From an uncultured Roseovarius sp. (GTDB lineage: Bacteria; Pseudomonadota; Alphaproteobacteria; Rhodobacterales; Rhodobacteraceae): a stretch of 64,000 bases of DNA. Location: contig NZ_CAJXNN010000019.1 in the NCBI RefSeq assembly GCF_913057115.1, forward strand, positions 1 through 64,000, in the 5' to 3' direction. The first letter of the stretch is position 1. The number at the start of each line of letters is the position of its first letter. A program made the translations under genes and the position numbers. The notes below the pieces were generated by a model. That model saw nothing but the letters and a program-made list of their open reading frames with translations, ran no database searches and was not told the origin of the DNA. Below, piece by piece: positions 1-64,000 of the stretch.

Positions 1-387
1 TGCAAGGAGGCTCTGGCGGGGCGGTTTGAGACGGGGCTTTTCGTTCTCTATCGCAAGTTTGCCGATAGCGGGATTTCGGTGATGCGCCCGGCGGCTGTTT
101 TGGCGGGGCTTTGGGCGTTGGGGGCGGCGATGTTCTGGGGCTATTTTCTGGCCCCGATGGGCCATGATGTGCCCGAACGTGTCGCGGCCTCGCCCGGGTG
201 GTCGGGGATTGGCCTGTCGTTTGCGAATGTCTTTGCGTTTCTGGGGTTGTCGCGGGCGTTTTTCGCGGAGGTCTTGGTGGGGTTGCCGATTAGCCTGAAA
301 TATTTTGCAGGGTTGCAGACGGTATTCGGGGCGGTGTTTTTCTTCCTGCTGGCCTTGGGCCTGCGCAATCGGTTTCGGTTGAAGTGA
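1..387 (+). CDS. C-terminal part of a membrane protein (5' end outside window)
   Basis: Frame is open from base 1 (KEALAGRFETGLFVLYRKFADSGISVMRP...) to a stop at 387; two or three hydrophobic segments. Confidence 0.6.
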   Translation, partial: CKEALAGRFETGLFVLYRKFADSGISVMRPAAVLAGLWALGAAMFWGYFLAPMGHDVPERVAASPGWSGIGLSFANVFAFLGLSRAFFAEVLVGLPISLKYFAGLQTVFGAVFFFLLALGLRNRFRLK

Positions 388-762
388 GGGCTTGGCCATA
401 AGTTTGGCCCGGACTGCAAGGCCGGGCCGCGCCCGTCCGGCGCTTTGCGCGTTCGAGGCTGAAACGCTCCGCCGGAGCGTTTCCGGGACGCCTCTCACCC
501 CTCCCCCCGGGAGGGCGCTTTGGCGAGGTCATGCGCAGTATGCGCGACATCTCTTCTTTTGAGCGTGCGGCGGAAATCAGATGGTGTGGTGCGCCCACCC
601 AGGGTCGGGCGCGTCCCTTCGTTCTTAGATTCTGAGAACTGGCGCGGGTTTGTGCTGTGCCCCAAGACTCTGCTTGCGCCTTTGCCGTGTCATCCCTAGA
701 AGGGCGCTTGATTTTGACCGCCGCGGACGCCTCCGCGGCCCGATGCATATGAGAGGACGACA

Positions 763-2094
763 ATGCAGGTCACCGAGACCCTGAATGAAGGGCTGAAACG
801 CGGATATAAATTGCTTCTGACCGCGCAGGAGCTTGACGACAAGGTGATGGACAAGCTGAAAGACGCGCAGCCTGACATCGAGATGAAGGGCTTTCGCAAG
901 GGCAAGGTGCCGCTGCCGCTTTTGAAAAAGCAGTTCGGCCAGCGTGTTCTGGGTGAGGCCATGCAGGAAGCCGTTGACGGTGCGATGTCGAAGCACTTTG
1001 AGGACAGCGGCGAGCGCCCGGCGGCGGAACCGGCCGTGAAGATGACCAATGAGAATTGGCAAGAGGGCGACGATGTCGAGGTCGAGATGACCTATGAGGC
1101 GCTGCCCGATATCCCCGAGGTGGACCTGAAATCCATCAAGCTGGAGAAGATGGTTGTCAAAGCCGACGATGCGGCTGTTGACGAGGCGCTTGGCAATCTG
1201 GCCGAGAGCGCGCAGGACTTCAAGGACCGCAAGAAAGGCACCAAGTCGAAAGACGGCGATCAGGTCGTGATCGACTTTGTCGGCAAGGTCGATGGCGAGG
1301 CCTTTGAAGGGGGGTCTGCCGAGGATTACCCGCTGACGCTGGGCTCGGACAGCTTTATCCCCGGGTTCGAGGAGCAGCTTGTTGGCGTGAAGGCCGGTGA
1401 GGAGAAAGAGGTCAAGGTGACCTTCCCCGAGGAATACGGGGCCGAGCATCTGGCCGGTAAAGACGCGGTTTTCGAATGTACCGTCAAGGAAGTGAAGGAA
1501 CCCGTCGCCGCCGAGATCAACGACGAGTTGGCTACCAAGTATGGCGCCGAGAGCCTTGACGACCTGAAGGGACAGATCCGCGAGCGTCTGGAATCCGAGT
1601 ATGCCGGCGCGGGTCGTGCGGTGATGAAGCGCGCGATGCTGGACGAGCTGGACAAGATGGTATCCTTCGAGCTGCCGCCGAGCATGGTGGAGGCCGAGGC
1701 CAAGCAGATTGCCCACCAGATGTGGCACGAGGATAACCCCGAGGTCGAGGGCCACGATCATCCCGAGATCGAGCCCACCGAGGAGCACACCAAGCTGGCC
1801 GAGCGCCGGGTGCGCCTGGGCCTGCTTTTGGCTGAACTGGGCCAGAAGGCCGAGGTTGAGGTGACCGATGCGGAAATGACCCAGGCGGTCATGGAACAGG
1901 CGCGTCAGTACCCCGGTCAGGAACGTCAGTTCTTCGAGTTCGTGCAGAACAACCCGCAGATGCGTCAGCAGCTGCGCGCGCCGATCTTCGAGGATAAGGT
2001 CATTGACTATGTGGCTGAGTTGGCCTCTGTGACCGAGAAAGAGGTCAGCAAGGACGATCTGGAGAAAGCCATCGAGGAGATGGACGCCGAATAA
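763..2094 (+). CDS. tig: Trigger factor, ribosome-associated peptidyl-prolyl isomerase
   Basis: 443 aa; N-terminal [21 protein letters not shown] ribosome-binding motif, FKBP-like core and C-terminal chaperone domain. Confidence 0.96.
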
Positions 2095-2119
2095 GCGTTC
2101 TCTTGACCTATGCGAGATG

Positions 2120-2148
2120 AAAAGGGCCGCCTAATGGGCGGCCCTTTT
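2120..2148 (+). terminator. Rho-independent terminator downstream of tig
   Basis: AAAAGGGCCGCC-taat-GGGCGGCCCTTTT inverted repeat just after the tig stop. Confidence 0.8.
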
Positions 2149-2175
2149 GCTAACTGCGACGTCGGGGGGGTGCCG

Positions 2176-2973
2176 TTAAGCGTCGCAGTTTGGTTGTGTG
2201 CTGAAGGCGCTGCGGAGCGTGCGTTGCAGGGCCAGGGCCGCTTCCCTTTCTTTCTCGGTGCGGGCATCCGAGATTTGCTGGTCGCAGTAATCGGTCAGGT
2301 CGGGTGAGAGGTCCGGGCCTTTACCCCGTGCGGCGAGGGCTTCGGCAACGGTATTCTCGTCCGCGAAGATGTTGCCGGTGATACCTGCGAAGGCGCGGAT
2401 GCGGTTGATCCGTTCCTCTGTGATGTCGCTGAGAGCGGCGAGCGCCTTGGTTTTGCCCATCTGCACGGTTTTGCCGATATAGTCGCAGGGGGCATTGTCG
2501 CTGCGCTTGAGGATACGGTCCATCGCCGGGTCGACGACGGAGATCACATCGGAGATGCCGGAGTCATAGGCGTATTCGGCGATCCCGGCCATCAGTTCGC
2601 AGGCGGTATAGGAAACGCTGCGCCCATCGTTCTTGCGCTTGATGCGGTCGGTGTCGATGCAAAAGCGCGTGTTTTCCCAGACCGTGGCGCTGCGCAGGGG
2701 CGGTTCGCCGCAGAGGATGTCCTGGAACACGTCGGCCAGCATGTGCGGGCCCGTGGTTTGCAGCATCCGGTTGCATCCGACGACCTGATAGTCGTCGTCC
2801 AGCGCGACAAGATATGCGGGGTCAAGATCGTCGAACAGGTCGAATTCACGTCCGTTGCGCACTTTGACGTCCCATCCCATGCGGTCTTTGAAGACGCGCG
2901 CACGAAGTTTGTACATGTCGTCCAGAACAGAGCCGAACCGATGCCGGTTCAGAGCGTCGATAACTAAGATCAT
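2176..2973 (-). CDS. LuxI-family acyl-homoserine-lactone synthase
   Basis: MYKLRARVFKDRMGWDV...EFDLFDDLDPAYLVALDD...GCNRMLQTTGPHML...WENTRFCID pattern typical of LuxI; about 60 aa C-terminal extension. Confidence 0.9.
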   Translation of the reverse strand: MILVIDALNRHRFGSVLDDMYKLRARVFKDRMGWDVKVRNGREFDLFDDLDPAYLVALDDDYQVVGCNRMLQTTGPHMLADVFQDILCGEPPLRSATVWENTRFCIDTDRIKRKNDGRSVSYTACELMAGIAEYAYDSGISDVISVVDPAMDRILKRSDNAPCDYIGKTVQMGKTKALAALSDITEERINRIRAFAGITGNIFADENTVAEALAARGKGPDLSPDLTDYCDQQISDARTEKEREAALALQRTLRSAFSTQPNCDA

Positions 2974-3143
2974 GGTCTTGCTTCCTCGGCTTATTAGTAT
3001 TGGTCCGAGAATAGCACCAGCGATGCGAGGCGGTATTGGGGGAATCCCGTATGCAAGTGCGCGAAAACATGGATTCGGCGTGCGACTGTGGATAAGTCAA
3101 CTACTTGGGGTTGCACTACCTTTTGCGGCGCGCCGTGCCGGTG

Positions 3144-3857
3144 TCAGCCGGGTTGAATGATCCCGAGGCTGACGGCGCGTCCCACGGCCTGTGCTGTGGA
3201 GATGGTGCAGAGCTTCTCGCGTGTGGAGCGCAGGTGCACCTCGACCGTGCGGGGCGAGATTGAAAGGATGTCGCCCACGTCCTGCTGTGACTTGCCCGCG
3301 GCGACCCATTGCAGGATTTCAATCTCGCGGCTGGAAAGATTGGGTTGGCGCAAGGCGCGCAGAAGCGGGTCGGAATTCATCACCGTGTCGTGCAGGTGAA
3401 CCGCGTTGCTGAGCAGATCCCCGGTGATGTCGCGGCGCAACTTGGTCCATTCGTTGGAGGACATGGTGGCGCAGGCGCAGAGCAGGCCGATTTCACCGAA
3501 CAGGCCGCGGATCGGGACCGTGACCCCTTGATTGGGCAGGCCAAAATCATTGGCATCGCGGAAGACGCGACCGAAGGCGTCGTTGCGATCCAGCCGTTTC
3601 CAATCAACCGGGGCCACGGACCGCGCCGCTGAACTCAGGGTCGGATCGTGGGTTTGCAGGCCCTCGCTGACGTAGTGCGCTTTCCACGCGTCGGGGTAGG
3701 TGGTGAAGCCGTGCATCGTACCCGAGATGGGATTGGCCGAAAAATACGTTGCGTGTTCCACGCCGAGACTGTCGCAAAGCGTTTTCAGGTGCGCGACGTA
3801 ATCACGTTGCCTGCCCGGGGTGCTGGCGATATCGACGAGGTTCGTGGGCTTGATCAT
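3144..3857 (-). CDS. LuxR-family regulator (autoinducer-binding plus C-terminal HTH)
   Basis: 237 aa; C-terminal LSSREIEILQWVAAGKSQQDVGDILSISPRTVEVHLRSTREKL is a LuxR/GerE HTH; adjacent to luxI. Confidence 0.88.
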   Translation of the reverse strand: MIKPTNLVDIASTPGRQRDYVAHLKTLCDSLGVEHATYFSANPISGTMHGFTTYPDAWKAHYVSEGLQTHDPTLSSAARSVAPVDWKRLDRNDAFGRVFRDANDFGLPNQGVTVPIRGLFGEIGLLCACATMSSNEWTKLRRDITGDLLSNAVHLHDTVMNSDPLLRALRQPNLSSREIEILQWVAAGKSQQDVGDILSISPRTVEVHLRSTREKLCTISTAQAVGRAVSLGIIQPG

Positions 3858-3875
3858 CGGAGGTTGGTTGCATTC

Positions 3876-4232
3876 CTATGGCGAGGCGGAGCTTTGCAGT
3901 TTCTGAGACAGCTGCCGCGCGTATGTCATGAGCTCGACCCGTCGTGTCGCGGGCATGGCGGTGTACAGATCGAGCAGTTCAAGCGGTGTACCCGGCCCAT
4001 CGCCGCCGTCTTCACCGATGTCCTGAAAAAGCGACAGAACCGAAATTCCCAGTGCATCGGAGATGTCCCAAAGTCGGGACGCGGCGACGCGGTTGGCACC
4101 GCTTTCGTATTTTTGGACCTGTTGAAACGTGATACCAATTTCTTTGGCAAGGTCTGTCTGGCTGAGCCCCAGCGCTTTACGGTAGGTACGGATGCGTGCG
4201 CCGATGGCTTTGTCAATACTAACTGTGTTCAT
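3876..4232 (-). CDS. XRE-family helix-turn-helix regulator
   Basis: IGARIRTYRKALGLSQTDLAKEIGITFQQVQKYESGANRVAASRLWDISDALGI is a canonical HTH_XRE; 18 bp upstream of luxR. Confidence 0.88.
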   Translation of the reverse strand: MNTVSIDKAIGARIRTYRKALGLSQTDLAKEIGITFQQVQKYESGANRVAASRLWDISDALGISVLSLFQDIGEDGGDGPGTPLELLDLYTAMPATRRVELMTYARQLSQKLQSSASP

Positions 4233-4343
4233 GGTAACCCTTGCATTCGGTGACGTCGACTACTGATACGCGACTATACAAATTATTGCGCCCCAAGACG
4301 TTAACACGCATTATAAATCGCTGTCGAGATGGCGCGGGATCAT

Positions 4344-4378
4344 AAAAAAAGCCGCGCAAAACGATTTGCGCGGCCTTT
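4344..4378 (-). terminator. Rho-independent terminator downstream of rplI
   Basis: Minus-strand GGCCGCGCAAATCGTTTTGCGCGGC followed by TTTTTTT. Confidence 0.75.
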
Positions 4379-4400
4379 CGTGATTGTTTCTGGACTGAGA

Positions 4401-5039
4401 TCAGTCTTGCTTGCTCTCTTCGTCCTCGTCGGACTCGGGCAGGACTTCTTCAACGGCTTCGGCCAGTTCTTCGTCGTCCGACGCGGCGGAGCCGATATCG
4501 TCGAAGAGTTCGGCGATCTCGTAGTCGGCGGCGGCCTCGGCCTCGGCGGCGGCGTCCTGAATGGATTTGCCGGTGGACTGAAGCTCGGCCTCTTCGGGAG
4601 AACGGGCGACGTTGAGGGTGATCACGGCCTCGACCTCGGGGTGCAGGTGCACCTCGACCTCGTGCAGACCGAGGGTTTTGATCGGCTGACGGATGATGAC
4701 CTGCTTGCGGTCAACAGTCACACCTTCCTCTTTGGCCACGGCTGCGGCGTCACGGGTTGAGACCGAGCCGTAGAGGCTGCCGCCGTCGGAGGCTTGGCGA
4801 ATCACGACGAATTGCTGACCGTCGATCTTCGCGGCCAGGGCTTCGGCCTCTTTCTTGGTTTCAAGGTTGCGGGCTTCGAGCTGCGCCTTGCGGGCTTCGA
4901 AGTCTGCGATGTTCTGATCCGATGCTGACAGGGCCTTGCCCTGGGGCAGCAGGAAGTTGCGCGCAAAGCCGGGCTTGACGTCGACGACGTCGCCCATCTG
5001 GCCCAGTTTGGCCACGCGTTCGAGAAGGATAACTTGCAT
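4401..5039 (-). CDS. rplI: 50S ribosomal protein L9
   Basis: [37 protein letters not shown]; acidic C-terminal tail. Confidence 0.97.
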
Positions 5040-5051
5040 GATGCTCTCTCC

Positions 5052-5279
5052 TTACTTCACGGCGTAGGGCAGCAGGGCGAGGAAGCGCGCGCGCTTGATG
5101 GCGCGGGACAGTTCACGCTGCTTCTTGGCCGAGACGGCGGTGATGCGCGAGGGCACGATCTTGCCGCGTTCGCTGATGTAGCGTTGCAGCAGTTTGGTGT
5201 CCTTGTAGTCGATCTTGGGTGCATTGTCGCCCGAGAAGGGGCAGACCTTGCGGCGGCGGAAAAACGGTTTTGCAGCCAT
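5052..5279 (-). CDS. rpsR: 30S ribosomal protein S18
   Basis: [67 protein letters not shown]. Confidence 0.98.
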
Positions 5280-5307
5280 GGGTTAGTGTCCTTTCTTCAA
5301 GCGATGA

Positions 5308-5661
5308 TCAACGACGTTCGCGGCGTTCGCCACGGTCGTCTTTTTTCTGCATCTGGACCGAGGGGCCTTCCTCGTGCTCGTCGACCTTGATGGTCATGAC
5401 GCGCATGACGTCGTCGTGCAGGCGCATCAGGCGCTCCATTTCCTGAACGGCCGAGGCGGGTGCGTCGGTGCGCAGGAAGGCGTAGTGGCCCTTGCGGTTC
5501 TTGTTGATCTTGTAGGCCATGGTTTTGACGCCCCAGTACTCGCTATCCACGAGTTTGCCGCCGTTGTCGGACAGCACGGTGCCAAAATGTTCGATGAGGC
5601 CTTCAGCTTGCGCGTTGGACAAATCCTGACGCGAAATAAAAACATGCTCGTAGAGCGGCAT
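5308..5661 (-). CDS. rpsF: 30S ribosomal protein S6
   Basis: MPLYEHVFISRQDLSNAQAEGLIEHF...YWGVKTMAYKINKNRKGHYAFL; start trimmed from the longer ORF. Confidence 0.96.
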   Translation of the reverse strand: MPLYEHVFISRQDLSNAQAEGLIEHFGTVLSDNGGKLVDSEYWGVKTMAYKINKNRKGHYAFLRTDAPASAVQEMERLMRLHDDVMRVMTIKVDEHEEGPSVQMQKKDDRGERRERR

Positions 5662-5908
5662 GTTATCTCCACTTCTGTCTGGGCGCATTTCAAAGGCGGG
5701 TCTTGCATCCTTCCGCGACCCGTCCACGAGAGACTGCGCGGTTCATGAAAAACTGCGAAAGGAAGCGTGTCTTTACGATGGATTGCAGCGCGGTGCAAGA
5801 GGCCAGTCCGGTGCGAAAAGAAACCTTGGCCCTGCCGTATTCTTGTCCGTTTTCGCGAAGAGATTGGGCAGCGAGGACAAGAAACAGCAAGACGAGGAGG
5901 GGACGACG

Positions 5909-6391
5909 ATGGTTGCTTTTCCAGATGGCCCGAACACCTTTTCCGAGGATCGCCTTTCACGCGGCAGGGCGTCGGTGGGTTGTGCCCTGAAGCGTGGGAT
6001 CAAGATGGGTGTCGGGACGGCCCTGTTGATGGCCGCGGTTGGCATGTGGGCCGTGCCCGCGGGCGACGCGGCGATGCAGATGATCAAACTCTTCGTGTCG
6101 GTGTGCATGCTGGGCCTCGGGCTGATGCTGATCAGCGCTTTGGATCAGACCGAGGACATGCCCGAGGTACATCTTGATACATTGAACCGGCAGTTGCGTG
6201 TCGTGACGACGGATGCCTGCGGCAACCTTCGCCTGCGCGAGGTTTATGACCTTGACGCGCTGTCGGAGGTGTCGCTTGAGGGGCATGCTTTGACCGCATG
6301 TGATGCGACGGGCCAGCAGATCGTTTCGATCCGCTTGCCCGATGCCGAGACCGAAAAGGCCCTGCGCGGGCTTTTGCCCCAGGCGGCCTGA
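5909..6391 (+). CDS. Conserved hypothetical membrane protein
   Basis: 160 aa with two hydrophobic segments (GVGTALLMAAVGMWAV; LFVSVCMLGLGLMLISAL); not recognised. Confidence 0.55.
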   Translation: MVAFPDGPNTFSEDRLSRGRASVGCALKRGIKMGVGTALLMAAVGMWAVPAGDAAMQMIKLFVSVCMLGLGLMLISALDQTEDMPEVHLDTLNRQLRVVTTDACGNLRLREVYDLDALSEVSLEGHALTACDATGQQIVSIRLPDAETEKALRGLLPQAA

Positions 6392-6524
6392 TCTGCGGCC
6401 CGTCCGCGGGTCGGTGGCGCAATGTTCGCCAGATAACAGATTATGTTTGACCTTGCGGGATTGTTTATCGGGGTAGGTGCTCCATTCTAAGGTTTGTATT
6501 TTTTAAAGCCAGGAGGCACCTCAA

Positions 6525-7103
6525 ATGAAAAACACAGCGCTCGCGACGGCGGCAGTTCTTGCCCTGACCGCAACCGGAGCCGTGGCGGAACCGGAGAAAT
6601 ACGTTCTGGATTCGAGCCACAGCCAAGTTGTTTTTTCTTATAATCACCTCGGATATTCGACCACTTACGGCATGTTCTCGGGCTTTGAGGGCGAGATCAT
6701 GTTCGACCAGGAAGACCCGGCGGCCTCGTCGGTTTCCGTGTCGATGCCGACCATGTCGATGCTGACCGGCTGGGAGAAGCGGTTCGAGCATTTCATGTCG
6801 GACGACTTCTTCGGCGCGAGCGAGGGCGACATGATCACCTTCACCTCCACGGGTATCGAGGTGACGGGCGAGGATACCGCCAAGATCACCGGTGATCTGA
6901 CTGTGAACGACACAACCCAATCGGTTGTTCTTGACGCCAAGCTGAACAAAGCGGCCTCGCACCCCATGCAGAACAAGGACTGGGCCGGGTTCGATGCCAC
7001 CACGACACTGATGCGGTCGGACTTCGGCCTTGGCAAATTTGCTCCGGCGGTGGGCGACGAGGTTGAGGTGATGATCTCGATCGAGGCGATGAAAGCCGAG
7101 TAA
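6525..7103 (+). CDS. YceI-family periplasmic protein
   Basis: Signal peptide then EKYVLDSSHSQVVFSYNHLGYSTTYGMFSGFEGEI...; YceI lipocalin-like fold pattern. Confidence 0.9.
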   Translation: MKNTALATAAVLALTATGAVAEPEKYVLDSSHSQVVFSYNHLGYSTTYGMFSGFEGEIMFDQEDPAASSVSVSMPTMSMLTGWEKRFEHFMSDDFFGASEGDMITFTSTGIEVTGEDTAKITGDLTVNDTTQSVVLDAKLNKAASHPMQNKDWAGFDATTTLMRSDFGLGKFAPAVGDEVEVMISIEAMKAE

Positions 7104-7125
7104 GGTCTCACTCTCGGACTATTTC

Positions 7126-7154
7126 AGGGCCTGCCGGTTCGGCAGGCCCTTTCT
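7126..7154 (+). terminator. Terminator downstream of the YceI gene
   Basis: GGGCCTGCCGGTTCGGCAGGCCC followed by TTTC. Confidence 0.7.
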
Positions 7155-7261
7155 TGTTGGCGGGCCGGGTTGGCGCTCATCAGCCCTTACGGGCTTTTTC
7201 GCGATGAGAGGTTGCAAAAGGGCGGTGCGCATGCATGCGCACCCTACGGATGGGGGAGCTT

Positions 7262-8224
7262 TCAGGCTGTGGCCGTGATCCGCGTCCAGAGCGGCTTGAC
7301 GAATTTCACGCCGATGGGGATCAGCACGATGCCGAGGGCGAGACCGAAGAGCCCGTCCAAGCCGGCAGTAACGCCCCATTCCACGGCCCCCGACCAATCG
7401 CCTTTGCCTTCGGCGGCGGCGACAGCCACGTGGTGAATCCAGTCGTAAAGCGCCGGAAAGCCCATTTGGTCGAGCGCGTGCAGGATGATCGACCCACCCA
7501 CCCAAAGCATCGCGGCGGTGCCGACGATCATCAGCAGCTTCATGAACCCCGGCATGGCCCGGACAATGCCGCGCCCCAAGGCGCGCGTCAGGCCCAACCG
7601 CCCGTTTTCGGCCATGAACAGCCCCGCGTCATCGGCCTTCACGATCAACGCCACCGCACCATAGACCAGCGCGGTGATCCCCACGGCCACCATGGCCAGC
7701 GTGGCAGCTTCCATCCAGAAATTGCTTTCGGGGATGGCGGCGAGGGCGATGGTCATGATCTCGGCGGAGAGGATGAAATCGGTCTTGATGGCCCCGGCGA
7801 CTTTCTCTTCTTCAAGATGGGCTTTGTCGCCTTCCGCATGGCTGCCGTCCGGTCCCCCGTGGCCTTTGCCAAAGCCAAGGGCATGGGCGATTTTCTCGGC
7901 CCCTTCGAAGCATAAATAGCCGCCGCCCAGCATCAGCAGGGGCGGGATCATCCATGGCGCGAAGGCCGAAAGTGCCAGCCCGGCGGGCAGCAGGAACACC
8001 AGCTTGTTGAAGAGCGAGGCGCGGGCGATGCGCCAGACCATGGGCAATTCGCGGGCGGGAGAAAACCCTTGCATGTATTTGGGGGTGACGGCGGCGTCGT
8101 CGATCACCGCGCCTGCGGCTTTCGATCCGGCCTTGGCGGCTTGGCCTGCCACGTCATCGACCGAGGTGGCGGCCAGTTTGGCCAAGGCTGCCACATCGTC
8201 CAGAAGTGCCATCAATCCGCTCAT
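7262..8224 (-). CDS. DUF808 (YedI-type) membrane protein
   Basis: MSGLMALLDDVAALAKLAATSVDDVAGQAAKAGSKAAGAVIDDAAVTPKYMQGFSPARELPMVWRIARASLFNKL matches the DUF808 N-terminus. Confidence 0.85.
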   Translation of the reverse strand: MSGLMALLDDVAALAKLAATSVDDVAGQAAKAGSKAAGAVIDDAAVTPKYMQGFSPARELPMVWRIARASLFNKLVFLLPAGLALSAFAPWMIPPLLMLGGGYLCFEGAEKIAHALGFGKGHGGPDGSHAEGDKAHLEEEKVAGAIKTDFILSAEIMTIALAAIPESNFWMEAATLAMVAVGITALVYGAVALIVKADDAGLFMAENGRLGLTRALGRGIVRAMPGFMKLLMIVGTAAMLWVGGSIILHALDQMGFPALYDWIHHVAVAAAEGKGDWSGAVEWGVTAGLDGLFGLALGIVLIPIGVKFVKPLWTRITATA

Positions 8225-8287
8225 GCCTGTCCCCTGCAAAGCCTGTTTCGGGCAACTATCGCCTGCGTAGGGCAGGGGATCAAGCGG

Positions 8288-9499
8288 CTAGTCCCGCGTG
8301 GCGGTTAATTCGAAGCGGATATCGACGCTGGCCGCGAGAGAATCCGTGGCCTCGCCGCCGATGTTGAAGGCGCGGCGATCAACGGTCAGGCTCCCCGTGG
8401 CGGTGGCTGTGTCGCCTTCGATGGCCAGTTCGAAGGGCATTTCGACGGGCACCGATTGATCCTTGATGGTCAGCGTCCCTTCCGCAATGAGGCCTTCGGC
8501 CTCGATGATCTCGGCTTTGAAGGTGGCCGTGGGGTGGGCTTCGGCGTTGAAATACTCAGGCCCCATGGCCTGATCGGTGACGGAGCCGAGGGTGAGCGAG
8601 GGAATCGAGACGGTGACCGTCACATCGCCCTTGGGGTTTTCGGCCTCCGCCTCGTAGCTGATGTCGGCGGTCCAGTCGGCGAAGCTGCCTGTGACCTCGG
8701 AGCCCATTTGGACGACGGTGATTTGCAGTGTGCCGTTTTCGACCGTCCAGTCGCTTTCGACAGAGGCGAGGGCTTGCGCGGGGGCCTGTTCGGTGGAGTC
8801 AACCTTGAACCAGCCAAGGGAATTGGCCCCGATCAGTACCAGGGCCCAGACCGCCAGTGCGCCCAATAGGGGCAACCCGTGGCCGGGTTGTTTGGCGGTG
8901 GGTTGGGCCGGCGTATGCCCCGGCAGCATCCGGCGCAGGGTGGCGTCTTGGTCGATCACGTGGTGTTTGAGTGCGCCGGCGATGTGCAGGGCCAGCGCGC
9001 CGACCAGCACCCATTGCAGCACGAAGTGCAGGGTGGCGGTGATTTGCGCGACGCTTTCATCCTTGGGCACGAAGGGCAGGGATTGACCGAAGGGCCACCA
9101 GATGGGGGCAAAGCCGGTGGTGGAGGCGTGATGCGCCCAGCCCGATAGCGGCACGGCGACGAGCGAGCCGTAAAGCAGCCAGTGGACCACTTCGGCGAGG
9201 CGTGATTCCAGAACCGTGTCGCCGTTCAGCAAGCCGGGTTTGGTCTGTGTCAGCGCCCAGAGGATGCGGGCGAGGGCCACGAAAAACACGGTCAGACCGA
9301 TTGTCTTGTGCAGCGAGAATAGCAGGGCCGCGCGGGCCACCTGCGCATCGGTGGTTGCAATCTCGGGGTTCTCAATTGCGTGGGCAAGATCATTGGCGAA
9401 ATAGCCCAAGGGCAAGGCCAGAAAAATGCCAAGCGCCGTGAGCCAGTGAAAGGTCTTGGTGACTGCGCCATAGGCGGTGGGGGTGTTGCCGAGGGGCAT
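8288..9499 (-). CDS. Cytochrome b561 domain fused to C-terminal YceI domain
   Basis: N-terminal YGAVTKTFHWLTALGIFLALPLGY... cytochrome b561 with His ligands; C-terminal WTVENGTLQITVVQMGSEVTGSFADWTADI... YceI. Confidence 0.85.
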   Translation of the reverse strand: MPLGNTPTAYGAVTKTFHWLTALGIFLALPLGYFANDLAHAIENPEIATTDAQVARAALLFSLHKTIGLTVFFVALARILWALTQTKPGLLNGDTVLESRLAEVVHWLLYGSLVAVPLSGWAHHASTTGFAPIWWPFGQSLPFVPKDESVAQITATLHFVLQWVLVGALALHIAGALKHHVIDQDATLRRMLPGHTPAQPTAKQPGHGLPLLGALAVWALVLIGANSLGWFKVDSTEQAPAQALASVESDWTVENGTLQITVVQMGSEVTGSFADWTADISYEAEAENPKGDVTVTVSIPSLTLGSVTDQAMGPEYFNAEAHPTATFKAEIIEAEGLIAEGTLTIKDQSVPVEMPFELAIEGDTATATGSLTVDRRAFNIGGEATDSLAASVDIRFELTATRD

Positions 9500-9671
9500 T
9501 GGGGAATCCTGACCGTTATCTGTGGGATGAATGGTATCCCGCTGCACGGGGCATACAATGGCGACCTTTGCACAGGCGGCGTGCATCTATGCCCAACCGG
9601 GTTTGTGCGTTGCCTCGCGCGGCGAGGCGCGCTATCGGGGGAAGGGCAAAGCCATGAGAAGAGGGACAGTG

Positions 9672-10613
9672 ATGAGCCGCGCATTCGTATTTCCCGGTCA
9701 GGGGGCACAGACCATCGGCATGGGCAAGGAGCTGGCCGAGGCCTATCCGGCGGCCCGGGCCGTGTTCGATGAGGTGGACGAAGCCTTGGGCGAAAGCCTC
9801 TCGTCGCTGATCTGGGAGGGGGAGCAGGAGGAGCTGACCCTGACCCAGAATGCGCAGCCTGCTTTGATGGCGACCTCGCTGGCGGCGATGCGGGCCTTGG
9901 AGGCCGAGGGCATCGGGATTGACGCGGCCAGCATGGTCGCGGGGCATAGCCTTGGGGAATATTCCGCGCTGGCGGCGGCGGGGGCCTTGAGCCTGGCCGA
10001 TTGCGCGCGGCTGTTGCGGACGCGCGGCGAGGCCATGCAGAAAGCCGTTCCCGTGGGCGAGGGGGCCATGGCCGCCATTTTGGGCCTCGATCTGGAGGCG
10101 GTGCGCGAGGTGGCCGAAGGGGCCGCGCAGGGCGAGGTGTGCCAAGCGGCGAATGACAACGATCCGGGGCAGGTTGTGGTCTCGGGCCATAAGGCCGCGG
10201 TGGAGCGGGCCGTGGAGCTGGCCAAGGAAAAGGGGGCCAAGCGCGCCATGCTGTTGCCGGTAAGCGCGCCCTTCCATTGCGCCTTGATGCAGCCTGCGGC
10301 GGATGTGATGGCCGAGGCCTTGGCGGCGGTCGAGATCAAGGCCCCCTCCGTGCCGGTGGTGGCCAATGTGCGCGCCGAGGCGGTGAGCGACCCGGACGAG
10401 ATTCGCACGCTGCTGGTGGAGCAGGTCACCGGATCGGTTCGCTGGCGCGAATCGGTTTTGTACATGGCAGCGCAAGGCGTGACCGAGGTGTGGGAGATTG
10501 GCGCGGGCAAGGCGCTTTCGGGGATGATCCGGCGGATTGATCGCAGCGTTGCCTGCCGCAACCTGGGCACGCCGGGCGATGTGACGGCGGCCAAAGACGC
10601 CTTGAACGGCTGA
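9672..10613 (+). CDS. fabD: Malonyl-CoA:ACP transacylase
   Basis: AFVFPGQGAQTIGMGKEL, VAGHSLGEYSALAAAGAL active site; gene order fabD-fabG-acpP-fabF. Confidence 0.96.
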   Translation: MSRAFVFPGQGAQTIGMGKELAEAYPAARAVFDEVDEALGESLSSLIWEGEQEELTLTQNAQPALMATSLAAMRALEAEGIGIDAASMVAGHSLGEYSALAAAGALSLADCARLLRTRGEAMQKAVPVGEGAMAAILGLDLEAVREVAEGAAQGEVCQAANDNDPGQVVVSGHKAAVERAVELAKEKGAKRAMLLPVSAPFHCALMQPAADVMAEALAAVEIKAPSVPVVANVRAEAVSDPDEIRTLLVEQVTGSVRWRESVLYMAAQGVTEVWEIGAGKALSGMIRRIDRSVACRNLGTPGDVTAAKDALNG

Positions 10614-10637
10614 ACCGACAAGACAAGGGAATTCGAA

Positions 10638-11375
10638 ATGTTTGATCTGACAGGAAAATGCGCGCTGGTCACCGGGGCCTCGGGCGGTATTGGCGGCGCG
10701 ATTGCCAAGGCGCTGCACGAGGCGGGGGCGACCGTGGGGCTTTCGGGCACGCGGGTGGAGCCGTTGGAGGCTTTGGCCGCTGAATTGGGCGAGCGGGCGC
10801 ATGTTCTGCCCTGTAACCTGAGCGATGGCGAGGCCGTGGATGCCTTGCCCAAGCAGGCGATCGAGGCGATGGGTGCCTTGGATATTCTGGTGAACAACGC
10901 CGGGATCACCCGAGACCAGATTTTCATGCGCATGTCGGACGAGGAATGGCAGAGCGTGATTGATGTGAACCTGACCTCGACCATGCGGCTGTGCCGAGGG
11001 GTCATGCGGCCGATGATGAAGGCGCGCTGGGGCCGGATCATCAATATCAGTTCGATCGTGGGTACCACGGGCAATCCGGGGCAGGTGAACTATGCTGCCT
11101 CGAAAGCGGGCATGGTGGGAATGACCAAGTCCATCGCTTACGAGGTCGCGAGCCGGGGAATCACCGCCAATGCCGTGGCGCCCGGCTTTATCGCGACGGC
11201 CATGACCGAGAAGCTGACCGATGACCAGAAAGAGGCCATCAACGCCAAGATCCCGGCGGCACGCATGGGCGCGCCAGAGGAAATTGCGGCGGCAGTGTTG
11301 TATCTTGCAAGCCCCGAGGCCGGATATGTCACCGGTGCGACCTTGCATGTGAACGGCGGTATGGCCATGGTGTAG
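10638..11375 (+). CDS. fabG: 3-oxoacyl-ACP reductase
   Basis: LVTGASGGIGGAIA, NNAGITRDQIFMRM, YAASKAGM motif. Confidence 0.96.
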   Translation: MFDLTGKCALVTGASGGIGGAIAKALHEAGATVGLSGTRVEPLEALAAELGERAHVLPCNLSDGEAVDALPKQAIEAMGALDILVNNAGITRDQIFMRMSDEEWQSVIDVNLTSTMRLCRGVMRPMMKARWGRIINISSIVGTTGNPGQVNYAASKAGMVGMTKSIAYEVASRGITANAVAPGFIATAMTEKLTDDQKEAINAKIPAARMGAPEEIAAAVLYLASPEAGYVTGATLHVNGGMAMV

Positions 11376-11603
11376 GTGGCCTTGGCCTGCCCCGTGCAGG
11401 CCTTGTCTGGAAAGCATTTGCCATTCTTGCGCCATGTGCTATAGGCGGCGCACATTCGCCGGCGGTGGGTCCGTTCCGACCCCGGTGTGCCCTGAAAATG
11501 GGCAGTCAGAGCCGCCCGGACGGGCATTAGCAAACCCGCTTCCCGGCGAGGGCAGGGGCGGAAAACGAGCCGAACGGTTCGAAAAGAAAATGAGGATTTA
11601 GAC

Positions 11604-11837
11604 ATGAGCGACATCGCAGATCGCGTGAAAAAGATCGTTGTGGAACATCTGGGCGTTGAAGAGGACAAGGTGGTCGAGAACGCCTCGTTCATCGACGATC
11701 TGGGCGCTGACAGCCTTGACACCGTTGAGCTGGTCATGGCCTTCGAAGAAGAGTTCGGCATCGAGATCCCCGATGACGCGGCCGAAACCATCCAGACCTT
11801 CGGCGACGCGGTGAAGTTCATCAACGAAGCGTCGTAA
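11604..11837 (+). CDS. acpP: Acyl carrier protein
   Basis: [51 protein letters not shown] with DSL phosphopantetheine site. Confidence 0.98.
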
Positions 11838-11858
11838 GACAGGCTTCACGTCGTTTTT

Positions 11859-11894
11859 TGAAAGGCCCCTGCCGGATGGCGGGGGCCTTTTTCG
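11859..11894 (+). terminator. Terminator downstream of acpP
   Basis: AAAGGCCCCTGCCGGATGGCGGGGGCCTTTTT. Confidence 0.75.
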
Positions 11895-12032
11895 TTTTTG
11901 CTGCTCAGGAACGGCGCGAATTGGCTGCATCATGCCGATTTGGTACAACCGTTGATGTGTGAGACACTCCAGAATCGATACTGGCCGCGAAGATTTGCGC
12001 GGAGGGCGATGCGATGGAAAGGCACGGCTGGA

Positions 12033-12776
12033 ATGATCATTTATCCCACCCTAGAACTGCATAACGGTAAATGTGTTTCGCTGACGCGGGGCCGCTTGGA
12101 AGAACCCGTGATCTGGCATGTGGACCCTGTGGAAACCGCGCGTGGCTTTGCCGCTGCCGGGGCCGAATGGATGCATGTCACTGATATCAACGCCTTGGCA
12201 GGTGACGGCGACAACGCCGAACTGTTGGAAGAGATCATCCGTGCGGCGGGCATCCCTGTGCAATTGGGCGGCGGGTTCCGGTCGCGCGATGCGGTGGAAC
12301 GCTGGATCGATAAAGGCGCGGGGCGTATCGTTATCGGCACGATGGCCGCGCATGACCCGGATTTGCTGCGCGAATTGGCCAAGTATTTCCCCGATCAGAT
12401 CGTTCTGGCGGTGGATGTCTTCAACGGCGCGGTTATGACCGAAGGGTGGAAATCGCAATCGGCGTTCACGCCCGAGGATTACATCAAGGCGTTTGACGAT
12501 GCGCCACTGGCTGGAATTATCGTGACCGATATCGACGCAGATATCGAAGACACCGATGGCAGCCTTGGGGTGATTACCCAACTGGCCGCGCAGACCCATC
12601 ACCCGGTGATCGCACGCGGTACGGTGCGCAGCGCCGATGATGTCTCGCGCCTCAAGTATGTGCCGAACGTGGCTGGTACGCTGATTGGTCGTGCGCTTCT
12701 GTCGCGCGATGTGGATTTGGAAGAGGTGCTGAGCCTTGCGCAGGCGGCCCCTGAGCCCACGGCCGAGTTCCAGTAA
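12033..12776 (+). CDS. HisA/HisF-related TIM-barrel protein (divergent HisA paralog)
   Basis: MIIYPTLELHNGKCVSLTRGR... VQLGGGFRS... VLAVDVFNG... IIVTDIDAD...; HisA-like fold but located between acpP and fabF. Confidence 0.8.
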   Translation: MIIYPTLELHNGKCVSLTRGRLEEPVIWHVDPVETARGFAAAGAEWMHVTDINALAGDGDNAELLEEIIRAAGIPVQLGGGFRSRDAVERWIDKGAGRIVIGTMAAHDPDLLRELAKYFPDQIVLAVDVFNGAVMTEGWKSQSAFTPEDYIKAFDDAPLAGIIVTDIDADIEDTDGSLGVITQLAAQTHHPVIARGTVRSADDVSRLKYVPNVAGTLIGRALLSRDVDLEEVLSLAQAAPEPTAEFQ

Positions 12777-12903
12777 CTCTGCTGCGCCTGCTTGCATGGC
12801 GAGAAACACTGGCATGGCCCCGCTTGCGGGGCCTGCTTGGGCTTGCCCCCCGGGGGCAAGGCGCGCTATGAGCAGCCGAGGAAATTGTTGAGAGGGCAGC
12901 AGG

Positions 12904-14163
12904 ATGCGTCGTGTCGTTGTTACCGGCCTTGGATTGGTCACGCCTTTGGCGTCGGGGGTCGAAGAAAGCTGGAAGCGCTTGCTGGACGGGCAATCGGGGG
13001 CGGGAACGATCACCCGTTTCGATCCTCAGAACGTAGCAACGAAATACGCCTGCGAAGTGCCGCTTGGTGATGGCAGCGATGGCACCTTCAATGCCGACGA
13101 TCACATGGCTCCGAAAGAACGGCGCAAGGTGGATGATTTCATCCTTTATGGCATGGCGGCGGCAGATCAGGCCGTTGCCGATGCGGGCTGGACGCCGGAG
13201 GATGAGGAAAGCCTTCTGCGCACGGGCGTCATGCTGGGCTCGGGCATTGGTGGCTTGCAGTCGATTGAACAGACCACGCTTTTGATCCGTGACAAGGGGG
13301 TGCGTCGTGTCTCGCCGTTCTTTATTCCCGGTGCGCTGATCAACCTTATCAGTGGTCAGGTGAGCATCCGCTATGGCTTCAAGGGGCCGAACCATTCGGT
13401 GGTGACGGCCTGTTCGACCGGTGCGCATGCGATTGGCGATGCCTCGCGGCTGATCAAATACGGTGATGCCGATGTGATGGTGGCCGGTGGGGCCGAGGCG
13501 GCGATCTGCGAGATCGGGATTGCGGGTTTCAATGCCTGCAAGGCCCTGTCGACCAAGCGGGCCGATGATCCGAAAGCGGCCAGCCGCCCTTATGACGAAG
13601 ATCGGGATGGGTTTGTCATGGGCGAGGGTGCGGGTGTTGTCGTGCTGGAGGAATACGAGCACGCAAAGGCACGCGGGGCCAAGATTTACGCCGAGGTTCT
13701 GGGCTATGGTCTGTCGGGCGATGCCTATCACATCACGGCCCCCTCTGAGGATGGCGATGGTGGCTTCCGGGCCATGCAGGCGGCCTTGAAAAACGCGGAA
13801 ATCGACCCGGGGCAAGTGGATTACATGAACGCGCATGGCACTTCGACCATGGCCGATACCATTGAATTGCAAGCGGTTGAGCGACTTTTGGGCGCGGCGG
13901 CGAGCAAGGCGACCATGACCTCGACGAAATCCTCGACTGGGCACCTGTTGGGGGCGGCGGGCGCGATCGAGGCGATCTTCTCGATCCTCGCGGTGCGCGA
14001 TCAGGTGGCGCCGCCGACCATCAACCTTGATAACCCGGCGGTGGAGACTCCGCTGGACCTTGCGCCCAATGCGGCGCGGGAACGGGAGATCAACGTGGCG
14101 ATGTCCAATAGCTTTGGGTTTGGTGGGACCAATGCCTCGCTCTGCGTCGGGAAATTGCGCTGA
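12904..14163 (+). CDS. fabF: 3-oxoacyl-ACP synthase II
   Basis: RRVVVTGLGLVTPLASGVEESWKRLLDGQSG, VVTACSTGAHAIGDA, MNAHGTST, STGHLLGAAG. Confidence 0.97.
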   Translation: MRRVVVTGLGLVTPLASGVEESWKRLLDGQSGAGTITRFDPQNVATKYACEVPLGDGSDGTFNADDHMAPKERRKVDDFILYGMAAADQAVADAGWTPEDEESLLRTGVMLGSGIGGLQSIEQTTLLIRDKGVRRVSPFFIPGALINLISGQVSIRYGFKGPNHSVVTACSTGAHAIGDASRLIKYGDADVMVAGGAEAAICEIGIAGFNACKALSTKRADDPKAASRPYDEDRDGFVMGEGAGVVVLEEYEHAKARGAKIYAEVLGYGLSGDAYHITAPSEDGDGGFRAMQAALKNAEIDPGQVDYMNAHGTSTMADTIELQAVERLLGAAASKATMTSTKSSTGHLLGAAGAIEAIFSILAVRDQVAPPTINLDNPAVETPLDLAPNAAREREINVAMSNSFGFGGTNASLCVGKLR

Positions 14164-15326
14164 TGTGGCGGCATATTGCCTCTAACTTCCTGACTTTCCT
14201 TGTTGTTTTGGTCTTCCTCCTGGGGGGTGTCATCCTCTGGGGGCAGTCGGAATATACCGCGCAGGGGCCGCTGGACGAGCCGATCTGCCTGCGGGTCGAG
14301 CGGGGCAGCAACATGCGCGCCGTATCTCGCCAGTTGGAGGCTCAGGGTGCCCTGAGCAATGCGACGATATTCCGGGTCGGGGCGGACTATTCCAATAAAA
14401 CCAGCCTGTTGAAGGCTGGTAGTTGGCTTATCCCCGAGGGCGCCAGCATGCGCGAGATCACCGATATCGTCACGCGCGGTGGGGCCAGCACCTGTGGCAC
14501 CGAGGTGGTTTATCGAATCGGTGTCACCAGTTCGGAAGTCGAGGTGCGCGAGTTGGACCCGGCCACGAACCGCTATGTCGAGAAGGCCGAGTTTACGCCC
14601 GGCGAGGATGAGGCCCCGCAAATCTTTGAAAATGTGCGTGAGAAAGCCGATACGCGCTATCGGATCGCGGTGGCCGAGGGGGTGACCAGTTGGCAGATCG
14701 TCAATGGATTGCAATCGGTCGACGTTCTGGCGGGAGAGGTTAACGAAACCCCGCCAGAGGGGAGCCTTGCGCCCGATAGCTATGAGGTGCGCGAGGGCGA
14801 TACGCGCGGCAGCGTGATCGAAAGAATGCGGCAGGCGCAGGATGTTATCCTTGCCGCCGCCTGGCAGAACCGGGCCGAGGGGATACCGCTTGAGTCACCG
14901 TATGAGGCCTTAATACTGGCCTCGATCATCGAGAAGGAAACCGGGGTGCCAAGTGAGCGCGGGCAGGTCGCCAGTGTTTTCACCAATCGTTTGCGGCAGG
15001 GGATGCGTTTGCAAACCGATCCGACCGTGATTTACGGGATTACCGAGGGTGAAGGCGTGTTGGGCCGAGGGCTGCGGCGGAGTGAACTTCGGGCTGAAAC
15101 CCCTTGGAATACTTACGTAATTGACGGTTTGCCGCCAACACCGATTGCCAATCCGGGGCGGGCGAGCATCGAGGCAGCGGTCAACCCACTGGACACGGAT
15201 TTCATCTTCTTCGTGGCCAAAACGCTGGATCCTCGTGATGGCCATGCCTTTGCCGAAACGCTGACAGAGCACAATGAGAATGTCGCCCGCTACCGTGCCT
15301 TGGAAGCCGAACGCGACAACAATTAG
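14163..15326 (+). CDS. mltG: Endolytic murein transglycosylase MltG
   Basis: LASIIEKETGVPSERGQVASVFTNRLRQGMRLQTDPTVIYG and YVIDGLPPTPIANPGRASIEAAVNP motifs; start overlaps fabF stop (TGATG). Confidence 0.94.
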   Translation: MWRHIASNFLTFLVVLVFLLGGVILWGQSEYTAQGPLDEPICLRVERGSNMRAVSRQLEAQGALSNATIFRVGADYSNKTSLLKAGSWLIPEGASMREITDIVTRGGASTCGTEVVYRIGVTSSEVEVRELDPATNRYVEKAEFTPGEDEAPQIFENVREKADTRYRIAVAEGVTSWQIVNGLQSVDVLAGEVNETPPEGSLAPDSYEVREGDTRGSVIERMRQAQDVILAAAWQNRAEGIPLESPYEALILASIIEKETGVPSERGQVASVFTNRLRQGMRLQTDPTVIYGITEGEGVLGRGLRRSELRAETPWNTYVIDGLPPTPIANPGRASIEAAVNPLDTDFIFFVAKTLDPRDGHAFAETLTEHNENVARYRALEAERDNN

Positions 15327-15350
15327 GACGTCTGTACAAGTTGTACGTTT

Positions 15351-15385
15351 ACCCCCCGAGTTCTGTACAGACCTCGGGGGGTTTT
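15351..15385 (+). terminator. Terminator hairpin downstream of mltG with GTAC palindrome in its loop
   Basis: CCCCCCGAG-ttCTGTACAGac-CTCGGGGGG-TTTT. Confidence 0.75.
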
Positions 15386-15494
15386 CGTTTGAAGATGTAC
15401 AAGTTGTACAGGATGGTGCGATGCTGCGCCTCATCCTGTCCCGGCATACCCCTTTACGCAGGGGGGCTTTGATGGAAACGGCGCGCTGCTTGGA

Positions 15495-16634
15495 TCAATG
15501 GGTTTTGATCAGCTTGTCCTGCACATCGTGCAGTCGGGTCAGCCCCAGTTGGCCCATGTTGGCGATCAGGTCTTGAGCCAGGATGTGGGCAAGGTGCGCG
15601 GGGCCGTCTTCGCCCAAGGCACCAAGCGCATAGTGCCACGCCCGGCCCATCATCACGAAATCCGCCCCTAGGGCGAAGGCCCGCAGGATGTCGAGGCCCG
15701 TCTCGATCCCGCCGTCGATGATCACCGGCAGGGAAGTGGCCGCGCGAATGGCGGGCAGCATTTCGATGGTGGCCGGGGCGGCGTCGAATTGGCGGCCTGC
15801 GTGATTGGAAATCCAGATGGCGTCGACGCCTTCGGCCTCAAGCGCCTTGGCATCGTCGGCAGACAGCACGCCCTTGATCACGAAGGGGCCATCCCAGGCC
15901 TCGCGCAGCCAGCGCAGGTAATCCCAATCGGGCGCGGTGCGCAGCAGGTATCCGGCGTGTTTGTTCGACGGCAAGCCCGAGGTTTTCCCGGCGTATTCGT
16001 CGATCAGGCGCATCCGCGGCATGCCGCGCTGCGCCATGCCCATGGCCCATGCCGGGCAACGCGCCACTTGGGCCAAGAGGCGCGGGGTGAGGCGCGGCGG
16101 TTGGGTCAGCCCCGAGCGCACCTGCCGCTCCCGGCGGCTGGGGATGGGAACATCGACCGTGAGGATCAGGGTGGAAAACCCGGCGCGCTTGGCGCGGTCC
16201 ATCATGTCTTGGCGAATCTCGGGGTCGCGTGGCGGATACATCTGGAACCACGCGTGCTGGCCGATGTCGCCCGAGAGGTCTTCGGGGGTTTGGCTTGCCA
16301 CGGTCGAGAGGCCATAGGGGATACCGGTCTTGGCGGCGGCACGGGCCAGCATGCCCTCGGCGCCGGGCCAGACCATGCCCGACATGCCAACGGGCGCGAT
16401 GCCGAAGGGCAAAGGATAGGTTTGGCCCAAGAGGTTTGCCGAAAGATCGGAGGTCACCTCGCCATGCAGGATGGAGGGCATGAGGGTGACCTTGTCGAGT
16501 TCGCTACGGTTGCGTGACTGCGTGGCCTCGGTTCCGGTGGCGCTGTCGAGGTATTCCCAGACAAAGCGGGGGATGCGGCGCTTGGCATGGGCGCGCAGGT
16601 CGGTGAGGGCGGGGTATTTGGCGTCGAGGCTCAT
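15495..16634 (-). CDS. FMN-dependent alpha-hydroxy-acid oxidising protein (L-lactate dehydrogenase-like)
   Basis: FVWEYLDSATGTE, PFGIAPVGMSGMVWPGAEGMLARAAAKTGIPYGLSTVAS, VIKGVLSADDAKAL, ISNHAGRQFDAAPATIEMLP. Confidence 0.88.
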   Translation of the reverse strand: MSLDAKYPALTDLRAHAKRRIPRFVWEYLDSATGTEATQSRNRSELDKVTLMPSILHGEVTSDLSANLLGQTYPLPFGIAPVGMSGMVWPGAEGMLARAAAKTGIPYGLSTVASQTPEDLSGDIGQHAWFQMYPPRDPEIRQDMMDRAKRAGFSTLILTVDVPIPSRRERQVRSGLTQPPRLTPRLLAQVARCPAWAMGMAQRGMPRMRLIDEYAGKTSGLPSNKHAGYLLRTAPDWDYLRWLREAWDGPFVIKGVLSADDAKALEAEGVDAIWISNHAGRQFDAAPATIEMLPAIRAATSLPVIIDGGIETGLDILRAFALGADFVMMGRAWHYALGALGEDGPAHLAHILAQDLIANMGQLGLTRLHDVQDKLIKTH

Positions 16635-16762
16635 GGCGGTAGTTGTGCGGGTTTGGGGGAAATTGTCTAGAGGAGAGTGGCGGGCAGAATATTTCGCGAC
16701 ACATGGGAACATTCCCTGAACATTCTCTTTAACTCATTTTTAAGCCGCGCTATCTTCGGCCC

Positions 16763-19111
16763 ATGAGCAGTTTTGACGAATCCGACGCCTTTGAAGGAGC
16801 GAGCCTTGCGGCGCGGGCCATGGCGGCGCGGCCGATGCCCTATCTGGATGACCTCAATCCGCAGCAACGCGCGGCGGTTGAGGCTTTGCAGGGCCCGGTC
16901 CTGATGCTGGCCGGGGCGGGCACGGGCAAGACCAAGGCCCTGACCACGCGGATTGTGCATTTGCTGAACACTGGCACGGCGCGCCCCAATGAAATTCTGG
17001 CGGTGACCTTTACCAACAAGGCGGCGCGCGAGATGAAGATGCGCGTGGGCCGGACGCTGGGCGAGGCGGTGGAGGGGATGCCGTGGCTGGGTACCTTCCA
17101 TTCGATCTGTGTGAAGCTTTTGCGCCGCCATGCGGAATTGGTCGATCTGAAATCAAATTTCACCATTCTGGATACCGACGATCAAATCCGGCTGCTGAAA
17201 CAGTTGATCCAAGCGGCGGGGATTGACGATAAACGCTGGCCCGCGCGGGCGCTGGCCGGGGTCATCGACAATTGGAAGAACCGGGCCTGGACGCCGGATA
17301 ATGTGCCCGCGAGTGAGGCGAGCGCCTTTGATGGCAAGGCCCCGGCGCTGTATCGGCAGTATCAGACGCGGTTGCGTGAGCTGAACGCGGTGGATTTCGG
17401 GGACCTGCTCTTGCACATGGTCACGATTTTCCAGACCCACGAGGATATTCTGGCGCAGTATCAGCGGTGGTTCCGATACATTCTGGTGGACGAGTATCAG
17501 GATACCAACGTCGCCCAATACCTCTGGCTGCGGCTTTTGGCGGGTGGGCACAAGAACATCTGTTGTGTGGGCGATGATGACCAGTCGATCTATGGTTGGC
17601 GCGGGGCCGAAGTGGGCAATATCCTGCGGTTCGAAAAGGATTTTCCCGGGGCGGAAGTGATCCGTCTGGAGCAGAATTACCGCTCAACCCCGCATATCTT
17701 GGCCGCGGCTGGTGGGGTGATTGCCGGTAACAAGGGGCGCTTGGGCAAGGAGCTTTGGACGCAAGCGCCCGAGGGTGAGAAGGTACGCCTTATCGGCCAT
17801 TGGGATGGCGAGGAAGAGGCGCGTTGGATCGGCGAAGAGATTGAGTCCATGCAGCGCGGCACGCGCGGGATGCGCGCCTTTGGGCTGGATGATATGGCGA
17901 TTCTTGTCCGCGCCTCGCACCAGATGCGGGCCTTCGAGGACCGGTTCTTGACCATCGGCTTGCCCTATCGGGTGATCGGCGGGCCACGGTTTTACGAGCG
18001 GATGGAGATCCGCGATGCCATGGCTTATTTCCGGCTGGTGGTCAGCCCCTCGGATGATCTGGCCTTTGAGCGGATCGTGAACACGCCCAAGCGCGGGCTT
18101 GGTGACAAGGCGCAGCAGACCATTCAGCGGATTGCGCGGGACAATGGTGTGTCCTTGCTGGATGGGGCGGCCTTGGCGGTGGAGCAGGGCGCGATCAAGG
18201 GCAAGGGGGCCAATGCGCTGGGCAAGCTGGTGGTGGACCTGTCGCGCTGGGGCCGGATGACCGGGGATAAGGACCTAAGCCATGTGGAACTGGCCGAGAT
18301 CATCCTTGATGAGTCCGGCTATACCGAGATGTGGCAAAACGACAAGACGCCCGAAGCGCCGGGGCGGTTGGAGAATCTCAAGGAACTGGTGAAGGCCTTG
18401 GAGCAGTTCGAGAACCTTGGTGGGTTCCTCGAACACGTCAGCCTGATCATGGACAATGAGAGCGAGGAGCAGGGCGAGAAGGTCAGCATTATGACCCTGC
18501 ACGCCGCCAAGGGGCTGGAATTTCCCGCCGTGTTCCTGCCGGGGTGGGAGGATGGCCTCTTTCCCTCGCAGCGCTCAATGGACGAGAGCGGCCTCAAGGG
18601 CGTGGAGGAAGAGCGGCGACTGGCCTATGTGGGTATCACCCGGGCTGAAGAGATTTGCACCATTTCCTTCGCCGGCAATCGGCGGGTCTATGGCCAGTGG
18701 CAAAGCCAGATGCCGAGCCGGTTCATTGATGAGTTGCCCGAGGAGCATGTCGAGGTTCTGACCCCGCCGGGATTATATGGCGGGGGCTATGGTGCCGCGG
18801 GTGGGATCGGCCAATCGGGGCTTGAGCAGATGGCGGCGGAGGCCAATGTCTACAACTCCCCCGGCTGGCGGCGGATGCAGTCGCGCGCAGGCGAGCGGCC
18901 CATTTCCCAACCCCGCGAAAGCAAATCCAGCGTGATCGACGCGCAGGCGGTGAGTTCCCACACCATGGGCGAGCGGGTCTTTCACCAGAAGTTCGGCTAT
19001 GGCGCGATTGTCGGGATCGAGGGGGACAAGCTGGAGATTGATTTCGAGAAGGCGGGCGTGAAAAAGGTTGTGGCGCGGTTTGTCACCGGCGCGGATGATG
19101 TGCCGTTTTGA
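16763..19111 (+). CDS. UvrD/PcrA-type ATP-dependent DNA helicase
   Basis: LNPQQRAAVEALQGPVLMLAGAGTGKTKALTTRI, VDEYQDTN, QNYRST, TLHAAKGLEFPAVFLPG. Confidence 0.95.
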   Translation: MSSFDESDAFEGASLAARAMAARPMPYLDDLNPQQRAAVEALQGPVLMLAGAGTGKTKALTTRIVHLLNTGTARPNEILAVTFTNKAAREMKMRVGRTLGEAVEGMPWLGTFHSICVKLLRRHAELVDLKSNFTILDTDDQIRLLKQLIQAAGIDDKRWPARALAGVIDNWKNRAWTPDNVPASEASAFDGKAPALYRQYQTRLRELNAVDFGDLLLHMVTIFQTHEDILAQYQRWFRYILVDEYQDTNVAQYLWLRLLAGGHKNICCVGDDDQSIYGWRGAEVGNILRFEKDFPGAEVIRLEQNYRSTPHILAAAGGVIAGNKGRLGKELWTQAPEGEKVRLIGHWDGEEEARWIGEEIESMQRGTRGMRAFGLDDMAILVRASHQMRAFEDRFLTIGLPYRVIGGPRFYERMEIRDAMAYFRLVVSPSDDLAFERIVNTPKRGLGDKAQQTIQRIARDNGVSLLDGAALAVEQGAIKGKGANALGKLVVDLSRWGRMTGDKDLSHVELAEIILDESGYTEMWQNDKTPEAPGRLENLKELVKALEQFENLGGFLEHVSLIMDNESEEQGEKVSIMTLHAAKGLEFPAVFLPGWEDGLFPSQRSMDESGLKGVEEERRLAYVGITRAEEICTISFAGNRRVYGQWQSQMPSRFIDELPEEHVEVLTPPGLYGGGYGAAGGIGQSGLEQMAAEANVYNSPGWRRMQSRAGERPISQPRESKSSVIDAQAVSSHTMGERVFHQKFGYGAIVGIEGDKLEIDFEKAGVKKVVARFVTGADDVPF

Positions 19112-19202
19112 GCGAAAATCCATCGCGAAACGCCCCTTTTCACGGCTCGTATCTAAGTTATATATGCAGGTCACGACACAGGGTTGAGACAGCGCGTTGA
19201 GC

Positions 19203-19544
19203 ATGAGCCAGCATCAGGTGATCACGGCAGGGCCTATGGGGGACGACGGGGATGATACCTCGGTCGTGGTGGAAACCCGTACCAAGACCAAGCGGCCACC
19301 GCTCTACAAGGTTTTGCTGTTGAACGATGACTATACGCCGATGGAATTCGTGGTGGCTGTGCTGGAGCGGTTTTTCGGCATGAACCACGCGCAGGCCTTC
19401 GAGATCATGCTGACTGTGCATAAAAAGGGCGTGGCCGTGGTCGGTGTCTTCAGCCATGAGATTGCCGAGACCAAGGTGGCGCAGGTGATGGATTTCGCAC
19501 GCCAGCACCAGCACCCGCTGCAATGCACCATGGAAAAAGAGTAA
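19203..19544 (+). CDS. clpS: ATP-dependent Clp protease adaptor ClpS
   Basis: [60 protein letters not shown]. Confidence 0.96.
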
Positions 19545-19545
19545 C

Positions 19546-20538
19546 GTGGCGCAGGTGTCTCGCCTGACGCTGGCCGTGGAGGCGGGCGATTTGGCCTTGC
19601 CCGAGGTGGGGCGCATTGCGGTTTTCGCGCCGCGAGGCGACACTGATCTGTCGGCGCTTCCCAAGGGCCGGGTGCAGGTGATCACCGGGTTCAAGCCGGA
19701 TGTCGATGCCTTTGCCAAGCAAGAGTTCAACTGTGCAGTTGCGCCGCAGCGAACCTATGCCGCCGCTGTCGTCTTTGTGCCGCGCGCCAAGGCGCAGGCG
19801 CGGGCGCTTGTGGCCAAGGCTTGTGCGGTAAGCGAGGGCATTGTCATTGTTGATGGGGCCAAGACCGACGGGGTGGATTCGATCCTCAAAGCGGTGCGGG
19901 GCCGAGTGCCGGTCTGGGGTCCTGTGAACAAGGCGCATGGCAAATTGTTCTGGTTCGAGGCGGGCGCGCATTTCACCGATTGGGCCGTCGCAGGAACGCA
20001 GGAAATTGCGGGCGGTTATGTCACCGCGCCGGGGGTATTTTCCGCCGATGGGGTCGACCCGGCCTCACGGCTGTTGGGCGATCACTTGCCTGAGAAATTG
20101 GGAGCGGTGGTGGCCGACCTAGGGGCCGGTTGGGGATACCTGAGCCGCCGGGTTCTGGAACGCGAAAGCGTCGAGCGGGTGCATTTGGTGGAGGCCGATC
20201 ACGCCGCCTTGGACTGCGCCAAGCAGAACGTAAGTGATCCGCGCGCCGCGTTCTATTGGGCCGATGCCACAACATGGCACGCGCCCGAGCCGGTGGATAG
20301 CGTTGTGATGAACCCCCCCTTTCACACCGGTCGTGCCGCCGACCCCGACCTTGGCCGTGCCTTCATTGCGCAGGCGGCCGGGATGCTGAAGCCCAAGGGA
20401 CAGCTTTGGATGGTCGCAAACCGGCATTTGCCCTATGAAACCGCGCTGTCCGAGCGGTTTGGTGAGGTAACGGAAATCACCGGCGACAATCGCTTCAAGG
20501 TGCTGCGCGCCACGCGGCCTGCGCGAAAGCATAGGTAG
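19546..20538 (+). CDS. Class I SAM-dependent methyltransferase, RsmC-like
   Basis: ADLGAGWGYLSRRVLE, VVMNPPFHTGRAADPDLG (NPPF motif), KPKGQLWMVANRHLPYE. Confidence 0.85.
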   Translation: MAQVSRLTLAVEAGDLALPEVGRIAVFAPRGDTDLSALPKGRVQVITGFKPDVDAFAKQEFNCAVAPQRTYAAAVVFVPRAKAQARALVAKACAVSEGIVIVDGAKTDGVDSILKAVRGRVPVWGPVNKAHGKLFWFEAGAHFTDWAVAGTQEIAGGYVTAPGVFSADGVDPASRLLGDHLPEKLGAVVADLGAGWGYLSRRVLERESVERVHLVEADHAALDCAKQNVSDPRAAFYWADATTWHAPEPVDSVVMNPPFHTGRAADPDLGRAFIAQAAGMLKPKGQLWMVANRHLPYETALSERFGEVTEITGDNRFKVLRATRPARKHR

Positions 20539-20609
20539 AAAGCCCTTTTCCCGGTTTTGCTGCTTGGCGTAGGTTCAACCGGCAGAATCACCACAGGAGT
20601 GTTCCGCGC

Positions 20610-21410
20610 ATGTCATTTTCAATTTCCGGCAAGACCGCCATCGTCACCGGCGGGGCCAATGGTATCGGGCTAGCCATCGGGCGGCACTTTGCCGACAAGG
20701 GCGCGAATGTGATGTTCGCCGATATGGACGAAGAGCGCCTGATCAAGGAATTGGGGGAAAACAAGGAGGATAGCAATATCCGCTATTTCGCCGGGGACCT
20801 TCGGGAAAAACTGACCTTGGCCAACCTTTTGTCGGCGACGATTGATGCCTTCGATCAGGTGGATATCCTGATCAACGGGTCACGGCAGGTGGTGCCCTCG
20901 GACCCGCTCAATCCCGATGACGACGCGGTTGAGATGCTGTTACGGCAAAACCTGTTGACCTCGCTTCGGTTGAGCCAGTTGGTGGCCAAGCGGATGATCA
21001 AGCAGGCGGAGGGCAAGGAGGGGGGCATGGCGGGCACCATCGTCAACCTGTCGTCGATTGCTGCGCGCCGTACGCATCCCGATCTGCTGGCCTATTCGGT
21101 GTCCACGGCGGCCCTGGACCAGATGACGCGCAGTTTGGCGGTGGCCTTGGCGCCGCACCGCATTCGGGTAAACGCGGTGGCCTTCGGGTCGGTCATGTCG
21201 GCCTCGCTGAAAGACACGTTGCGCGACAACCGCAGTTTCCGCAGTGACATCGAGGAGCACACGCCGTTGGGACGGATCGCCTCGCCCACGGAATTGGCCG
21301 AGGCGGTGCAGTATCTGTCGTGTGACGGGTCGGGGTTCATGACCGGGCAGATCATGACGGTGGATGGCGGGCGGTCTTTGCTGGACCCGGTTGCGGCACC
21401 TGCGCACTGA
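20610..21410 (+). CDS. SDR-family oxidoreductase (YxxxK lysine absent)
   Basis: GKTAIVTGGANGIGLAIGRHFADKGANVMFADMDEERL, NLSSIAA, YSVSTAAL in place of YxxSK. Confidence 0.85.
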   Translation: MSFSISGKTAIVTGGANGIGLAIGRHFADKGANVMFADMDEERLIKELGENKEDSNIRYFAGDLREKLTLANLLSATIDAFDQVDILINGSRQVVPSDPLNPDDDAVEMLLRQNLLTSLRLSQLVAKRMIKQAEGKEGGMAGTIVNLSSIAARRTHPDLLAYSVSTAALDQMTRSLAVALAPHRIRVNAVAFGSVMSASLKDTLRDNRSFRSDIEEHTPLGRIASPTELAEAVQYLSCDGSGFMTGQIMTVDGGRSLLDPVAAPAH

Positions 21411-21468
21411 GGCTGGTCTTGGCTTGGGGTGCCTGCTAGGGAACGCCAAAGACAGGAGGAACACGCCC

Positions 21469-22359
21469 ATGACATCCGATTTCACCGAAGAAAAACGCCG
21501 TGCGGCTGCGTGGTTTCGAAGCCTGCGTGATGAGATCGTCGCCGCTTTCGAAGGCTTGGAAGACAGCCACGCCGAGGGGCCGTTGAGCGATGCGGAGCCG
21601 GGCCGTTTCGAGGTGAGTGAGACCAAGCGCAAAAGCGACGACGGGTCAGACGCGGGCGGCGGGTTGATGAGCGTCATGCGTGGCGGGCGCGTATTTGAGA
21701 AAGTCGGCGTCAATGTCTCCGAAGTGTACGGGACATTGGGCGAGGCGGCGCAAAAGGCCATGGCGGCGCGCGGTGTGCCGGGGATGGACAGTGACCCGCG
21801 TTTCTGGGCCAGCGGCATCAGCCTTGTGGCCCATATGCAGAACCCGCATGCGCCGGCGGTTCACATGAACACGCGGATGTTCTGGACGCCGGGGGCGTGG
21901 TGGTTCGGCGGCGGGTCGGACTTGAACCCTTGCATTGAGTATGACGAGGACACCGCCCATTTCCACGCCACGCAAAAGGCGCATCTCGACCCGCATGGCG
22001 CGGATATTTACCCGTGGCTCAAGGATTGGGCGGATGAGTATTTCTATATCCCGCACCGGCACCGGGCGCGGGGTGTGGGCGGTATTTTCATGGATGACCG
22101 CAATACCGGCGATTGGGAGGCCGATTTCGCCCTGACGCAGGATATTGGCCGGGCCTTCCTGCCCGCCTTCCTGCCCTTGGTGGAAAGGCGCCGGGTGCAG
22201 GAGTGGGACGCGGCCGACAAGGACGCGCAATTGGTCCATCGCGGGCTCTATGCCGAATACAACCTTGTCTACGACCGAGGCACCAAGTTTGGCCTTGCCA
22301 CGGGCCATGATGCCAATGCGGTGTTGATGAGCCTGCCGCCCTTGGCGAAATGGATTTAA
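21469..22359 (+). CDS. hemF: Oxygen-dependent coproporphyrinogen III oxidase
   Basis: MRGGRVFEKVGVNVSEVYG, MNTRMFW, WWFGGGSDLNPCIEYDEDTAHFH, YNLVYDRGTKFGLATGHDANAVLMSLPP. Confidence 0.97.
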   Translation: MTSDFTEEKRRAAAWFRSLRDEIVAAFEGLEDSHAEGPLSDAEPGRFEVSETKRKSDDGSDAGGGLMSVMRGGRVFEKVGVNVSEVYGTLGEAAQKAMAARGVPGMDSDPRFWASGISLVAHMQNPHAPAVHMNTRMFWTPGAWWFGGGSDLNPCIEYDEDTAHFHATQKAHLDPHGADIYPWLKDWADEYFYIPHRHRARGVGGIFMDDRNTGDWEADFALTQDIGRAFLPAFLPLVERRRVQEWDAADKDAQLVHRGLYAEYNLVYDRGTKFGLATGHDANAVLMSLPPLAKWI

Positions 22360-22363
22360 GGTG

Positions 22364-22411
22364 CCGAAATCTTCAAAAGATTTCGGTCCGATTTCTTTTG
22401 AAGAAATCGGG
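22364..22411. repeat. Tandem double-hairpin intergenic repeat, copy 1 (between convergent hemF and permease)
   Basis: CCGAAATCTTCAAAAGATTTCGG-TCCGATTTCTTTTGAAGAAATCGGG; near-identical to 30315-30361. Confidence 0.8.
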
Positions 22412-22422
22412 GGTCGGCTTGG

Positions 22423-24234
22423 TTACAGTGGCCAGAATACAAGGATCGCCGGGATGGATACCGCGATGACCAAGATTTCAAGCGGCAGGCCCATGCGCCA
22501 GTAATCTCCGAAACGATAACCGCCGGGGCCGAGGATCAGGGTATTGTTCTTGTGGCCGATGGGGGTGAGGAACGCCGCCGAGGCCGCGACCGCGATGGCC
22601 ATCAGAAAGGCATCGGGCGAGGCATCGAGCCGGCGTGCCATTTCGATACCCACGGGGGCGGCCACGAGGCTTGTGGCGGTGTTGTTGAGCACATCCGAGA
22701 GGGTCATCGTGACCGCCATCAGGATCGCAAGGATGGCCCAGCCGGGCAGGCCATCGGTCAGCCCGATCAACTGTCCGGCCAAAAGATCGGCCCCGCCGCT
22801 GTCATTGAGCGCGGTGCCCAGTGGAATGAGAGAGCCCAGCAGCACCACGACCGGCCACTCGATCTGGTCATAAAGCTCGCGCAGGGGGATGATGCCCGTC
22901 AGCACATAGGCCATGACCACGGCCCCGAGGCCGATCGGCAGGCTGAGGACCCCGAAGGTGGCCGCGCCCACGGCGGCGGCGAAAAGCGTTATCGCCAGCC
23001 ATGCCTTGTTTTGCTTGGTGATCGACAGGCCTCGCTCGGCCAGAGGCAGGCACCCCAGCCAGTTGACAATCTGTGGGCCGCTGTCCACGGGGGTCAGCAG
23101 CAGAAGAATGTCGCCCGCCTTGATCTTGGCGCGTCGCAGGTTGTCGGATATACGCCGCCCCTGCCGAGAGACGCCAACGATTATGGCACGTTGTCTCCAG
23201 TGCAGACCTATGGCCTGTGCCGTCGTTTCGGCGATACGCGCATCGCGGGGCACCACCGCTTCGATCAGGGCAAGGCCTTCGGCCTCACCCTCGATCACGT
23301 CGCGGCGGTCGGAATCGGTATAGGCCAAGCCCTGACTGGCCCGGAAATCATCCAGGGCGTCGGGGTGCGCTTCGATGACAAGGATATCGTCAGGTTCAAG
23401 CCGGGTGCTGCGGGCGCTGCCATAGCGGCGTTTGCCATCGCGGATCAGCCCCAGAATGGCGACTTCGGATTCGTCGGCGGCCTCGTAGAGTGCACCAAGG
23501 GGTTCGCCGATGGCGGAGTTGCCTTCGGGCACCGAAAGCTCGGCAAGATAAGCGGATGTTTCATGCAGGGCATCGGCCGGGTCGCTTCTCGTGGCGCGTT
23601 TGGGGATGAAACGCCAGCCGATCAAGGTGATGAACGCCATACCGGCAAGGGCGACGGTAGCGCCCACCGGGGCGAAATCGAACATTTGGAAGGGTTCGCC
23701 CATTTCCTCGGCCCGGATCGAGGCAATGATGATATTGGGCGGTGTGCCGATCAGGGTGACCATGCCACCAAGGATGGTGGCGAAGCTGAGCGGCATGAGG
23801 GTTAGCCCCGGTGAGCGGCCCGCTTTGCGTGCGGCGCGCATATCGACCGGGATCAGCAGGGCCAAAGCTGCTACGTTATTGATAAACCCTGATAAAATCG
23901 CGCCTCCGCCGCCCAGAACGGCGATGTGGCCCTGCAAGGACCGGCCACTGTCGACAACCACGCTGGTGATAAGCTGCACGGCGCCGGCCTTGGCCAACCC
24001 GGCCGAGACCACAAGGACAAGTGCGACGATGATGGTGGCGTGATGGCCGAAGCCCGAAAAGGCGTCTTCGGTGGGGACCACGCCTAGGATGACGCCCAGA
24101 AGGAGGACGGAAAAGGCAACGATATCATAGCGATAGCGCCCCCAGAGCAGCAAGGTGAAGAGCAGGCCGAAGAGGCTGAAAAGGATAATCTGGTCACTGG
24201 TCACTGGCGCGCCTCCATTGTCGTTTTCAGCCAA
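22423..24234 (-). CDS. SLC13-family permease with TrkA-C/RCK_C domains
   Basis: 603 aa; hydrophobic N and C parts ([55 protein letters not shown]) and two central TrkA-C-like segments. Confidence 0.88.
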
Positions 24235-24328
24235 ACGGAAATCCCGAGGGTTTGCAACCGGCTTGCGGGCTTGGGGGGGAGTGGCCTATATCAGGCGAAA
24301 CTCACGCAATTCCCGAGGGAGAGACCCC

Positions 24329-25078
24329 ATGGCCGGCCATTCTAAATGGGCAAATATCCAGCACCGTAAAGGGCGGCAGGACGCCGCGCGATCCAAACTT
24401 TTTTCCAAGCTCTCCAAGGAGATAACCGTTGCCGCCAAGATGGGCGACCCGGACCCGGAGAAGAACCCGCGCCTGCGTCTGGCTGTGAAGGAAGCGAAAT
24501 CGAATTCCGTTCCGAAGGATGTGATTGACCGGGCGATCAAGAAATCCACCGCAGGCGACGGGGAAGACTATGAAGAAATCCGTTACGAAGGCTACGGCCC
24601 TGACGGCGTGGCGGTGATTGTCGAGGCGATGACCGACAACCGCAATCGCACCGCCAGCAACGTGCGCTCGACCTTTACCAAGAACGGCGGCAACCTTGGT
24701 GAGACCGGCAGCGTGGGGTTCATGTTCGAACGCAAGGGTGAGGTGACTTATCCGGCCGAGGTGGGCGATGCCGACACGGTGATGATGGCCGCCATCGAGG
24801 CCGGCGCGGAAGACGTGGAATCGGGTGAGGATGGCCACACGATCTGGTGTGCGGATACGGATTTGAACGATGTTTCCAATGGGTTGGAGGCCGAACTGGG
24901 CGAGAGTGAATCGACCAAACTGGTGTGGAAGCCCACGACCACGACCGAGTTGGACCTTGAAGGCATGCAAAAGCTGATGAAGCTGATCGACGCGCTTGAG
25001 GATGACGACGACGTGCAGCGCGTGACGACCAACTTTGAAGCCTCAGACGAGGTCATGGCGCAACTGGCCGCCGAGTGA
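24329..25078 (+). CDS. YebC/PmpR-family transcriptional regulator
   Basis: [64 protein letters not shown]. Confidence 0.96.
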
Positions 25079-25112
25079 TTTTCGCGCCCGGACGGGCGCA
25101 TTTTCACCGAAT

Positions 25113-25190
25113 CGTACGACTCGTACGTTTGCCCCCCGGTTTTCGTACGAAAATCGGGGGTTTTGTTTGGCCGGTCGTACGAGTCGTACG
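25113..25190. repeat. GTAC-cored palindrome / terminator hairpin / palindrome cassette, CGTACG variant
   Basis: CGTACGACTCGTACG (25113-25127), hairpin CCCCCCGGTTTTCGTACGAAAATCGGGGG-TTTT (25131-25165), CGTACGAGTCGTACG (25176-25190). Confidence 0.8.
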
Positions 25191-25596
25191 GAACTTGGCG
25201 GGTTTCTGTACGGATTGCACAGAGTGTACGTGTTTTCTGCACAAAATTTCGGGCCGGGCAGGGCGACAATGTACAGGTTGTACTGAACCTGTGGCTGAAC
25301 TGGGGTAAAGCGCGCCGCGGCAAGCCATTGTTAATACATTTCATGCGAGTGTCACCCCGAGGTGAACTTTGAAAGGAGATGTGCAAGTGAGGATGCAGAC
25401 CTTGAGCAGTTATTGAGTGATTGTCTGGATGGTGGACAAATCCTCCGTTGGATGCCCTCGAGCCAAAGAGTATGCGGCCTTGATTGCGGCTTCATTCATT
25501 GCTTTGCGGTTTTGGCGCGAAAGCGTATGCAGCCCCTCGGGTTGAATGCCGCCGGGGCACGCTGTGATCGTCTGTTTTCGGCGCGGGCCGCATCGT

Positions 25597-26088
25597 TCAG
25601 GTCTTCGGGGACAGTTTCGAGGCCAGGCGCTTGAGCGTGCCGTGTACGATCCATTTATGGGCGATACCCACCGGGATCATGTAGGCCCGCCCGAACCAGT
25701 TATGGATGCGTACCGAGGAGGTGATGCTGACCGTGGGGCCATCGCATGAAATACAGGTCATCACGTCAAGGTGGCGGTCACGTTCGGTCAGGACGAGGGC
25801 TGTCTGGTCAATATATTCAACCAGAAAAAAATCCAGATGGTCGCCGGGTTCGACGTTGGTCACGGTTTTGCCGCTGAAGCCACCGATTTTCTTGACGCCG
25901 AAACACGATGAGATGGCATCGCGGATGCGGAAGGCGAGTTGCATGAATGGCTGTGGGTCGGCCATGGCGAGAGCCCAAGCCTCTAGTGGACGGACCGGGT
26001 GGGGGAGGTTGATGCTTTGACTGTCGTAGTAGTCAAGCGCCGGGACCGGGGCGAGAACGCGGATATGGGTGTTGGGCAGAGTGATCAT
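25597..26088 (-). CDS. DUF2867-like protein
   Basis: RIRDAISSCFGVKKIGGFSGKTVTNVEPGDHLDFFLVEYIDQTALVLTERDRHLDVMTCISC...SITSSVRIHNWFGRAYMIPVGIAHKWIV pattern. Confidence 0.7.
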   Translation of the reverse strand: MITLPNTHIRVLAPVPALDYYDSQSINLPHPVRPLEAWALAMADPQPFMQLAFRIRDAISSCFGVKKIGGFSGKTVTNVEPGDHLDFFLVEYIDQTALVLTERDRHLDVMTCISCDGPTVSITSSVRIHNWFGRAYMIPVGIAHKWIVHGTLKRLASKLSPKT

Positions 26089-26147
26089 GGCTTGGTTTAG
26101 CGAGGGGCCTGCGCCGGGGAAAGAGAGAGCGGCGTTTGAGCCAGTGG

Positions 26148-27035
26148 TCAGGGTGTGGCAAGTGGATGCAGGGCGCTTTTGGCCGCCTCGCGCAGGGCGC
26201 GGGTGAGCGGGGAGAGGGCTTCGGCGAAAAGGCGGGGGCATTGCCAGTAGAGGGCGGTGTCGACCTCGGCCCCCGGTAGAAGCGGCACGAGGTGCCCTTG
26301 GGCGATCTCGGTGCGGACCAGTGCTTCGGGGTTGAGGCCCCAGCCGAGGCCGAGGCGGGCCGCGTCGACGAAGCCTTGGGAGCTGGCGATGTCATGACAG
26401 GGCGGCGTGAGGCCGGGGCCCATATGCCGCGAGAGCCAGTTGTGTTGCAGGCGGTCTTTTTCGTTGAAGCGCATCATAGGGGCGCGGGCCATGGCCTGTG
26501 GCGTGATCCCATCCGGGAAATGCCGCGCGATGAAGGCGGGGCTGGCGGTAGGGATGTAGCGTAGCGCACCCAGCGGCGTGACATCGCAGCCGGTGACAGG
26601 CCGGGCGCTGGCGGTGATCGCGCCCATGACCTCGCCCCGGCGGAGCCAATCGGCCGAGACATCCTGATCGTCCAGCACAAGGTCGAACACGTGCTCGCCC
26701 AGTTGTGCCAGTGCGGGCAAAACCCATGTGGCGAGGCTATCGGCATTGACTGCGAGGCGCAGGCGGGTGCCCGGCGTGGCCTGCCCCAGATCACGGGTCA
26801 GCTGCGCATCGAGCAGGGCCAGTTGATCGGCATGGGCGGCAAGGCGGTTGCCGGTCGGCGTGCCGGTACAGGGTGTGCCGCGGGTGACGAGCCGAGTGCC
26901 GATCCGGTCCTCCAGCGCCTTGAGGCGTTGCGAAATGGCTGATTGCGTCACGCCCAGATCATGGGCCGCGCCTTCGAAGCTGCCGTTGCGCAGGATGGCG
27001 GCGAGGGCGGTGAGGTGCTTGGGGTCGATACGCAT
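26148..27035 (-). CDS. LysR-family regulator, ArgP-like
   Basis: LTALAAILRNGSFEGAAHDLGVTQSAISQRLKALEDRIGTRLVTRG; divergent from a LysE/ArgO exporter. Confidence 0.88.
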   Translation of the reverse strand: MRIDPKHLTALAAILRNGSFEGAAHDLGVTQSAISQRLKALEDRIGTRLVTRGTPCTGTPTGNRLAAHADQLALLDAQLTRDLGQATPGTRLRLAVNADSLATWVLPALAQLGEHVFDLVLDDQDVSADWLRRGEVMGAITASARPVTGCDVTPLGALRYIPTASPAFIARHFPDGITPQAMARAPMMRFNEKDRLQHNWLSRHMGPGLTPPCHDIASSQGFVDAARLGLGWGLNPEALVRTEIAQGHLVPLLPGAEVDTALYWQCPRLFAEALSPLTRALREAAKSALHPLATP

Positions 27036-27124
27036 AAGAAGTACTTATGAAGGCGTAAGGTTTTTAATTTGTGTAATCGCGTGGCGCCACCTAAGCAAGC
27101 CCGGCATGAAAGAGGAGGCAGCGC

Positions 27125-27718
27125 ATGCAGGCGGTAATTGACGGATATCTTCTGGGGTTTTCGCTGATCCTTGCGATCGGGGCGCAGAATGCCTTTGTGC
27201 TGCGGCAAGGGCTCAGGCGGGAGCATGTCTTGCCGGTGGTCTTGTTGTGCGGAGCCTCGGATGCGGCCTTGGTGACAGCCGGCGTGCTGGGATTCGGGGC
27301 CTTGTCGCAGGCGGTGCCGGGCCTCGAGCGGGTGATGCTTTTTGGTGGTGTCGCATTCTTGCTGTGGTACGGGGCGAGAAACCTTTTGGCGGCATGGCGC
27401 GGTGGCGAGGTTCTGGAGGCCGGGGAGGCGGCTGGCAGTCTGCGGCGGGCGCTTTTGACCTGTCTGGCGCTGACCTGGCTGAACCCGCATGTCTACCTGG
27501 ATACGGTGGTTTTGCTTGGCTCGGTCTCGGCGCAGTATGACGACACGCTGGGTTTTGGCGCCGGGGCGGTGACGGCGAGTTTCAGCTTTTTCTTCATGCT
27601 GGGGTATGGCGCGCGGCTTTTGGCGCCGTTTTTCCGGCGGCCGTCAAGCTGGCGTGTGCTGGACCTGATCGTGGGGCTGACCATGTGGGGGATCGCGGCC
27701 AAACTTTTGTGGGGCTGA
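27125..27718 (+). CDS. LysE/ArgO-family amino-acid exporter
   Basis: GYLLGFSLILAIGAQNAFVLRQGLRREHVLPVVLLCGASDAALVTAGVLG; LTWLNPHVYLDTVVLLGSV. Confidence 0.92.
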   Translation: MQAVIDGYLLGFSLILAIGAQNAFVLRQGLRREHVLPVVLLCGASDAALVTAGVLGFGALSQAVPGLERVMLFGGVAFLLWYGARNLLAAWRGGEVLEAGEAAGSLRRALLTCLALTWLNPHVYLDTVVLLGSVSAQYDDTLGFGAGAVTASFSFFFMLGYGARLLAPFFRRPSSWRVLDLIVGLTMWGIAAKLLWG

Positions 27719-27807
27719 GGGGCTTGCACAGAATATGTGCGGGGGTGTCGGGGTGATTGGGCGCTTGGCTTTGCTATCTTCTTGTGAGGATAGATTGGAG
27801 GAATGCC

Positions 27808-28740
27808 ATGAGTTGGAACCCCACGTTAGAGCCGCAATGCCCCGAGGCCGGGAGCCTTGACGATATCGAGACCCTGATCGTGCCCCGCGCGCGCGACATC
27901 GGCGGCTTCGAGGTGCGGCGCGCGCTTCCGGCCCCACGGCGGCAGATGGTGGGGCCGTTCATTTTCTTCGATCAGATGGGGCCGGCGGAGTTTCTGACGG
28001 GGCAGGGAATTGACGTGCGCCCGCATCCGCATATCGGCTTGGGGACGGTGACCTATCTGTATGACGGCGAGTTTCAGCATCGCGACAGTCTGGGCACTGA
28101 TCAGATGATTTACCCCGGGGCGGTGAACTGGATGGTGGCGGGGCGCGGCGTGACCCATTCGGAACGCACCAGCGAGGCCACCCGCAAGGGACAAAGCAAG
28201 CTGTTCGGGATTCAGACATGGGTGGCCTTGCCCGAACAGGCCGAGGAGCGCGAGGCCAGTTTCGAGCATCATGCGCAGGAGGCGTTGCCGGTGCTGGAGG
28301 GTGAGGGCAAGCAGTTGCGCCTGATCATGGGGCGCGGTTGGGGCGCGGAGGCGCCGGTCAGTACATTTTCCGAGATGTTCTATGCCGATGTCACGATGGA
28401 GGCGGGGGCGAAGCTGCCGTTGCCCGACGATCACGAGGATCGTGGGGTTTATGTGACCCAAGGATCGGTAAGCGTGGCAGGCGAGGTGTTCGAGGCGGGC
28501 CGTATGATGGTCTTTCGCCCCGGTGATGCGATCACCCTGACGGCGGGGGCGCAGGGCGCGCGGCTGATGGCATTGGGCGGCGAGACGCTCAATGGGCCGC
28601 GCTATATCTGGTGGAATTTCGTGGCCTCCAGCCGGGAAAAGATCGAGGCGGCCAAGGTGGCCTGGGCCGAGGGGGATTGGGCGCATGGGCGATTCCAATT
28701 GCCGCCCGGGGATGACGATGAGTTCATCCCGCTGCCTTAG
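27808..28740 (+). CDS. Pirin-family protein
   Basis: GFEVRRALPAPRRQMVGPFIFFDQMGPAEF...DVRPHPHIGLGTVTYLYDGEFQHRDSLG...GRGVTHSERT. Confidence 0.95.
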   Translation: MSWNPTLEPQCPEAGSLDDIETLIVPRARDIGGFEVRRALPAPRRQMVGPFIFFDQMGPAEFLTGQGIDVRPHPHIGLGTVTYLYDGEFQHRDSLGTDQMIYPGAVNWMVAGRGVTHSERTSEATRKGQSKLFGIQTWVALPEQAEEREASFEHHAQEALPVLEGEGKQLRLIMGRGWGAEAPVSTFSEMFYADVTMEAGAKLPLPDDHEDRGVYVTQGSVSVAGEVFEAGRMMVFRPGDAITLTAGAQGARLMALGGETLNGPRYIWWNFVASSREKIEAAKVAWAEGDWAHGRFQLPPGDDDEFIPLP

Positions 28741-28779
28741 GGGGTTTTCATTCCTGTCCAAGCAGCCCTAAATGCGACC

Positions 28780-29685
28780 ATGAGTTCCGACCAAGGCAAT
28801 CGCCCCGGATGGGGTATCTTCTGGATGGTGGTGACCGGCCTGCAATTCGTGGGTGTTACGGCGCTTGTCAAAACCCTTGGGACGCGCATTCCCGCGCCCG
28901 AGGCGGCCTTTATCCGCTATGTATTGGGCTTGGTTTTCTTGCTTCCGGTGCTGGGGCAGTTGCGGCGCTTACGCCCGGGCAAGCGTGTTATGGCTTTGTT
29001 CGGATTGCGGGGGCTGGCGCATACTTTGGGCGTGGTGCTGTGGTTTTATGCCATGGCGCGAATCCCGATCGCCGATGTGACGGCGATGAACTACCTTTCA
29101 CCGATCTACGTCACGCTGGGGGCGGCCCTGTTCCTTGGGGAGCGGCTGGCGCTGCGGCGGGTCTTGGCGATTGTCGTGGCCCTGATTGGCGCGCTGATCA
29201 TCCTGCGGCCGGGCTTTCGCGAGGTTGGGGCCGGTCATCTGGCGATGATTTTCACGGCGATCTTCTTTGGCGCGTCTTACCTGACGGCCAAGCGGCTCTC
29301 GCAGGAAGTGGGCCCCGGTCTGGTGGTGGCGATGCTGTCGATCACCGTGACCATCGGCCTAGCCCCCTTGGCGGCGATGGAGTGGGTCTGGCCCACGGCG
29401 TGGGAAACGCTGATCCTCTTTGGAGTGGCCTGCCTTGCCACGGGCGGGCATTTCACCATGACCTTGGCCTTCCGGGCGGCCCCATTGGCGGTGACGCAGC
29501 CGGTGACCTTCTTGCAGCTGGTTTGGGCGGTGGCACTTGGGGCCTTGGTGTTCAACGAAGGGGTGGACCCATATGTCGTGCTGGGCGGTATGGTGATTGT
29601 CGGCGCGGTGAGCTTCATCAGTTGGCGCGAGGCGGTGTTGAAGGGCCGTGCCGTGACCCCGCCGGTGTCGGCCACAAAAGGGTGA
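28780..29685 (+). CDS. EamA-family DMT transporter
   Basis: About ten TM segments; PEAAFIRYVLGLVFLLPVLGQL, FYAMARIPIADVTAMNYLSPIYVTLGAALFLGE. Confidence 0.9.
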   Translation: MSSDQGNRPGWGIFWMVVTGLQFVGVTALVKTLGTRIPAPEAAFIRYVLGLVFLLPVLGQLRRLRPGKRVMALFGLRGLAHTLGVVLWFYAMARIPIADVTAMNYLSPIYVTLGAALFLGERLALRRVLAIVVALIGALIILRPGFREVGAGHLAMIFTAIFFGASYLTAKRLSQEVGPGLVVAMLSITVTIGLAPLAAMEWVWPTAWETLILFGVACLATGGHFTMTLAFRAAPLAVTQPVTFLQLVWAVALGALVFNEGVDPYVVLGGMVIVGAVSFISWREAVLKGRAVTPPVSATKG

Positions 29686-29754
29686 AGGGCAATTGCGTCG
29701 CAAGGTGAAAGAATCCTTGCGTGCGCCTGCGGCCTGCGACAGAGTTTTCTTATC

Positions 29755-29935
29755 AAGGTGCTGCACACCGGTCATTCGGGGTGCGGAGAATTGGGAAGCC
29801 GGTGAGAGACCGGCGCTGCCCCCGCAACGGTAAGGATGGGGGCAAGGGCATCAAGCCACTGGACCGCCGCCATGGTCCGGGAAGGCGCCCTTGCCAGACC
29901 CGCCAAGCCCGGAAACCAGCCTTGTGTCACGTCAA
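29755..29935 (+). ncRNA. Cobalamin (B12) riboswitch
   Basis: GGTGCTGCACACCGG...GGGAAGCCGGTGAGAGACCGGCGCTGCCCCCGCAACGGTAAGG...GCCACTGG...CCGGGAAGGCGCCCTTGCCAGACCCGCCAAGCCCGGAAACC: B12-box core and flanking conserved segments. Confidence 0.9.
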
Positions 29936-30034
29936 GCCGCGGGGGGCGGTGCGGGCGCGTGTCATGGACCGCTTCCCTTAACATCCCCTCGCCCCAGACC
30001 GGCCCGGGGTGTGGCCGGGGGAAGAGAAGTAGAA

Positions 30035-30304
30035 GTGAGCGTTACCCAGATTTTGGATGGATTGGAAGCGATGCCCGAAACCGGGGCCGAGGCCGATAGT
30101 GCCGCGCGCCTTGGGTTCCTGGAATGGGTTTTTGCCATGCCGGGGGCTGCGACGCCGCAGGCGGCACGGGATGCTCTGGCCACCGAGGCCGCACAGGAGG
30201 CCACGAGCCCGGCGGCGCGCGCCTTTGTTGAATTTCTGCAAGCGGCCTGCGTGCCGGTGCGCGGCGCAAGGGGCCGGGCGCGGCGGGGCCGGGTGCTGCA
30301 CTAA
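30035..30304 (+). CDS. Small unknown protein (89 aa, GTG start) downstream of the cobalamin riboswitch
   Basis: MSVTQILDGLEAMPETGAEADSAARLGFLEWVFAMPGAATPQAARDALATEAAQEATSPAARAFVEFLQAACVPVRGARGRARRGRVLH; only co-directional ORF before the convergent mrp gene. Confidence 0.6.
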   Translation: MSVTQILDGLEAMPETGAEADSAARLGFLEWVFAMPGAATPQAARDALATEAAQEATSPAARAFVEFLQAACVPVRGARGRARRGRVLH

Positions 30305-30314
30305 CCCCTTTGGA

Positions 30315-30361
30315 CCGAAATCTTTAAAAGATTTCGGTCCGATTTCTTTTCAAGAAATCGG
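30315..30361. repeat. Tandem double-hairpin intergenic repeat, copy 2
   Basis: CCGAAATCTTTAAAAGATTTCGG-TCCGATTTCTTTTCAAGAAATCGG; between convergent genes, like 22364-22411. Confidence 0.8.
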
Positions 30362-30364
30362 GCG

Positions 30365-31444
30365 CTAAGCCATTCCGCCTTGCACGAGCCTATCGGCCAG
30401 TTGGGCGTAGGCCTGAGCCATGGGGCTGTCGCCTGCGGCAATTGGTGTACCGGCATCCCCGGCCAGCCGGGTGTCGAGGTCGATGGGCAGGGCACCGAGA
30501 AAGGGGATGCCCAGTTTGTCGGATTCCGCCTGAACCCCGCCATGGCCGAAGATATGCGCCTCGTGTCCGCATTCGGGGCAGTGGAAGGTGGACATATTCT
30601 CGATCAGCCCGAGTACCGGGGTTTTCAGGGTGTTGAACATGTCCATCGCCTTGCGCGCATCCAGAAGCGCCACGTCTTGTGGCGTGGAGACCACCAGCGC
30701 GCCGGTGGGAGCGGATTTCTGGCATAGGGTCAATTGCACATCGCCGGTGCCGGGAGGCAGGTCGACGATCAGGACGTCCAATTCGCCCCAGTTCACCTGC
30801 GTCATCATCTGTTGCAGCGCCCCCATGAGCATGGGGCCGCGCCAGACCACGGCCTTGTCGGGGTCCAGCATCAGGCCGATGGACATCAGCGTGACGCCAT
30901 GGGCGTGCAGCGGTTCTATGATCTTGCCATCGGGGCTGGCCGGGCGCTGATTGACGCCCATCATGCGAGGTTGACTGGGGCCATAGATATCGGCATCCAG
31001 CAGGCCCACGCGGCGGCCTTGCTTGGCCAGCGCCACGGCGAGGTTCGAGGACACCGTGGATTTGCCGACGCCGCCCTTGCCCGAGGCCACGGCGAGAATC
31101 GAGCGGACCCCGGCAGGGCGCACCGGTTCGTTGCCGCCCTTGGGGTGGCCGCCGATCTTGAGGCTGGGGGCCTCTTTTTGGGGGGGCTGTTTGCCGCCGT
31201 CATGCGCCGTCAACGCCACGCTGGCGTGATCCACCCCCGGCACCGAGAGGGCGGCGCGTTCGGCGGCGGCGCGCAGCGGCTCCATTTGCTGCGCCATGGC
31301 GGGCGAGGGCGCCTCGATGACGAATCGGGCGGTTGCTCCCTCGATCGACAGGGCGCGCACCATGTCGCGCGAGACCAGATCGCCGCCGTCTGGCAGCTCC
31401 AGTTTTTTCAGTTCATCGAGAATCGCGTCGCGTGTCGCTGCCAT
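30365..31444 (-). CDS. Mrp/NBP35 (ApbC) family Fe-S carrier ATPase
   Basis: ILAVASGKGGVGKSTVSSNLAVALAKQGRRVGLLDADIYGPSQPRMMG; DVLIVDLPPGTGDVQLTLCQ; FHCPECGHEAHIFGHGG. Confidence 0.95.
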   Translation of the reverse strand: MAATRDAILDELKKLELPDGGDLVSRDMVRALSIEGATARFVIEAPSPAMAQQMEPLRAAAERAALSVPGVDHASVALTAHDGGKQPPQKEAPSLKIGGHPKGGNEPVRPAGVRSILAVASGKGGVGKSTVSSNLAVALAKQGRRVGLLDADIYGPSQPRMMGVNQRPASPDGKIIEPLHAHGVTLMSIGLMLDPDKAVVWRGPMLMGALQQMMTQVNWGELDVLIVDLPPGTGDVQLTLCQKSAPTGALVVSTPQDVALLDARKAMDMFNTLKTPVLGLIENMSTFHCPECGHEAHIFGHGGVQAESDKLGIPFLGALPIDLDTRLAGDAGTPIAAGDSPMAQAYAQLADRLVQGGMA

Positions 31445-31681
31445 TTTTGCCACCCCCTTCATCGCTTTGCCGCAATAGGTGGCAGCTTTGACACGGAGGG
31501 CAAGGGGGTGCGTAAAGATTGATGAAAAATTCACCTTATTGCTTAACGTTAGGTCAGCAATGCGTATGCATTTGCTGCATGGCAGCATTGAGAATTCGGG
31601 GATTGTGCAAGTGCAGCATTGGGTTATCTTTGGATCAACAAACGAAACGCGACGCACTTCGGTGCAAATGAGAATAAGACA

Positions 31682-31903
31682 ATGACCTTCGCACATGACA
31701 CCCGGGCCTCGAACGCGGCCCTCGCCCTCGAGATCAGCGCCGCTGTAAGCCAGTTCTTCCAGCGTATCGACGATTACCGCCTGTACCGCAAGACGCTGCA
31801 GACGCTTCGCGATCTGGATGACCGGACCTTGGCGGATCTTGGCCTGCACCGGTCGGGCCTGCGGGCGGAAGCGTTGAAAGCCACCTACGGCATCATGCGC
31901 TAA
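31682..31903 (+). CDS. DUF1127-domain small protein (CcaF1-like by context)
   Basis: 73 aa ending YRLYRKTLQTLRDLDDRTLADLGLHRSGLRAEALKATYG, a DUF1127 motif; followed by the CCTCCTCCC hairpin array. Confidence 0.88.
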   Translation: MTFAHDTRASNAALALEISAAVSQFFQRIDDYRLYRKTLQTLRDLDDRTLADLGLHRSGLRAEALKATYGIMR

Positions 31904-31916
31904 GGAAATTCGGAAT

Positions 31917-32119
31917 CGAATGTCTCTCTCCTCCTCCCTGAGGCATTCGTGAATGGCGGCGGCGCTCTCTCCTCCTCCCTGAGGGCCGCCGCCCAAAATA
32001 CCCCGGACCATCTTGAGGTCCGGACAAGATGAACGGCTGATCCTCTCCTCCTCCCTGGATCGGACGTGAAAAGAACGGCGGTGCTCTCCTCCTCCTCCCT
32101 GAGCGCCGCCGTTTTTTTG
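31917..32119 (+). ncRNA. Tandem array of four 'cuckoo'/CcsR-like anti-SD hairpin sRNAs
   Basis: Hairpins 31917-31949, 31955-31993, 32037-32063 and 32074-32113, each with CCTCCTCCC in the loop (31930, 31971, 32047, 32091); the last is a 13 bp stem followed by a T run to 32119. Confidence 0.85.
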
Positions 32120-32184
32120 TCTGCGCCGGGAACTTGACGCGCCGTGGCAGCGGTGGCTGAGTGGCGTCACACAAGGGGAGTCAA

Positions 32185-33477
32185 ATGATCATGGACAAAA
32201 CGTCACCGGAGGTTCGCGCAAAGATTGTTGCGGCTGTCGAGGCGGGATTCGAACGACAAGTTGAGTTCTTATCCGACTTCACGGCCATTCCCAGCGTGCG
32301 CCCCAATGAAGGTGCGGCTTTGGATTTCATGGCCGGGGCCTTGCGTGGGCGGGGTTGGGACGTGGACGACTGGACGGTTCGCGCCCATGACCTGCGTGAT
32401 GAACCGGGATTTGTCGATTGCGCGGGTGAGGTGCCGTCGGTGCGTTCGGTCGTGGGGACGATGGAGGGCGCGGGTGAAGGGCGCTCCTTGATCCTGCAAG
32501 GTCATTTGGACGTGGTGCCTGAAGGCCCTGAGGATATGTGGCAGACGCCGCCCTATGCGCCAAAACTGCGCGATGGCTGGATGTACGGGCGCGGTGCGGG
32601 TGACATGAAGGCGGGCAAGGTGGCTGCGCTTTTCGCGGTCGATGCCCTGCGCCGGGCAGGATATGCGCCCATGGGGCGGCTGCATTACCAATCGGTGGTC
32701 GAGGAAGAATCCTCGGGGCTTGGGGCCGTGGCGACACTGGCGCGCGGCTATCGCGCCGACTGCGCCTTTATTCCCGAGCCTACGGGCCTTGGGCTTGTGC
32801 GGGCGCAGGTCGGCGCGATCTGGTTTCGCCTCAAGGTCAGGGGGCGGCCCGCGCATGTGGCCTATGCCGGAACGGGATCGAGTGCCATAACGGCGGCGAT
32901 GCATCTGGTGAGTGCCTTGCAAGAGATGGAGGCCGCATGGAATGCCGAAGCCGCGATGCATCCTTTGTACAAGGGCGTAGAGCATCCGCTGAATTTCAAT
33001 GCCGGGATGATCAGGGGCGGTGACTGGACCTCGTCCTTGCCGGCGTGGTGCGATGTGGATTGCCGGATGGGCCTTTTGCCCGGCGATGACGTGGCCACGC
33101 GGAAGGCACAGATCGAGGCGGTGGTGGCCAAGGCCGCCGCCGAGCACCCGTTTTTGCGCGACACCCCGCCCGAGATTGTCTGGACCGGGTTTCAAGCTGA
33201 TGGCTTTACCCTTGAAGGGGCCGAGGCCCCCGAAGCGGTGTTGCGCGCAGCACATGAGGCGGCAACCGGGCAGGCGGGGCCGGAAGATCAGATTTGGACC
33301 GCCCTGACCGACACGCGGTTTTACGGGCTGTACCATGGCATCCCGGCGCTGTGCTATGGCCCCACGGCCGATGCGATCCATGGTTTTGACGAGCGGGTCG
33401 ATCTGGCTTCGGTCCAGCGCTGTACCGAGGTGATCGCGCTGTTCATCGCCGAATGGTGCGGATTGCGGGAGTCATGA
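32185..33477 (+). CDS. M20-family ArgE/DapE-type deacylase/peptidase
   Basis: LILQGHLDVVPEGPEDMWQTPPYAPKLRDGWMYGRGAGDMKAGKVA; VVEEESSGLGAVATL; start codon among 32185/32191 uncertain. Confidence 0.92.
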   Translation: MIMDKTSPEVRAKIVAAVEAGFERQVEFLSDFTAIPSVRPNEGAALDFMAGALRGRGWDVDDWTVRAHDLRDEPGFVDCAGEVPSVRSVVGTMEGAGEGRSLILQGHLDVVPEGPEDMWQTPPYAPKLRDGWMYGRGAGDMKAGKVAALFAVDALRRAGYAPMGRLHYQSVVEEESSGLGAVATLARGYRADCAFIPEPTGLGLVRAQVGAIWFRLKVRGRPAHVAYAGTGSSAITAAMHLVSALQEMEAAWNAEAAMHPLYKGVEHPLNFNAGMIRGGDWTSSLPAWCDVDCRMGLLPGDDVATRKAQIEAVVAKAAAEHPFLRDTPPEIVWTGFQADGFTLEGAEAPEAVLRAAHEAATGQAGPEDQIWTALTDTRFYGLYHGIPALCYGPTADAIHGFDERVDLASVQRCTEVIALFIAEWCGLRES

Positions 33478-33556
33478 GGCTCAAGGCGCGGTGATTTATC
33501 CCATTTGCCCCTGCGTGTGACAGGCTAATCTGGAGCCAATCGCAGATGGGGGAAAG

Positions 33557-34942
33557 ATGAACCAGCGCTTGATCTTGGCCATGATCCTTGGGCTGCTGCC
33601 CGGGATGCTTTGGGCGCATGCCTCGGAGCAGGGGTTTGTCCTGCTGTTGCCGACCGATGTCTATATCGGGGCGGGGGTGGCCAGTGTCGCACTGACGGTG
33701 GTTTTGCTCGCGGTTTTGCCGGCATGGGTGGCGGCACGGCTGTTTGCACCTTTGGCGGTTGTCGCGGTGCGGGGCCTGCCCCTGCGGCATGCGACAAGCC
33801 TGATGGCGACGCTGTTTCTGGCTTTTCTGGTCTGGCGCGGGGTCAGCGGATCGAATGATCCATCGGTCAATCCCCTGCCGCTGTTCGTCTGGACGGTGTT
33901 CTGGATCGGCTTGGTCTCGCTTCAGGGGGTGTTGGGCAATCACTGGCGCTGGACCAACCCGTGGACGGGCCTGGTGGCGCTTTTGGGGTGGGTGACGGGC
34001 AGTCGCGCGCCCATCCGCTACCCGCGCGTCTTGGGTCATGCGCCCGGCGTGGTGATTTTCCTGTGTTTTGCGGGGTTTTTGCTGGCTGATCCGGCACCGG
34101 CGGACCCCGACCGGCTTGCCTTGGCGGTGGGCGGCTATTGGTACCTGACACTGATGGGGGTGACGCTGTTTGGCCCGCGTTGGATGCTGCGGGCCGAGGC
34201 CTTGACCATTTTGATGCGCGCCTATGGACGCATGGGCCTTTTGGGCCGGGCGCGCGGGCGCTTGGCGGTGGGCCTTTGGGGCTGGCAGGTTCTCGCGCGG
34301 CCGCGGCCGGGGTTCGGCTTGGCGGTTTTCATCCTTTTGATGCTGGGGTCGGGCAGTTTCGACGGGCTGAACGAAACCTTCTGGTGGTTTGGTTTTCTGG
34401 GCATCAATCCGCTGGAATTTCCGGGCCGGTCGGTTGTGATCACCCAGAACCTTCTGGGGCTGATCGTGGCCAATGCGGCGCTTATCACCGCTTTTGCCGC
34501 CTGTCTTTGGCTGGGCGAACGGATCGCCGGCACCCGCCGCCCCTTGGGCGAGGTGTTTTGTCTTTATGCGCCCACCATTCTGCCCATCGCGCTGGGCTAT
34601 CACGTGGCGCATTACCTCACCTCTTTCATGGTGGATGGGCAATATGTGATCAAATTCCTGACCGACCCGATGGGCCAAGGCGCGGACCTGCTCAACCTTG
34701 GCACGTTTTATGTAACAACGGGGTTTTTCAACACGCCCGGCACGGTCAAGGTGATCTTTCTGACGCAGGCGGGGGCCGTGGTTGTAGGGCATGTGATCGC
34801 CATTCTGCTGGCTCATGCCTTGGCGGTGCGGGGCCATGGCAACAACTGGCGCGCGGTTTTGGGGCAGGCCCCCTTGGCGCTGTTCATGATTGCCTATACT
34901 TTCTTCGGGCTTTGGCTTTTGGCCTCGCCGCGCGGTGTGTGA
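33557..34942 (+). CDS. Multi-pass integral membrane protein, function unknown
   Basis: 461 aa with signal peptide and about ten TM segments; family not recognised. Confidence 0.7.
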   Translation: MNQRLILAMILGLLPGMLWAHASEQGFVLLLPTDVYIGAGVASVALTVVLLAVLPAWVAARLFAPLAVVAVRGLPLRHATSLMATLFLAFLVWRGVSGSNDPSVNPLPLFVWTVFWIGLVSLQGVLGNHWRWTNPWTGLVALLGWVTGSRAPIRYPRVLGHAPGVVIFLCFAGFLLADPAPADPDRLALAVGGYWYLTLMGVTLFGPRWMLRAEALTILMRAYGRMGLLGRARGRLAVGLWGWQVLARPRPGFGLAVFILLMLGSGSFDGLNETFWWFGFLGINPLEFPGRSVVITQNLLGLIVANAALITAFAACLWLGERIAGTRRPLGEVFCLYAPTILPIALGYHVAHYLTSFMVDGQYVIKFLTDPMGQGADLLNLGTFYVTTGFFNTPGTVKVIFLTQAGAVVVGHVIAILLAHALAVRGHGNNWRAVLGQAPLALFMIAYTFFGLWLLASPRGV

Positions 34943-35036
34943 GCCGGTAAAGCACTGGACAAGCAGAGCACGGCGGCGCACCATTGGTGCGACGGGGTGT
35001 GTGAGATACCCCTTTGACCACCAATGGAGGCGTCTT

Positions 35037-36344
35037 ATGACCACCAAAAGCCCCAGAACCCCGAGATCCGTAACATCGACCTCGCGCCGTGGCGCGCTCA
35101 AGACCCTTGCCGGGGGTGTGGCGGGAGCCGCCACCCTGCCGATGTGGGCGCGCTATGCCCAAGCGCAAAGTTCCGAGCCCATCAAGATCGGCTTTCAGGT
35201 CCACCGCACCGGCATCGGCGCGGCCTATGGACGGTGGTACGACCGCACCACGCAGGCGGCGGTGAAGCTGATCAACGAGGGCGGCGGCATCAATGGCCGC
35301 CCGGTCGAGATCGTGGCCGAGGATGACGGGACCGACCCCAAACGCGGTGCCGAAGTGGTCGAGAAATTCGCCACCCAGCACAACTGCGACATCGGCTTCG
35401 GCACGCTGTTCAGCCACGTCGTGATCGGCTCGGCGCCGCGTGCGGGGGAGTTGAAATTGCCCTATTTCGTGGTCTCCGAAGGCACGCATGTCTCGTCGGG
35501 GATGCTGAACCGCTATACCATGCAGCCGGGCATCACCGATGTGCGCAGTCAGGTGATTTCCATGGCGCCCTTCATCACCGAGAACCTTGGCAAGAAGGTC
35601 ACCATGATCTTCCCCGATTATGGCTTTGGTTATGATCACCGCGACAACCTTGCCCCGGCCATCGAGGCACAGGGCGGCGAGGTTGTGGCCAAGATCGCGA
35701 TTCCGCCCTCGGAGACCTCCTTCACCCGCTATTTCCCGAAAATCCCGCGCGAGACCGAGGTCGTCTATCACGTCATGGTGGGCCCCGGCGTTCTGACCTT
35801 CGTCAAGGAGTTGGGCGAGTTCTTTGGCGGGCAGGGGCCGGAGTTGTTCGGGTTCATCGACAGCCTTGAAGCGGTGGCGATCGACAGCCCCGGCTTGGAA
35901 TTCCTTGAAGGCAGCCATTTCTGGGAAGGCATGTGCCGCCACAGCCAGCCCGATGAAAGCGAGCACGAGGCGTTTTACCGCGAGGCCGTGGGGGTCGATT
36001 CGCGGGGCGCGTCGGTCAGCGACCCGACGGATGTCTCGACCTATGGGCATATGTTCGGTTGTTGGGAGACGCTGCATGTGGTCAAGGCGGGCATGGAGGC
36101 AGCGGGCTATCGCGGCCCTCAGGACCGTGCGGCCCTGATAGAGGCGGTGGAGGCCATGACTGACATGCCACTGAGCCAAGCGCATCCGCAGGGCGCCAAG
36201 CGCTTCAACGGCAAGACCCACCAAGTCTTTGGCCACCAGTATATCAGCAAGGTCGAAGGCGGGATGCTCAAGAAGGTGCATACGACTTCGATCGAGGACA
36301 CGCTCTATCCCGACGAAGTGGATTACACGACGCAATCCTTTTGA
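35037..36344 (+). CDS. Tat-exported periplasmic substrate-binding protein (branched-chain amino acid/amide type)
   Basis: SRRGALKTLAGGVAGAATLPMWARYAQAQ signal; EPIKIGFQVHRTGIGAAYGRWYDRTTQAAVKLINEGGGINGRPVEIVAEDDGTDPKRGAE typical Peripla_BP_6. Confidence 0.9.
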   Translation: MTTKSPRTPRSVTSTSRRGALKTLAGGVAGAATLPMWARYAQAQSSEPIKIGFQVHRTGIGAAYGRWYDRTTQAAVKLINEGGGINGRPVEIVAEDDGTDPKRGAEVVEKFATQHNCDIGFGTLFSHVVIGSAPRAGELKLPYFVVSEGTHVSSGMLNRYTMQPGITDVRSQVISMAPFITENLGKKVTMIFPDYGFGYDHRDNLAPAIEAQGGEVVAKIAIPPSETSFTRYFPKIPRETEVVYHVMVGPGVLTFVKELGEFFGGQGPELFGFIDSLEAVAIDSPGLEFLEGSHFWEGMCRHSQPDESEHEAFYREAVGVDSRGASVSDPTDVSTYGHMFGCWETLHVVKAGMEAAGYRGPQDRAALIEAVEAMTDMPLSQAHPQGAKRFNGKTHQVFGHQYISKVEGGMLKKVHTTSIEDTLYPDEVDYTTQSF

Positions 36345-36364
36345 TTGCTCTGGTTTGCAGGACA

Positions 36365-36397
36365 GGGGGCGCGATAGGTTTCGCGCCCCTTTTTTTG
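36365..36397 (+). terminator. Terminator downstream of the substrate-binding protein gene
   Basis: GGGCGCGATAGGTTTCGCGCCC-TTTTTTT. Confidence 0.8.
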
Positions 36398-36437
36398 TTT
36401 GTGCGGGTAGGGTGGGCTGACATCCGGCTGTGCGAGG

Positions 36438-36529
36438 CTAAAGCGTTCCGCCTTTTACCTGAGATATCAGCCAAAGGCGGAACGCGTGCAACGATTGAGC
36501 GTTGCGCTGCATTTCGCGAAACGCTTTAG
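36438..36529. repeat. Small palindromic element with CTAAAGCGTT...AACGCTTTAG ends
   Basis: 92 bp with 10 bp perfect terminal inverted repeats and internal hairpins (TTCCGCCTTT/AAAGGCGGAA; GCAACG/CGTTGC). Confidence 0.65.
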
Positions 36530-36538
36530 GTCAAGGCT

Positions 36539-36805
36539 ATGCTGATAACCATTCTGTGCATCTATCTGGCGGTCTATGGCTGCGCGCTTTTTGCCGCACG
36601 TCGTGGGCGTGGCACTGTATGGGCGCTTTATGCCGTGGCGGTGCTTGTGGTGCCCGCGCTCGGCGGAGGGGTGTTTTACATCGTCTACGCGCGGGTCGAC
36701 CCGGTGAATGCCGTGGGCTTTGCGCGCGCGGTGGTCGGACTGGGCGCCGCCTTGGCGCTGGTCGGCTATCCGCTCAGCCTGTGGCGCGCGCGACGGGGGC
36801 TTTAG
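36539..36805 (+). CDS. Small membrane protein (88 aa)
   Basis: Three hydrophobic segments; resembles phospholipase D N-terminal TM domains but weakly. Confidence 0.55.
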   Translation: MLITILCIYLAVYGCALFAARRGRGTVWALYAVAVLVVPALGGGVFYIVYARVDPVNAVGFARAVVGLGAALALVGYPLSLWRARRGL

Positions 36806-37749
36806 TCGATCACCACGTCGTCAACCGGGCGGCGTGGCGACGGGGCGTGATCCATGGCGGCGTGTCCCATGCGCAGCAGGATTTGCGGATAACCCGTTTT
36901 CCCGGCGAGCGCCTGCAACCTTGGGCGCAAGTGGATCACCTCGATCGGTTGGTTGAGATAGGAGGCCGCGAGTCCGGCCTTGACCCCCAGGAGAAGCAGG
37001 TGGTGGAGGGCCTGTCCCGTGGCCAGCCAATCGGCGGGGCTGTCGCCTTCGCTGCCCAGTACGGCCAGAAGGGGCGAGTGATCGGCCAGATCACTATCGC
37101 GTGCGGCCACGCCATCGCCCAGATCGAAGCGGCGCACAACCATGCGCGCGATTGGGATGGCAAGGCCGGGCAGGGTGAGGCCATCGCCTGCGCGACGTGG
37201 ATGCATCCATTGGGCCAGTTCCCGCCGCCAGCGCGGGTCGGCCCATTGCGCGGCGTCGCCTTCGGCCACGAGTTTCGCGGCGGCCTCGCGGGTTTCCTCG
37301 GTCTCAAGCGGGGCAAGCCATGCGCCTTCGCGCGCAGTTGCCGCTTGCAGGGTGGTCAAGCTGTCCGTGTCGACCGCCTGATCTGTGAAAGCCTTTCGCC
37401 AGGTCTGGCGCATGTCGATCACCGATGCGAGGTCACGGAGGTCCGGCTCGGCGGGGCCGTTGAACGCCAGATGCGCCAGCCGTTCCTCGCCCGGGCCATC
37501 GGGAAGTGGGCTGATGGCCGCGCCCAAACCCTCGGCGGCGGCGGCCACCCGCAGCCCGAAAAGCGCGCAGCCGCAGCTGATGGTCAACTCGCGATCTTCG
37601 GGGTCGGTGACCGGCAGGGCGCGGGTGCGATCGGCCAGCAGGTCGATCCCCTCGTCGGTTGGACGAAACAGCCAAGGCTGGCTGTTGTGGCTGGAGGGCG
37701 CGCGGATGGCGCGGGCGATCATGCGGTGTAGCTTGGCGTCATCGGTCAT
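36802..37749 (-). CDS. Nitroreductase-family (Acg-type) FMN protein
   Basis: AIRAPSSHNSQPWLFRPTDEGIDLLADRTRALPVTDPEDRELTISCGCALF motif. Confidence 0.8.
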   Translation of the reverse strand: MTDDAKLHRMIARAIRAPSSHNSQPWLFRPTDEGIDLLADRTRALPVTDPEDRELTISCGCALFGLRVAAAAEGLGAAISPLPDGPGEERLAHLAFNGPAEPDLRDLASVIDMRQTWRKAFTDQAVDTDSLTTLQAATAREGAWLAPLETEETREAAAKLVAEGDAAQWADPRWRRELAQWMHPRRAGDGLTLPGLAIPIARMVVRRFDLGDGVAARDSDLADHSPLLAVLGSEGDSPADWLATGQALHHLLLLGVKAGLAASYLNQPIEVIHLRPRLQALAGKTGYPQILLRMGHAAMDHAPSPRRPVDDVVID

Positions 37750-37830
37750 GGTGGGCCTTTTCCCGGTGAACATGGGGCCAAGGCTAGGGGCAGGGCGTGC
37801 GGTGCGCTTTGCGCGATGTCAAAGGGCGCG

Positions 37831-38355
37831 TCATTCGGTTGGGCGTTCCACCGTGGCCAGACCCAAGCGACGCGCGGCGGCCAGTGACAGGATGCCGGAA
37901 TCGAGGCCTTCGGGCTTCTGGTAGGCGCGCACGGCGGTGCGGGTGCGGGCATCCATCTGCCCCGTGACAGGGCCGCGGTAGAGCCCGCGTACCTTGAGCG
38001 CACGTTGCACGGAGGCCACGAAGTCAGGCGTCTGGACACTCGCGCAGGGGGTTTCGAACCATGTCACGCGGCGTTCCTGCACGATGGCCTGCCGGGTCTC
38101 GGTCTTGTAGATCGCCGGTTCTTCCACGGTGCCGTCATTCCGGACTTGCGCGGGCTGCAACAACACCTGTTCGGTGACGGTTTCGATCACGGCCGGCGTC
38201 ACATCCTTGCCCCAGCAGGTGCCGGGCGCGGCGCCCGGGGGCGCTTCTTGCAGGGTCTGGACGATCTCGGGTTCGTTCGGGCCGGTCAGGGGCAGGGAGC
38301 TTTGGCAGGCGCTCAGCACGGCCAGTAGCGGCAGAAGGACAAGGGGCGATTTCAT
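37831..38355 (-). CDS. Peptidoglycan-binding-domain lipoprotein
   Basis: Lipobox LLAVLSACQ; C-terminal VQRALKVRGLYRGPVTGQMDARTRTAVRAYQ PG_binding_1. Confidence 0.82.
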   Translation of the reverse strand: MKSPLVLLPLLAVLSACQSSLPLTGPNEPEIVQTLQEAPPGAAPGTCWGKDVTPAVIETVTEQVLLQPAQVRNDGTVEEPAIYKTETRQAIVQERRVTWFETPCASVQTPDFVASVQRALKVRGLYRGPVTGQMDARTRTAVRAYQKPEGLDSGILSLAAARRLGLATVERPTE

Positions 38356-38389
38356 ATGCTCGGGCCTCTGTGGGCGGTTTTGCGGCATA

Positions 38390-39245
<856 letters not shown>

Positions 39246-39246
<1 letters not shown>

Positions 39247-39992
39247 TGAAGGGCGGGGCGCGGCGTTTTCCGTTGCGTGGGTACCGGGCACCCGCCCGCC
39301 GCGCATGGTTGGCGCTGTGCCTTGGGCTGCTGGCGCAGGCGGCAAGCGCCCAGGTCATTACCAAGGCGGACTATGCCTCGCCCACCACGCGCTATGCGCA
39401 TGGGGTCTTGGGCGACGCGGTGGAATGGGGGGCGCTGCGCCTGACCTTGGCGGATGGCCGCCGCCTGACCATGACATTGCCCGAGCATCTTGTTTTCGAG
39501 GATATAGCGCCTCGGCTGGCTGATTTGGACGGTGATGGCGCGCCCGAGGTGATCACGGTGGAGGCCAACCTGACAAAGGGCGCGCGGCTGGCCATTTACG
39601 GCTCCGAAGGCCGGATCACCGCCACACCCCATATCGGCCAGCGCAACCGCTGGCTTGCGCCAATCGGCGCGGCGGATATGGATGGCGATGGGACGATTGA
39701 GCTTGCCTATATCGACCGGCCGCATTTGGCCAAAACCCTGCGCCTTTGGCGTTACCACAAGGGCCGACTGACCGAGATCGCCACCGCGCTGGACCTCACC
39801 AACCATAAAATCGGGTGGGATCACATTCCCGGCGGAATCCGTCATTGCGCAACCGGCCCGGAGATCATCACCGCCAATGGCGATTGGTCGCGGATCATGT
39901 CGACGCGCATGTCCAGTGCAGGTCTCACATCGCGCCCGGTTGCGGACTATACCGGCCCTGACAGCCTGACCGCGGCGCTGGCTTGCCCCTAA
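39246..39992 (+). CDS. FG-GAP/VCBS repeat-containing exported protein
   Basis: LADLDGDGAPEVITVEANL; GAADMDGDGTIELAYIDRP. Confidence 0.8.
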
Positions 39993-40004
39993 GCCTTCTT
40001 CTGT

Positions 40005-40068
40005 TCAGAAATATCCCGGGGGGTGCGGGGGGCTGGCCCCCCGCCTCGGTCGGATCGCGCCAGCGATC
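40005..40068. repeat. Dispersed intergenic hairpin module, copy 1
   Basis: CTTCTGTTCAGAAATATCCCGGGGGG...GGGGGGCTGGCCCCCC; shares TATTTTTGAACAGAAGAA and GGGGC-TGCCCC elements with 62795-62862. Confidence 0.6.
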
Positions 40069-40077
40069 CGAAGCCGG

Positions 40078-40971
40078 TCAACTCAGGTAATAGTTCTTGG
40101 GGCTCAAGCGCTCCCGCGGCTCAAGCCCCAGATGTGGTGCGATGCTGATCTCGATCGTCCGGCACATGGCATCCAGCGGCAGGCCGTTGACCGTTTCGCC
40201 AAAGGGCGTGGCCAGTTCCTCGGTCACTTCCGCGAGACCAAAAAAGACGTAAGCAATCACCGCCACGAAGGCCGGGGTCATCCAGCCTGCGGGCTCCAGC
40301 AGCGCCAGTGGCACCAGCAGGCAATAAAGATAGGTCGTGCGGAACACCAAGAGCGAATAGACATAAGGCAAGGGCGTGGTGGCGATACGCTCGCACCCGG
40401 CCTGTGCAAGCGCGATGCGCCCGGTGCGTTCGGATAACGCCTTGAGGCCGAAGCCGTCGATTTGCCCCGCCTGTTTGGCGGCGATGATCTCGTCATTGAG
40501 GCGGTTGAGCACGGCACAGGGCGGGTGGGGTGCGTCACTGAAATCCGCCTCGAGCCACTCGCGCGCCGCTGTGGGGGCGGGCAGGCCACGCAGTTGCGCG
40601 CGGTGGTGGTGGATGAAACCCAAGATCAGGCGTTGCACCGTTTCGCGGCGCGCGTCATCGTCGATAAAAAGCGCCGCTTCGCGCGCCAGTGCCCGGCTAT
40701 CGGCCACCAGTTGCCCCCAAAGCTTGCGCGCCTCCCACCAGCGGTCATAGGCGGCATTGTTGCGAAAGCCCAGAAACAGCGAAAGCGCCACACCGAAGAC
40801 GGCGAAGGGCGCGGCGCTGGTATGGGTGAGCGTATAAACATAGCGATCCACGGCGACCATTGCAGCGGCGATCACCGTGACCCCGATGATGCGGGGTAGA
40901 ATATGCGGCAGAACCGAGCCGCGCAGCGCAAACAGAAGCTGCAGCAGCCCGGGTTTGTCGCGCAGGATCAT
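40078..40971 (-). CDS. Bestrophin-family (UPF0187) channel-like membrane protein
   Basis: FAVFGVALSLFLGFRNNAAYDRWWEARKLWGQLVADSR; FGLAEVTEELATPFGETVNGLPLDAMCRTIE. Confidence 0.93.
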   Translation of the reverse strand: MILRDKPGLLQLLFALRGSVLPHILPRIIGVTVIAAAMVAVDRYVYTLTHTSAAPFAVFGVALSLFLGFRNNAAYDRWWEARKLWGQLVADSRALAREAALFIDDDARRETVQRLILGFIHHHRAQLRGLPAPTAAREWLEADFSDAPHPPCAVLNRLNDEIIAAKQAGQIDGFGLKALSERTGRIALAQAGCERIATTPLPYVYSLLVFRTTYLYCLLVPLALLEPAGWMTPAFVAVIAYVFFGLAEVTEELATPFGETVNGLPLDAMCRTIEISIAPHLGLEPRERLSPKNYYLS

Positions 40972-42233
40972 TTCAGCGCGCGCCAGCCGATATCGCGGCG
41001 GCAAAAGCCTTGTGGCCAGTCGATTTTATCGACCATGGCATAGGCGCGGTCGCGGGCCTCTTGCAGGGTCGACCCGCGCGCGGTGACGTTCAGGACGCGC
41101 CCCCCGGTGGCGGTGATCTGGCCCTCTTTCTCGGTGGTGCCGGCGTGGAAAACCATGTTGAAGCTGTCTTCGGGGCAGCCCTCCAACCCTTTGATCACGC
41201 TGCCTTTCTCATAGCTGCCGGGATAGCCTTTGGCGGCCATCACAACGGTCATGGCGTGATCCTCGGCCCATTGGGCCTTCACCTCGGAAAGCCGCCCCTC
41301 GGCGGCGGCTTGCATGAGGTCCAAGGCCTGCGCACCCAGCCGCATCATCAGCACTTGGCATTCCGGATCGCCGAAGCGGACGTTGTATTCCACAAGGCGC
41401 GGTTGGCCGTCCTTGATCATCAGCCCGGCATAAAGCACGCCCTGATAGGGCGTGCCGCGTTCGGCCATGACGCGCAGGGTGGGGCGGATGATCTCGTCCA
41501 TCGCTTTCGCGGCCACCTCATCGGTCAGGACAGGGGCGGGGGAATAGGCCCCCATGCCACCGGTGTTGGGGCCGGTGTCGCCTTCGCCGACGCGCTTGTG
41601 ATCTTGTGCTGTGCCGATGGGCAGGGCGTCGGTCCCGTCACACAAGATGAAGAACGACGCCTCTTCGCCTTCCATGAATTCCTCGATCACCACTTCGGCG
41701 CCCGCGCCGCCGAAGGCCCCGCCGAACATGTCGTCGATGGCGTCCAGCGCTTGATCTTCGGTTTCGGCCACGATCACGCCTTTGCCCGCGGCCAGGCCAT
41801 CGGCCTTGACCACGATAGGCGCGCCATTGGCGCGGATATGGGCGCGGGCGGCCTCGGCATCGGTGAAATGGCCGTAGCCTGCGGTGGGCGCTTGCGCCGC
41901 GTCGCAGATTTCCTTGGTGAAGCTTTTGGAGGCTTCCAGTTTCGCCGCCGCCTCAGAGGGGCCAAAGACCAAGAGCCCGGCATCGCGCAGCCGGTCGCCG
42001 ACGCCTTTGGCCAAAGGGGCCTCGGGGCCGATGATGACGAAATCAATCGCATTGCCATCACAGAAATTCACCACCGCTGCACCATCCTCGATGTCCAGCG
42101 TGGCGCATTCGGCGATCTGGGCAATGCCGGCGTTGCCCGGGGCGACGATCAGCTTGTCGCACTTGGGGTTTTGCATCACCGCCCATGTCAGCGCATGTTC
42201 GCGCCCGCCGCCGCCCAGAATGAGGATGTTCAT
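40968..42233 (-). CDS. purD: Phosphoribosylamine-glycine ligase
   Basis: MNILILGGGGREHALTWAV; GPEAPLAKGVGDRLRDAG; VVKADGLAAGKGVIVA; NTGGMGAYSPAPVL. Confidence 0.97.
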   Translation of the reverse strand: MNILILGGGGREHALTWAVMQNPKCDKLIVAPGNAGIAQIAECATLDIEDGAAVVNFCDGNAIDFVIIGPEAPLAKGVGDRLRDAGLLVFGPSEAAAKLEASKSFTKEICDAAQAPTAGYGHFTDAEAARAHIRANGAPIVVKADGLAAGKGVIVAETEDQALDAIDDMFGGAFGGAGAEVVIEEFMEGEEASFFILCDGTDALPIGTAQDHKRVGEGDTGPNTGGMGAYSPAPVLTDEVAAKAMDEIIRPTLRVMAERGTPYQGVLYAGLMIKDGQPRLVEYNVRFGDPECQVLMMRLGAQALDLMQAAAEGRLSEVKAQWAEDHAMTVVMAAKGYPGSYEKGSVIKGLEGCPEDSFNMVFHAGTTEKEGQITATGGRVLNVTARGSTLQEARDRAYAMVDKIDWPQGFCRRDIGWRALK

Positions 42234-42269
42234 CTCCGTCTCTCCCGCCGAATTCAGTTGCCCCGTCTT

Positions 42270-42388
42270 CTAAAGCGTTTTGCGAAAAACCTGCAACACA
42301 GCTTTTCGCGAAACGCCTTGCAACATGCACGCATTGCAGGCGTTTCGCCTTTCTCAGAGGCCTCAAGCTCATGGCGAAACACTTTTGG
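42270..42388. repeat. Intergenic palindromic repeat related to 36438-36529
   Basis: CTAAAGCGTTTTGCGAAAA...TTTTCGCGAAACGCC...GGCGTTTCGCC...; shared CTAAAGCGTT start and GCGAAACG motifs. Confidence 0.5.
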
Positions 42389-42416
42389 GCCCTTAAGGGG
42401 GCGGCACAAGCCGGGG

Positions 42417-42770
42417 CTATGGCCCGTGAACCATGAGTGCGACGGTCAGCGCCTCTTTGTCGGCGCGATAAAGGGCGATGTCGGATTTAAGCCCTGCGCG
42501 CAGGGCGGCGCGGCGCGGTTTTGGCACGCGGGCGAGGTCCATCGCCTTGGTCAGCTGAGGGGTCGGGCCTTCCCTTGCAATTTCGGACAGAATCGCCGGG
42601 TGCTGGGCCGTGACATGGTCGCTGACCCGGGCGCGACGGGCGTTATAGGCCGCGTTGTGCCAGCCCGCCGTGACCGCTTGGCCGGGCAGGGCCAAGGGGT
42701 TCGGAATATGGTTGGCCTCTTGCGTGCAGGCCGCGCATATCAGCAGGGCGATGGCCGGAGCGGGTTTCAT
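42417..42770 (-). CDS. Small lipoprotein, DUF unknown
   Basis: MKPAPAIALLICAACTQEANHIPNPLALPGQAVTAGWHNAAYNARRARVSDHV; lipobox. Confidence 0.65.
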   Translation of the reverse strand: MKPAPAIALLICAACTQEANHIPNPLALPGQAVTAGWHNAAYNARRARVSDHVTAQHPAILSEIAREGPTPQLTKAMDLARVPKPRRAALRAGLKSDIALYRADKEALTVALMVHGP

Positions 42771-42867
42771 GGGGGATACTGTGCCACTGCGCGCGGCCAT
42801 CGGGAAGGGCTTTTCCTTGCGCCGCGCCATGGATAGGGTGGCGGCAAGAGGATGCGAGTGGTGCCCT

Positions 42868-44364
42868 ATGTCCGACCTGATAGATAGCCCCGTCGAGGGT
42901 GAAAACGCCCCGGAATTTTCTGTTTCCGAGCTGTCTGGCGCGGTGAAGCGCGCGATTGAGGGCGGCTTTTCCCATGTTCGGGTGCGCGGCGAGGTGGGCC
43001 GGGTCAGCCGCCCACGCTCGGGTCATGTTTATATGGACCTCAAGGATGATCGTGCGGTTTTGGCCGGGGTGATCTGGAAAGGCATCGCCTCGCGCTTGGC
43101 CGTGCAGCCCGAGGAGGGCATGGAGGTCGTTGCCACCGGGCGTTTGACCACTTTCCCGGGGCAATCGCGCTATCAGATCGTGATCGAGGATATCAAACCC
43201 GCCGGGGTTGGCGCGCTGATGGCGATGCTGGAGGCGCGCAAGAAGGCATTGGCCGGTGAGGGGCTTTTCGCACCCGAACGCAAGCGGGCCTTGCCGTTCT
43301 TGCCCGAGGTGATCGGGGTTGTGACCTCGCCGTCCGGCGCGGTGATCCGCGATATCCTGCACCGTTTGCGGGATCGGTTCCCGCGCAAGGTGCTGATCTG
43401 GCCGGTGGCGGTGCAGGGCGAGAAATGCGCGCCCGAGGTGACCCGCGCGATAGAAGGCTTCAATGCGCTGACGCCGGGGGGGGCGTTGCCCCGGCCCGAT
43501 TTGCTGATCGTGGCGCGCGGTGGTGGCTCCATCGAGGACTTGTGGGGGTTTAACGAGGAATCGGTGGTGCGGGCGGCTGCCGCCTCGGAAATTCCGCTGA
43601 TTTCGGCGGTGGGGCACGAAACCGATACCACGTTGATTGATTACGCTTCTGACAAGCGCGCGCCGACGCCCACGGCGGCGGCGGAACTGGCGGTGCCGGT
43701 GCGGCTGGATCTGTTGGCGTGGCTGGATAATCAGGATGCGCGGTTGACCCATGCCCTGACCCAAGGGGTGGCCAACCGGGGGCAACGCCTGCGCGATCTG
43801 TCGCGCGCCTTGCCGCGGGTGGAAACGCTAGTGGAAGGGCCGCGGCAGCGGTTGGATGCCTGGAGTGACAGGTTGCCCGCCGCGCTGATCCGGGGGGTGC
43901 AGATGCGGCGGGTGAAACTCTCCGAGGCGGCGGGTGCCTTGCGGCCGGGGCTTTTGCGGCGCGGTGTGGACGGCGACCGGCGGCGGTTGGACAATACAGC
44001 CGCGCGGCTGAACCTGCACACCCTGCGCCGCGATATCGAAGGCAAACGTCGCGATCTGGATGGTTTGACGCGGCGGTTTTCCGAGGCGGCCACCCGGCAG
44101 CAACGCGGCTGGCGAGATCGGTTGGAGGGGCTTGACCGGCTGCGTGAAACGCTTGGATACAAGGCGACGCTGAAGCGCGGTTATGCCGTGGTGCGCGGTG
44201 ACGGGGATGTTGTCACGACCAAGGCCAAGGCGGCCAAGGCGCGCGCCTTGGCGATCGAGTTTGCCGATGGGGTTTTGGACGTGGGCCAAGGGGCCGCGCC
44301 CAAGCCAGCGCGCAAGCCCGCCAAGCCAAAAGACAGCCCGCCGGATCAGGGCAGCTTGTTCTAG
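42868..44364 (+). CDS. xseA: Exodeoxyribonuclease VII large subunit
   Basis: EFSVSELSGAVKRAIEGGFSHVRVRGEVGRVSRPRSGHVYMDLKDD; IARGGGSIEDLWGFNEESVVRAAAASEIPLISAVGHETDTTLIDYASDKRAPTPTAAAE. Confidence 0.96.
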   Translation: MSDLIDSPVEGENAPEFSVSELSGAVKRAIEGGFSHVRVRGEVGRVSRPRSGHVYMDLKDDRAVLAGVIWKGIASRLAVQPEEGMEVVATGRLTTFPGQSRYQIVIEDIKPAGVGALMAMLEARKKALAGEGLFAPERKRALPFLPEVIGVVTSPSGAVIRDILHRLRDRFPRKVLIWPVAVQGEKCAPEVTRAIEGFNALTPGGALPRPDLLIVARGGGSIEDLWGFNEESVVRAAAASEIPLISAVGHETDTTLIDYASDKRAPTPTAAAELAVPVRLDLLAWLDNQDARLTHALTQGVANRGQRLRDLSRALPRVETLVEGPRQRLDAWSDRLPAALIRGVQMRRVKLSEAAGALRPGLLRRGVDGDRRRLDNTAARLNLHTLRRDIEGKRRDLDGLTRRFSEAATRQQRGWRDRLEGLDRLRETLGYKATLKRGYAVVRGDGDVVTTKAKAAKARALAIEFADGVLDVGQGAAPKPARKPAKPKDSPPDQGSLF

Positions 44365-44629
44365 GGTCCGTGGACAATCATCAACCGCCACCAGCGCGAG
44401 ACGGATTTTGCACAGCGCCAGGCGCTTTGACCGCCGCGATGTGGGTCATCGCAAGGGCGAAGCAACGCAGCGGTGGGCAAAATCCGCTGCGCCCCCAAGG
44501 GGTTTCGCCAAAATCGCCCATTTCTGCGTCATTCGAGCTTGAATTAGCCCGCTAGTCCTGCGCTCAAATTCCTTGAACTGAGCGATTTTGGACTGAAACT
44601 GGTGGTGGTTGATGATTGTCCACGGACCC
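44364..44629. mobile_element. MITE-like non-autonomous element, 266 bp, 31 bp TIRs, TA target duplication
   Basis: Left TIR 44364-44394 GGGTCCGTGGACAATCATCAACCGCCACCAG; right TIR 44599-44629 CTGGTGGTGGTTGATGATTGTCCACGGACCC (one mismatch); flanked by TA at 44362-44363 and 44630-44631; no coding capacity. Confidence 0.88.
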
Positions 44630-44696
44630 TAACCGACGCGCGGGCAAGGATTTTCGAAAATCCTTGGCCCAAGCGGTTTCGAAACCGCTTGCGCGC

Positions 44697-45104
44697 TTAA
44701 ACGCCCACCTTTGGCCCTGGGCATTCCAGCGGCTCATCGCTTTGGCGGACCTCGTAAAGCTCCGTCGCCTGCGGGTCGTTTTCGTAGCGCGCGATCAGGC
44801 CATTGGGGCCTTGCAGGAAGCTCCAGCATTGCGGCTCGGGGCGGTCTTCGTAGGTAAAACAGATCAACCCGCCCTCATCGGTGAACCAGCGCCCCTCCTT
44901 GCAGTCGCCATCTAGAAAAGACCAACGCACATAGCGGCCGCTGAGGTATTCCTCGGCCCCGTAAGGCGCGCCGCCATTGCCATAGTAGAAGGTTTTGCCG
45001 GTGGTATAGGCCTCAAACTCTTCCGCTGTCATCGGTCGGTCCGCCGCCCATGTCGGGCCGGAGGTCATCGTTATCAGGCACAGGATCAGGATGCGGGTGG
45101 TCAT
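44697..45104 (-). CDS. Secreted conserved hypothetical protein
   Basis: Signal peptide MTTRILILCLITMTSGPTWA; mature region ADRPMTAEEFEAYTTGKTFYYGNGGAPYGAEEYLSGRYVRWSFLDGDCKEGRWF. Confidence 0.7.
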   Translation of the reverse strand: MTTRILILCLITMTSGPTWAADRPMTAEEFEAYTTGKTFYYGNGGAPYGAEEYLSGRYVRWSFLDGDCKEGRWFTDEGGLICFTYEDRPEPQCWSFLQGPNGLIARYENDPQATELYEVRQSDEPLECPGPKVGV

Positions 45105-46224
45105 GCGCCCAGTTTGTCACAGCCTTGGGCACGATGCCACCGGCGCGGGCGTGGGCCAGAACGGCGGGCGGAATATCGCGGGCGCGCGGCGCTTGGGGGG
45201 CCACGGTCCAACCCGGTTGCCAATCCTCGCAGAGCGGGTCCATCACCCGACGCCAGAGCGGGGGGATGGTGGCAAGGCAGGCCATGACAGGCAGAGAATA
45301 GGGCAGCGTTGGCATGCGTTCCGTGTCCAGTTGCAGGGCGGGGTAGGGACGATTGGGGCTGACGTGGTGATCCGAGTGGCGCGGGGCGTTGACCATCATC
45401 GCCGAGGAATACCACTCGGGCGCATTCCAAGAGTGTCGTGGACCGACCGGTTCCAATCGGCCATCGGCCATGACCGCGCGGCGCAATCCGTAATGTTGCA
45501 CGTAGTCGGCCATCAGGATTTGGATTTGCGCGTAAATCGCCATGAAAAGCAGGGCTGCGATGCCCTTGCCCCCAAGTGACAGGCCAGCGATGGCGATCAG
45601 GCCCGCGGCCCCGACCGTATAGATTGCGAAAGGGTGCGAAAGGGTGATGTGGCCGCGTCTGAGGCGGGTCTCGGCCTCGAATGACTGGCGGAATGACCGC
45701 CACCAGGCGCGTGGCGCATAGCGCCAGAAGCCCATGCCTTTCCTGGGGCTGTTGGGGTCTTTTTCGCTGCCGACATGAACGTGGTGAATGAGCATATGGG
45801 CGCTGGCGTGATGCCCCATCAGGACAGAGGTATAGATCAGCCGCCCCATCAGGCGCATGGCGCGTGGCGGGCGGTGGATGAGTTCATGAGCGACGGGATG
45901 GGAGATTTGCCCGAAAAGCAGCGCGGCGGTAATCGCGACCAGCGCGCGTTCAACGAACGACAGGCCGCTTGGCCCGGCAACGGCCCATAGCGCCATGGCC
46001 AAAAGGGCAAAATGAGCAAGGCCAAGGACAACCAGAAGGCGGTCGGCGGCGGGAAATTCAGCCTCGGGGTCGGCGTTTTCGGCTTCGCGCGCGGCCAGCT
46101 TGTCCATCACGAAAACCAGTACCGTGATATAGCCAAGCGCGGCCCAGCCCCATGGCCCGCCGTATAAGGCGGCCAGTGCAATCAAGCCCACAGGGGCAAG
46201 CGTGGCGAAGGCGAAAAGACCCAT
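45013..46224 (-). CDS. Alkane 1-monooxygenase (AlkB family)
   Basis: HELIH, HHASAHMLIHHVHVGSEKDPNSPRKGMGFW, NAPRHSDHHVSPNRPYPALQ histidine boxes; TM segments. Confidence 0.92.
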   Translation of the reverse strand: MGLFAFATLAPVGLIALAALYGGPWGWAALGYITVLVFVMDKLAAREAENADPEAEFPAADRLLVVLGLAHFALLAMALWAVAGPSGLSFVERALVAITAALLFGQISHPVAHELIHRPPRAMRLMGRLIYTSVLMGHHASAHMLIHHVHVGSEKDPNSPRKGMGFWRYAPRAWWRSFRQSFEAETRLRRGHITLSHPFAIYTVGAAGLIAIAGLSLGGKGIAALLFMAIYAQIQILMADYVQHYGLRRAVMADGRLEPVGPRHSWNAPEWYSSAMMVNAPRHSDHHVSPNRPYPALQLDTERMPTLPYSLPVMACLATIPPLWRRVMDPLCEDWQPGWTVAPQAPRARDIPPAVLAHARAGGIVPKAVTNWAHDHPHPDPVPDNDDLRPDMGGGPTDDSGRV

Positions 46225-46405
46225 GATGTCATCCCGGTTTGGATTGCAGTACACTACAAAAGGTAAATCCGGCCTTGCCGAGGCAGGACAGGGGGAATTT
46301 TGCGGCGGCTGAAACGCTTACGGCTGTCTCAGTGTCGCTTTTGACCACGCATTGGCGGGGATGGGGCGCTATCCCACCGCCAAGGATCATCAGGGGACGA
46401 CGCGC

Positions 46406-48091
46406 ATGGCACTGGATGAACGCAAGGGCGTGTGGAAATCGGGCAAGGGCAAGGGGCGGCATACGCCCAAGGGCCGGCAGCTTGAAGATCAGGCATGGGA
46501 CGAGGTGCGCGCGCTTTTGGGCGACGGGCCGCGGCGGCGTGACCTGTTGATCGAATATCTGCACCTGATTCAGGACAAGTTCGGCCATCTGTCGGCAGCG
46601 CATCTGCGCGCCTTGGCCGAGGAACTGCGCATCGCACAGGCCGAGGTTTATGAGGTCGCCACCTTCTATGCGCATTTCGACGTGGTGAAAGAAGGCGAGA
46701 CTCCGCCGCCTGCGCTGACCATCCGGGTTTGCGATTCCCTGTCGTGCGAACTGGCCGGCGCGCAGCAGTTGAAGGCCGCGCTTGAGGATGGGTTGGACCC
46801 TGCGGAGGTCCGTGTGCTGCGCGCGCCTTGCATGGGCCGCTGTGACACTGCGCCGGTTCTGGAACTGGGGCACAAGCATATCGACCATGCCACACCGGAC
46901 AAGGTGAAAGCGGCGATTGCCGCGAATGACACACAGGCGGAAATCCCGGAATATCAATCGCTTGTGGATTATCGTTCAAGTGGTGGTTACGAAAAACTGA
47001 CCGAGCTGCGGGAGGGCGGCGATTTTGACGCTGTCCAAGAGGAATTGCTGGACGCGGGCCTGCGTGGGCTTGGCGGCGCTGGATTCCCTTCGGGGCGCAA
47101 ATGGGGTTTCGTGCGGGCCGAGGCCGGGCCGCGCTACTTGGCCGTGAATGGCGACGAGGGCGAGCCGGGCACCTTCAAGGACCGCTTTTACCTTGAACGG
47201 CAACCCCATGTTTTCCTTGAAGGAATGTTGATCGCGGCCTGGGCCGTCGAGGCGGAAACCTGCTTTATCTACATGCGCGATGAATATCCCGCAGTTTTGA
47301 AAATCCTTGCCGATGAGATCGCCGCCCTTGAAGAGGCCGGGATCGTGGCAAAGGGGTATATCGACCTGCGCCGTGGCGCGGGGGCCTATATCTGTGGCGA
47401 AGAAAGCGCGATGATCGAGTCGATCGAGGGCAAACGCGGCCTGCCGCGGCACCGCCCGCCTTTCGTGGCGCAGGTGGGGATTTTCAACCGCCCGACCCTC
47501 GTGAACAACGTCGAGACGCTGTATTGGGTCACCCGTGTCTTGCGCGAGGGCAAGGAAATCCTGTCGGGTGTCGAAAAGAACGGCCGCAAGGGCCTGCGCT
47601 CTTACTCGGTGTCGGGGCGGGTAAAGAACCCCGGTGTGCATCTGTTGCCCGCCGGGTCGACCATCACCGATATCATCGAAGCCGCCGGTGGCATGTTGGA
47701 AGGGCACAGTTTCAAGGCCTATCAGCCGGGCGGTCCGTCCTCGGGGCTGCTGCCCGCGTCGCTGAACGATGTGCCGCTGGATTTCGATACGCTGCAACCG
47801 CATGGCACCTTTATCGGCTCAGCGGCGGTTGTCATCCTGTCGGATCAGGACAGCGCCAAGGAGGCAGCGCTCAACATGCTGCGGTTCTTCGAGGATGAAA
47901 GCTGTGGCCAATGCACGCCGTGCCGGGCGGGCTGTGAAAAGGCGGTGAAGCTGATGCAGGCCGATGCTTGGGATCAGCCGCTTCTGGAAGAGCTGTGTCA
48001 GGCCATGGCGGATGCGTCGATCTGTGGTTTGGGGCAGGCCGCGCCCAACCCGATTCGCCTGACGATGAAGCACTTCCCCGACGAAGTTTGA
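46406..48091 (+). CDS. Fused NuoE/NuoF-type NAD-dependent formate dehydrogenase gamma-beta subunit
   Basis: NuoE-like region (EVYEVATFYAHF, CDSLSCELAGAQQL, CMGRCDTAPVLELG) then NuoF-like region (GLRGLGGAGFPSGRKWGFV, AVNGDEGEPGTFKDRFYLERQPH, GAGAYICGEESAMIESIEGKRG, ESCGQCTPCRAG). Confidence 0.9.
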   Translation: MALDERKGVWKSGKGKGRHTPKGRQLEDQAWDEVRALLGDGPRRRDLLIEYLHLIQDKFGHLSAAHLRALAEELRIAQAEVYEVATFYAHFDVVKEGETPPPALTIRVCDSLSCELAGAQQLKAALEDGLDPAEVRVLRAPCMGRCDTAPVLELGHKHIDHATPDKVKAAIAANDTQAEIPEYQSLVDYRSSGGYEKLTELREGGDFDAVQEELLDAGLRGLGGAGFPSGRKWGFVRAEAGPRYLAVNGDEGEPGTFKDRFYLERQPHVFLEGMLIAAWAVEAETCFIYMRDEYPAVLKILADEIAALEEAGIVAKGYIDLRRGAGAYICGEESAMIESIEGKRGLPRHRPPFVAQVGIFNRPTLVNNVETLYWVTRVLREGKEILSGVEKNGRKGLRSYSVSGRVKNPGVHLLPAGSTITDIIEAAGGMLEGHSFKAYQPGGPSSGLLPASLNDVPLDFDTLQPHGTFIGSAAVVILSDQDSAKEAALNMLRFFEDESCGQCTPCRAGCEKAVKLMQADAWDQPLLEELCQAMADASICGLGQAAPNPIRLTMKHFPDEV

Positions 48092-48711
48092 CTTTGGTTG
48101 CAGCAGGAGTGGCAGGGGCTGCGGCCCTTGCCTATGGGCTGTGGTATTGCCACCGCGCCCCTTCGCTTTTGCGCAGTGTGATCAAAACCCTTCCTTTGGC
48201 GGTGATGGCCGGGCTGGCCTTTTTCGCGGCGGCACCTTTGGTCTTGGTCGCAGGGTTTGCGCTGTCCGCCCTTGGCGATCTGGCCCTGTCGCGGCGCGGG
48301 GAGGCGGCGTTTTTGACGGGCCTTGTCGGTTTTGCCGCCGCGCATATCGCCTTTATCTGGGTTTTCGCCGGGATGGCGCAGGGGGCGCTGCCGCTTGTGC
48401 CTGCGGTGATCCTGCTTATCTATGCGGCAAGTAGCGAGCTTTGGCTTGCCCCTCATACCGGCACACTACGCTGGCCAGTGCGGGGCTACGTGGCCCTGAT
48501 CGCCGGGATGGGGCTGATGGCGCTGATGCTGCCTGTGGGCTATGGGATCGTGACTTTGGGGGCTGTGCTATTTATTGCCTCCGATACCCTGCTTGCCGTT
48601 CAGATGTTCCGCATGGCCGCAGATCACCCGCTTCAGCGGGTGGTTTCGGTGGCGCTCTGGGCGCTTTACATTGCTGCGCAGGGGCTGATCCTCTGGGGCT
48701 TTACCAGCTGA
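48088..48711 (+). CDS. YhhN-family (lysoplasmalogenase-like) membrane protein, TTG start
   Basis: LPLAVMAGLAFFAAAPLVLVAGFALSALGDLALSRRGEAAFLTGLVGFAAAHIAFIWVF; start overlaps preceding stop. Confidence 0.8.
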   Translation: MTLVAAGVAGAAALAYGLWYCHRAPSLLRSVIKTLPLAVMAGLAFFAAAPLVLVAGFALSALGDLALSRRGEAAFLTGLVGFAAAHIAFIWVFAGMAQGALPLVPAVILLIYAASSELWLAPHTGTLRWPVRGYVALIAGMGLMALMLPVGYGIVTLGAVLFIASDTLLAVQMFRMAADHPLQRVVSVALWALYIAAQGLILWGFTS

Positions 48712-48805
48712 CTGGGGGCAAGCCTTTCAAATCCCCATGATCCGCAGTAAAGCGGAACACGGTTGACCGGTTTTCGGCAGGTCACATCAACCCAGCGGAG
48801 GACGC

Positions 48806-50230
48806 ATGGCGTTTTTCAAGAAGTTAAAAGAACGGTTGTTCAAATCCTCGTCCAAGATCGAGGATGGTTTGGATGCGATTGTCGAGGAGGGCGGCGAGGA
48901 GGAGCTTGCCGAGCCCCCTGAGCCGACACCTGAGCCAGATCCGGAACCGACACCAGAGCCCGCCCCCCAACCGGAACCAACCCCGGAACCGGAGCCCGCG
49001 CCCGAACCAGAGCCCGCGCCCGAACCAGAGCCTGCGCCCGAACCAGAGCCCGAACCCGAGCCTGAGCCAGTACCGCAACCCAAACCGGAGCCTTTCCCAG
49101 AGCCGACCCCGGAACCTGAACCCACGCCGGTCCAGCCTCCGGAGACCGAGCCAGACCCCGAGTCGCCCCCGCAGGAGGTGCCACCCACACCCAGCGAGGT
49201 GCCGCCCTCGGCCCCTGTGGAACTGCCTGATGAGGCACCGCAGGAAGCGCCTGTCTATTCTGACCCAACGCCAAGCCCGACACCGATTGAAATCCCGTCC
49301 GACACGCCGTTCGAGACTCGCGCCGAGGCCCCGCAGAAACCCGGTTTCCTTGGCCGTCTTCTGGGCCGCGGTGAGGCCAAGAAAACCGTTACCCGCCGGG
49401 TGCTGGACGACGATATGCTGGAGCAGCTCGAAGAGCTGCTGATCACCGCAGATATGGGCGTCGATACCGCCCTGCGCGTCACCGCCAACATGGCCGAAGG
49501 GCGCATGGGCAAGAAGCTGTCGACACAGGAAATCAAGGAACTTCTGGCGCAGGAGATTGCCCGCATCATGGAGCCCGTGGCGCGGCCCATGCCGATCTAT
49601 CCCAAAACCCCGCAGGTGGTTTTGGTGGTGGGCGTCAACGGCTCGGGCAAGACCACGACCATTGGCAAACTGGCCAGTCAGTTCAAGGCAGCGGGCAAAC
49701 AGGTGGTGATTGCCGCCGGTGATACCTTCCGCGCCGCCGCGGTTGAGCAGCTTCAGGTTTGGGGCGATCGCGCCGGGGTGCCGGTTCTGACCGCGCCCGA
49801 AGGCTCGGACCCGGCCAGCCTTGCTTTTGATGCGATGACCAAGGCACAGGCCGAGGGCGCGGACCTGTTGATGATCGACACCGCCGGGCGCTTGCAGAAC
49901 CGCCAAGACCTTATGGAAGAACTGGCCAAGATCGTGCGCGTGATCCGCAAGAAGGACGAAAGCGCACCGCATAACACCCTTTTGGTGCTGGATGCGACCA
50001 CCGGGCAGAATGCCTTGTCACAGGTCGAGACCTTCCAGAAGCTGTCGGATGTCTCTGGGCTTGTGATGACCAAGCTGGACGGCACAGCGCGTGGCGGGGT
50101 TCTTGTGGCGCTGGCTGACAAGTTCGGCTTGCCCATTCACGCCATCGGGGTGGGGGAGCAGATCGACGATCTGGCCCCCTTCGACCCCGAGGAGTTCGCC
50201 GCGGCCCTCACCGGCCTGGAAGCGGGATGA
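48806..50230 (+). CDS. ftsY: Signal recognition particle receptor FtsY with long Pro/Glu-rich N-terminal region
   Basis: [105 protein letters not shown]. Confidence 0.96.
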
Positions 50231-50250
50231 CAGGTACGCTGCGAAGCGCT

Positions 50251-50745
50251 CTATTGCGTGCCCATCCATTTTTCCAGAAGGCGCAAGACGTAGAGCACCA
50301 CAAGCACGATGCCCGTGGCCATGGCCGCGAGCGGCATTTGACCCGCACCGCAGGCCAGCCCGATCGCGCCCGCCAGCCACATCGAGGCACCCGTGGTGAT
50401 GTTGTGCACCTCGCCGCGCGAGGTAAAGATGATACCTGCCGCCAGAAATGCCACGCCGGCTGTCACCGCCTCGATCAGGCGCAGGGGATCGACGCGCAGC
50501 GCATCTTCGGCGCCGAAGGGCAGGGCGGCCAGTTGTTGACTGATCAGAATGAATAGGCAGGCGGCCATGGAGACCAGCATATGGGTTCGCAGGCCCGCCG
50601 GTTTCTGCCGGCGTTCACGTTCGGCCCCGATGACCGCGCCCAGCACCAGGGCCGCCGTAAGGCGCGTTCCGGCAATGATCGGCGGTACGGCTGAGAAGGT
50701 GCCGGAAAGCTCATCTGCTATGATATCGAAGGCGTATTCGTACAT
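50251..50745 (-). CDS. MgtC/SapB-family membrane protein
   Basis: RLTAALVLGAVIGAERERRQKPAGLRTHMLVSMAACLF; GVAFLAAGIIFTSRGEVHNITTGASMWLAGAIGLACG. Confidence 0.92.
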   Translation of the reverse strand: MYEYAFDIIADELSGTFSAVPPIIAGTRLTAALVLGAVIGAERERRQKPAGLRTHMLVSMAACLFILISQQLAALPFGAEDALRVDPLRLIEAVTAGVAFLAAGIIFTSRGEVHNITTGASMWLAGAIGLACGAGQMPLAAMATGIVLVVLYVLRLLEKWMGTQ

Positions 50746-50811
50746 AGGTCTGCCTCTATTGTCTTCGGGAAAGCCTAGCACGGTCCTGCCATGCTCCGCG
50801 AGGGGGCGGGG

Positions 50812-51714
50812 ATGAGCGATTGGCTGATTTCGCTGGAAGGTACAGAGGCCGGGCATCACCTAGCCCTTGCCTTGGCGCTGATGGCCGCACTTCTACATGC
50901 GGTTTTCGGCGCGATGCAGAAGGGGCGCTATGACCCTTGGTTGATGCGTGGGGCAATTGACGGGGCTTATGGGCTGATGGCCGCGCCTTTGGCGTTGTTT
51001 GTCGTTCCATGGCCCGGGGTGCATATGTGGCCCATTTTCGCAGGGGTTTTCGTGATCCATCTGGCCTACAAGGTCTTGCAGGCCATGGCCTATACGCGCG
51101 GTGCCTACACGGTGGTTTACCCGGTGGTGCGCGGCACCGGGCCGCTGTTTACCGTGATTGGCGCGTACCTTTTGTTCAACGAGACTTTCACGCCGGTGCA
51201 ATGGCTGGGCGTTGGGGTGCTCTTGGCCGGGATTTATGGGCTCGCCGTCTATAACCTGCGCCATTACCCATTGGACCGCGAAACCCTGCCTGCCGCGCTT
51301 GGGCTGGCGGTTCTGACCGGCCTTTTCGTGGCGCTTTATACCACTTATGACGCCTATGGCATTCGCGCGGCGTCGGACCCATTTACCTTTCTGGCATGGT
51401 TTTTCTTTGTCGACGGTTTGGTAATGCCGGTCGTGGCTTATATCAAATGGCGAAATATGCCCGTGTCGCCGAGGCTTGCGCCGCTTTTGCTGCGCGGTTG
51501 GATCGGCGGCGTGGTCGCCTTTGGCTCATTCGGGGCGGTGATGCTGGCCACACGGTTGGACAAGGTGGGCGAGGCCGCCGTGCTGCGCGAAACCTCGACG
51601 GTTTTCGCGGCACTCATCGGCTGGTTGGCACTGAAAGAAACGGTGGGGCCGCGCCGGATTGCATTGATGGCATTGATCGCGGCGGGGGCTGTGATAGTTG
51701 AGGTGGGCGGATAA
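50812..51714 (+). CDS. DMT-superfamily transporter
   Basis: About ten TM helices; AGVFVIHLAYKVLQAMAYTRGAYTVVYPVVRGTGPLFTVIGAYLLFNE; RETSTVFAALIGWLALKE. Confidence 0.88.
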   Translation: MSDWLISLEGTEAGHHLALALALMAALLHAVFGAMQKGRYDPWLMRGAIDGAYGLMAAPLALFVVPWPGVHMWPIFAGVFVIHLAYKVLQAMAYTRGAYTVVYPVVRGTGPLFTVIGAYLLFNETFTPVQWLGVGVLLAGIYGLAVYNLRHYPLDRETLPAALGLAVLTGLFVALYTTYDAYGIRAASDPFTFLAWFFFVDGLVMPVVAYIKWRNMPVSPRLAPLLLRGWIGGVVAFGSFGAVMLATRLDKVGEAAVLRETSTVFAALIGWLALKETVGPRRIALMALIAAGAVIVEVGG

Positions 51715-51728
51715 ATGGCGAGGACCAG

Positions 51729-52337
51729 ATGAGCGAGCAAAAGACCAACCCGATGATCAAGACGGTGCTGGAGTTCGGCCCGATCCTTGCGTTTTTCGTG
51801 GCCTACCTTTGGCTCAAGGACGATATCTTTACCATCGGCGGGCGGGATTATGACGGGTTCATCGTGGTCACCGCCGGGTTCATCCCCGTGTTCCTGCTGG
51901 CCATGGGGGCGCTTTGGGCGCTCACCGGCCATTTGTCGAAAATGCAGGTGGTAACCGCCGTGCTGATCGTGGTCTTTGGCGGGATGAGCGTGTGGTTCAA
52001 CGACCCGCGGTTTTTCAAGATGAAGCCGACGATCATTTACCTTCTCTTTGGCGGGGTCTTGGGCTTTGGCCTGATGCGCGGCACTTCCTACATGCAATCG
52101 CTGATGGATGGGGTCATGCCGCTGACCGATGAAGGCTGGATGATCCTGACCAAGCGGATTTGTTATTTCTTTCTTGGGCTTGCACTGTTGAATGAAATCG
52201 TCTGGCGCAGCATGAGCGAGGAGATTTGGGTCTATTTCAAAACCTTCGGCCTGACCGCCGCGATCTTCCTTTTCTTCATGACGCAAGGGGCGTTGTTCCG
52301 CGACTACAGCACCGATCAGGGCGAGGGCGAGGAATGA
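51729..52337 (+). CDS. ispZ: Inner membrane septation-associated protein (YciB/IspZ)
   Basis: NPMIKTVLEFGPILAFFVAYLW; TKRICYFFLGLALLNEIVWR; VYFKTFGLTAAIFLFFMTQ. Confidence 0.93.
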   Translation: MSEQKTNPMIKTVLEFGPILAFFVAYLWLKDDIFTIGGRDYDGFIVVTAGFIPVFLLAMGALWALTGHLSKMQVVTAVLIVVFGGMSVWFNDPRFFKMKPTIIYLLFGGVLGFGLMRGTSYMQSLMDGVMPLTDEGWMILTKRICYFFLGLALLNEIVWRSMSEEIWVYFKTFGLTAAIFLFFMTQGALFRDYSTDQGEGEE

Positions 52338-53104
52338 TCGCCAACCTGATGATGTACGCCCGCCCAGAAACCGAGGCGGCGACCATCCGGTTTTGGGCCT
52401 TGATCCGCGACGGGCTGAGAGATCACGGGATCGCCGCCCCCGAGAGTTTGGCACAAGAGGCCGGGGAGTTCGAGGTTTGGACCGCCCCTGACTTGGTCCT
52501 CAGCCAGACCTGTGGGATGCCTTATCGGCTTTGGCTGCACGATCGGGTGGCCCTTGTGGGCACCCCGGATTACGGGCTGGAGGGCTGTGCGCCGGGGCAT
52601 TATCGCAGTGCTGTTGTCGTGCGCGCCGATGATGCACGCCAGACGCCGGGCGATTATCGCGAGGCGCTGTTTGCCTATAATCAGACATTCTCGCATTCGG
52701 GCTATGCCGCACCCTATGCGCTTTGCTTGCAGCATGGGTTCTGGTTTGAAAACCGGGTGCAGACCCACGGGCATCGCATGTCGGCGCAGGCCGTGGCCGA
52801 AGGGCGGGCGGATATCGCCGCGTTGGACGGGGTCACATGGCGTTTGATGCAAGAGCACGAAGACCTACACAAGCGGTTGCGCGTGCTCTGCTGGACCGAG
52901 GAAAGCCCCGGCCTGCCGCTGATTACGGCGCAGGGTGACAGGGTGCAAACTGTGCGCGATTCTGTTCTTCAAGCTATTGATAAGATGAATGAAAATGACC
53001 GGGGGGTGTTGGGCTTGCGTGGCTTGGTTGATATCCCGAAGGCGGCCTATCTTTCGGTGCCCAACCCGCCGGAAAGCGCGGGCGCAAGGCCAAGACCGTT
53101 TTGA
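52334..53104 (+). CDS. PhnD-like phosphate/phosphonate-type substrate-binding protein
   Basis: APDLVLSQTCGMPYR, GHYRSAVVVRADDARQTP, AYNQTFSHSGYAAPYALCLQHG, GRADIAALDGVTWRLMQEH; 4 bp overlap with ispZ. Confidence 0.75.
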   Translation: MIANLMMYARPETEAATIRFWALIRDGLRDHGIAAPESLAQEAGEFEVWTAPDLVLSQTCGMPYRLWLHDRVALVGTPDYGLEGCAPGHYRSAVVVRADDARQTPGDYREALFAYNQTFSHSGYAAPYALCLQHGFWFENRVQTHGHRMSAQAVAEGRADIAALDGVTWRLMQEHEDLHKRLRVLCWTEESPGLPLITAQGDRVQTVRDSVLQAIDKMNENDRGVLGLRGLVDIPKAAYLSVPNPPESAGARPRPF

Positions 53105-53109
53105 TCAAA

Positions 53110-53236
53110 GCTGTTTAGAGGAGTGGCTTCGCCACGCTGGTTTGAGCGCGCTGACGCGCGCCGAACAGGGGCGCTGCCCCTGCGTTGAAAATCACGGATT
53201 TTCAACGTTCCCCGGAGTATTTGGAGAAAGGTGAAA
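53110..53236. repeat. Dispersed intergenic hairpin module, copy 2
   Basis: GTGGCTTCGCCAC, GAGCGCGCTGACGCGC, AGGGGCGCTGCCCCT, GTTGAAAATCACGGATTTTCAAC, TTCCCCGGAGTATTTGGAGAAAGGTGAAAC in series. Confidence 0.65.
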
Positions 53237-53241
53237 CGGGT

Positions 53242-54186
53242 TTAGAGCGGCGTTTGAGGGCGGGCCATGGCCCCCTCGGGCGCGGTCCAGCCCGTTGGCC
53301 ATATTCGCGACCAGCGTGGGTCGCAGCCCTTGGGCAGGGCGGCGCGCAGCTGTACCAGGGGCAGGTTATCGGGCTGCCGCAAGAGCGCGCGGTAGAGCGG
53401 AAAGACCCCTTGACGGATGTAGGACGACCAATGGCAGACTCGGCCACCCGGCGGGGCGATCTCGAACCCGGCCCCGCGCAAGACCCGTAAAGTCTCGCGG
53501 TGATCCAGTTGCAAGGTCAGGGTATTGGCGGCCTGCGGCATCCCATGGGCCAGCGTCCAGTCGCCATGGGTTGGCGGGGTGACAAGGCGCTCCAGCAGGA
53601 AATCGAACAGGTCGTTCTCGCGGCTGGTGACATTGATGATCTCGGCGTTGTTTCCGGCGGGGCTTTGCAGAGCCTCCCGTGCTGTCTGGCCGTAATCGGC
53701 ACCCGACAGCAGGATAACCCGGCCCACCCCAGCCGTTGTGACATGGGGCAGTGCGGTCAGCGCCACCCTTGCGCCCAAGGAATGGGCCAGAAGGTGCACG
53801 GGCCGGTCAGGGGCCAGCCGTGCGATCATCCCGATCAACTCGGCCAAGGCGCGGCCCGCCTGTGCCGCCCGCCCATAGGCCCCCCAGATTGTGCCGCGCG
53901 CGGACCACCCAAAGCCGATGGCCAAGCCCTCGTTCGCGGCCTGCCCGGAAAACCCAAGGCCGCGCGGCCAGCTGACAGCCTTGACGCAGTCACGCTTGGG
54001 GCTGAGCGACAGAATGTGGCGGTGCGGGCAGGTCTGGCGGTTGGTCGGGTCGAACTTGTAACCGTGGATCATGATGACGATCGGGCCGGTGCTTTCCAAC
54101 CCCTGCCTCAGGGCTGGGGCAAGCGCGCCGGGGCTGGCGTGAAGTCTTGGCCCGTCTGGCGTGGCATTGATCTGCAAAACTGCCAT
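53242..54186 (-). CDS. Alpha/beta-hydrolase-like protein
   Basis: GPIVIMIHGYKFDP; VHLLAHSLGARVALTALPHV nucleophile elbow. Confidence 0.75.
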   Translation of the reverse strand: MAVLQINATPDGPRLHASPGALAPALRQGLESTGPIVIMIHGYKFDPTNRQTCPHRHILSLSPKRDCVKAVSWPRGLGFSGQAANEGLAIGFGWSARGTIWGAYGRAAQAGRALAELIGMIARLAPDRPVHLLAHSLGARVALTALPHVTTAGVGRVILLSGADYGQTAREALQSPAGNNAEIINVTSRENDLFDFLLERLVTPPTHGDWTLAHGMPQAANTLTLQLDHRETLRVLRGAGFEIAPPGGRVCHWSSYIRQGVFPLYRALLRQPDNLPLVQLRAALPKGCDPRWSRIWPTGWTAPEGAMARPQTPL

Positions 54187-54312
54187 GGTTCCACCCATCA
54201 ACCGCTAGATGTTGTGGTTAGCGGATAGCCAAGCCCTACGACAGTTCCTTGAAGGCTTTGTTAAAGCTGCGTGACGGTGTTGACGGGTCACACGGCAAAG
54301 GCTAATGCGAAA

Positions 54313-54368
54313 CCCGTGGCGATTTGTGACCGGATTGCGGGCCACGTTAAACATTCCGCTAAAGAGGC
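54313..54368 (+). ncRNA. SAM-II riboswitch
   Basis: CCGTGGC-GATTTGTGACCGGATTGCGG-GCCACG-TTAAACATTCCGCTAAAGAGGC: SAM-II P1 stem, GATTT...ATTGC loop and GCTAAA pseudoknot strand, immediately upstream of metZ. Confidence 0.85.
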
Positions 54369-54379
54369 GAAGCATGAGG

Positions 54380-54416
54380 AAACCCCTTTCGCTTGGCCGC
54401 GATCGGGGTTTTTTTA
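54380..54416 (+). terminator. Intrinsic terminator between the SAM-II aptamer and metZ
   Basis: AAACCCC-ttTCGCttggccGCGAtC-GGGGTTTTTTT. Confidence 0.75.
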
Positions 54417-54445
54417 TGGGCGGGCGAGCCCTGCTGGAGGACGAC

Positions 54446-55627
54446 ATGAGCGACAATTGGAAGAAACGCACCAGCGCTGTGCATGGCGGTACCAAACGCA
54501 GCCAATGGGGCGAGGTGAGCGAGGCGATTTTTCTCACCCAAGGGTTTGTTTATGACAGCGCGGAGGCGGCGGCGGCGCGGTTCGAGAGCGCCGGCCCGGA
54601 TGAATACATCTATGCGCGCTACGGCAACCCGACGGTGGCCATGTTCGAAGAACGTATCGCGGGCCTTGAAGGGGCGGAGGATGGTTTTGCCACGGCCTCG
54701 GGGATGGCGGCGGTGTCGGGCGCTTTGATGTCGATGCTGAAGGCGGGGGACCATGTGGTGGCCGCACGGGCGCTTTTCGGGTCCTGCCTTTACGTGTTGG
54801 AAGAGGTGCTAACCCGTTATGGCGTCGAGGTTTCTTTTGTCGATGGCACGGATCTGGATGAGTGGCGCGCGGCCATTCGCGACGACACGGTTCTGGTGTT
54901 TTTCGAGACCATCGCCAACCCGACGCTCGACGTCGTGAACCTGCCCGAGGTCGCCAAGCTGGCCCATGCCAAGGGCGCCAAGGTGGTGGTGGACAATGTA
55001 TTTGCCACGCCGGTCTTTTCGCGGGCGATCGAGCAGGGGGCCGATGTGGTCGTCTACTCGGCCACCAAGCATATCGACGGGCAGGGGCGCGCGCTTGGCG
55101 GTGTGATCTTGGGGAGCCAAGACTATATCCGGAAAACCGTTGAGCCTTACATGAAGCATACTGGCGGGTCGATGTCGCCCTTTACCGCTTGGGTGATGCT
55201 CAAGGGCTTGGAAACAATGGATCTTCGCGTCCGGGCGCAGGCCGCGACGGCGACCGCGCTGACCGAGGCGCTGCAGGGGCATGAAAAACTGGCGCGGGTG
55301 CTTTACCCCGGCCACGAAAGCCATGTGCAGTTTGCTCTGGCGCAAGAGATCATGGGCGCGGGCGGGACCGTTGTGGCGCTTGATCTGGCGGCTGGGCAGG
55401 AGGCGGCGTTCCGCTTTCTGAACGCGCTGAAAATTGTGGTGATTTCCAACAACTTGGGAGATGCGAAATCCATTGCGACCCACCCGGCCACCACGACGCA
55501 CCAACGGCTTCCCGACGATCAGAAGCAGGCGCTTGGCATCACGCCGGGGCTGATCCGGTTGAGCCTCGGGATCGAGGATACCCAAGACCTGATCGGGGAT
55601 GTTCTGGGGGCCCTGGACGCGGTTTGA
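54446..55627 (+). CDS. metZ: O-succinylhomoserine sulfhydrylase (PLP, Cys/Met metabolism)
   Basis: YARYGNPTVAMFEERIAGLEGAEDGFATASGMAAV; VVVYSATKHIDGQGRALGGVILGS; SLGIEDTQDLIGDVLGAL. Confidence 0.94.
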   Translation: MSDNWKKRTSAVHGGTKRSQWGEVSEAIFLTQGFVYDSAEAAAARFESAGPDEYIYARYGNPTVAMFEERIAGLEGAEDGFATASGMAAVSGALMSMLKAGDHVVAARALFGSCLYVLEEVLTRYGVEVSFVDGTDLDEWRAAIRDDTVLVFFETIANPTLDVVNLPEVAKLAHAKGAKVVVDNVFATPVFSRAIEQGADVVVYSATKHIDGQGRALGGVILGSQDYIRKTVEPYMKHTGGSMSPFTAWVMLKGLETMDLRVRAQAATATALTEALQGHEKLARVLYPGHESHVQFALAQEIMGAGGTVVALDLAAGQEAAFRFLNALKIVVISNNLGDAKSIATHPATTTHQRLPDDQKQALGITPGLIRLSLGIEDTQDLIGDVLGALDAV

Positions 55628-55690
55628 GCCTTTTGGCATCGAATCGGGGCCAAGCCATTGAGTTAACGCCAGAAACCCCTGTCTGCATCG

Positions 55691-55722
55691 CGTCGGTATC
55701 ACGTCGGTATCGCGTCGGTATT
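55691..55722. repeat. Three tandem 11-bp units CGTCGGTATC(A/G)
   Basis: CGTCGGTATCA CGTCGGTATCG CGTCGGTATT, followed by TTTTTACCG which can pair with CGGTA. Confidence 0.7.
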
Positions 55723-56027
55723 TTTTACCGAAACCCGGCGGGTTAACAGGGCGTGCGGTGGGTTTTGTACGAAACGTACGCGGGTTTCGTACGTTTCGGC
55801 AAAATGACGGCCCTTGGCCCTTACCACCGATAACCGACCTGCAACGCACGGCGCGCGCCTCGGGACTGACGGGGCAATCGATCCCTGTCGGCGGCCCACA
55901 TTGATTTCGTAGAATCTTCGTAAAACCCTCGGCGCTTTCTTGCAAAAAAGCGCTTTTGCAAAAGCTGCTCTCAACTCTGATGACGTTCAATGCGGCCACC
56001 CTGACGTCATGACGGAATGGAGCACGC

Positions 56028-57378
56028 ATGCCTGTCGCATCGGAATTGCCGATTGATACGAACGTCACGGCAGATGACATGGCAAATGAAATGTTCGGTA
56101 GCGGCATCACGATTGTCTCGGCCAGCTACACCGGACATGCCAATGCCTCTGGTAAATATTCGGATGGCGACGCAGTTGCTCCGGGCTTAACACCGTCTGA
56201 TACAGGTGTGATTTTGTTTACCGGGAACGCCGCGAGTATCACCAACAGTTCAGGTGATGCCAATGTCTCGGCCGGGACCACGGCAAATCATGCATTGGCC
56301 GGCGATTCCGATCTTGATGCAATTTCGGGCCAAACGACCTTCGACGCTTCGCTGTTCGAGGCCACATTCGTTCCGGAAGGCAGCACTTTGAGCATGTGAC
56401 AGTAATCTGCTGATCGCAGGGGAATCTTTGCAGACTGTGGTGATTGCCGGGGATGACGATATTTCGGTCCGCGCAGGTCGTGAGGAAGAATTCGACCTGT
56501 TGGCGAATGATGTCAGCACCACCGGCAGCACCTTGACCATCACGGAAATCAATGGCCAACCGGTTTCGGTCGGCGATACTGTAACGCTGACGACAGGTGA
56601 GCAAATCACCTTGACCGACACCGGCATGGTGCTTGCGGACACGGATGGTGATCTGGGAACCAATACGTTTACTTACACCGTCGAGGACGAAGACGGAAAT
56701 GCAGACGTCGGGCTGGTCAACCTGACGACGACGGTGCCTTGTTTCACGACGGATACCTTGATCGAAACGTCCCAAGGGCCCGTGCCGGTCCAACAGTTGC
56801 GGCCAGGAGATCTGGTCATGACGGTTGATCACGGTCCGCAGCCGCTCAGGTGGATCGGCTCCCGCAGGCTTGAGCGGGCAGAGCTAAGCGCCAATCCACA
56901 TCTAAAGCCAGTCAGAATTGCCATCAACGCACTTGCACCCGGCCGTCCCAATCACGATCTGATGGTATCACCGCAACACAGGGTGATGCTCAGCTCGAAA
57001 ATTGCGCACCGCATGTTTGGCTGTGCAGAGGTGCTGGTCGCGGCGAAGAAGCTGCTGACCCATGAGGGGGTGAGCGTGGTGGAAAACACCCCTGACGGGG
57101 TCGAATACGTCCACATCCTGTTTGAAGACCATCAAGTTGTGTATTCGAATGGTATGCCGACGGAGAGCCTGCTTGTTGGGCCAGAGGTTTCAAAAGCTCT
57201 GCCGCCGGACGCAATTGCTGAAATCCGAGAGATTTTCCCACGCTTCAAGGTGGCCGAATGTGAGTGCACCCCCGCGAGAAGACTTGTCAGAAAGGCCCGG
57301 AAAATCGACCAACTCGTTCTGCGGCATTTGAAGAATGCAAGGAGCCTGTTTGAAAACGTACCCATTCAGGACCTTTGA
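56028..57378 (+). pseudogene. Choice-of-anchor (L-type) / Hint-domain secreted protein, disrupted by internal deletion
   Basis: First ORF ends ...DASLFEATFVPEGSTLSM*; other frame resumes at D-SNLLIAGESLQTVVIAGDDD and runs through PCFTTDTLIETSQGPVPVQQLRPGDLVMTVDHGPQPLRWIGSR Hint domain. Confidence 0.75.
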
Positions 57379-57659
57379 ACTGTCCCGGGTTTGTCGAAGA
57401 AACTCCGGGCCGCTCATAGTGCTGTTTCCACGTCAGTAATGCCTTCAAGCTCGTGGGGTGCGGCCTTGGCTGACGACTGTCGCATAGCGGCCTGAACGAG
57501 TGCTGTTGGAAAGCGGCCATGGCGTCGTGACTGCCACAGGCCGGTCAAACCTGCGTTCCGTGCTCCGCCGCCGGAGCGGGATAATTTTGGCAAGAAGCAG
57601 CGGCGGGTGCGTGCATTGGCGTTGGCCTTGGTGTATCCTGACGCCAAGAACGAGCCAAA

Positions 57660-58892
57660 ATGGCGGTGAGCAGGATGATCAGGGCAATTTGGGTGGCACT
57701 TCTCTGCCTTTGGGGCGGTCTGGCCGTGGCGCAGGACTTCAGCGGCTTGGCGCGGGTCGTGCCGGAGGGCAGCGGCGTGGAGGACACGCGCCGGGGGCTT
57801 TCGGTGAACCTGACCCTGAGCCAAGGCGTGCCGTACCGGGTGTTCACCCTGAACGAGCCTGCGCGTCTGGTGTTGGACTTCCGCGAAGTGGATTGGCAGG
57901 GCGTCACGGCGGAGGCGCTGGACCGTAGCGAACGGGCCCTGGCCCTGCGGATGGGCGGGTTCCGGCCCGGGTGGTCGCGCATGGTGGTGGACCTCGACGC
58001 GCCTTACCTGCCCGACACCGTGGATTTGCGCGTGACGCCTGAAACCGGACAAGCCGCGCTTGAGGTTGTTCTGCGGTCTGTCGGGGCCGAGGACTTCGCC
58101 GCCGCCGCAGGGGCGCCGAATTTGCCGGGGTGGGATTTGCCGTCAGACGGGCTGAAGGCCGAACGGCGCCCGCGCCAACGGGGCGAGGACCCCTTGGTGG
58201 TCGTGCTGGACCCGGGCCATGGCGGGATCGACCCGGGAGCGGAGGCCGATGGTTTGGCCGAGAAGGACCTCATGCTGCAATTCGCCCGCGAGCTGAAAGA
58301 GCGTCTTTTGCGGGCCGGCGGGATGAACGTTGTGCTGACCCGGACGGACGATAGTTTCGTTTCGCTGGAGCGGCGGGTGGCGATTGCCCATCGGGTGCAA
58401 GCGGATATCTTCATATCGCTGCACGCCGATGCCCTGAGCGAGGGGCGGGCGCACGGGGCGACGGTCTACACTCTGTCGGACAGTGCCAGCGATGAGGCCA
58501 GCCGGGCCTTGGCCGAGCGGCACAACCGGGCCGATATGCTGGCCGGTGTTGACCTGAGCGGCAGCGACGACGTGGTGGCCGACGTTCTGATGGATCTGGC
58601 GCGGATGGAGACCCAGCCACGCGCCGAGAGCTTGGCCAAGGCGGTGCGCCTGAGCCTTGCCGAACATGACCTGCCGCTCAATTCGCGGCCCATGCGGCAT
58701 GCCGGGTTTTCTGTGCTGAAATCGCCGGATATTCCCTCGGTTCTGGTGGAGCTTGGCTTCTTGTCGAGCCGAAGGGACCGGGCCAACCTGCGCGACGCCG
58801 AGTGGCGCACCCGCATGGCCGACGCCTTGCATGATGCGCTGGCGGCATGGCGGCGGGCCGATGCCGCCGCCGCCGATCTGGTGCGGCAATGA
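57660..58892 (+). CDS. amiC: N-acetylmuramoyl-L-alanine amidase with AMIN domain
   Basis: VVLDPGHGGIDPGAEADGLAEKDLMLQFARELKERLLRAGGMNVVLTRTDDSFVSLERRVAIAH; Amidase_3. Confidence 0.93.
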   Translation: MAVSRMIRAIWVALLCLWGGLAVAQDFSGLARVVPEGSGVEDTRRGLSVNLTLSQGVPYRVFTLNEPARLVLDFREVDWQGVTAEALDRSERALALRMGGFRPGWSRMVVDLDAPYLPDTVDLRVTPETGQAALEVVLRSVGAEDFAAAAGAPNLPGWDLPSDGLKAERRPRQRGEDPLVVVLDPGHGGIDPGAEADGLAEKDLMLQFARELKERLLRAGGMNVVLTRTDDSFVSLERRVAIAHRVQADIFISLHADALSEGRAHGATVYTLSDSASDEASRALAERHNRADMLAGVDLSGSDDVVADVLMDLARMETQPRAESLAKAVRLSLAEHDLPLNSRPMRHAGFSVLKSPDIPSVLVELGFLSSRRDRANLRDAEWRTRMADALHDALAAWRRADAAAADLVRQ

Positions 58893-58980
58893 GCGGCCCA
58901 TGCGCGGCGCTGCGCCAGATGTGTTTTGACGTGGGCCATGGGCGTGCCTATATGGGGTCCAAATCAACGCGGGGGCACTT

Positions 58981-61503
58981 GTGCTTAGGGCGATAGGATC
59001 ATTTTTCGGCACGCTGTTCAGTCTTGTGACGCTGGGCGTGATGCTGATCGCGCTGAGCATCGGCGCGGTCTTTCATATCTATGGCAAGGACTTGCCCAGC
59101 CATGAAAGCCTTGCCAATTACACGCCGCCCACCATCAGCCGGATTTATTCCGGCGAGGGGCGGATCATCGACGAGTTCAGCCGCGAGCGGCGGCTGTTCA
59201 CCCCCGCCGAGGAAATTCCCGATCTGGTCAAGCAGGCCTTCATCAGTGCCGAGGACAAGAATTTCTATGCCCATGGCGGCTATGATGCGCGCGGGATCGC
59301 GGCGGCCATCGTGGAAGCGGTGCGGTCGCGCGGGCAGAATGTGCGCGGCGCCTCGACCATCACGCAGCAGGTGATGAAGAACTTCCTGTTGTCCGGTGAC
59401 CGGCGGATCGAGCGCAAGATCAAGGAGATCATCCTTGCCACCCGGATCGAGGAGACCCTGAGCAAGGAAGAGATCCTTGAGCTCTATCTCAACGAGATTT
59501 TCCTTGGTCAGAATTCCTATGGTGTCACGGCGGCGGCGCAGACCTATTTCAACAAGACCCTGCGCGAACTGGCGCCGCATGAGGCGGCGACGCTGGCCTC
59601 GATGCCCAAGGCGCCGAGCGACTATCACCCGGTACGCGAGAAAGAGCGGCTGTTGAACCGTCGCAATTTCGTGCTCAGGGAGATGCATGAGAATGGCTAT
59701 CTGGACAAGGCGACCTATGAGGCGGAATTGGCCGCGCCGCTGCGCTCGGTGCAGAATGGCGATTTCGCGCCGTTCAGCGATGATTTGCCGCCGCGCGATT
59801 ATTTCACCGATGAAATTCGCCGCCAGTTGAGCCAGGATTTCGGTGAGGGTGAGTTTTTCACCGGCGGCCTGAGCGTACGCGCCACCATCGACCCCGAGAT
59901 GCAGGAGGAGGCGGCCACGGCGCTGCGGCGTCAGTTGGAGAAGTATGACCGCGGGCGGGGCCGCTGGCGCGGCACGGGGATTACCTTGCCCGAGGAGGCC
60001 TTGGCGAGCGAAGAGGCCTGGCGCGAGGCATTAAGCGATGCCAAGGTGGCCCGAGACATCGAGTTGAACGGGACATGGTACCCGGCGGTCGTACTGGAAA
60101 TCGGCGATCAGGAGATGCGTTTGGGCATCGAGGGCGTGGCCCCGGATGAGAATGCCCCGCATGTGGTGCCGCGCGAAGATATTGCATGGCTGCCCGGCAG
60201 TTTCCGCGAGGAATTTGAACTGGGCGAGGTCGTGCATGTTCGCAAGATGACCGAAGACGACAGTGGCGAGTTCATCCGCTGGAGCCTGCGGCAGGTGCCG
60301 GAGGCGCAGGGCGGTTTCGTTGCTATGGACGTGCAGACCGGCCGGGTTTTGGCGATGCAGGGCGGATTCTCGTACCAGCATTCGGTGTTCAATCGCGCCA
60401 CGCAGGCCAAGCGGCAGCCGGGGTCGAGCTTCAAGCCTTTCGTTTACGCGGCTGCTCTGGATAGTGGCTATACGCCCGCGACAATCGTGGTGGATGCCCC
60501 CATTGAGATCGACACGCCGCAAGGCCTGTGGCGGCCGCGCAATTCGTCGAACAAGTTCTATGGACCAACGCCCTTGCGGACCGGGATTGAACGCTCGCGG
60601 AACCTGATGACCATTCGTCTGGCTCAGGAGGTGGGCATGGACGTGGTGGCCAATTATGCCGAGCGCTTTGGCGTTTACGACGATATGGGCCGTTTCCTGG
60701 CCAACTCGCTGGGGTCCGAGGAAACCACGCTTTACAAGGTGGTCTCGGCCTATGCGATGTTCGCCAACGGCGGCGAGCGGGTGGAACCCACATTGGTCGA
60801 CCGGGTGCAAGACCGTTATGGCAAGACGGTTTATTCGCACGATACGCGCGATTGCACCGATTGCGCCGATCCGACCATTCCGGCCAACCGCGGCCCGCGC
60901 ATCGTGTCGGACCGCGAACAGGTCATGGATGCTGTGACCGCTTATCAGCTGACCTCGATGATGAAGGGGGTGGTGGATCGCGGCACGGCCTCGGGGGCCA
61001 TCAACCTGCCCGTGCCGGTGGCGGGCAAGACGGGTACCACGAACGATGCACGCGACGTGTGGTTCGTGGGCTTCACCAGTACCGTCGCGGCGGGCTGTTA
61101 CATCGGCTATGACCAGCCGCGCAGCCTTGGGCGCGGGGCCTATGGCGCCTCGATGTGCGGGCCGGTGTTCCAGGAGTTCATGCAGGAAGCCATCAAGAAA
61201 TACGGTGGCGGTGAATTCCGCGTCCCCCCGGGTGGACGCTTCATCAAGATCGACCGTTTCACCGGCGCGCGCCTGTCGGATGACGCCAGCGGAGAGCACG
61301 TGGTCGCCGAGTATTTCCGGGATGGTGAGGAGCCTGTCTTTGGCATCGCCTTCGACGGTGGTTTTGCCATGGGTGAAAACCTTGATTTGTTCCGCTCGGG
61401 CGAGCGGGAGCAAGTCAAGGAGGTCACCACCTCGACCGGTGAGAAGGCCACGGTGGGCAACAAATCCAATTTCGGAAACATGAGTTCCGGCGGGCTTTAC
61501 TGA
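58981..61503 (+). CDS. mrcA: Penicillin-binding protein 1A (GTG start)
   Basis: [96 protein letters not shown]. Confidence 0.96.
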
Positions 61504-61597
61504 CACCCCGCGCGAGACCCTGCGCGCACGGGTGACCTTGCCCGCCCTAGCGCCCTGCGTTATCACCTGCATCCGAGCCAACCAAGGACACTATGCC

Positions 61598-62725
61598 ATG
61601 CGCGCCGAAGCCCAGACCCTTGTCACAGAAATCGAGAAATCGCTGGAGCTTTTGCGCCAGCGGATGGGGTGGGAAACGGCCCAGCATCGGCTTGAGGAGT
61701 TCAACGCGCGGGTGGAGGACCCGACGCTTTGGGACGATCCCGCCAAGGCGCAAAAGCTCATGCGGGACCGCCAAAGCCTTGTGGATGCCTTGGACACCCA
61801 TAACAGCATCAAGCAGGAACTCGAGGACCAGACCGGCCTGATCGAACTGGGCGAGATGGAGGAGGACGAAGAGGTCATCGCCGAGGCCGAGGAGGCCCTG
61901 AAGGTGCTGGCCAAGCGCGCAGCGGCCAAGGAGCTGGAGGCGCTGCTGAACGGCGAGGCGGACAGCAATGACACCTTCCTTGAGATCAATGCCGGTGCGG
62001 GTGGTACGGAAAGCTGTGACTGGGCTTCGATGCTGGCGCGGATGTATGTCCGCTGGGCCGAGAAGCGTGGCTATACGGTGGAGTTGCAATCGGAATCGCC
62101 AGGCGACGAGGCTGGGATCAAATCGGCTGCCTACAAGATTTCCGGGCATAACGCCTATGGCTGGCTGAAATCGGAGTCAGGAGTGCATCGGCTTGTGCGT
62201 ATCTCGCCGTTCGATTCGGCGGCCAAGCGGCACACGTCGTTTTGTTCGGTCTGGGTTTACCCGGTGGTGGATGACGATATCGAGATCGAGGTGAACCCGG
62301 CGGATATCCGGATTGATACCTATCGGTCGTCCGGGGCGGGCGGGCAGCACGTGAACACCACCGACTCGGCCGTGCGGATCACCCACGCGCCGACGGGAAT
62401 CGTGGTGACGAGTTCCGAGAAATCGCAGCACCAGAACCGCGATATCGCCATGAAGGCTCTGAAATCGCGTTTGTATCAATTGGAGTTGGACCGTCGCAAC
62501 GAGGCGATCAACGAGGCGCATGAAAGCAAAGGTGATGCGGGCTGGGGCAACCAGATCCGGTCCTATGTTTTGCAGCCGTATCAGATGGTCAAAGACCTGC
62601 GCACCGGTGTTGAGACCAGCGACACCAAGGGGGTGTTGGATGGTGATCTGGACCAGTTCATGGCGGCGACGCTGGCCATGAATGTCTCGGGCAAATCCCG
62701 CGCCGAGGCACAGGGCGAGGAGTGA
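61598..62725 (+). CDS. prfB: Peptide chain release factor 2
   Basis: [48 protein letters not shown] (GGQ); continuous ORF without a frameshift. Confidence 0.96.
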
Positions 62726-62794
62726 GCGCCGTCTTGCAATCGCTTGCGCGGAGCGATTGAGGCGCGAACGGGCGGAGCCCAGCTGCGGGGCATT

Positions 62795-62862
62795 TGGGGG
62801 GCGCTGCCCCCCGTTGAAAATGCGATTTTCAACTCCCCCCGGGATATTTTTGAACAGAAGAA
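62795..62862. repeat. Dispersed intergenic hairpin module, copy 3
   Basis: GGGGGGCGCTGCCCCCC-GTTGAAAATGCGATTTTCAAC-TCCCCCCGGGATATTTTTGAACAGAAGAAAC. Confidence 0.65.
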
Positions 62863-62904
62863 ACAGGGGCTTGTGTCGCCCGGTGGCTGCGTTAGCGTGG
62901 CGGC

Positions 62905-64000
62905 ATGGATGATATACTGACATGGCAGGCCCGCGCGCAGGCCGCAGCGATTGCGGCAGGCGAAGTGAGCGCCGAGGCATTGATGCAGGCCACGCTGGCG
63001 CGGATCGCGGAGGTGAACCCGAGGCTGAATGCCGTGGTGTCCTTGCAGGACGAGGGTGTCTTGCTGGCCGAGGCCAAGGCGGCGGACAACCGCACACCGG
63101 AGGGGCCGTTGCATGGGCTGCCGATTGCCATCAAGGATCTGGCCGATGCCAAGGGCTTGCCCACCAGTCATGGCTCGCCCGCCTTTGCGGAGCAGGTAGC
63201 GGCGCGCGATAGCCTGCATGTGGCGCGGCTGCGCGCGGCGGGGGCGATTGTTATCGGCAAGACCAATACGCCTGAGTTTGGCCTTGGCAGCCACACCTAC
63301 AACCCGGTGCATGGGGTGACCTGCAACCCTTATGACAAGGCGCGCACTTGTGGCGGGTCGTCGGGTGGGGCGGCGGTGGCGCTGGCCACGGGAATGCTTT
63401 CGATCGCTGATGGGTCGGACATGATGGGCAGCCTGCGCAACCCGGCGGGGTGGTGCAATGTTTATGGGCATCGGCCGACCTGGGGCATGGTGCCCGCCAC
63501 GCCGGAGGGGGAAAGCTTCCTGCACCCTATATCCACCAATGGCCCGATGGCGCGCAGCCCCGGCGATTTGGCGCTGTTGCTGGGCGTCATGGGCGGGCCG
63601 GAGGTGCGGCAGCCCTATGGGCGCGCGGTGCCTGATTTGGACTTGCGCGGCGGAGCCAAGGGCGCGCGGATTGCGTGGCTGGCCGATTGGGGTGGGGCCT
63701 TTCCTTATGAAGAGGGGATCGCGCCGCTTTGTGAGGCCGCGCTTGCGGTTCTTGCGGAGCAGGGGCCAGAGGTGGAGCCTATTTCGCCGCCCTTTGACCG
63801 GGACCTTCTATGGCACAGTTGGTCAACCCTGCGCAGTTGGGCCATGGCGGCGCAACTGGGGCCGCTTCTGGATGCGCCGGAGACGCGCGACAAGCTGAAG
63901 CCCGAGGCGGTCTGGGAGATCGAGCAGGGCCGCAAGTTGAGTGCCTTGGAGGTTCATAAAGCCAGTGAAATCCGGTCCGAGTGGTTCCGCGTGGCGGCGG
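62905..64000 (+). CDS. Amidase-signature family amidase (3' end outside window)
   Basis: MDDILTWQARAQAAAIAAGEVSAEALMQATLARIAEVNPRLNAVV; GLPIAIKDLADAKG; RTCGGSSGGAAVALATGML; no stop before base 64000. Confidence 0.93.
   Translation, partial: MDDILTWQARAQAAAIAAGEVSAEALMQATLARIAEVNPRLNAVVSLQDEGVLLAEAKAADNRTPEGPLHGLPIAIKDLADAKGLPTSHGSPAFAEQVAARDSLHVARLRAAGAIVIGKTNTPEFGLGSHTYNPVHGVTCNPYDKARTCGGSSGGAAVALATGMLSIADGSDMMGSLRNPAGWCNVYGHRPTWGMVPATPEGESFLHPISTNGPMARSPGDLALLLGVMGGPEVRQPYGRAVPDLDLRGGAKGARIAWLADWGGAFPYEEGIAPLCEAALAVLAEQGPEVEPISPPFDRDLLWHSWSTLRSWAMAAQLGPLLDAPETRDKLKPEAVWEIEQGRKLSALEVHKASEIRSEWFRVAA

What the first reader, a model, noticed from the sequence alone, without database searches (positions are those of the whole stretch)
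31682..32119. DUF1127 gene followed by four tandem CCTCCTCCC-loop hairpins (cuckoo/CcsR-like sRNA array)
Directly visible: right after a DUF1127 ORF, four hairpins each carry CCTCCTCCC (31930-31938, 31971-31979, 32047-32055, 32091-32099) in the loop, while the stems have unrelated sequences (CGAATG/CATTCG; GGCGGCGGC/GCCGCCGCC; CTGATCC/GGATCGG; AACGGCGGTGCTC/GAGCGCCGCCGTT). Stems vary while the pyrimidine loop is constant, and the last hairpin ends in a T run, so it doubles as a terminator. Established: Rhodobacter sphaeroides CcsR1-4 sRNAs carry CCUCCUCCC loops and are co-transcribed with a DUF1127 gene (ccaF1) under RpoH control; related 'cuckoo' RNAs occur in other alphaproteobacteria. Inference: this is the orthologous stress operon, processed into several anti-SD-like sRNAs. 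A further CCGGACC/GGTCCGG hairpin (32003-32023) lies between copies 2 and 3.
Basis: partly seen in the sequence, partly recalled or inferred. Interest (0 to 1): 0.85.

Follow-up and report, generated by a model that had tools for sequence, protein, structure and literature searches.

The report
DUF1127–CcsR stress-RNA operon with PhaR-type operators
This is this bacterium's version of a known operon that makes a small protein plus regulatory RNAs able to cover ribosome-binding sites, and its promoter across the family carries the operator used to control the carbon-storage polymer PHB, a link I did not find described.

Summary
A DUF1127 gene (31682-31903) is followed by four hairpins with CCTCCTCCC loops and a T-run terminator. 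Simulated windows never give such a cluster, and stems covary among relatives while loops stay fixed.

The natural unit is a pair of hairpins, so the window holds two CcsR modules (A+B, C+D), not four, separated by a non-aSD spacer hairpin M (32003-32023). The (pair-M)n-pair layout recurs across Rhodobacteraceae. The nearest studied case is the Rhodobacter sphaeroides ccaF1-CcsR operon; the mrp-DUF1127-array order is shared with genomes matching the CcsR model above its cut-off. Both window matches fall below that cut-off.

The new point is the promoter. In 123 promoters a palindrome CTGCATRGCAG lies 23-24 bp before a TTG -35 element embedded in TTGTGCANNYGCAGCA. CTGCN3GCAG is the published R. 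sphaeroides PhaR operator. In 20 relatives it lies upstream of phaP in 18 of 18 usable loci. It is eroded in the two complete phaR-less genomes that keep the operon. The operon therefore probably belongs to the PHB regulon. This is inference; no binding or expression was tested.

The parts
30365..31444 (-). mrp/apbC-like ATPase gene, divergent neighbour; conserved synteny with the DUF1127-array locus
   Evidence: 359-aa ORF on the - strand; tblastn finds it in 83 of 127 DUF1127-linked array loci
31573..31587 (.). Palindromic operator TGCTGCATGGCAGCA (CTGCN3GCAG), matches the published PhaR consensus
   Evidence: conserved in 87 of 97 Rhodobacteraceae arrays at <=1 mismatch; the same site type lies upstream of phaP, phaC/phaZ and phaR; consensus from PMC12542648
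31603..31618 (+). Second box TTGTGCAAGTGCAGCA; its TTG is the predicted -35 element; the same box type occurs at PHA promoters of relatives
   Evidence: 93 of 97 arrays; exactly 23-24 bp from the palindrome centre in 123 promoters; found before phaR in L270 and in the phaC-phaZ gap of L287
31625..31630 (+). Predicted -10 element TATCTT (T at -9); start of transcription about 31639 (inferred)
   Evidence: column conservation of 123 aligned promoters; RpoHI rules from PMC3441632
31682..31903 (+). DUF1127 protein, 73 aa, CcaF1-like
   Evidence: PF06568 E 5e-9, 36.2 bits against cut-off 23.3; alignment with relatives
31917..31949 (+). Hairpin A, CCTCCTCCC loop at 31930-31938
   Evidence: fold; 7 of 10 pairs with compensatory change
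31955..31993 (+). Hairpin B, CCTCCTCCC loop at 31971-31979
   Evidence: fold; 5 of 9 pairs with compensatory change
32003..32023 (+). Spacer hairpin M without a CCTCC loop, between the two modules
   Evidence: fold; a non-aSD hairpin lies between aSD hairpins in 99 of 126 folded arrays
32033..32066 (+). Hairpin C, CCTCCTCCC loop at 32047-32055
   Evidence: fold; 3 of 5 pairs with compensatory change
32071..32119 (+). Hairpin D, CCTCCTCCC loop at 32091-32099, followed by T7: intrinsic terminator
   Evidence: fold; terminator stem and T run conserved in all 17 aligned loci
31913..31997 (+). CcsR module 1 (A+B), RF02791 match 34.7 bits (cut-off 65.3)
32028..32117 (+). CcsR module 2 (C+D), RF02791 match 35.2 bits (cut-off 65.3)

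Best explanation
A single transcript starting near 31639 carries a CcaF1-like DUF1127 gene and a 3' UTR of two CcsR-type modules (hairpin pairs A+B and C+D) with a spacer hairpin M between them, ending at a terminator that is itself hairpin D. By analogy with R. sphaeroides, RNase E cuts the transcript into an mRNA and sRNAs of about 85-90 nt, helped by the DUF1127 protein. Each sRNA presents CUCCUCCUCCCU loops that pair with purine-rich Shine-Dalgarno sequences (complement AGGGAGGAGGAG), so translation of catabolic, transport and redox mRNAs is lowered under stress. Transcription uses a heat-shock-sigma (RpoH) type promoter flanked by two PhaR-type sites: a palindrome centred near -60 and an N4-spaced variant over the -35 element. 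PhaR probably represses the operon until PHB granules draw PhaR away, as for phasin genes, so that carbon storage gates the RNA response. Shown here: anatomy, covariation, linkage, operator identity and conservation, and erosion of the operators where phaR is absent. Inferred: processing, pairing with targets, RpoH use, PhaR binding and its sign.
For: Array and structure. Modules and relatives: RF02791 and RF02344 matches, only this locus in the own genome, RF02791 matches in 245 of 298 family genomes, even motif counts 95 against 32 odd, (pair-M)n layout. Orthology: mrp synteny. Promoter: composite footprint in 77 of 150 family genomes with 0 control matches; all 30 fetched footprint loci have an array downstream and 26 a detected DUF1127; fixed 23-24 bp spacing. 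PhaR: published operator CTGCNNNGCAG (PMC12542648); own phaP and phaC/phaZ promoters carry it, the latter with the identical 13-mer TGCTGCATGGCAG, and a CTGCAGCGCAG lies at the phaR start; in 20 relatives it is upstream of phaP 18/18, phaZ 10/17, phaC 9/17, phaR 5/20 against 0.01 expected per 260 nt; both boxes eroded in the two complete phaR-less genomes with arrays, against neither box detected in 1 of 97 others. Targets: 20 GGGAGGAG-N-ATG sites against 4 reversed, 15 before ORFs of 160 aa or more, including PrrA/RegA, an E1 dehydrogenase, an FDH-like oxidoreductase, acyl-CoA enzymes and TRAP binding proteins. Published function of R. sphaeroides CcsR1-4: PMC8625941, PMC8307010, PMC10253847.
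Against: Both window matches are far below Rfam's curated cut-off. The same Rfam search rings weakly in one control genome. The phaR-loss test rests on two genomes. Footprints persist in three phaR-negative assemblies that are 71-89% complete, where phaR may simply be missing from the assembly. At -37 the promoters have A, not the C over-represented in RpoHI promoters. The target list has no control for strong Shine-Dalgarno sequences in general. No expression or binding data are available for this organism.
Confidence: 0.8

Rival explanations
1. The operon is a CcsR/cuckoo locus, but the two TGC-rich boxes are bound by a regulator other than PhaR, or are only promoter sequence.
For: CTGCN3GCAG is short; other factors could read it; 9 of 14 TGCTGCNNNGCAG hits in the own genome are at neither PHA genes nor this operon.
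Against: The same extended site lies upstream of phaP in all 18 usable loci and is rare elsewhere. The box-2 type recurs at the phaR start in L270 and in the phaC-phaZ gap of L287. Both boxes are eroded where phaR is absent.
Confidence: 0.22
2. The hairpins act in cis, as a stabiliser, attenuator or storage site for the DUF1127 protein on its own mRNA, and not as free sRNAs.
For: They lie in the 3' UTR; autoregulation between CcaF1 and the precursor is reported in R. sphaeroides (PMC8307010).
Against: A cis role does not explain an invariant 9-nt loop with freely changing stems, nor amplification up to 14-17 motifs. In R. sphaeroides mature CcsRs are seen and regulate flhR in trans.
Confidence: 0.12
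3. A rhizobial-type ar14/NfeR1 sRNA locus that only happens to lie behind DUF1127.
For: RF02344 scores as high as RF02791 here (41.9 and 40.9 bits).
Against: Both are below cut-off (58.8). The linkage to DUF1127 and mrp is conserved across the family, and many of the arrays without a detected DUF1127 are rhizobial.
Confidence: 0.04
4. Chance G+C-rich hairpins or a mobile repeat.
For: G+C-rich genome.
Against: Simulations, covariation and fixed synteny.
Confidence: 0.01

Closest known systems
ccaF1-CcsR1-4 operon of Rhodobacter sphaeroides (RSP_6037; RF02791), called CIN1 locus / cuckoo RNAs
   Same: DUF1127 gene followed by CCUCCUCCC-loop hairpin pairs, end terminator, mrp next door in CcsR-like loci, TTG/T-9 promoter type
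   Different: Two modules here; a high-scoring relative (L033) has seven; the window DUF1127 is 73 aa (CcaF1 71 aa); model scores 35 against a 65.3 cut-off; PhaR-type operators not described in the papers I could read
ar14 family / NfeR1 of Sinorhizobium meliloti (RF02344)
   Same: Variable stems with constant anti-SD loops that silence transport mRNAs
   Different: Three-hairpin RNA from its own sigma-70 promoter; rhizobial arrays here lack the Rhodobacteraceae footprint
PhaR regulon of R. sphaeroides, Paracoccus and S. meliloti
   Same: Operator CTGCN3GCAG, in one or two copies upstream of phasin genes
   Different: Known targets there are PHA, exopolysaccharide and metabolic genes; no DUF1127-sRNA operon was found among them in the papers searched

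Membership tests
cuckoo / CcsR-type locus (CIN1) | CCUCCUCCC in hairpin loops, stems variable but paired | tested here: met
cuckoo / CcsR-type locus (CIN1) | Short DUF1127 gene directly upstream, same strand | tested here: met
cuckoo / CcsR-type locus (CIN1) | Rho-independent terminator at the 3' end | tested here: met
   hairpin D plus T7, conserved
ccaF1-CcsR operon of R. sphaeroides (orthology) | Same genomic neighbourhood as loci matching the CcsR1 model above cut-off | tested here: met
   mrp adjacent in L033-L042 and in the window
ccaF1-CcsR operon of R. sphaeroides (orthology) | RpoHI/RpoHII promoter | tested here: inconclusive
   TTG -36 to -34 and T at -9 present (rules), but A not C at -37 and no expression data
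ccaF1-CcsR operon of R. sphaeroides (orthology) | RNase E processing into discrete CcsR RNAs with CcaF1 help | not testable with these tools
   needs RNA
Rfam RF02791 (CcsR1) in the strict sense | Score at or above the curated cut-off of 65.3 bits | tested here: not met
   34.7 and 35.2 bits; only 10 of the 245 family genomes with matches pass it
Rfam RF02344 (ar14) | Score at or above the curated cut-off of 58.8 bits | tested here: not met
   41.9 and 40.9 bits
PhaR regulon | CTGCN3GCAG operator in the promoter | tested here: met
   31575-31585
PhaR regulon | phaR in the genome, with the same operator at its canonical targets | tested here: met
   phaR 99.3 bits; own phaP, phaC/phaZ and phaR start
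PhaR regulon | PhaR binding and PHB-dependent expression | not testable with these tools
   needs protein and cells

The most novel reading that the evidence does not exclude
Across Rhodobacteraceae the DUF1127-CcsR operon is a member of the PhaR (PHB-sensing) regulon, with paired PhaR-type sites fixed on the promoter, so carbon storage gates a stress-type anti-SD RNA response.
Probability: 0.7. Interest if true: 0.65.

Novelty: new member of a known kind. Interest (0 to 1): 0.48.

Why it matters
The operon itself is known biology, but three things become testable: the unit of the array is a hairpin pair set off by spacer hairpin M; the promoter has a family-wide composite operator that points to PhaR; and the loops match ribosome-binding sites of acyl-CoA, C1-type, sulfur and TRAP-uptake genes and of PrrA/RegA. 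If PhaR controls the operon, PHB status, stress sigma factors and post-transcriptional control of central carbon metabolism are joined in one promoter. That would fit the reported effect of CcsRs on C1 metabolism and pyruvate dehydrogenase.

Tried and rejected
Reading the array as four CcsRs: rejected, since the RF02791 matches and the even motif counts show pairs. Chance or low-complexity origin: rejected. ar14 membership: below cut-off and wrong context. A PhaR-loss test by presence of arrays alone: too weak, because phaR-less genomes are few and mostly small or incomplete; replaced by looking at the boxes in phaR-less loci. MFE folds that extend past 32118 disturb hairpin C; this is an artefact of sequence beyond the terminator. 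Non-alphaproteobacterial hits of the three-motif pattern (Streptomyces, Lachnospiraceae and others) have no DUF1127 upstream and were set aside as chance or low-complexity matches. The key CcsR, CcaF1 and cuckoo papers (PMC4402390, PMC8034643, PMC4615179) and a R. sphaeroides phaR paper (PMC9238381) are not held, so statements about them come from later papers that cite them.

Full report
The four CCTCCTCCC copies lie where stated, are the only ones in the window, and form a cluster that simulated windows do not produce. The ORF at 31682-31903 is a DUF1127 protein of 73 aa. The RNA from the stop codon to 32118 folds into five hairpins, A, B, M, C and D, with the motif in the loop of all but M. 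In 17 aligned sequences (the window and relatives of its genus) the loops are nearly invariant while stems change on both sides: 17 of 41 pairs have compensatory changes, and 95.9% of cells pair, against 36-50% when partners are slid by 1-3 columns. Hairpin M is too variable and short in that alignment to show covariation.

The unit is a hairpin pair. The Rfam CcsR1 model, which spans two hairpins, matches twice, at 31913-31997 and 32028-32117. In arrays linked to DUF1127 the number of motifs is even in 95 and odd in 32 (P about 1e-8 by a sign test, ignoring relatedness). Loci that match the model well above its cut-off (L033-L037) read pair-M-pair-M-pair, with up to seven pairs. Folding 126 arrays gives (aaM)n-aa patterns most often, with a non-aSD hairpin between aSD hairpins in 99. 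The window is the minimal aa-M-aa form. Its role as a spacer or processing site is my inference.

Orthology and spread. The window's divergent neighbour is mrp/apbC. It is found with 83 of 127 DUF1127-linked arrays, including L033-L042. RF02791 finds matches in 245 of 298 genomes of the family, but only 10 pass the curated cut-off, so the model is narrow; one control genome rings weakly. In the window's own genome this is the only such locus. A three-motif pattern in named genomes returns mainly Rhodobacterales and Rhizobiales. I therefore file the locus with the DUF1127-CcsR (CIN1/cuckoo) loci, as a likely orthologue of ccaF1-CcsR, while noting that it fails the Rfam cut-off for RF02791 in the strict sense.

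Published behaviour of the R. sphaeroides operon: RpoHI/RpoHII promoter, co-transcription, RNase E processing with the CcaF1 protein, effects on flhR, C1 metabolism and pyruvate dehydrogenase (PMC10253847, PMC8625941, PMC8307010). For NfeR1 the three aSD loops act redundantly and silence transport mRNAs (PMC7143759). None of this was tested in the present organism.

The promoter is the new part. Upstream regions share a long footprint in Rhodobacteraceae that rhizobial loci lack. A strict form, CTGCATRGCNGNAWTG-N9..24-TTGTGCA, occurs in 77 of 150 family genomes, once in nearly all of them (G107 has two), and the reversed control occurs in none. All 30 loci fetched have an aSD array downstream, and 26 a detected DUF1127 ORF. 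In 123 distinct promoters the palindrome centre is 23 or 24 bp from the TTG, with no other spacing. Counting that TTG as -36 to -34, position -9 is T in 86%, as needed for RpoHI (PMC3441632). The palindrome centre then lies near -60, and the second box covers the -35 element.

Who binds it? The R. sphaeroides PhaR binding sequence is given as CTGCNNNGCAG (PMC12542648). In the own genome TGCTGCNNNGCAG returns 14 hits (two of them the two readings of this palindrome; reversed control 6). Among them are the phaP promoter and the phaC-phaZ divergent gap, the latter with the identical TGCTGCATGGCAG. A CTGCAGCGCAG also lies at the start of phaR. In 20 relatives, CTGCN3GCAG lies within 260 nt upstream of phaP in 18 of 18, of phaZ in 10 of 17 and of phaC in 9 of 17 (these two often share one site), and of phaR in 5 of 20; the background is 0.01 per 260 nt. 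The flanks at these sites, TATGCTGC-NNN-GCAGCATA, are those of the DUF1127 promoter. The second box type, TTGTGC-N4-GCAGCA, is itself found just before phaR in L270 and in the phaC-phaZ gap of L287, there as ATTGTGCAGTTGCAGCATT, which matches the DUF1127 consensus.

A loss test. phaR (PF07879) is present in 288 of 298 family genomes. Five phaR-negative genomes keep the array. The two that are 100% complete, G210 and G062, keep DUF1127 and the array. Both operators have decayed there: CTGCNNNGCAG to GCGCATGGCGG and ACGCATAGCGG, TTGTGCANNYGCAGCA to TTGTGCCGGACGGCGG and TTGTGGCGGCCCGCAA. Three assemblies of 71-89% completeness keep the palindrome exactly or nearly, and phaR may lie in their missing parts. 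Among 97 other Rhodobacteraceae arrays only one lacks both boxes at one mismatch. This agrees with PhaR but rests on two genomes. The sign of control is inferred. Box 2 over the -35 element suggests repression, as for phasins.

Targets. The sequence GGGAGGAG followed by ATG at 3-11 nt occurs 20 times in the own genome, against 4 for the reversed pattern. Fifteen sites precede ORFs of at least 160 aa (two of these sites point at the same reading frame region in the FCSD cluster). They encode two acyl-CoA dehydrogenases, two acyl-CoA synthetases, three TRAP binding proteins, a PQQ-system ABC binding protein, a molybdenum-hydroxylase FeS subunit, an FDH-like oxidoreductase, a flavocytochrome c sulfide dehydrogenase, a thioredoxin, PrrA/RegA and an E1 dehydrogenase. 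These fit the published themes, but I had no control for strong ribosome-binding sites in general, so this is a list of candidates.

Verdict. The finding is real and the interpretation sound, with the module count corrected. As an operon it is a new member of a known kind. The composite PhaR-type promoter is, as far as the searched literature shows, not described for this operon, and is the reason for a middling rather than low interest score.

Noticed in passing
window 29739-29938 (+): Strong cobalamin riboswitch (RF00174, 115 bits) downstream of an EamA-type transporter gene; its regulated gene was not identified.
   Followed up: no
window 31543-31556: TTAACGTTAGGTCA block upstream of the palindrome is conserved in part of the relatives (TAGGTCAG in 23 of 121 upstream regions); possibly the promoter of the divergent mrp gene.
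   Followed up: no
L182 (own genome C47:20065-20080, - strand): The only other exact TTGTGCANNYGCAGCA site of the own genome lies upstream of an unidentified acyl-CoA-type gene (possibly a MaoC-like dehydratase, no family search run); a candidate further PhaR target.
   Followed up: partly
L019: The block M-C-D is duplicated in tandem (A-B-M-C-D-M-C-D), a recent copy event that shows how arrays grow by pair plus spacer.
   Followed up: partly
L008, hairpin M: In this close relative the spacer hairpin's loop reads CACCTCCCGG, a partial anti-SD motif; spacer and regulatory hairpins may interconvert.
   Followed up: no
G107 (C7 and C12): One family genome carries two copies of the composite promoter footprint, perhaps two DUF1127-array operons.
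   Followed up: no
L263 (own genome C36:20160): The PrrA/RegA redox regulator gene has a ribosome-binding site exactly complementary to the CcsR loop.
   Followed up: partly
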